From a virus: a stretch of DNA of 29,816 nt. How positions within the stretch are numbered: position 1 is the stretch's first letter; every line of letters starts with the position of its first letter. The notes under the pieces were generated by a model. The model saw only the letters and a program-made list of their open reading frames with translations, was not told the DNA's origin and ran no database searches. Below, one piece after another: positions 1-29,816 of the stretch. The stretch lies in the IMG/VR virus record IMGVR_UViG_3300027917_000133, positions 1 through 29,816 of that record; one strand, given 5' to 3'. Position numbers and translations under genes: made by a program.

Positions 1-679
1 AAGAATGTGCGTGAATAAACTTCCCATCAATCACAAATCCCATTCTAACTGTACCAAGACCCAACCACTCAATATCCATCCAAAGAATTTGTGCTTTGGA
101 AATATCTAATGTAATACCAGAAACTCCAGTACCATCTAACTTATCAATGTTCCAGTCATCCTGTGCTACCGCAGTTTGAGTTCCAGTGGATAAACTTCTT
201 TCCACAAAATAAGGTGTTGTTCCATTAATCTCAAAATACATTCCATTATCAGCACCAAAATAACCAACTCTCTGTCTTAAGTTTGTTTTTGGTGTAGCAG
301 GAACAAAGGTATTTAAAACAAGTAAAGATTTTCCTGGTTGATATGAGAATGTCTTTGTAGTCTCTCTAATTACCGAGCAACCAGCAGTAGTTCCAATACC
401 AATATTGACTAAACCTTGAGTTGTTGCAAATCCAACTGTAGAACCAGTCCCTACAATCAAACTCTCCCAAAGATTATTGTCTCTGTATCTATGAGAACTA
501 TCAAATAGTGTAAGTGGTTGAGATGTTCTGGTTCTTCCAAAAGCATCTGGATTTACACTTACTGGAAATCTATTGTAATCATCTACAACATTACCATCCC
601 TTGTTGCAATCAAAGGCACTTCAAAGAGTGTTCTTTCCTGATTTAGAAAGTCTTGTTCATTCTTATTCCACTGAGCCAT
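1..679 (-). CDS. Virion structural protein with FGR-x-R-x-S-x-P-x-TLFD motif (3' end outside window)
   Basis: The frame is open from an ATG at 679 to the left edge, giving 226 residues with the C-terminus missing. Residues about 46-64 read FGRTRTSQPLTLFDSSHRY, and about 192-220 contain the segment QILWMDIEWLGLGTVRMGFV. From memory, both motifs occur in a family annotated only as structural protein in T4-like cyanophages and other large marine phages; I recall no defined function. The visible part looks beta-rich, with no signal peptide or membrane segment. The start lies three bases after the TGA of the 102-residue gene (TGATTAATG), so translation is probably coupled. It sits where T4 would have gp17 just after gp16, but nothing here resembles a terminase ATPase (no Walker A). 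The family call is from motif recognition, not a search. Confidence 0.7.
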   Translation of the reverse strand, partial: MAQWNKNEQDFLNQERTLFEVPLIATRDGNVVDDYNRFPVSVNPDAFGRTRTSQPLTLFDSSHRYRDNNLWESLIVGTGSTVGFATTQGLVNIGIGTTAGCSVIRETTKTFSYQPGKSLLVLNTFVPATPKTNLRQRVGYFGADNGMYFEINGTTPYFVERSLSTGTQTAVAQDDWNIDKLDGTGVSGITLDISKAQILWMDIEWLGLGTVRMGFVIDGKFIHAHS

Positions 680-682
680 TAA

Positions 683-991
683 TCAATCACTCCACGATAG
701 TCTTTCTGGTCTGTATCTTTGTGCGTTTTTAATTGTTAGTGAATTTGGTGTTATTGGATAGATATTATGAACAATTGCTCCAGGATACTCTCCCTGAAGT
801 TGTTCTGCAAGTGCATTTTTATCCATAATATTACCTTCAACTTCAAGGCGATATAATTTACCTTCCCAAACAACATCTGCAAAAAATGATTCAGTTGCTT
901 GCTCTGGTTGAGAAGATCCTACATTTAAGGTGCCGTTAAAGTCTCCGTTGATAGTGATACTCTCTGAAATAAATTGTTGAAAACTTTTCAT
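683..991 (-). CDS. Small protein with T4-like capsid-targeting N-terminus; candidate internal head protein
   Basis: This 102-residue protein starts MKSFQQFISES. T4 internal proteins IPI-IPIII start with a near-identical capsid-targeting sequence (MKTYQEFIAE, from memory), which the prohead protease gp21 removes after an (I/L)-x-E site. Here ISE at residues 8-10 would be that site. The body after residue 11 holds a short beta-like stretch (ITINGDFNGTLNV), an acidic middle, and a basic aromatic end (RYRPERLSWSD). I know of no function for the body. The ATG is one base after the TAA of the 541-residue gene. I infer that the product is packaged in the prohead, and perhaps injected or structural. 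Alternatively it could be a small virion protein whose N-terminus only resembles the signal. Confidence 0.7.
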   Translation of the reverse strand: MKSFQQFISESITINGDFNGTLNVGSSQPEQATESFFADVVWEGKLYRLEVEGNIMDKNALAEQLQGEYPGAIVHNIYPITPNSLTIKNAQRYRPERLSWSD

Positions 992-992
992 T

Positions 993-2618
993 TTAGTTAC
1001 AATTCCAACGACGAAGGGCTTTGTTGATTCTTGAATCTGGGTCTTTTGCAGTTTTTGCTGGAGTCAATTTAGATTTCATCCCAGACATACGCCGACAAAA
1101 TGCTGCACGACGCTTTGCTCTTTTACCTTTTGGTTTTTTTTCAGTTACTGCGGTTTGTAACTTTGAACCAGGATTCTCACGACGATAGGCATCAACCGCT
1201 TTCTGACTTAAACCATCTGTTTTATCTTGACGATTGACTTTTTGCCAGTCTTCCGATAATCCGAAATCTGCTCTCCAGTTTGAATATTCTTCATTTTTTA
1301 CCATACCGTGAATAAATTTCCCTTTAGTTTGTTTATCGTGCCAAGAAATACTTCTAATCTGACTATTTGCATAATCGGAAGATTGAGATTGTGTTCTTGG
1401 TGTGGAACTAAATCTAGTTCTTTTTTTGGTTCCGGGTCTATTTTTTTTCCATTTGAAGTGTGATTTTTTTTCTTCTCTTCTATCTTCAGAAGCAGCTCTT
1501 CTCATCTCAGGATCTTGTCCCATAACTTCCTCTGCTCTCATTTCACCACTATCAACATAATCTGCTGCAGAATCAAGATAATCTGCTGCCTTTGTAATTT
1601 TTGATTGAACCCAAGCTTTAATATTTCCTTCCCCCTTCATTTTTTTACGAAGTCTCTTTGCCGCAGAAACAATTGTAGAGAGTTCTGAGCGAGCCATTGA
1701 ATGCTCGTGATCATACTCCTTAGACTCTGGGAAATTTCCTGGATGTGGGGTATTAGGATCATAATCTTTACCTAAAATACTTGGTAAAGAGTACATATCC
1801 CAAAACTTTGGTCCATATTTGCACTCACTACGAGTCTCATCTTTTTTACATTTTGGGCAGTATCTAATCATTTCGATTGCCTCAGATTTAGTTCCCCAAT
1901 TTTTGGCGCCAACTTTACGACACTTAACAAGTGCTCCAGATGCATACGCACTTGGCCAAACATCATATCTTGACCTTACTTTGTGATAACAAGCATCTTT
2001 TTTACCACTACCCTTACTTGGTCTATCTTTTTGTGCTTCGTTAAGTTCCATTGCTTCTTTAATTCCTGGTTCTGCTTTGACGTAATTTTTATCTTTTTTA
2101 CCTTTAGCAAAAGTTGGAACATAGGTTGGACTTGCCCCACCAGTTTTTGCTTGTTGCCCCTTATCTTTTTGTCTTTTTCTTCTAACTGCCGATGCAATCA
2201 AAGATTTTCCCTTTTTACCTTTTTTCTTCAATGAAGCAAGTCTTGCACTACTAAAACATTTTGGAGTTTTAGTTTCTCCCGGTTCATTAGCACAGGGAGA
2301 ACCATCTGCTTGAACCCATCCAGGTTTTCCTTCTTTTGAACGAGAACCTTTAAACCAATGATGAAGAGTTCCTTCGGAAACATCTTTAAATTTTTTATGG
2401 TCTTTTTTAGCATCAGATTCCATTTTTTTCAGACGAGTATAATAATCTGGAATTTCATCTAAATGTTGAAGAGCAATATCAGTAGCAAGATCTTTATCTT
2501 TTGTATGTTCATGCTCAATTGGTATTCCCATTTCAAGTTGCTTCTTTACAAAAGAAACTTCAAGGCGATGTTTCTTTGCAATTTGCTCAACTGATTTGTG
2601 AGATTTTAACTGATGCAC
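993..2618 (-). CDS. Lysine-rich mosaic virion/internal-head candidate made of several phage mini-domains
   Basis: This 541-residue, very basic protein strings together segments I recognise as separate small phage domains. Residues 8-67 have an HTH-like start and then a DUF5661-like HTKDKDLATDIALQHLDEIP segment. Residues 85-170 hold WFKGS, GKPGW, PCANEPGE, TPKCFSSARLAS. Residues 207-242 hold a DUF5872-like SRYDVWPSAYASGALVKCRK. Residues 254-266 are CPKC plus a later C (possible zinc site). Residues 300-360 hold WVQSKITKAADYLDSAADY. Residues 468-540 are a C-terminal module with AFCRRMSGMK and SRINKALRRWNC. The start is GTG; no good Shine-Dalgarno precedes it, but the first domain continues right up to it. 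There is no catalytic motif. Position between terminase and a capsid-targeted protein suggests an internal or DNA-associated head protein; this is inference. Family names are from memory. Confidence 0.75.
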   Translation of the reverse strand: MHQLKSHKSVEQIAKKHRLEVSFVKKQLEMGIPIEHEHTKDKDLATDIALQHLDEIPDYYTRLKKMESDAKKDHKKFKDVSEGTLHHWFKGSRSKEGKPGWVQADGSPCANEPGETKTPKCFSSARLASLKKKGKKGKSLIASAVRRKRQKDKGQQAKTGGASPTYVPTFAKGKKDKNYVKAEPGIKEAMELNEAQKDRPSKGSGKKDACYHKVRSRYDVWPSAYASGALVKCRKVGAKNWGTKSEAIEMIRYCPKCKKDETRSECKYGPKFWDMYSLPSILGKDYDPNTPHPGNFPESKEYDHEHSMARSELSTIVSAAKRLRKKMKGEGNIKAWVQSKITKAADYLDSAADYVDSGEMRAEEVMGQDPEMRRAASEDRREEKKSHFKWKKNRPGTKKRTRFSSTPRTQSQSSDYANSQIRSISWHDKQTKGKFIHGMVKNEEYSNWRADFGLSEDWQKVNRQDKTDGLSQKAVDAYRRENPGSKLQTAVTEKKPKGKRAKRRAAFCRRMSGMKSKLTPAKTAKDPDSRINKALRRWNCN

Positions 2619-2633
2619 AATAATAAAAAAAAT

Positions 2634-3056
2634 TTACTCTTTACTATTTAGAAAACCTTGCTTTAACAATTTAGAGAGTTCTGTAGTCGATCCGACAAAT
2701 ACCGCGTTGTTTGTAACATTGTTAGTTGTTTTTGTAGATTCATCTTCAATATCTTTTACTTTCTTCTGAAGGTCTATAAGTTTATCAGTTACATCTCCAA
2801 CATTTTTTATAAGTTGTCCCGCAACTTCATATGCTCTTGGAGATGCAGAGTCTCCGGCAAGTTCCATAATTCCATTAATTGCTTCTTGTCCCTTTTCAAT
2901 TAATGAATAGAGATTAGCTCTAGTGTATTCGTAGTCTTTTTTAATATCATCTGGTTTTATAGGTGAAACCGTTATATCCAAATTTTTTTCATCGCCCTTC
3001 ACAATACTACTTTCAATATTGAGAGATTGGTCCAATTTATCATAATTATTGTTCAT
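2634..3056 (-). CDS. 16: Small terminase subunit gp16 (TerS)
   Basis: This 140-residue protein resembles T4 gp16 (164 aa), which binds DNA ends and stimulates the gp17 packaging motor. Shared features are the central helical segment with DSASPRAYEVAGQLI (T4 has a similar DSPRHMEV stretch), a following coiled-coil-like helix (KLIDLQKKVKDIEDE), and a C-terminal VFVGSTTEL segment matching T4 VFMGSPTEL. The acidic, variable N-terminus is also typical. The gene lies six bases after gp15. In T4 gp17 follows at once; here it is followed in the same reading frame by the 541-residue gene, after a TAA and about 15 bases. No promoter is visible before it, so it is probably co-transcribed with gp13-gp15. 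Confidence 0.9.
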   Translation of the reverse strand: MNNNYDKLDQSLNIESSIVKGDEKNLDITVSPIKPDDIKKDYEYTRANLYSLIEKGQEAINGIMELAGDSASPRAYEVAGQLIKNVGDVTDKLIDLQKKVKDIEDESTKTTNNVTNNAVFVGSTTELSKLLKQGFLNSKE

Positions 3057-3062
3057 AATCTA

Positions 3063-3860
3063 CTAAATGTCCTGCTGTTGAGTTGGGCTATATGTTTTAC
3101 TATCGAAGAACATTTCTGTAGTTTCACCAAATCCAAAATCATCATCTGGACCAGCATCAATTGGATCCGGAACAACCGTATAACGCATTTCTCTTTTAGC
3201 TGTAGTAGTATCTGTTCCAGAATAGTAATCAACCTGTACTTTACGAATAAGTCCATCTGTGGATTCTGCAATTGGACCAAATAGATAGGTTTTTGCAGTA
3301 AAATTAAATGTATAAATTAAAACTCTTCTTGTAGAAAAATCACCCTCATAATCATCAGTGAATGATACGTTATCCAAAACTATTGGTATATCACGTTTTT
3401 CTCCAATTGAATCAATTAAATCTACTGTTAAATTAAATGATGGTTGAAAATAAGGTAAAATCTGTTCTACTACTTGTAAAGCATCATCCTGAAGTTTAGA
3501 CATTAAATTTAATTGAAATCCAATATTATACGGAACTGGCATATAAACTTTTTTTACATTTCCACCATCACAAGCTTTAAATGTTTGTGTAACATTAGAT
3601 TTTCTTGTTGGATCATATTGAATAGATGTCATTTCAAATGATAATCTAGGTAAAGTTATTGCAATTGGTTTGTTCAATTCTGGTTGCTGCTCAATTCTAG
3701 CCAAGAACTTTTGAACGGGACCATATGCTAAAGGAATTTTGATCTGACTAATACTGTCACCAGAAGAATCTTTATGTCTAACATTAATATCATTAAATAC
3801 TGTTCCAAACGCAATAACAGTTCTTCTAATTATTTCGTGATAAAAATAAGTTCCTAACAT
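3063..3860 (-). CDS. 15: Tail terminator / sheath stabiliser gp15
   Basis: At 265 residues it is close to T4 gp15 (272 aa). T4 gp15 caps the tail tube and sheath and joins the tail to the gp13-gp14 neck. The strongest shared stretch is DDALQVVEQILPYFQPSFN, near-identical in T4, followed by RDIPIVLDNVSFTDDYEGDF and an SRRR-like STRRVLIYTFNFTA strand. The N-terminus (YFYHEIIRRTVIAFGTVFNDI) also follows the family. The acidic C-tail (DDDFGFGETTEMFF) is, as I recall, common in cyanophage gp15. The start ATG overlaps the gp14 stop as TAATG, indicating coupled translation and near-equal synthesis with gp14. No abnormality is seen. Confidence 0.95.
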   Translation of the reverse strand: MLGTYFYHEIIRRTVIAFGTVFNDINVRHKDSSGDSISQIKIPLAYGPVQKFLARIEQQPELNKPIAITLPRLSFEMTSIQYDPTRKSNVTQTFKACDGGNVKKVYMPVPYNIGFQLNLMSKLQDDALQVVEQILPYFQPSFNLTVDLIDSIGEKRDIPIVLDNVSFTDDYEGDFSTRRVLIYTFNFTAKTYLFGPIAESTDGLIRKVQVDYYSGTDTTTAKREMRYTVVPDPIDAGPDDDFGFGETTEMFFDSKTYSPTQQQDI

Positions 3861-5254
3861 TAATAAGTACCAAATGGATTTGACTGTGAAAAATCTATAA
3901 TTTGATCTGCTTGATCTTGAATTTCTTTATTTTCCCCATATTTATCATAGAGATCCCATTCATTTACAATGGATACTGCATAAGTTGCGGAAGAAGATGA
4001 TCCGACAATAATTTCTCCGGGATAAAATTCAAAGTTATTTTCTCCAATGTTTGCAAAAGATACTTTTAATATCTTAGTATCATAATCCCACGATTTAACT
4101 CTTGCTTGAGTTCCTGAAATAGAACCCGTAATAATCTCATTGAATATATAGGTTCCAAATCCACTTAAAGATGGTGGATTTTCAATAATAATCGATGGAG
4201 ATTCAGTATACCCTACACCTGGATTAGAAATCCTAATTGCAGAAATTTGATTATTTGTTCCTAAAGAAGCAATTCCGACCGCAGTTTCTCCAACCCCAAC
4301 AGAACCTACAATTGTTATTAATGGTTTATTTTTATACCCACTACCAACGTTCAACATATTAAATGAAACAATTCCACTATCAACTGTTTCTATAGAACAC
4401 GTTGCAGCAGCTCCAGATCCTCCGCCCCCAATTATTGTAATAGTTGGTGCTACTGTATATCCAGATCCAGCATTAGTTAAAAGTATTTCTTTAACCGATC
4501 TAACTCCACCAAATGATGAAGTTATTGCAACTGCCGTTGCATTTGTTCCTCCTGAAGGAGCAGTAGATATAGAAACTACAGGGGCGCTGGTATATCCATA
4601 ACCATCATTATTTAAGTAAATCCTTCTTACATATCCAGATCCAATTGTTGCGGATGCTGTCGCAGTCGATCCACTACTGATCAATGTTAATGTTGTAATA
4701 TATCCTTCATCTTGAACTTGAGTGTCAATCTCATCGATACTAGTGTCAATAACTTCATCCTCATATTCAAACAATTCACATTTTAGTTCATAGACGTATA
4801 ATTTTCCTAATTGGTAAAATGGTTGTTCATTTTCAACATATTTAACTTCAAATAATCTTTGTCCCAATGGAAAATAAACTAAATCTCCTTCTCTTGGTCT
4901 AGTTGATATTTCAATTTCGTTATCGTCACTAGATTCTAAAAATGGGGCAATAAAATCTTCAAATCTTTCTTTTGAAATAACTAGATTTACTTCATCCTTT
5001 AAAGTAACCCCAAACTTTGTTAAAATATCTCCTTGTCCAGTATATCCATCGTAATTATTTACATAAGCTTCTATAGCATAATTGTCATCAAATTTTGAAG
5101 ATGATACTTCTTTAAGAATGCTTTCTTTCCTCACAAATTTTCTTGGGATGTAAATAACTTCCACACCATAAATTTTAAGCTGCTCATTAATTAACTCTTG
5201 AATGAGTCTCTGTTCATTTCGAGATCCTTGTAAGAAAAAGGGATTAAGTGCCAT
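3860..5254 (-). CDS. 14: Neck protein gp14 with C-terminal GxGY repeat extension
   Basis: Residues 1 to about 175 match T4 gp14, which with gp13 closes the filled head and forms the neck: IPRKFVRKESIL, DILTKFGVTLKDEVNLVIS, RPREGDLVYFPL, ENEQPFYQLGKLYVYELKCE. The protein is 464 residues against about 256 in T4. The surplus is a C-terminal region with four repeats, N-x-G-x-GY followed by P-x-(I/V)-x-I, starting at residues 216, 261, 302 and 344, spaced 41-45 residues. Residues 360-430 look like a further beta domain. The same repeat occurs in gp8, the gp7-like protein and the 2439-residue protein. Start and stop both form TAATG overlaps with gp13 and gp15. I infer that the extension decorates the neck; its function is unknown. 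Confidence 0.93.
   Translation of the reverse strand: MALNPFFLQGSRNEQRLIQELINEQLKIYGVEVIYIPRKFVRKESILKEVSSSKFDDNYAIEAYVNNYDGYTGQGDILTKFGVTLKDEVNLVISKERFEDFIAPFLESSDDNEIEISTRPREGDLVYFPLGQRLFEVKYVENEQPFYQLGKLYVYELKCELFEYEDEVIDTSIDEIDTQVQDEGYITTLTLISSGSTATASATIGSGYVRRIYLNNDGYGYTSAPVVSISTAPSGGTNATAVAITSSFGGVRSVKEILLTNAGSGYTVAPTITIIGGGGSGAAATCSIETVDSGIVSFNMLNVGSGYKNKPLITIVGSVGVGETAVGIASLGTNNQISAIRISNPGVGYTESPSIIIENPPSLSGFGTYIFNEIITGSISGTQARVKSWDYDTKILKVSFANIGENNFEFYPGEIIVGSSSSATYAVSIVNEWDLYDKYGENKEIQDQADQIIDFSQSNPFGTY
4184..4609 (-). repeat. Four protein-level GxGY repeats in gp14
   Basis: The encoded copies begin NDGYGYTSAPVVSI, NAGSGYTVAPTITI, NVGSGYKNKPLITI and NPGVGYTESPSIII (gp14 residues 216, 261, 302, 344). 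The period is 41-45 residues. The DNA copies have diverged, so these are old protein repeats and not recent tandem duplications. Confidence 0.85.
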
Positions 5255-6096
5255 TATCCAATAAAATCGTAAGGTGGTAGTTCATAATCCATTGCCATTC
5301 TTTGTCTTATGCTTTCAAGTTCTTTTTCAGCATCATCATACATTTCTCTACCATTTAATTCAATTCCTCCAGGAAGTTTTACTCCTCTAAATTTAATTAA
5401 ATTTTGTCCCCACTGCCTCTTCATTAAAGAAGTTAAATATTTTTTCAAAAAACTATCATTATAAACTTTAGTAAAATCATTTGGATTTAGAATTCTATAA
5501 CAGTCTATAACAATAAAAGTATCTTTAGATTTTGAATTCCAATCTATATCCAAATATAGTCTATTTTGCCTTTTATTGAATCTGATTTGCTTGTCAGTTG
5601 AAAGTAAAAAATCAATATCTTCTAAATAAGTTTTCACCATAGCATACTGTAAAAGTTCAACAGAATTAAAATAATATAAATCATTTAAAAATAATTGGTA
5701 TTTAATACTCCACATTCCAGCTGAAATAGAACTAGTATCAAATTTAAAAACTTTTTCAATTCCTATAACAGAATCTGGAATTTGAATAAAATTTGAATTC
5801 TCATAAAAGTTAAAAGTTGTAGTTCCTACACCAGAAATATTTGTAGTTCCAGTTGTAGTGACAATACCAACACCATTGGTTCCTTGTGCCTTTCCCCTAT
5901 TTAAATCATCATCAGTAATTTTGTACTTTAAATACATTCTTTCGACACCATCAAAATGTCTTTCTTGAAAATATTGAAGTGCATCATCTACTAAATCATC
6001 TATTTGCTCATCGGCTAAATTAATTTCCAAAACAGGAGCACCTAACTTTCTTAGACAATAATCTATTAATTCTTGTCTACTATTTGGTGTTGACAT
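5254..6096 (-). CDS. 13: Neck protein gp13 (head completion)
   Basis: This 280-residue protein resembles T4 gp13 (309 aa), which binds the portal after packaging and joins with gp14 to seal the head. The N-terminal segment (YCLRKLGAPVLEINLADEQI ... DALQYFQERHFDG) matches T4 LRRLGAPIINVELTPDQI ... ALELYGEYHFDG. The C-terminal segment (LPGGIELNGREMYDDAEKEL ... PPYDFIG) matches T4 LPGGVTIDGQRLIEEA ... PPFGILVG. A strong Shine-Dalgarno GGAGGAG lies at 6104-6110, seven bases before the ATG. The start also overlaps the upstream stop as TAATG, so both coupling and independent initiation are possible. The tyrosine/aromatic-rich middle (FLNDLYYFNSVELLQYAM) is family-typical. No oddity is seen. Confidence 0.95.
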   Translation of the reverse strand: MSTPNSRQELIDYCLRKLGAPVLEINLADEQIDDLVDDALQYFQERHFDGVERMYLKYKITDDDLNRGKAQGTNGVGIVTTTGTTNISGVGTTTFNFYENSNFIQIPDSVIGIEKVFKFDTSSISAGMWSIKYQLFLNDLYYFNSVELLQYAMVKTYLEDIDFLLSTDKQIRFNKRQNRLYLDIDWNSKSKDTFIVIDCYRILNPNDFTKVYNDSFLKKYLTSLMKRQWGQNLIKFRGVKLPGGIELNGREMYDDAEKELESIRQRMAMDYELPPYDFIG

Positions 6097-6728
6097 TAAT
6101 AAACTCCTCCATCTATGACGCTTGACCAGGTAGGAATACCTGAAGAATTAGTTGAAACTATATAGTTAGTCTCAGATATAGATACTGCAGTTGTTCCAGT
6201 TGAAACTAATTGATCATTTTGATCAAAATATGCAATTCCATACGTTTCTCCAATAGGATAATATAAAGATTGTCCAACTGTAAGAATTCCACTAATATTT
6301 CCATTACGAGCAGTAAATTCATCAAATACTAAATCATCTGAAATATATAAATCACCACCAACATAAAGATCTCCACCTGTCGTTGTAATTCCACCGTTGG
6401 CGGCAAGGGTGGAAATTCCAGAAACATAGAGAGTTCCTGATAATGAAGCATCATTGGCAGTAAGATCGTCAAAAACGATATCATCTTGAACGTATAAATC
6501 TCCTCCAATATATACGTCATTTTGAAAAGTTGCTAAACCAACAAAAGTTGATACGCCACTTACGCTTATTTGAGTTACGGAGGCAATTCCTCCAATTACA
6601 TTTTCCGCATTTATTGCATTTTTACCAGCAGACCCAGAAACACTAGAAACAACTTTTATAGCATTTTGTTGTCCGACTCTGACTTTTGTAGCATTTTGTT
6701 GTCCGACTCTGACTTTAATATCTGCCAT
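6096..6728 (-). CDS. Fibre-like structural protein with VRVGQQNA and GGDLYV repeats
   Basis: This 210-residue protein begins with two copies of KVRVGQQNA, then an Ala/Val/Ser-rich linker. Its middle has two copies of a unit of roughly 55 residues: GGDLYVQDDIVFDDLTA...SGTLYVSG and GGDLYISDDLVFDEFTA...SGILTVG. Such regular Gly/Asp strands suggest an elongated trimeric beta fibre or beta helix. The C-terminus (GIAYFDQNDQLVSTG, ending WSSVIDGGVY) is, from memory, common in cyanophage structural proteins found before gp13. Start ATG overlaps the preceding stop (TAATG), with AAGGAGTT at 6737-6744, eight bases upstream. It stands where T4 has gp11/gp12, so a fibre or whisker role is plausible but unproven. 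No enzymatic motif is present. Confidence 0.75.
   Translation of the reverse strand: MADIKVRVGQQNATKVRVGQQNAIKVVSSVSGSAGKNAINAENVIGGIASVTQISVSGVSTFVGLATFQNDVYIGGDLYVQDDIVFDDLTANDASLSGTLYVSGISTLAANGGITTTGGDLYVGGDLYISDDLVFDEFTARNGNISGILTVGQSLYYPIGETYGIAYFDQNDQLVSTGTTAVSISETNYIVSTNSSGIPTWSSVIDGGVY
6661..6720. repeat. Tandem 30-bp direct repeat encoding VRVGQQNA
   Basis: Bases 6661-6686 are repeated exactly at 6691-6716, with a 30-base period, so the gene codes KVRVGQQNA twice in frame. The near-perfect DNA identity indicates a recent duplication and a site where copy number could vary by slippage or recombination. Confidence 0.95.
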
Positions 6729-7072
6729 TAGCGGGTAACTCCTTCTCTTACGAGAACCATTCCTTCAATAACTCTATTTTTATATCCTAGTGGATCTGTA
6801 ACAAGAACATCATATACATATCTTCCAGGTTTTAAGTCTGTAGTTTGGGTAGAACCAAGAGAAACGAGAACCTGTCCCGAAGATGGTGGGTCTACTATTT
6901 CTGCATTAAAAGTAGTTGCAGTAGATCCACCTGCCCATTTTCTCATCTGAGATTCTACAGTATATCCGTTCAAATCAAGAGCCGAATTATTTTCGGAAGC
7001 TTCTAAGGTAAAAGATTGACTAAAATCGGAACCAGCATTAATAACTAAATTATTTACATATACTGATGCCAT
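6728..7072 (-). CDS. Small beta-sandwich structural protein (conserved, unnamed)
   Basis: This 114-residue protein has a strand-rich pattern: SDFSQSFTLE, ALDLNGYTVESQMRKW, a TTFNAEIVDPPSSGQVLVSL strand pair, then LKPGRYVYDVLVTD and VIEGMVLVREGVTR. This layout is that of a small Ig-like phage domain found next to baseplate or fibre genes (similar to the N-terminal domain of some baseplate upper proteins; from memory). There is no membrane segment or catalytic motif. It may be a fibre adaptor or chaperone-like partner of the 210-residue protein that overlaps its stop by TAATG. A NATAAATA element lies 22 bases upstream, so it may head its own late transcript with gp13-gp16 downstream. The function is inference only. 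Confidence 0.65.
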   Translation of the reverse strand: MASVYVNNLVINAGSDFSQSFTLEASENNSALDLNGYTVESQMRKWAGGSTATTFNAEIVDPPSSGQVLVSLGSTQTTDLKPGRYVYDVLVTDPLGYKNRVIEGMVLVREGVTR

Positions 7073-7094
7073 GTATTTTTAAAGCTCTACTTCT

Positions 7095-7102
7095 TATTTA
7101 TG
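7095..7102 (-). promoter_or_regulatory. Putative late promoter (CATAAATA) before the 114-residue gene
   Basis: CATAAATA matches the NATAAATA late motif reported for T4-like cyanophages (T4: TATAAATA). It overlaps the stop codon of the 61-residue gene and lies 22 bases before the next ATG, nearly the spacing seen before gp8. The element is only seven informative bases in AT-rich DNA, so chance is possible. Confidence 0.5.
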
Positions 7103-7283
7103 CTCCAAGAACTCCAAGAGAACTCAAAGAATTAATAACCTCTTGTTGTTTTAAATATAACTTACAATATAATTTTGAAAAGTTTTTTAATTCTTCTAAA
7201 CTCAATTCGTCTATAAAACGAGAATGTTTTTCGAATTCAAACATTTTATCAATAGTATCAAGTTCTATTTTATTTGGATCCAT
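7098..7283 (-). CDS. Conserved small cyanophage protein, 61 residues
   Basis: The product (MDPNKIELDTIDKMFEFEKH ... LEELKNFSKLYCKLYLKQQE) looks all-helical and acidic at the N-terminus. I recall similar short proteins ending in a KLYLKQQE helix beside the large baseplate genes of cyanophages, with no known function. A canonical Shine-Dalgarno AAGGAGA at 7290-7296, six bases before the ATG, supports the start and shows the gene is really translated, although it begins 14 bases inside the end of the 66-residue gene. It may be an assembly chaperone or a small structural part; I cannot tell which. Confidence 0.75.
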   Translation of the reverse strand: MDPNKIELDTIDKMFEFEKHSRFIDELSLEELKNFSKLYCKLYLKQQEVINSLSSLGVLGA

Positions 7284-7470
7284 TTACAATCTCCTTCAAT
7301 AAAGATTTAATTTCATTTATATCTGCTTTTATTTTATCAATTTCATTTTTTTGAACTTCTCGATTATGTAAACTATTTACATACTGGTTATATGCTTGAT
7401 TATCAAAATTAATTATAGCACCACTATTTTCATCACGATATAAATTTGGGTGTCCTTGTACTTTAATCAT
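7270..7470 (-). CDS. Conserved small coiled-coil protein, 66 residues
   Basis: The N-terminal half (VQGHPNLYRDENSGAIINFD) is a motif I recognise from many T4-like marine phages; the C-terminal half (EIDKIKADINEIKSLLKEIV) has a clear heptad pattern and should form a coiled coil. No function is known to me. The ATG overlaps the TGA of the 2439-residue gene as ATGA, so translation is likely coupled, and its 3' end overlaps the 61-residue gene by 14 bases. The size and position suggest a small accessory of baseplate assembly or of the large fibre-like protein. Confidence 0.75.
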   Translation of the reverse strand: MIKVQGHPNLYRDENSGAIINFDNQAYNQYVNSLHNREVQKNEIDKIKADINEIKSLLKEIVNGSK

Positions 7471-10400
7471 CTGACGGCAATGGTTCTTAAATCTCTAAAT
7501 CTTGGTGGATTTGCCTGATCTGTACCAGACATAACAATTTTAATTGTATATCCAGTAAAATCTCCAAGATTACCTGCAGTAAATTCATACTCTAAAAATT
7601 GTTCTTCTAAACTTGCGGGAACAAATGTATCTGGAAGACCACTATTTTGTGTAGGATCAATAACATCTAAGTATCCATCTTGGTTATTATCAATTGTTAA
7701 ATTATTATAACCAGGGAATAATTCGAAAGACTGATTAACTTCCGAAGAATCTGGGCGAATTAAACTGTAAAGAACTCTGAAATCTGCAGAAGAAGGTCTA
7801 TAAGCACTTAAAATAACTTTTAGAGATGTTGCAGGTTGAGATAGTCTTACTGTATTAGAGACATATATTGAAGAATGTGGATCATTTGTAAGCGAATTAA
7901 CTCTACCATCATTAATATAATCTGAAATCGGATTATTTAAACTATTACTTTGTAAAATTGCAGAACAATTTTTCCAAAAAACTATAGGAGAAAGATTACT
8001 ATCTGAAGTTGATAGATTTACTTTTAGAAGTAATGATTTACTTCTATTTTGTAACAATGTCCCATTCAGATAAGTTGTTTCATTAATATTTGAACAAACA
8101 ATTCTTGTTGATGAAAGTTTATTAACAGATCCAATTTCAACATCTTGATATCCTTGATCTTGGAAAGAAATTTCATTACCACTTACACTAGTTCCACTTA
8201 CTGTTCTTATTTCTGTTGAAATATCAGTTATAGAACTAGGAATAATAGAAGAAATTTGAGGTATTATTGAGTCATATTGAATATTTTGCGTAGCAGTGAT
8301 TTGATTTCCCCCAACAGAAGACTCTGAATTAAATGATAATTCGGGATAGTTAGGAAATGATCCATCATCATCTCTATCAGTTTTGTTTGTATCAGTATTT
8401 CCATTTATATCAAGTTCGGACCTATTAAATTCGAGATAATAAGTATCAATATCTTTAGATACATCACTAATATCGTGAGTTGTATTAATTCTTCTCAGTG
8501 AGACTCCAGAGAGTTCATATTTATAAACTGGAGTATCAGAAGTGTGAGATTCTTGTGGTGTTGAATCAATTCCCCTAGTTAATGATAATAATTGATTACC
8601 AGAAACATTTTCATACTTAATTATTTCATTCCCAATTTTTACATATCCAGGATTTCCATTACCGGTAGTAACTGGAGCACCTTCAAAAGTTACAAAATTT
8701 TCTGTGGAAGCAAGACTAATAACAGTATCAGTAGAACCAACTTGTGTGGTTAATGTTCCTGGTTCAACATCCGATTCTACATTTTTTATAATAACTCTAT
8801 TATTTGCGGCATACATTCCGTGTTCGAAATGACTAACTTCCATAAAGTTTCCATCATAAATTCCTCCAATAGGAGTTGATGATCTAATTGTTGTTGATGC
8901 TAAAGATACTGCTGTTCCCGAGTTATCATAGTAAACAAGTTGATTTCCATAGGATGGGGATGTGCCAAAATTCTTAGATTGAACATTTGATAAGTATAAC
9001 GTGTCAATTCCATCAATTGAATCTATAGTAATAAGGGCATTTTTTCCAGAACTAGTGGAAACGGTTGATGTAACAATTCCCACAACATCTCCAACGGAAT
9101 ATCCATTTCCGGGAGAAACAATTGTTGCAGATGTTATAGAAGAAGTTCCTATTGATACAGTTGCTATATTTAATTTTAATCCAGACCCACTACCAGTAAT
9201 TGGATATGTATCTACAGAAGATGTAACACCATAATTAAATCCACCGTTAGTCACACTTACTGTTGAAACTGAACTTCCTGTACCAACAATGTATCCATAC
9301 TTGTATAGTTCACCACCTGGAGACACCTTCCTTCCAGATGTTAATATTCCTACTAAATTTGTGTTTGTTGAAGGTATCGTTGTAATACCAACACTTATTT
9401 TTCTTGGAAGTACTTTAATAGCATTATTAGTAAGTATAGGTACAAATCCATTACTTTCATTAAGAGTTGGATTTTGGAAAAATACACTTCCATTATTTGC
9501 AGTAAATCTAGCTTTATAAAGTTTAAACTTCATATCTTCATATTGATCTGCTGTCCAAATAGAACCATTTTGTGATTTGAAGAGACTTCCAATTCCAAAT
9601 TGTCTAGAATAAATAACACTTGATGCATCTGGAAGAGTAGAAGTATTTACAGTTTTTTCACCCATCTTAGCAATCCAAACCTCATATTGATCTGATTGAT
9701 CAGAAATAAGTACAACTGCATATTCTAATCCTGGCGAAAGATAAATTGGAGAATCAAATACGACGTGTGTTGCTACGGTAGCATCTCTTGATGTGTTTAT
9801 TTGATTTGGTCTTAAAGTAACTCTTGAAAGAATTGTTTTAGTTGGAATTCCTAATTCAAGCGTTCTAATTTCTACTGTTAATGGGGCATTATTAGAATCT
9901 TTATTTGCAAAGAAAAGGTCAACTGCTGTTAAATATGCTCCATTAGAATCATCATAAATTGTATTTGTAGTTGTATTTTCAATATTTCCACCAACGGTAA
10001 ATGATTGTGCTAAAGGATCTACAAATTGAAATGTGACTGTACTTGTCGTAATTGTACGCTGCCTTTCTTCCCATCTTCCACGAGATACATAAACGCATTC
10101 TCCAGAGGAAATTAATTTACTTCCCGAAAGTGGTGTCTCATTGCTGGAACTTGATGTTAATTTATAAATTTTAGATCCTGTATTTATTCTAACTGTTGGT
10201 ACAGGTCTACTATTAGGATCTCTTAGGAAAAATGACCCTAAAAGATCTCCATAGTTGTCTGATATTAATCTTAAATCTTTTACATAAGCTACAGCTCCGC
10301 TAGTTTTGCCGACCAGTTTCATTCCACGAACTAAGTAACCGGAATATAATCCTTGAGTTTGTTGGCACAATGAATCAATATCTACATTTAAAATTTTTGA

Positions 10401-13400
10401 TGAAGAACTGTATGATGATGAAATGTTTTCATCTCTATTATATGGATTAATATTGTAGACGTTAGATGGATTATTAAAAGGTCCTTCTTTGTGATTTGAT
10501 TTTGCAACTCTAAATGTAATTAAATTTTGATTATTAAATGTTCCAATAACTTCTTCTCCAGTTTGAAATGCGCCCGAAGATCCATAGTTTTGCAAATTAG
10601 AATCACTGGATATTTCAATTAATTTTGGAATAAAGTCTACTTCACTAACACCATCTAAAAATTGATAGAATCTTGTCAGAGGTCTTAAATTAGATGCACT
10701 AAATCCAGTGTTTCTAGATCTCATAAAAATTTCATCACCATCAAAGACTTCTTCTTCTACTGTAGTTACTGTAGCACCTGTTAGTCTATTAACAACTCTT
10801 CTCAAACCAAATAACCAACCCCAAAAACCTCTTCTTCTTATTCTTCTTTGAGTAAATATAGGTTGTGCATTATTTTGATTAATCCATGCCTGTGCTCCTC
10901 CAGGAGTAACCCTAAGAACTGTGGATGAATTAACTTGAATATCATCAAGTTGAATTGTTCTTACCCAATTATCACTTTCTGGATTTAGTTTTATATAACC
11001 ATTGTAACTAACCACATTAAATGGATTAACATTTTCCACTCTGGTTGCTAATGGTTGCTCAATCCATCCAATCGAGTCATATTTTAGGGTAATAACATCA
11101 CCAGTTTTCTGAACATTTGGATCATATAAAGTAAAATCATCACTTAAATCTAAATTTTCATTTGTAATTACTTGCGATGGAACGGGAAGTAAATTAATAC
11201 TATTCCTTCCTACCGGTGGAGTTAATTCTTCAGTATCAAAATCAATTTCCGTAGTAGTCAGCTGATTATTCATCAAATCATAATTTTTAAAATCATCAGC
11301 AAAAAATCCTGTCTTAAATCTATTAAATCCTTGTGCATCCTGAATTTGAAGAGTTTGAGTATTTAATTCCAATAAAGAAAGAGAAGTTACTCTTTCTAAA
11401 TTTTTAACTCTATTCTCAATAAGACCAATATCTCTCATTGTATATCTTCTATTATCAACTAAAGATATAATTGCATCTCTAGGGTCATAAAGATAAGGAG
11501 GTAAAGTTATTGTGGCAAGTTCCATAACCTCGGTAGGTCTTACTGGAGGTGTAGGTGTTACTGATGGAACTCCTTGTGCAACAATAAAATTACCTAGTTT
11601 ATTGAGGTATAATTTATCAATTCTTCCTAGATAAAATTCATAAGATACTAAAGAACTTTCATTTGGTGTTAAAATTAACTTTGGATCTGAACCGAAAGAT
11701 CTTGAAGAAAAATCAAATGGTGAAGAAGAAAAACTAGTAATAGGTGATACTCTTGGTCTAAAATCTAATGTATCGGATGCTCTTATATTTTCAATTCCGA
11801 TAAATGGAATATCAGATTCAAATCTCTCTGATTCATAGCTGTTAACTGTAAAAACATCTCCATTATCGTTACTTGGGACCATATAATAGTCAAAAATCAC
11901 TAATAATTTACGTGCTGGGTCAGATTCACCTTTTTTTCTTACTAATCTAGAATAATCATAATATTGTTGCTTTTGACCTTTATCTAAAATAAATTTATTT
12001 GTAATATTTTTATATTTTCCTGGAATGAATGATGTTATGTTAGTGCTAATATTAGATTCATCAAAATAAACCGATTCTTCTACAAAAAACTTATTATCAT
12101 TTAAATAGACAATTCCCAAAGTGTTTGCTGATGGTTTAGAAACAACTCTAGCAACTGCCTTACTTTCGTTACCAATAATATTTTCACCAATAATAGCATT
12201 AGTATCTACATTTACTCCAGAATTAAAAGTAACAGTATCTAGAATAGGCGATAAAATGTCTAAAGATTCATAAACTGCAATAATTTTAGCAACATCTGGA
12301 TATAATAAACAAATTTCTTCATCTTGAACTCTTAGACCATAATATTGGTTATAAGTTAATCCATCATTAATTGAGGTATTGATTCCTACTCCTGACTGCG
12401 AATTTTTTGAAAAATCAATATTTATTATTTTACTACGATTCAGTTTTTTAATCTTATTCTGAATACCATTTTTTGTAAAAGTTGCATTAATTGAACTAAT
12501 AGATTTATTTTGAATATTATTAAATGTTAACTCGTTATTAAATACAGATACTTTATCTGCAGTTAGCGCCTCAATACTTCCATCTTCATAATGAACCGAA
12601 TATCTCTCTTCATCAAATGCTTCAAATTGTGCTATTGATGTGTTTATTCCTAAATTAAAATTGGATGGAGATACTACTAAAACTCCTCCAGAAGGAGTTA
12701 GTGTTCCTGTTGATTGTGCGCTAAAAACTAAATTAGAATTACTTAAGTTAGTTGCTGAAATATTTTGATTAGGAAGTTCTGCATATAAAAATCCTCTTTC
12801 TTGATTTCTAATTGTAGGGACTCCAAGAGAAAATGTTACAGTTGTTTCTGTCCCAGGTAATTCTCCATTACAAACTCCACTAACGTTCGGAACATCAATG
12901 ACAGTTAGTGTAGTTTTATCCGCAGAAATTGCAGACACTCTATTATATGTTTCTGTGTTAAATCCTACTCGTTGATATCTAATGATTGAATTAGTTGTAA
13001 TTCCACTAAAAACTTTTCCTGATCCTGTAGTTACTGTTCCACCATTAATTGTAATTGTATCTGTTGGAGAAAATCCAAAAGGAATTATTTTATTAAGTTG
13101 CGTATCTGCAACAAAAGCAGTTGAAAATCCCGAAGTAGCAGTTGACTGATATACTGATTTAATATCTTGGGTGGAATATACGACAATATTTTTAATTATT
13201 CTTTGGATCGATTCTGTACCATTGATTAAAATTGGTTCATTTAAAATAAAAGATCCGGAAGTTTGTCTTAAGAAAATTACATCTGAGTCAGATCCAGCTG
13301 CGGTTGCATATCCAGATGCTCCACTACTTTTACCTTTAATGAAAGAAGTTTCGGGTAATTCAGAACTTGATATACTTTTATTCAACTGAATTTGAATATA

Positions 13401-14786
13401 GGTTTGAATATCATAAAGATATAAATCCCAATTAGTAGAATTTCCGGCATAAGCAGCATCAGTTACTGAGAATGTATAAATTCTAGCATCTCCAATTTTA
13501 GTTCCAGATGGAGATGTTGTTGATGATGATCTATAATTATATAATTCTATTGATTCTTTTTGTTTTGGCGCTCCAGAAACATTATTGATTCTAATTAAAT
13601 TTCCCATTTCAAAGGGAACATTAATATTTTCTCTAAGTTCAGTAGTTCTAGGTTTTGGTACGTCTACAATTTCTATCCCAGTTTTTTCAATATCATATCC
13701 TCTAACATAAGCTTTACCTGGTGAAAATTTAATGCACATCAAGTTGGAAGAAGGAGTATTCCCTTGATCAGTTTTTTCGTTACTAAAATATATTCCATCA
13801 TTTCCTAATCTATCATTTAAAGAATTTTGTAAGGAAAATTCAAATGGATCTACAACATAATCTCCAGATTCATCATAAGTTCTTTGTGCCAAATAATCTT
13901 TAATTAGTGAGTAATTCGTCTTTACTTCTATTTTTTGAATATTTCCTTCACCAACTCTTAGTAATTCTACAAAATCAGTATCATTAGTGTCACTAGTAAG
14001 TTTTTTAGTTAAGATTAAGTTTATCTTAAATCTATCCGCACCCGGTGCAGCATAATTTGTAAACCCTTTGGCATTATCATACAAAGTAGGATCATCTTTA
14101 GATGTAATTATTTCTTCAGATACTCTAAGACCAACTCTATATGAAGGAGTATTAGTATAATAATCTAAAATAATTGTTTGCTTTTCAACTCTGACAAAAG
14201 TTCCTCTAATAAAATAAATACCTTCACTAATAGATGCAGATGATCCAATTGAAGTTGAATTTTCTGAAATAGTTGTGGAAAAAGGAATTCCAGATCCTAT
14301 AGTTCCTACAATCTCACTTGAAAATAATTCTTCATTATCTTGAAATTCACTTACCTGAAAATCGGTATTTGAATTGAGATATTTAACATATATTGTTGGG
14401 TATTCAACTTCAGAATTTGGAAGTTGTACAAATTGAACTGTGGCAGTTACTCCCGATATTTGTCCAGTAATTTGTTTTCCAACAAAATTATTTAGATATG
14501 AACTTATATCAACTCCATATTGTTGTGGGTTTAATTTAACTGCATAAAATTGACTATCATAAAAAATACTTCCAGGAATTACTACAGATCCCTCTTTAAA
14601 TATGTGGCTACCAAAAGACTCTATTTGATTTTGCAGTATTGATTGCAGAGTATTTAATTCTCTCGCTTGAATAGATCTTCCGGGATTAAATAATACTTTA
14701 TAGTAGTTTTTATCCCTTGCTCCCAAATCTTCTTCAGCAAAATCATCAAAATATGGGTTTATGTTGAGGTTAGTTTTTTGAGCCAT
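7467..14786 (-). CDS. Giant DUF4815-type baseplate/fibre-like structural protein, 2439 residues
   Basis: The N-terminus (NINPYFDDF ... VLFNPGRSIQARELNTLQSI), GKAYVRGYDIEK near residue 355, DKGQKQQYYDYSRLVRKKG near 932-950 and DTLDFRPRVSP near 1005 are hallmarks I recall of DUF4815 phage proteins. Residues about 1110-1166 look like a coiled coil. About 1311-1332 is an Arg/Trp-rich patch. DPLAQSFTVGG near 1592, with LTVEIRTLELGIPT and EYAVVLISDQSDQYEVWIAK, is another module common in large phage tail proteins. Two GxGY-type modules lie near 1832-1908 and a VKIGNEIIKYENV module near 2010-2080. The last ~140 residues (IYVSNTVRLSQPATSLKVIL) form a conserved end domain. It follows gp8 by three bases, where T4 has gp9-gp10, so I infer a wedge-periphery or fibre-attachment role. 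No peptidase or hydrolase motif is seen. Confidence 0.8.
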   Translation of the reverse strand: MAQKTNLNINPYFDDFAEEDLGARDKNYYKVLFNPGRSIQARELNTLQSILQNQIESFGSHIFKEGSVVIPGSIFYDSQFYAVKLNPQQYGVDISSYLNNFVGKQITGQISGVTATVQFVQLPNSEVEYPTIYVKYLNSNTDFQVSEFQDNEELFSSEIVGTIGSGIPFSTTISENSTSIGSSASISEGIYFIRGTFVRVEKQTIILDYYTNTPSYRVGLRVSEEIITSKDDPTLYDNAKGFTNYAAPGADRFKINLILTKKLTSDTNDTDFVELLRVGEGNIQKIEVKTNYSLIKDYLAQRTYDESGDYVVDPFEFSLQNSLNDRLGNDGIYFSNEKTDQGNTPSSNLMCIKFSPGKAYVRGYDIEKTGIEIVDVPKPRTTELRENINVPFEMGNLIRINNVSGAPKQKESIELYNYRSSSTTSPSGTKIGDARIYTFSVTDAAYAGNSTNWDLYLYDIQTYIQIQLNKSISSSELPETSFIKGKSSGASGYATAAGSDSDVIFLRQTSGSFILNEPILINGTESIQRIIKNIVVYSTQDIKSVYQSTATSGFSTAFVADTQLNKIIPFGFSPTDTITINGGTVTTGSGKVFSGITTNSIIRYQRVGFNTETYNRVSAISADKTTLTVIDVPNVSGVCNGELPGTETTVTFSLGVPTIRNQERGFLYAELPNQNISATNLSNSNLVFSAQSTGTLTPSGGVLVVSPSNFNLGINTSIAQFEAFDEERYSVHYEDGSIEALTADKVSVFNNELTFNNIQNKSISSINATFTKNGIQNKIKKLNRSKIINIDFSKNSQSGVGINTSINDGLTYNQYYGLRVQDEEICLLYPDVAKIIAVYESLDILSPILDTVTFNSGVNVDTNAIIGENIIGNESKAVARVVSKPSANTLGIVYLNDNKFFVEESVYFDESNISTNITSFIPGKYKNITNKFILDKGQKQQYYDYSRLVRKKGESDPARKLLVIFDYYMVPSNDNGDVFTVNSYESERFESDIPFIGIENIRASDTLDFRPRVSPITSFSSSPFDFSSRSFGSDPKLILTPNESSLVSYEFYLGRIDKLYLNKLGNFIVAQGVPSVTPTPPVRPTEVMELATITLPPYLYDPRDAIISLVDNRRYTMRDIGLIENRVKNLERVTSLSLLELNTQTLQIQDAQGFNRFKTGFFADDFKNYDLMNNQLTTTEIDFDTEELTPPVGRNSINLLPVPSQVITNENLDLSDDFTLYDPNVQKTGDVITLKYDSIGWIEQPLATRVENVNPFNVVSYNGYIKLNPESDNWVRTIQLDDIQVNSSTVLRVTPGGAQAWINQNNAQPIFTQRRIRRRGFWGWLFGLRRVVNRLTGATVTTVEEEVFDGDEIFMRSRNTGFSASNLRPLTRFYQFLDGVSEVDFIPKLIEISSDSNLQNYGSSGAFQTGEEVIGTFNNQNLITFRVAKSNHKEGPFNNPSNVYNINPYNRDENISSSYSSSSKILNVDIDSLCQQTQGLYSGYLVRGMKLVGKTSGAVAYVKDLRLISDNYGDLLGSFFLRDPNSRPVPTVRINTGSKIYKLTSSSSNETPLSGSKLISSGECVYVSRGRWEERQRTITTSTVTFQFVDPLAQSFTVGGNIENTTTNTIYDDSNGAYLTAVDLFFANKDSNNAPLTVEIRTLELGIPTKTILSRVTLRPNQINTSRDATVATHVVFDSPIYLSPGLEYAVVLISDQSDQYEVWIAKMGEKTVNTSTLPDASSVIYSRQFGIGSLFKSQNGSIWTADQYEDMKFKLYKARFTANNGSVFFQNPTLNESNGFVPILTNNAIKVLPRKISVGITTIPSTNTNLVGILTSGRKVSPGGELYKYGYIVGTGSSVSTVSVTNGGFNYGVTSSVDTYPITGSGSGLKLNIATVSIGTSSITSATIVSPGNGYSVGDVVGIVTSTVSTSSGKNALITIDSIDGIDTLYLSNVQSKNFGTSPSYGNQLVYYDNSGTAVSLASTTIRSSTPIGGIYDGNFMEVSHFEHGMYAANNRVIIKNVESDVEPGTLTTQVGSTDTVISLASTENFVTFEGAPVTTGNGNPGYVKIGNEIIKYENVSGNQLLSLTRGIDSTPQESHTSDTPVYKYELSGVSLRRINTTHDISDVSKDIDTYYLEFNRSELDINGNTDTNKTDRDDDGSFPNYPELSFNSESSVGGNQITATQNIQYDSIIPQISSIIPSSITDISTEIRTVSGTSVSGNEISFQDQGYQDVEIGSVNKLSSTRIVCSNINETTYLNGTLLQNRSKSLLLKVNLSTSDSNLSPIVFWKNCSAILQSNSLNNPISDYINDGRVNSLTNDPHSSIYVSNTVRLSQPATSLKVILSAYRPSSADFRVLYSLIRPDSSEVNQSFELFPGYNNLTIDNNQDGYLDVIDPTQNSGLPDTFVPASLEEQFLEYEFTAGNLGDFTGYTIKIVMSGTDQANPPRFRDLRTIAVR

Positions 14787-14789
14787 CTG

Positions 14790-16367
14790 TTAAAATTCCA
14801 GAATAATTTTAATATCTTCTTTTTGTCTAGAATTTCTAGAAATTGTTGATCTGTTATCAATATAAATTATGTCTCCAGACCTATTATTTATCTCAGGAAC
14901 TGCAAGACCATCCACAAACTCCACACCTAAATCTATAAGTTTATTTGAAATAGTAGTAGTAATCCCAGAAAAATTCATTATATTTGCAGAAAATCCCCCA
15001 GAAGTTTTAGTAATCTGAGATGAACCTGCTGGTTCAAAATCTAATATTGAACTTGTTGATGCTGAGAAAAATGACGACATTCCAACAAAATCTTGGTGAG
15101 AAGAACCTCCCCCACCACCATAATATAAAGATCTATCTCTATAGTATTTTAGGACTTTTGTTTCACTATCATAAGAAACTACATATCCATAAGCAATTCC
15201 TAATCCACTTTCTACAGTTTGCTGTATTTTATCTCCAATAGAAACTGAACCAACAACATTTTCAAGTCTCATAGAGTATACGCCAGAAAATTCAGACTGA
15301 ACATAAACTGTAGTACTAATTCCAGTTTCGTCATAAACATATGGATTTTTTATAATCCCAATTTGTGCAAATTGAGAATCTACTGGGAAGTCTTTAGTAG
15401 AATCATCAAAACGAACATATACTAAAACTTTATCTGCTCCTAATTCCTGATATACATCAAATCCGTGACCTTTTGATGGTGGAATAATAGGAATTAATTC
15501 GGCAAAAGTTCCTGGATTTACTTGCGATCCTAAATCTACTAAAGCATATGTATAATTTTTGCCTCCAGACGTTACTACTACATCTGAAATTGTGTTATCG
15601 GAATCAACAGTAACTGATACTGTTCCACCAGAACCATCTCCAACTAAATTACAAGATTTTGTTCCTGCTGCATATCCTAGTCCCTTGTTTTCAATATAAA
15701 CTTTTTTAATTTGATTTTCATTTATACTAGAGTCGCCATTTTCTCTTATTGCTTGAATTTGAGAATCTGTAGATGTTTTCCAGTTGTTTGGAACTGTAAT
15801 ATAGTCGGTTGAATCAAATTTTATAACATCACTTGGTGACATTGTATAAAGATATTTCCAAGTATACCCATCATCTAATGTAACTGGTTCCAGATCCGTA
15901 AATGTTGGTTCTATTTGGGACGCATTACCTGTTCTCTTTTCTCCAGAGGAACTGTTACTGATGCAAATATAAACCCTATACTCTGAATTAATTACATAAT
16001 AATTTGCATCATATAATCTTAATGCTCCAGTAGTTGGTGCAGAATTTATTCCACTATAATCAGGTCTATACATCTCATACGTTTGTCCCGAGACCCAATT
16101 TATTCTTCTGATTACTCTTCTGACATTAGCACTAGTTATTTTTTTACCAAATAACATTGTACTTTCATAATGATTTAAATAATCTGTATTATCTGTTGGA
16201 TTTGGCGGGTTGGTATTCCATTCAGAATCTCTACCAAATCCTGAAGGTGGTGTACTTGCATTTGATAAACCAACAAATACATAGAATGAATTAGAAGAAT
16301 CATCAATAGAATCTACAAAACTAGAAGCATTGAGTATTCTAAATTTATCAGTTACAATTGCAGACAT
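14790..16367 (-). CDS. 8: Baseplate wedge subunit gp8 (enlarged)
   Basis: The N-terminus (AIVTDKFRILNASSFVDSI, then a PPNPTD segment and RRVIRRINW) matches T4 gp8 (IVTSKFRTEKMLNFYNSI, PPYPTDS, PRRDW). The DDGYTWKYLYTMSPSDVIKF ... YITVPNNW block matches T4 GDGYVWEYLFEIPPDV ... YIVVPW. The last residues (GDIIYIDNRSTISRNSRQKE ... IILEF) match T4 GEMIYMENRPPI ... INILFTF. The length is 525 residues against 334 in T4. Much of the excess is between about 215 and 480 and includes GxGY-type repeats at 227 and 266 and a poly-Gly loop at 417-421. gp8 dimers bind gp7 and gp10 in the T4 wedge. A TATAAATA element lies 19 bases upstream, so gp8 can start a late transcript independent of the 12-kb gene before it. 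Confidence 0.95.
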   Translation of the reverse strand: MSAIVTDKFRILNASSFVDSIDDSSNSFYVFVGLSNASTPPSGFGRDSEWNTNPPNPTDNTDYLNHYESTMLFGKKITSANVRRVIRRINWVSGQTYEMYRPDYSGINSAPTTGALRLYDANYYVINSEYRVYICISNSSSGEKRTGNASQIEPTFTDLEPVTLDDGYTWKYLYTMSPSDVIKFDSTDYITVPNNWKTSTDSQIQAIRENGDSSINENQIKKVYIENKGLGYAAGTKSCNLVGDGSGGTVSVTVDSDNTISDVVVTSGGKNYTYALVDLGSQVNPGTFAELIPIIPPSKGHGFDVYQELGADKVLVYVRFDDSTKDFPVDSQFAQIGIIKNPYVYDETGISTTVYVQSEFSGVYSMRLENVVGSVSIGDKIQQTVESGLGIAYGYVVSYDSETKVLKYYRDRSLYYGGGGGSSHQDFVGMSSFFSASTSSILDFEPAGSSQITKTSGGFSANIMNFSGITTTISNKLIDLGVEFVDGLAVPEINNRSGDIIYIDNRSTISRNSRQKEDIKIILEF

Positions 16368-16386
16368 TTGAATATCTTTTTTTTTA

Positions 16387-16394
16387 TATTTATA
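16387..16394 (-). promoter_or_regulatory. Putative late promoter (TATAAATA) before gp8
   Basis: This is an exact match to the T4 late-promoter core, on the coding strand. It sits in the longest intergenic gap of the window (43 bases between gp7 stop and gp8 start), 19 bases before the gp8 ATG. A run of A on the coding strand follows it. T4 late promoters need only this -10-like box plus the gp55/gp33/gp45 apparatus. Confidence 0.7.
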
Positions 16395-16410
16395 TTGAGA
16401 TTGATACTAA

Positions 16411-19400
16411 TTAAATATTTTCTGTAAGTGGTCCAATAGATTTAAATCCAAATCCCCTCCTTTGAATTGTTGGGAATGTTGTAAGACCAGAATTAATCGT
16501 AAATCCAGAAACACCTATTGAAATTGATTGCGATCCCCTAGAAAATCCGGAAAGTTTACCCCAAGAGAAATTACCAACCCCACCATTTATAGAAAGTCCA
16601 GTTGTAGCAATTCCTACAATTGATGCTCCGGAGTCAACGTTGCAAGTTATAACTCCAACAGCATCGTTAATTCCACTAACATAGTAAATATTATCTAAAA
16701 ATGTTGTTCCAACTCCAACAACAGAAGTATTATTGTTGCCAATAGAAGTAACTCCATTTCCAACTTTTGTATTGAAAATATAAATTGGATAACCAGTAGA
16801 AATTCCAGAAGATGATATTAAAGGCAAATCTAACTTAAAGTTAATTGCTAGTGCTGTTCCTACTCCAACAGTTGTTCCAATTCCAATAATTGTTCCAACT
16901 GTACCCGCAATGTCAGTCAAATTAGTAATATTTTCATAAACTGGTTTAGGTGTAGGTATTAAAACTTGTGGTGGATTAGTACTTGTATATCCAGAACCAG
17001 GATTTGTTATTGAAACATCAGAAAGTGATCCATTTACTACGGAAATTGATGCAGTAGCAGGAGTTCCTGCTGTAACTGATAATGTTGTTCCAAATCCAAC
17101 AATAGATGCTGGTGGATTAGAAATCTTCACTTCTACAAAAGAACCAGTGTATCCGCTACCAACATTATCAATTGTTAATGATTGGATAGTACCAGAAACA
17201 GAAACAACCGCAGTAACTGCTGCAGAAACAATATCTGGATTGCCAGATACAATTAAAGCATCAAAATCTATTTCAATTGGTGTAATACCTTCATAATTAA
17301 AGAGAGATATGGAGTCTACAAACAGTTCAGTATCATTTTCTCCAAAACTCTTAATAATTTTGGCAGTTGGGTAAACCTGAGATTCTATAGAATCTCTTGC
17401 TTTAGAAACAAAACTTCCATTAATAATTTTATCAACTTTTTGTTTTTCCCAACTAATAGGTTTATAGTTAATAGAATCTACTCCTTGATTAGCGTATAAA
17501 TTTGTTTCTATAGTGTCTGATGAAACAATATCTGATACAAATCTGGGATCTTGACTAATTGTAGTTTTTGGAATAGGAGCATTATTTTTAAAGACCTGGA
17601 CACTATCTCCTATCTTTATAGTTTCAACTGTGCGAACTTGAGAACTATCTTCAGAACTTCCTCTGTAGAAATAAACTGCTATATCGTCTTCTTCTTTTGG
17701 TGGTTCATTAAATGTAAATGAAGTTCCTCCTTCAAATTGATAGGATTGCCCTGGTGTTTGTAATATACCGTTAATAAAAATAATTAAAATAGCATCAAGA
17801 TTAATTAATTGAGAATCTGGATCACTACCATCTCTTTCAAAACTTAGTAAACTGCCGTTGTAAAATAATGGAAATCTAACCCTAGAACCATTTTGATATT
17901 TTTTGATAGAATCAATATAATCTATTGTTCCAAATTGAATAGCTGAGAAAGAATCTGTAAATGTATCTAAAATTGTTATTTCAAATTCGGAAATAGGACT
18001 TGAAAGTCCATATGCAGTTACTAATCCAACTGGTTTAACAACATCTCCAGGTCTAAATCCATATCCACTCCTTATGATTGAAAAATCAGTAACTTCAAAT
18101 AATGTTGATCCTATTCCAACAGTTGAAGATGCACCAACATTAATATCTACTAATAGTCCAACTCCAGATTCAGTTGTTGACCCCACACTTAATCTAGAAA
18201 CACCAACCACTGGCAAATTGCTATAACTTGGTGAAGATACATTAATTGTGGGGTTAACGTATCCAGTACCTCCATCAATAATAGTAAAGGACAATGTTCC
18301 CCCAGCACCTACAGATGCACTAATAGTTGCTGCTAATCCAGTATGTCCAGGTTCTGACACTAAAACTGATACTGGAGTCCTATATCCAGATCCCCAATTT
18401 CCAGTATCAGAATCTCCAGGTGTTCCAATACCGATAGAGATAATCGATCCACCAACACCCACTGTAGCGGTCACAGAAGCGCCTACAAGAGGTGCGTATC
18501 CTAAACCTCCACTAGATCCTACAGATACAATTAAACCACCTCTTGGAAGTTGATTTAAATTAACATCAACATCAGATACTACTATAGATCCATTAGTCGA
18601 TGTAATTCCAGAAAAAACAACACTAGATATTCCAGAAATTTGATCTTCCTGTATTATAAAATTATTATTTGGATTATTTTCGGTGGTTGGTGTTTGGTAT
18701 ATTCCATTAATAAAAACAAGACCATTTGATCCACTTGTCCCTAATCCAACAACATTACTTCCATTGACTGATAGTGAATAAGTCTGTCCTATTCCAGTAA
18801 ATTTTTCAGAAATATTATCATAAACTTTATTTTCATCATAATTTTTTCTTAAAAATACTCTTCCAGAAAAATAATCTCTGGGACCTTCTAACCCATCAAT
18901 ATCAGAGAATAATCTATCCTCTAAACTTCCTCTAGGAGGAGTTGAGAAATAAATGTTACTTCCTTTAATATTAAACGATCCTCGATACACTGAAGCAATA
19001 CCGGCATTAGAGTGATTTGTTGCCGATGATCCAACAAAACCTCTCTCAACGTTGACTAAAGGAAATGTCCCCGCAAAAGATATTGGACCAGAATAACTAG
19101 TTCCTAATCCAACATTAATAACTTTCATATATTCTTCATCAACTTTGAGAATATCTCCAATATTAATTGAAGATATGCCACTCAGTGCAAAAGTAGTTGC
19201 TGAAGTATCAATTGGACCACCATTATCAATAGTATAATTAAGTAATGCATATGTTATTGGTTCTTGAATTACATTACTGATAGATATAATACTTTTCTCA
19301 TTCTTTTTAACCATTTCAAATTCATGAGCATTGCCAGAACCTAGAGAAGTGAAAGTAACTGCAATTCCAGAATTAACATATTCTTGTCTTGTTGCAATTT

Positions 19401-22400
19401 TAAATTTATCATTATTAATTTTAATAGCATATACTCTATCCGGCAAAATATCAGTTACGATTCCAACATAACTTAAAGTTGATCCTATACCAACGGGAAC
19501 TACAGAAACTCCTTCAAAAGTTGTATTTGGAGTATAAATTAATTCTTCTCCAGTACTAAAGAAATGATTTGGAATTGTAAATTCTCCAGTTGTAGGATTT
19601 AACACTGTTGAATTTGATGGGTTAAAGGTTTTAGAAAAAATCGGCGTCCCTTCATAATTTAAATTAAAAACCACCTTATCAATTTCATCATCATTAACTG
19701 ATAAAAACTTAGAAACTCCAACAGTTTCTAATATATTCGAATACTCTAAGTTTGGTGCAATATTAGTATAATCATTTTCTCTATAAAAACTTTCATTAAA
19801 GTTTAATATCTCAATATTGCTTCCTTCAAAATGAGAGTCTGGATAAAATTTCAATACAATTTCGGATGCATCTATTTCTCCACCAAAAGTTCCTATTCCA
19901 AGAGTACTTCCTATTGAAAGGAACGGATATTGCATTGTACTAACATTTGTACCATCAGAGATCAACATTACTTGATGTAATGCACTTGTTTGTCCAACAC
20001 TAATTCTTACAGTAGATTTTACTGAAGCGTATGAATCTTTACTACGTGATAGAATAGTAGACGCCGTAGAAACAATTGTATATGAAGAATCAAATTTAAC
20101 TGTATTCTCAAATTCATCAATTTGTCCAGATTGTTTAAATCTATATGTTTGAATGCCAACAGACGTTGTACTAAATCCGATATTTTTTGTTCTTATTGTT
20201 ACCTCATTATTTGAAGTATTTGTATAATTAAGTGATATAATATCATTACTTATTGAAGAAGTAAATGTTCCTATAAAATTAGAACTTAAACCACTATCAG
20301 TATCAAAATAAAATTCTGCTATGTGAGTATCAATCCCATCGTGGTCAATGAATAATTCCACATAATTCATTTCTCCAGATACATTGTCAATTATATGAAC
20401 AATAGAATGTAAAGACTCTAAAATAGAAGTTGGTTTTTGTATTAAAGTAGTAGTTAATCCTGAAGAAACTGTTTCGGTAACCCCTATTAAATCTACAAAT
20501 CCAATTGCCGTAGATCCAATACCAGATGTAAAGTTGTTAAAAGTATTATACAAATATTTTATATTATAACTTGCCAGAAAAGAATCGTTTGGTTCAAATT
20601 GCAAATAATAATTTTCAGTATTTTCATCATAAAATCCAAGAAAACTACCAAAAAGATTTGTTTCATATCCACTTTCTGAAGATAGACCACTATTAATCGT
20701 ACCTTTTTCAAAAGTAAACATCTCAGAGTCATTATTTAAAATAATTATTTCACTAAATTGATATTCTGTATTATTTTTATTACTTACTTGTATCAAGTAA
20801 CGATTGAATTTTCTGGAAAAATTAATATTATCAATGTTTGTGGATGAATTTAATTCAACCTCCGATGTTGAAAAATTGCTACTAATGTCATCTATATTCA
20901 AAACTCTATTACTACTTACTTTAAAATAGTCTGTTAGTTTTTTATTTTTTAATTTTAAAAATTTTGATCTTCCAGAAAAAACTTCAGTATCTATTGCGAA
21001 ATCAAAATTATTAATCGTATCTACTCTCAAATCTTCACTAAGACTGAGAATAGAGTCAAAAAATTGCTCAGAATTTACTGAAATCGAATTTAAATTTATA
21101 TTATTAATAACTTCAGTATCTGCAAAGTTTTTTAAACCTGATGGATGGAGTATATTATTAACAGGGCTTACAATATCTTCCCATTCTTTAGTACTTTTTA
21201 CTGAATATGAAAGATTTTGATAATAGTCATTATCTGCAATTACTTGATTATCTTCATTAAGTTTTCCAATATCATCATACCACCCAACTCTAGTTACATT
21301 TCCATAACTAATATTAAATTGTCCAGAAGATTCTTCTATCTTATTAATAGTGGCTATAGTACCAGATTGAGATCCTTTGATAGTATCACCAACTTGCAAA
21401 TTATATAATCCAGAAATTTTAATGTAGTTTTCATTTGATTCTACAATAGTTAAGTCTTCTAAAATAAACGTATTTTGAGTTTTAACTAGTAAAGTTTCTC
21501 CAATAGTAAAAGTTGTAAAATCTTGAATAATTTTAAATTGTGGATAATTAGAAAAATTAATTACGTTTCCAAAATTATTTTCAAAAGATTTAGGTGTGCC
21601 TGCATTTGTAGTTAGTCCTGAAATATCATATCTTAAAATTGCAGATGGAACTGAGGTTGAAGGAGTATAACTATCAACTGTAAAGAATTGATATCCATAG
21701 TCTTCTGAATTAAATCCCGTACCTTCTTCACCTTCTTTTTGTATTCCTTCAACAAAAATTTTATCGTCAGTGGCAAAAGGTTCTATTGAAAATCCAGATG
21801 ACGGCGTTAGTAAATAACAAGTGACAATTCCAGAAGAGGAATATTCTACAGTTTTAATCCCTACACCGTTAGTATTATTAATAGATCTTAAGGTAATAAC
21901 TGATTCGGGAAGTCCTTTTGGAGGAACTTCAACTACAACAGATTCAATTGTGTTAGATGCAGATGATAAATTAACCTTCAATACTCCAGAATCTATTTTT
22001 TCTCCAGTAGAAGTATCAACAATTACTAAATCTGGAGTAGAAAGATAATTCCTTCCACCATAAAGTACCTGAACAGAACTGATTGTGTTTGAATTTTCAA
22101 TGTATGCAGTCTTAGACACAGAAGATTCTGGTCTCAAAGTTTTGTCAGATGAATATTCAAATCCTTCATTTACAATTCTAACTTCATTAATTTTTCCAAT
22201 TGATTTGGAGTTTGGTGTAATGTAAGCACCGCTACCAGAAACAGAATCTACCGTATCAAAAATAGGTAATTTTTTATAATTAAATCCCGGAGAAAGTATT
22301 CTTACTTTTTCTATCCCGCCTGAAGCAGAGGTAGAAGAAGTTGTATATTTTAAAATATCACATTCTTCCAGAGAATAAGAATCTTTTTCTGGAATATCTG

Positions 22401-25400
22401 TTAGACAAATATTAAAGGTTGTTGATCCGACGCCAAAAACTTCGTAAGAATTTTGATATAAACTATCACTATAAACTATTTTTGAATATTCTTTAACATC
22501 TTTATCAATTGGGGAAATAATTCCAGATTTTTCTAACCCATAAAAAAGAATCGATGGTATGTTATTACTATAATTTATTGTTACCGTAGCATTTGTAGAT
22601 AAACCAACTGTTCCAACTCCACTGACTGTAAATGAATTGGTTGTCCCTATAGAAACAAACTCATCATAAAATTCATTGTCGTAAAATATTTTAAAATTAT
22701 ATCCAAATAAAGAAGAATCACTCACATCAAAAACTACATTATTGTTTTTTATAGCTAGTATAGGTGGATTAACTAGAGAAATTGTTTGCGATGACCCACC
22801 AGAACTATTGAACGTTATTGTATTGGGAGGGTCTCTTCTTGCAGCATCAATATAAGTTTCTGATAATTTAATTTTATTGCTATCTACTTTATAAACATAA
22901 TAAAAACCTGTCGTCAATCCGGATATAACTGTATCAGCGGAATACTTTACTTTATCACCTGTTTTTAATTTATGAGAATTGATAGTTATTACACTTGTAG
23001 AAGTGTCAACTCCAACTGAAGTAAAGTTGATTGGATTTACTAAAACATTGTTAGTGGTTGGTTCTCTTAAAATCTTAACAGAAATTGATGTTCCTATACC
23101 TACTGACAATTGAGGAGAAACAAATAAAGATATATTATCTCCATTAGAAAGATTATGATCTGTTGATATTGATACAGTTGTAATAATTTTGTTAACATCA
23201 CCTTTTATTTGAGTAAAATTAGATTCTAAAGAATATTCATTATCGTAAGAACCTTGAATAAAAGATGTAAAGAATAATCCATTTGTTGATGTTGTTAATC
23301 CTATTTGAGTTACAATTCCAATATGATCAGTTGATTTTTTAATAATATAAACAATTTGATTACTTCCAGTTGACGGAAGATCAAATGTTGGTCCTCCAGA
23401 AGTATCACTTACAACAAAATTGCTTCCCCCACTAGAAGGTTTTCTCAAAGTAACTGCTTGATTTGTTCTAAATGGATGATTTGGCAAATATATTGATTGT
23501 GTTGGTATTAATACAGTGTTGTTTGTTTGAACTCCTACGTTGTATGATACTTCTACATCTGTACCTGAAGTAGTTCCTATCCCAATTGAATATGATGGGT
23601 TAAAATATACTAGATCATTTACCTTAGAATCAAAATAATCAGTAGATTTGTCGATTGTAAAAGAATCCGAAACAAAATAAACTGGAGTAGTTGCAGTTTG
23701 AATAGCTATTGATTCATTACTAATTGCTCTAATTATATTTTGTCTGTTAAAAATATTGAGAATAGATAGTGTACTTGAACCTATTTGTATACTACTGCCA
23801 ACAGAAATGTTTTTTGGAATATCAGACACATATACATCTGTTACTATACCGCTAGATAAAGATGGAATATCCTTTAAAAGAGATGTAGTAAAAGATGTTA
23901 CTCCAATTTGGTTAATTCCATTTAAATAACTTAAAGATCTTGAAAATCCAGAAACACTTACATAATCCAAATTATTTAAATTATGTGAAGGAGATATTTT
24001 TACTTTTATTTGATTTCCATTATCCCATTCAAAAACAACATCACTGTATTCTAAAGTTGTATTTTCTAAGTTTACAATTTCTTTTCCCTCAAGTTCAGAT
24101 ACTTTAGCGATTAATCCACCACCACCTGTTTCAGTTTCATCAAATATTAAGGTATCTCCAACTTTATAGTTATCCCCAGAACTAATAATATTAAAATTCT
24201 CAATTGATCCAGAAGTAACAGATTCAACAACACAAAATTGATTTATTACTTCATTGGATTCAATAATAAAATCGTTACTAGCGTTTTTGTCACTAAGTTT
24301 ATAAGGAAATGTATTTCTAATTAAAGACGAATTATTAAAATTATATGTTTGGTCTAAAAATTTATTGTCTTCTATAAATTTTGATCTATATCTATTTCCA
24401 ACAAAGTAAGGAAACTTTCCTACTGTTTCTCCATCATCATTTTCCTCAGTCGTTGCGAAATAAGCATAAACTCCTTGAGGAAAATCTTTTGTTATGCAAA
24501 ATCTACCATTATATTCATCAAGATCTCCAGAATTTGTAAATTTGTAATCCTGTACAAAAAACCCGGGACTAAATCCAACTGGCCTATCTTCTATATTAGA
24601 TATGTTCAATGAATAACCAGGTTCTAATCTTTTTACGTTAGTACTAATTCCCGGATTTGAATATCCATATGAACCATAAATTGGACTTCCATCATAAGCC
24701 CATCCAATAATTGGAGAATGCTTGTCAGTATTGTTATCATTAAATTCATCTTTGGTTTTTTGAAAATGTCCACATATTCCATATTGTAAATTATTATATG
24801 ACGATTTTAAAATTTCATTTGTTTTTACCCTTAAAGAACTTGTATCACTTATTGTTCCATATAAAAAGTTATCATTAACTGTAAGAGATCTTACCTGACA
24901 ATCAAATACTGCATTTTTACCTGAAGGGACAACTTCTATTCTAGTGTCGTTAGTTGAGTATCCAACTCCAGTATTTACAACTACGATATCGGTTAGTTTA
25001 TTATTAATTACAACTGGTTTTAAGATAGCTCCTTTACCATTTCCAGATAAATCTACTACATTAATATCTGGGTTAGAATAATATTCCGATCCACCAAATT
25101 GAACAGCAACATCTACTATTTTTCCACCAATAATAACTGGTTTACATTGAGCATCTTTGCCATTTTTTACAGAAATTATGGGTTTTTTATGATAATTTAA
25201 AATATTTGATCCATAACCAGTTCCTTTTTCATAAACATAAATTTTAGTTATTTCTCCTTTTACGACAGGAGTACACTCAATAGTCCCACTATATTGATCG
25301 GTGCTTAATCCGATTGAACTATATTCTACTTTAATACTTATTTCTGGATCACTAAAAATATGGTATCCACTACCAACAGTTGTTCCGAGTCCAACATTTA

Positions 25401-28400
25401 ATCTTCTTTCATAATTTGTTAGTATAGTTCCACCAATTCCAGCATTTGCAAGTTTAAAAGAATTATCATCTATTTTTAAAATATAATATTGATTTTCGGT
25501 CGTTAGTCCTACTAATGGATTCTCGGTATTAGAATATTTAATTTTTTCTCCATCATTAAATCCGTGATCGGGGAAAGAAATTATATTGTTTGACGTAGAA
25601 ATTCCACTTGGCAAAACCCTAAGTTTTCTATTTTTATATCCGCTTCCACTATTAAGAACTTTAATCTCACCTAAAGTACGTCTAACATCAGTAACAAATT
25701 TCTGAATTCCTGAAGCATCACTATTAGTAAACCCTATTGTGTTTATTCCAGATCTGTAATCCGCAATAGAAGGATAAAGACGAATTGTAAAATTATTTAC
25801 ATACTTTGCATAATAAGTTGTCTCATCTGCTAATGTTCCTGTGCTAACGGTGTTTGATCCTAAATAAGTTCCAATTCCAACTTTTATATTATTAAGAGAA
25901 CGATATGTAATTTCTTGTCCATCAATTAAATTATGTTCTGTTAAAAATGTTATTGTTTCTGTAGTAACATTAACTCCCCCACCAGAAGTAGACAAACGAG
26001 CATCAAAATCTATTTCTCTTCTTTTTCTTTCCATAACAGGTTGAAAAACTGCACCAGATCCATTACCGCCAGTAAGGGCAATAGAAACAATTACATCAGT
26101 GTCAAAATTTTGTGGGGTGACATAAATCTTCTCTACAGATCCACTAATACAAGGTTGAAGTAATGCACTTCCACTAGAAAGAGTTAATACTGGTGGATTT
26201 ATGACATCATAATTTTTACCTCCATTTAAAACATTGACTTTTTCCAATGGACCATAATAAATTTTATTAATTGTTTTATAATTAAAAATTTCAACACCAT
26301 TAACTAATATTCCTACAGCACCTGGAGGAGTTTCATCAGACTTTCCATCTCCAATATTAACGTTTAATGGAAATTTTCTAAGTATTTTTTGTGGTGATAC
26401 TACACCTTCTTTTTGAGAATTTAAAGTAAAATTATGAACTCCTCCAGTTAAATCACCAAAAGTTAAGTAATTTGTTGTACCTACTACAGATTTAGAAGGA
26501 TACAATCTGATTTCAAAATTTTCTGATAAAACTTCAACATAGTAAATACCTTCCACCAAACCAGAGATTGGAGTATTTGAAGGTTTATAGTATACTTCAT
26601 TCCCAGTGAAAAATGAAACCTTGCTGGAAAAAGTAATTTTTGAATATAAATTTGTTTCTGTGTTTAAATCACTAACTCCAAAAGCATTATATGAAAATAA
26701 AGACTTTGTTATCTGGTAAGATGGTAATGAATTTGATGCAACATACATATAAGCGTCTTTGCTATCATCATAAACATTTTGAATGTCACTTGTAATTGGT
26801 TCAACTTCAAAAGGAACTAACGTTGAATTTGCATTTTTGATTTTTCTTCTAATATCATATCTAGACCCAGAAGAAAGTATTAAACTAGAATTAGTCGTAA
26901 TTTCATATAATCCATCACTATTAATAGAAATAGAATTTATTCTTAGATTACTTTGAACAACTGTCAAAGTATTTCTAAATAATATTTCTATAAAATCTCC
27001 TACCTTTAAACTTGAAGAATCAACAACACTTTTTAATGTGATTTGAGAAGTAGAGACATTAGGAACAAAATTATCAATTATTTCATATCTTGAACTTGTG
27101 TTATAAATCCAACTATTTGAAAAAATTTCCTTATAAGATTTATTTGTATCTGGATTTTGAATAATTTTTCCAATATTTTTTATACCTATTTTTTCTCCCA
27201 CAGAAATTGTGGAATTAGATGTGATCGAATTATATCCAGATAAAACACCGGTTAATCTCAATACAACTTTTTTCGTTTTATCGCCATTTTCATAACCAAA
27301 ATAAGTATCTTCTGAAAAAATTGTAGATGCGGTATCAATAGGAGAAATTACGCCACTACAACCAAAAAATTGATTGATACTTTTATTTGTATATTTAATA
27401 ACATTATTTCCAGAATATATTGTTCCTGTTTCTGGAAATCCTATAGTAGAATCTACTGTAATTACAGAACTTCCAATACTAACTGTTTCAATATTTTTTG
27501 TGCTACCAGTAATTTTAAATTCACCTGTTATTGGTGTAGGTGGATCATCGTACCCAATAAAAAGTAAAAGTTTATAATATGTTTTATTTTTTCTTCTGAT
27601 TATTTCTACTTCAGATACAGATGCTGTAGTATTTGAATCAGTAGTTCTTGTAATCGTCTGCCCTTCTAAATTAGTAGGATTTCCTGATACTGCATCACAT
27701 AAAATAATTAATCTTCTTATATAATTTGCTGAAGATGGTTTAATAAGATAATTTTCAAGATTAATTATTTTTGGCGTCTCTCCAAATAAAATGTTAAAAA
27801 GAATTCTAAAAGACTCTTCAGTTCCTTTTGTCTGATAAAGAGTTCTTGCTTCCTTTATAAAATTACCTACATTTAAATTAGAAACAAAATTTGTGCTCTC
27901 TAAATCTGGAGTTAAAGTATATTTTATTTTTTTGTAAAATTCTTGCAAAAATAAAGAACTTAAGTTCTCTACCTTTGATAATGCGTCGTGAGTTGAAGAA
28001 TCTGAAGTTGAAAATACTAATTCTTCGAAATTTAAATCTTGATGATAGTTAGTTATACCACTAAATCCACGAATACACCCAGTAAATGTATTTGTAGTTA
28101 TTCCAGTATAAGTAATAATTTCATCATCAATCTTCAATAATCCATATTTTTGTGGAAATCCTTTCGTACTATCAACTTGAATTGTAGTACTATTAGATAA
28201 GATTCCTGTAGAAAGAGATGTAAATCCAACAATTACTTCTGGAGTTAAATTATCAACTTTTAAATATTGATCAAGATTATCAGTAATATCAATAGGACCT
28301 CCTTGATATTCCTGAGAAATGTAATATTGTTTAAAGAAGTCCACAAATTTTGGACTTTCATCTAAAATAAATTCTGGAAGTTGATTGTCAATTATTTGTT

Positions 28401-28437
28401 GTACTTTTACTCTGGATTCAAATCCCGTTTGTATCAT
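16411..28437 (-). CDS. 7: Giant gp7-like baseplate wedge protein with YHYH-like domain, 4008 residues
   Basis: T4 gp7 (1032 aa) is the wedge initiator binding gp6, gp8 and gp10. Here residues 1-300 match the C-terminal part of T4 gp7: LPEFILDESPKFVDFFKQYY and LYQTKGTEESFRILFNILFG (200-219; T4 FYSTKGIEASYKFLFKVLYN), then RRKNKTYYKLLLF. The rest is modular. Near 1230-1370 is a YHYH-like domain (SPIIGWAYDGSPIYGSYGY, then LDEYNGRFCITKDFPQGVYA and FPYFVGNRY). GxGY repeats cluster near 733, 1080-1180, 2036-2136, 3300-3480 and 3736-3826. Five copies of an N-H-x-L/F-x-x-G-x-x-V-x-Y module occur between 600 and 3023, and three jelly-roll-like modules at 2543-2882. The C-terminus ends FPTIQRRGFGFKSIGPL. 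AAAGAGG at 28445-28451 is a strong ribosome site inside gp6. The gene follows gp6 by one base, as in T4. Its length makes it roughly four times T4 gp7. Confidence 0.85.
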   Translation of the reverse strand: MIQTGFESRVKVQQIIDNQLPEFILDESPKFVDFFKQYYISQEYQGGPIDITDNLDQYLKVDNLTPEVIVGFTSLSTGILSNSTTIQVDSTKGFPQKYGLLKIDDEIITYTGITTNTFTGCIRGFSGITNYHQDLNFEELVFSTSDSSTHDALSKVENLSSLFLQEFYKKIKYTLTPDLESTNFVSNLNVGNFIKEARTLYQTKGTEESFRILFNILFGETPKIINLENYLIKPSSANYIRRLIILCDAVSGNPTNLEGQTITRTTDSNTTASVSEVEIIRRKNKTYYKLLLFIGYDDPPTPITGEFKITGSTKNIETVSIGSSVITVDSTIGFPETGTIYSGNNVIKYTNKSINQFFGCSGVISPIDTASTIFSEDTYFGYENGDKTKKVVLRLTGVLSGYNSITSNSTISVGEKIGIKNIGKIIQNPDTNKSYKEIFSNSWIYNTSSRYEIIDNFVPNVSTSQITLKSVVDSSSLKVGDFIEILFRNTLTVVQSNLRINSISINSDGLYEITTNSSLILSSGSRYDIRRKIKNANSTLVPFEVEPITSDIQNVYDDSKDAYMYVASNSLPSYQITKSLFSYNAFGVSDLNTETNLYSKITFSSKVSFFTGNEVYYKPSNTPISGLVEGIYYVEVLSENFEIRLYPSKSVVGTTNYLTFGDLTGGVHNFTLNSQKEGVVSPQKILRKFPLNVNIGDGKSDETPPGAVGILVNGVEIFNYKTINKIYYGPLEKVNVLNGGKNYDVINPPVLTLSSGSALLQPCISGSVEKIYVTPQNFDTDVIVSIALTGGNGSGAVFQPVMERKRREIDFDARLSTSGGGVNVTTETITFLTEHNLIDGQEITYRSLNNIKVGIGTYLGSNTVSTGTLADETTYYAKYVNNFTIRLYPSIADYRSGINTIGFTNSDASGIQKFVTDVRRTLGEIKVLNSGSGYKNRKLRVLPSGISTSNNIISFPDHGFNDGEKIKYSNTENPLVGLTTENQYYILKIDDNSFKLANAGIGGTILTNYERRLNVGLGTTVGSGYHIFSDPEISIKVEYSSIGLSTDQYSGTIECTPVVKGEITKIYVYEKGTGYGSNILNYHKKPIISVKNGKDAQCKPVIIGGKIVDVAVQFGGSEYYSNPDINVVDLSGNGKGAILKPVVINNKLTDIVVVNTGVGYSTNDTRIEVVPSGKNAVFDCQVRSLTVNDNFLYGTISDTSSLRVKTNEILKSSYNNLQYGICGHFQKTKDEFNDNNTDKHSPIIGWAYDGSPIYGSYGYSNPGISTNVKRLEPGYSLNISNIEDRPVGFSPGFFVQDYKFTNSGDLDEYNGRFCITKDFPQGVYAYFATTEENDDGETVGKFPYFVGNRYRSKFIEDNKFLDQTYNFNNSSLIRNTFPYKLSDKNASNDFIIESNEVINQFCVVESVTSGSIENFNIISSGDNYKVGDTLIFDETETGGGGLIAKVSELEGKEIVNLENTTLEYSDVVFEWDNGNQIKVKISPSHNLNNLDYVSVSGFSRSLSYLNGINQIGVTSFTTSLLKDIPSLSSGIVTDVYVSDIPKNISVGSSIQIGSSTLSILNIFNRQNIIRAISNESIAIQTATTPVYFVSDSFTIDKSTDYFDSKVNDLVYFNPSYSIGIGTTSGTDVEVSYNVGVQTNNTVLIPTQSIYLPNHPFRTNQAVTLRKPSSGGSNFVVSDTSGGPTFDLPSTGSNQIVYIIKKSTDHIGIVTQIGLTTSTNGLFFTSFIQGSYDNEYSLESNFTQIKGDVNKIITTVSISTDHNLSNGDNISLFVSPQLSVGIGTSISVKILREPTTNNVLVNPINFTSVGVDTSTSVITINSHKLKTGDKVKYSADTVISGLTTGFYYVYKVDSNKIKLSETYIDAARRDPPNTITFNSSGGSSQTISLVNPPILAIKNNNVVFDVSDSSLFGYNFKIFYDNEFYDEFVSIGTTNSFTVSGVGTVGLSTNATVTINYSNNIPSILFYGLEKSGIISPIDKDVKEYSKIVYSDSLYQNSYEVFGVGSTTFNICLTDIPEKDSYSLEECDILKYTTSSTSASGGIEKVRILSPGFNYKKLPIFDTVDSVSGSGAYITPNSKSIGKINEVRIVNEGFEYSSDKTLRPESSVSKTAYIENSNTISSVQVLYGGRNYLSTPDLVIVDTSTGEKIDSGVLKVNLSSASNTIESVVVEVPPKGLPESVITLRSINNTNGVGIKTVEYSSSGIVTCYLLTPSSGFSIEPFATDDKIFVEGIQKEGEEGTGFNSEDYGYQFFTVDSYTPSTSVPSAILRYDISGLTTNAGTPKSFENNFGNVINFSNYPQFKIIQDFTTFTIGETLLVKTQNTFILEDLTIVESNENYIKISGLYNLQVGDTIKGSQSGTIATINKIEESSGQFNISYGNVTRVGWYDDIGKLNEDNQVIADNDYYQNLSYSVKSTKEWEDIVSPVNNILHPSGLKNFADTEVINNINLNSISVNSEQFFDSILSLSEDLRVDTINNFDFAIDTEVFSGRSKFLKLKNKKLTDYFKVSSNRVLNIDDISSNFSTSEVELNSSTNIDNINFSRKFNRYLIQVSNKNNTEYQFSEIIILNNDSEMFTFEKGTINSGLSSESGYETNLFGSFLGFYDENTENYYLQFEPNDSFLASYNIKYLYNTFNNFTSGIGSTAIGFVDLIGVTETVSSGLTTTLIQKPTSILESLHSIVHIIDNVSGEMNYVELFIDHDGIDTHIAEFYFDTDSGLSSNFIGTFTSSISNDIISLNYTNTSNNEVTIRTKNIGFSTTSVGIQTYRFKQSGQIDEFENTVKFDSSYTIVSTASTILSRSKDSYASVKSTVRISVGQTSALHQVMLISDGTNVSTMQYPFLSIGSTLGIGTFGGEIDASEIVLKFYPDSHFEGSNIEILNFNESFYRENDYTNIAPNLEYSNILETVGVSKFLSVNDDEIDKVVFNLNYEGTPIFSKTFNPSNSTVLNPTTGEFTIPNHFFSTGEELIYTPNTTFEGVSVVPVGIGSTLSYVGIVTDILPDRVYAIKINNDKFKIATRQEYVNSGIAVTFTSLGSGNAHEFEMVKKNEKSIISISNVIQEPITYALLNYTIDNGGPIDTSATTFALSGISSINIGDILKVDEEYMKVINVGLGTSYSGPISFAGTFPLVNVERGFVGSSATNHSNAGIASVYRGSFNIKGSNIYFSTPPRGSLEDRLFSDIDGLEGPRDYFSGRVFLRKNYDENKVYDNISEKFTGIGQTYSLSVNGSNVVGLGTSGSNGLVFINGIYQTPTTENNPNNNFIIQEDQISGISSVVFSGITSTNGSIVVSDVDVNLNQLPRGGLIVSVGSSGGLGYAPLVGASVTATVGVGGSIISIGIGTPGDSDTGNWGSGYRTPVSVLVSEPGHTGLAATISASVGAGGTLSFTIIDGGTGYVNPTINVSSPSYSNLPVVGVSRLSVGSTTESGVGLLVDINVGASSTVGIGSTLFEVTDFSIIRSGYGFRPGDVVKPVGLVTAYGLSSPISEFEITILDTFTDSFSAIQFGTIDYIDSIKKYQNGSRVRFPLFYNGSLLSFERDGSDPDSQLINLDAILIIFINGILQTPGQSYQFEGGTSFTFNEPPKEEDDIAVYFYRGSSEDSSQVRTVETIKIGDSVQVFKNNAPIPKTTISQDPRFVSDIVSSDTIETNLYANQGVDSINYKPISWEKQKVDKIINGSFVSKARDSIESQVYPTAKIIKSFGENDTELFVDSISLFNYEGITPIEIDFDALIVSGNPDIVSAAVTAVVSVSGTIQSLTIDNVGSGYTGSFVEVKISNPPASIVGFGTTLSVTAGTPATASISVVNGSLSDVSITNPGSGYTSTNPPQVLIPTPKPVYENITNLTDIAGTVGTIIGIGTTVGVGTALAINFKLDLPLISSSGISTGYPIYIFNTKVGNGVTSIGNNNTSVVGVGTTFLDNIYYVSGINDAVGVITCNVDSGASIVGIATTGLSINGGVGNFSWGKLSGFSRGSQSISIGVSGFTINSGLTTFPTIQRRGFGFKSIGPLTENI

Positions 28438-28438
28438 A

Positions 28439-29816
28439 TCACAACCTCTTTAGTTCCCCATTTGAATAGCTTGATCTGTAATAATTGCTTGTAGAAAAAA
28501 CCACTCCAGAAATGTCATCACCAGAAGCAATAACATCCTTTACCATATTTATTGAACTTTTTTCAATATTGAATGATAAGTATAAATCTTTTAATCCAAT
28601 AATATCATTTGACTCTGGAAAAGCCTGAATTTCAATAATATCTTGTGGTAAAGATGTTGAGATTATATTTAATGGATTTATGATTATCTCACCATTTGTA
28701 TAATTTACGGTTCCTGCAGATTGAGCTACCACTGATATTTGTGTAGTCATTTGTCCATTTCTTTCTTCTAAAACTGGCACCTCTCTTACAATAGAGATTA
28801 TACCAGTTCCCGTCAATGAACCATCTGGATTTTTATTTGGAATATCTGTAAAAAATACAGTATCAGATATTCCAAAAATATTAAATCCAGTTGATTTTAT
28901 ATTTTTTCCATCGGGATTTATATGAAACTGATTTCCATAACAAATTTCATATTGAGTTGTAGTATTAATTTTTGCTTTTAAATCTCTTCTAATAATAACT
29001 TTTGTAATATTTGAAGTAATTGCAGTATCTGTGTTATCAATTACTTGAAGAACTTTACTATACTTAAATCTACCTCCAAATACATTTAAATCTGACGAAT
29101 TTGAATAACTTGTTAATGATTTAATTACGTTTGTTCTTAAATCCCCAACATTTCCGACTAGAGAATAATTATAATAAACTGAAGAGTCAATTTCAACATA
29201 AAGAATTTTTAAATCTATAATTTCAGGTATGATTCCTGTAACAGAATATTTTTGAAGATTATTTTTTATTTGTTGTTTATTAAAATCTGAAACAAAAGAT
29301 CCATCTTTTGGTTTTATACTAATAAAAACTTTTCCATATTGTGGAGGATCAAGTTCTTCTCCACCAACTACAGAAATTGATTCTGTATCTGGATAAAGTT
29401 CTGTTTTAATAATTGCCTCATAGTCTTTCGAGGTTACTGCTCTATATTGTGAGGAATAAAGTCTAGGTGCATATTTTTTAATTGAATCAATCGTTTCAAT
29501 ATCAGAACCATTTTGAGCATTTTGTATTGTGGTTATAGTTATTCCCCCTTCAGGTACTTCAGTATTCTCATTCTGATTTTTAAAAGTTCCTGCAAAAGTA
29601 AATGAACTTGCGCCATTACCTTCTTTTCCATCAGTAATAATATAAGTTACTGTAATAACTGCCCCATTTTCAAGTTTTTTTCCAAAAATACCATCACCAA
29701 AAAGTAACTCATATTTCTCATCTTTTACTTCTTGTAGTAGATAAATGTCTGAGGTTGCATCAATTTTAAAAATATTATCAACTACATTATAAAGTTTTCC
29801 TATTCCAGTATCACTT
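28439..29816 (-). CDS. 6: Baseplate wedge subunit gp6, C-terminal part (5' end outside window)
   Basis: I read this frame open, without a stop, from 28441 to the right edge, giving 458 residues of the C-terminal part; T4 gp6 has 660. Key blocks are YELLFGDGIFGKKLENGA, APRLYSSQYRAVTSKDYEAI (Baseplate_J-like; visible residues about 115-137), VFISIKPKDGSFVSDFNKQQ and CYGNQFHINPDGKN followed by FNIFGISDTVFFTDI. T4 gp6 forms the inner ring of the baseplate, holding the wedges together through gp6 dimers and contacting gp7 and gp53. The order gp6-gp7-gp8 is that of T4. The TTG at 28816 is not the start: the reading frame and family similarity run far upstream of it. The stop (TGA) is followed one base later by the gp7 ATG, and the gp7 ribosome site lies inside this gene. 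Confidence 0.95.
   Translation of the reverse strand, partial: SDTGIGKLYNVVDNIFKIDATSDIYLLQEVKDEKYELLFGDGIFGKKLENGAVITVTYIITDGKEGNGASSFTFAGTFKNQNENTEVPEGGITITTIQNAQNGSDIETIDSIKKYAPRLYSSQYRAVTSKDYEAIIKTELYPDTESISVVGGEELDPPQYGKVFISIKPKDGSFVSDFNKQQIKNNLQKYSVTGIIPEIIDLKILYVEIDSSVYYNYSLVGNVGDLRTNVIKSLTSYSNSSDLNVFGGRFKYSKVLQVIDNTDTAITSNITKVIIRRDLKAKINTTTQYEICYGNQFHINPDGKNIKSTGFNIFGISDTVFFTDIPNKNPDGSLTGTGIISIVREVPVLEERNGQMTTQISVVAQSAGTVNYTNGEIIINPLNIISTSLPQDIIEIQAFPESNDIIGLKDLYLSFNIEKSSINMVKDVIASGDDISGVVFSTSNYYRSSYSNGELKRL

Follow-up and report, generated by a model that had tools for sequence, protein, structure and literature searches.

A mosaic chain of small domains in the structural gene cluster of T4-like cyanophages that probably yields several small virion proteins

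The window analysed here is a 29.8-kb viral record from IMG/VR, and it carries a T4-like structural gene cluster on the minus strand. The cluster genes are, in order, those for baseplate proteins, gp13, gp14, gp15 and gp16 (small terminase), then the gene studied here, a 102-aa gene and a cut-off fibre-like gene, which is the setting of the head, neck and terminase cluster of a T4-like cyanophage (Kyanoviridae). The gene of interest spans 993..2618 on the minus strand, with a GTG start at 2618 and the stop at 993, and encodes a 541-aa protein of 61.7 kDa and pI 9.87, in which Lys and Arg (122) outnumber Asp and Glu (70). The same reading frame had been put forward in a preliminary description that gave no strand, and the motifs quoted there are present. 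Upstream lies the gp16-like small terminase gene (2634..3056, minus strand), and on the other side lies the 102-aa gene (683..991, minus strand) of family phrog_1742, which belongs to one of the domain families described below (bead L) and has an N-terminal T4-type capsid-targeting sequence (CTS), MKSFQQFISE|S. The gp14-like neck protein of the cluster (3860-5254, minus strand) has a Gly-rich repeat insert at about residues 190-360, and the PHROG families that this insert hits are those of virion structural, baseplate and tail-fibre proteins.

The nearest annotated relative of the 541-aa protein is found in Synechococcus phage S-SRM01 (Kyanoviridae), at 66.6% identity across 88% of the protein, and the gene order there is similar to that of the window except for inserted endonuclease genes. 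Relatives were found by tblastn in 477 phage records, nearly all of them cyanophages, and orthologues were mapped between gp16 and gp17. In S-SM2, P-SSM2 and S-SM1 the corresponding gene is annotated as hypothetical under T4-GC 119, which is reportedly a cluster from Sullivan et al. 2010; T4-GC 119 genes also bear the ambiguous remark 'similar to Synechococcus phage S-SM1 protein'. The 541-aa protein belongs with this cluster by sequence similarity and by its position near gp16 in the gp13-gp23 cluster, and its PHROG families are phrog_727 and phrog_3477. We found no description of the organisation reported below in the literature on T4-GC 119, in which members are described only as hypothetical.

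Family hidden Markov models (HMMs) recognise six small domains, here called beads, in the order B-F-G-I-J-M (their residue numbers are ORF coordinates minus 5). All lie on the minus strand: bead B at residues 10-67 (2418..2591), bead F at 85-165 (2124..2366), bead G (DACYHKVRSRYDVWPSAYASGALVKC) at 202-245 (1884..2015), bead I (CPKC...C) at 252-279 (1782..1865), bead J (the AWVQSKITKAADY helical hairpin) at 303-359 (1542..1712) and bead M at 458-540 (999..1247). A basic disordered linker at residues 360-449 (1272..1541, minus strand) separates J from M, with low pLDDT at 358-394, 396-406 and 408-449. Two beads are known to Pfam: B is DUF5661 (PF18905; residues 11-68, E 1e-14, 55 bits against a cut-off of 27) and the very basic bead M, with two Cys, is DUF6321 (PF19846; residues 464-538, E 2.5e-12, 47.7 bits against 28.5). 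Hence, the modularity of at least five segments and the DUF5661-like segment proposed earlier are both borne out, and the C-terminal AFCRRMSGMK..RRWNC module, left unnamed at the time, is DUF6321. A DUF5872-like module had also been proposed; Pfam DUF5872 (PF19197) gave no match with the whole protein at E<=1, and the bead G consensus reached 15.3 bits against a cut-off of 27.5 (E 0.031), below threshold. The CPKC motif suggested as a zinc site is present in bead I, but the only Cys of this bead are 254, 257 and 266, an incomplete site given that a zinc ribbon has four metal ligands; three Cys are found in 62 of 63 bead I sequences. Bead I probably forms one unit with bead G.

An AlphaFold2 model was built from 48 homologues, taken from the window and from metagenome loci only. 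Folded beads are predicted at about residues 10-76, 94-155, 207-296, 308-357 and 455-540, and are separated by segments of pLDDT <50 at 77-93, 183-206, 297-307 and 358-449; the overall pTM is 0.26. Only DUF5661 and part of G+I reach a pLDDT of about 90, and the remaining beads are at about 55-80. With the whole protein as query, a sequence search found no relative of solved structure at E<=10, the sole Foldseek match had a meaningless E of 8 and VIA-align gave no match with Z>=2, all of which leaves room for structural relatives of single beads.

To describe the relatives, HMMs for 18 bead types, made from the 541-aa protein and its relatives, were searched against 103 loci. Three or more beads occur in 95 proteins, and the loci contain 69 distinct bead strings, a tally that also counts ORFs with one bead and frames truncated where a contig stops, so that full-length orders are somewhat fewer. 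Bead content and order vary freely, through insertions of A, C, D, E, H, K, L and others, and the earlier statement that the modules occur in other combinations is borne out, with 95 relatives, 18 bead types and dozens of orders. The S-SM2 mosaic SSM2_109 (locus L003, 9698-11824) has a DUF192 domain as one of its beads (Pfam E 3.6e-24). Among pairs of mosaics with bead B at least 85% identical, the identity of bead F ranges from 39 to 91% and that of bead M from 28 to 94% (5th-95th percentile), which indicates that alleles are swapped bead by bead. The bead pattern is more than chance, given that it recurs in 95 related proteins and that the junction motif exceeds every shuffle. Common ancestry of the beads could not be detected, as an all-against-all hhalign comparison of 16 bead types gave no pair above 10% probability. 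Five types (A, F, G, H and M) do share a design: they are small and basic, with a median net charge of +6 to +16, and exactly two Cys are found in every A, F, G and H sequence and in 69 of 82 M sequences, the two Cys of F and G being invariant. Beads B, J and K contain no cysteine and range from neutral to acidic, so the earlier picture of DNA-binding basic peptides throughout does not hold.

Some beads are also found as separate short genes, as the preliminary description had stated. In Roseobacter phage CRP-7, three consecutive genes of 80, 47 and 84 aa beside terL resemble beads F (gp63), G (gp64) and M, with G and M assigned by HMM and F by eye. In the T7-like Prochlorococcus phage P-SCSP1o a lone M gene follows closely after the major capsid gene. 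A search seeded with this M gene gave 80 further viral contigs, in which M is the only bead in 73 matching ORFs, 71 of them of 72-142 aa and typically about 80-110 aa.

The junctions between beads carry a recurrent hydrophobic-x-Glu motif. In the 541-aa protein it is seen as VSE82|G between B and F (2373..2381), IKE188|A (2055..2063), LNE194|A between F and G (2037..2045), a weak FPE298|S between I and J (1725..1733) and LSE456|D, which ends the putative core-targeting-like motif SNWRADFGLSE at residues 446-456 (1251..1283), all on the minus strand. A hydrophobic-x-Glu is found in 48 of 48 homologues both in the B/F linker and in the F/G linker (as [IL]xE in 37 of 48 in the latter), in 47 of 48 at the place of LSE456 and in 19 of 48 at the I/J site. 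Sites 82, 188, 194 and 298 lie inside segments of pLDDT <50, and LSE456 lies just past the last such segment. IKE188|A, LNE194|A and LSE456|D match the [IL]xE processing motif itself. Of the three (I/L)-x-E sites named earlier, LNE192-194 and LSE454-456 are indeed at bead junctions, but LDE53-55 is in AlphaFold helix 42-55 (pLDDT about 90) and conserved within HLDEIPDYY, and is probably no cleavage site because it lies inside the folded, conserved DUF5661 core. That list had missed VSE80-82, IKE186-188 and FPE296-298. The likelier cleavage sites are VSE82, IKE188, LNE194 and LSE456, and perhaps FPE298.

Across the relatives, [IL]xE is concentrated in the linkers and depleted in the beads. In 445 unique linkers it occurs 210 times, compared with 98+/-9 after per-linker shuffling (2.1x), and inside beads 80 times compared with 188 (0.43x), while the reversed motif Ex[IL] is not enriched in the linkers (103 vs 99.5 expected). 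The pattern sharpens for [IL]xE[AGS], which is seen 74 times in linkers (18.5 after shuffling) and once in beads (37 after shuffling). Two residues before the Glu (P3), the hydrophobic residues L, M, I, F and V are clearly enriched, 1.8-2.3 times, and Ala follows the motif directly in 14.7% of cases, compared with 3.7% for the remaining Glu, a roughly fourfold difference. Given that the linkers are phylogenetically related, shuffling overstates their independence, a problem that is reduced but not removed in a non-redundant set of 162 linkers from 72 junction types; here [IL]xE occurs 92 times against 51.7, with 0 of 500 shuffles as high, and the reversed motif 58 times against 51. The last site of these non-redundant linkers is a median of 3 residues ahead of the next bead. 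When the mosaic proteins are taken whole, [IL]xE does not exceed its reverse (1.17x vs 1.25x), and the signal is therefore one of position. The G-I and I-J junctions count against cutting there, as [IL]xE is present in just 10% and 6% of their unique linkers.

The specificity of the T4 prohead protease gp21 is L/I-x-E (PMC9026906), and in nine of nine cyanophages examined gp23 has [LI]xE|A/T/Q where its conserved mature region starts. As controls, the gp22 scaffold gave 2.14x for [IL]xE and 3.0x with A/G/S after it, compared with 1.14x and 0.43x for portal and tail proteins and 0.93x and 0.96x for giant baseplate proteins. A gp21 gene (Peptidase_S77) is present in all 10 metagenome contigs that continue for 8.4 kb or more beyond the mosaic gene, at a downstream distance of 8.1-11.5 kb (distances computed by hand), and the twelve mosaic contigs without gp21 end within 0.4-8.1 kb. 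It is also present in the complete genomes of P-SSM2 and S-SM2, the two tested. Among 14 records with stand-alone beads, three of which are complete genomes, neither gp21 (Peptidase_S77) nor a Peptidase_S78-type protease was found.

Capsid-targeting signals are found on the stand-alone genes rather than at the start of the mosaics. The comparison was made with what we take to be the full T4 CTS. A T4-type CTS starts all 33 stand-alone L genes, including the neighbour at 683-991, and all 20 stand-alone A genes. Residues 4, 7, 8 and 10 of bead L are F/Y, F, I/L/M and E, and these positions have been shown to matter in the CTS of T4 IPIII (PMC9026906). S-SZBM1_192 consists of a CTS start, MKTFKQYITE|A..., followed by bead M. 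Within the mosaics, seven CTS-like strings were found where 0.72 would be expected, and six of these lie 10-16 residues ahead of bead M (for example LKTFNEFVIE|A and LKTFQQFMED), a place held by SNWRADFGLSE or similar in other relatives. They sit ahead of bead M as if CTS-tagged genes had fused. No N-terminal CTS was found in any of 92 mosaics, the 541-aa protein included, which counts against import by the route of the T4 internal proteins.

Published virion data bear on several bead proteins. In S-CREM2 virions, ORF137 (4 peptides, 4.1% coverage) and ORF160 (7 peptides, 13.1%) were detected (PMC10665884 Table 3); by sequence, gp137 has beads L and M and gp160 has beads F, H and G. The S-SCSM1 orthologue of the 541-aa protein is labelled 'virion protein' in GenBank, a label that may reflect mass-spectrometric detection; the S-SCSM1 paper used mass spectrometry to identify 45 virion proteins, of which 13 have unknown function. 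In S-SZBM1, the CTS+M protein (192) and the long basic product of gene 194 are absent among 30 reported virion proteins; at a K/R content of 23%, such proteins are hard to detect with trypsin. No relevant text on bead M in virions was found in the P-SCSP1u structure papers.

We read the gene as encoding a chain of small beads that probably yields several small proteins for the virus particle. The best-supported mechanism, because the motif, its position and the controls agree with gp21 processing, is a head-associated polyprotein that would be cut by gp21 in the prohead, with the basic beads kept with the DNA and injected; we give this complete sequence of events an even chance. The gene would presumably be expressed late, as part of the gp13-gp23 structural cluster, and its product imported into the prohead, where cleavage of the disordered linkers by the T4-type gp21 would follow the hydrophobic-x-Glu of VSE82, IKE188, LNE194, LSE456 and perhaps FPE298. 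About five products would be freed, namely DUF5661, F, G+I, J with its basic tail and DUF6321. The basic two-Cys beads (F, G and M here, A and H in relatives) may then stay on the packaged DNA, a binding suggested by their charge, and be injected as the T4 internal proteins are. T4 IPI, IPII, IPIII and Alt are CTS-tagged, cut by gp21, packaged and injected. The bead proteins resemble them in their [IL]xE-type sites and in the CTS-like starts of stand-alone A, L and some M genes and, by analogy, several small proteins would be packaged with the DNA; they differ in that a single chain joins many beads, has its sites at the joins and lacks an N-terminal CTS. Multiple sites for one protease within one head protein are also known from SPN3US gp53/gp54 and from phiKZ head and ejection proteins. 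However, the cuts in these giant phages remove N-terminal propeptides (PMC10052503), whereas those in the bead protein would separate swappable domains.

The beads could instead be recombination cassettes of a flexible multi-domain head or neck protein that is never cut, the hydrophobic-x-Glu being a conserved hinge or the trace of fused gene starts, and we consider this unlikely although it deserves weight. Bead swapping is certain and in itself favours conserved linkers, and M-x-E, with M enriched at P3, can come from fused start regions. Yet the P3 enrichment extends beyond M to L, I, F and V, the linker motif shares its P3/P1/P1' pattern with the site at which gp23 of these phages is matured, and its enrichment matches that of gp22, a known T4 gp21 substrate, and is absent for the reversed motif and in the tail and baseplate controls. 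Cutting by gp21 could also serve a different end, if the protein were a consumable component of the prohead core that, like T4 gp22 and gp67, is mostly expelled before DNA packaging. The T4 core proteins gp22, gp67 and gp68 are chopped at several [IL]xE sites and their fragments mostly expelled (PMC9958956); the bead protein has a similar enrichment of internal sites, at a density resembling that of gp22, bead proteins were not detected in S-SZBM1 and the coverage of gp137 in S-CREM2 was very low. We regard this as improbable, given that the same phages encode a separate gp22, that the beads are conserved, folded and mostly basic domains with invariant Cys, unlike a disposable scaffold, that bead proteins were detected in S-CREM2 virions and that a bead of this kind persists as a gene of its own in T7-like phages in which no T4-type protease was found.

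The position between gp16 and gp17, the stand-alone F-, G- and M-like genes adjoining terL in CRP-7 and the basic charge of beads would also fit an accessory factor of the terminase or of DNA packaging, working outside the head. Such a role is very doubtful, as the gene precedes gp16 in P-SSM2, other genes intervene in S-SM2 and S-RIM8, some S-CREM2 beads are encoded far off, on the other side of the genes for the late sigma factor and UvsW, and virions, in which a terminase would not be expected, do contain bead proteins.

A more general arrangement can be proposed, to which we give slightly less than an even chance: in T4-like marine phages, the late-gene polyprotein would be an exchangeable cassette of internal-head mini-proteins that are separated by the prohead protease, so that injected DNA-binding or host-takeover peptides re-mix through domain recombination, and phages without a T4-type protease would encode beads of these families individually. 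Hundreds of cyanophage genomes carry T4-GC 119 or its relatives, to which no function has been assigned. Release of the beads by gp21 would explain the odd variability of this gene by its architecture, would provide a case of a phage head polyprotein with exchangeable parts and would predict exact cleavage sites. It would also define a set of small injected proteins, the capsid-targeted neighbour included, that may act early in the infection of marine cyanobacteria.

Two further sequence features recur in proteins of this cluster. A SNWREEL/SWRDEL...hydrophobic-x-E motif is internal, C-terminal or close to the N-terminus in several of them; besides 1251-1283 (minus strand) of the window, it is found at L088 16243-18234, L087 41492-42013 and L184 2989-4362. 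Among the proteins that carry it or a similar motif, P-SSM2 PSSM2_125 and S-CREM2 gp155 have it close to the N-terminus, and S-SZBM1_139 has it at the C-terminus. S-CREM2 gp155 and S-SZBM1_139 have been detected in virions, and the motif may be a second core-targeting signal. Some bead-type proteins have a stretch that resembles the mature gp23 N-terminus (PTNSVGNGGYTSAGGQTVAGYD and similar), namely S-SM2 SSM2_108 (L003 9273-9701), in which it comes immediately after a CTS-like start, S-CREM2 gp160 (L087 44343-45236) and a protein of S-H35 (L101 5815-6567). This stretch is possibly an arm that binds the capsid shell.

The phrog_1742 neighbour at 683-991 combines an invariant CTS start with a small strand-strand-helix-strand fold. 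Its best PDB match is the RNA polymerase inhibitor T7 Gp2, with a Foldseek probability of 0.99 but an E of 0.11 (VIA Z 5.2, rmsd 2.4 over 49 residues), and the RNA polymerase epsilon subunit YkzG is a lower-ranked match. The predicted fold weakly suggests a packaged and injected protein that binds RNA polymerase.
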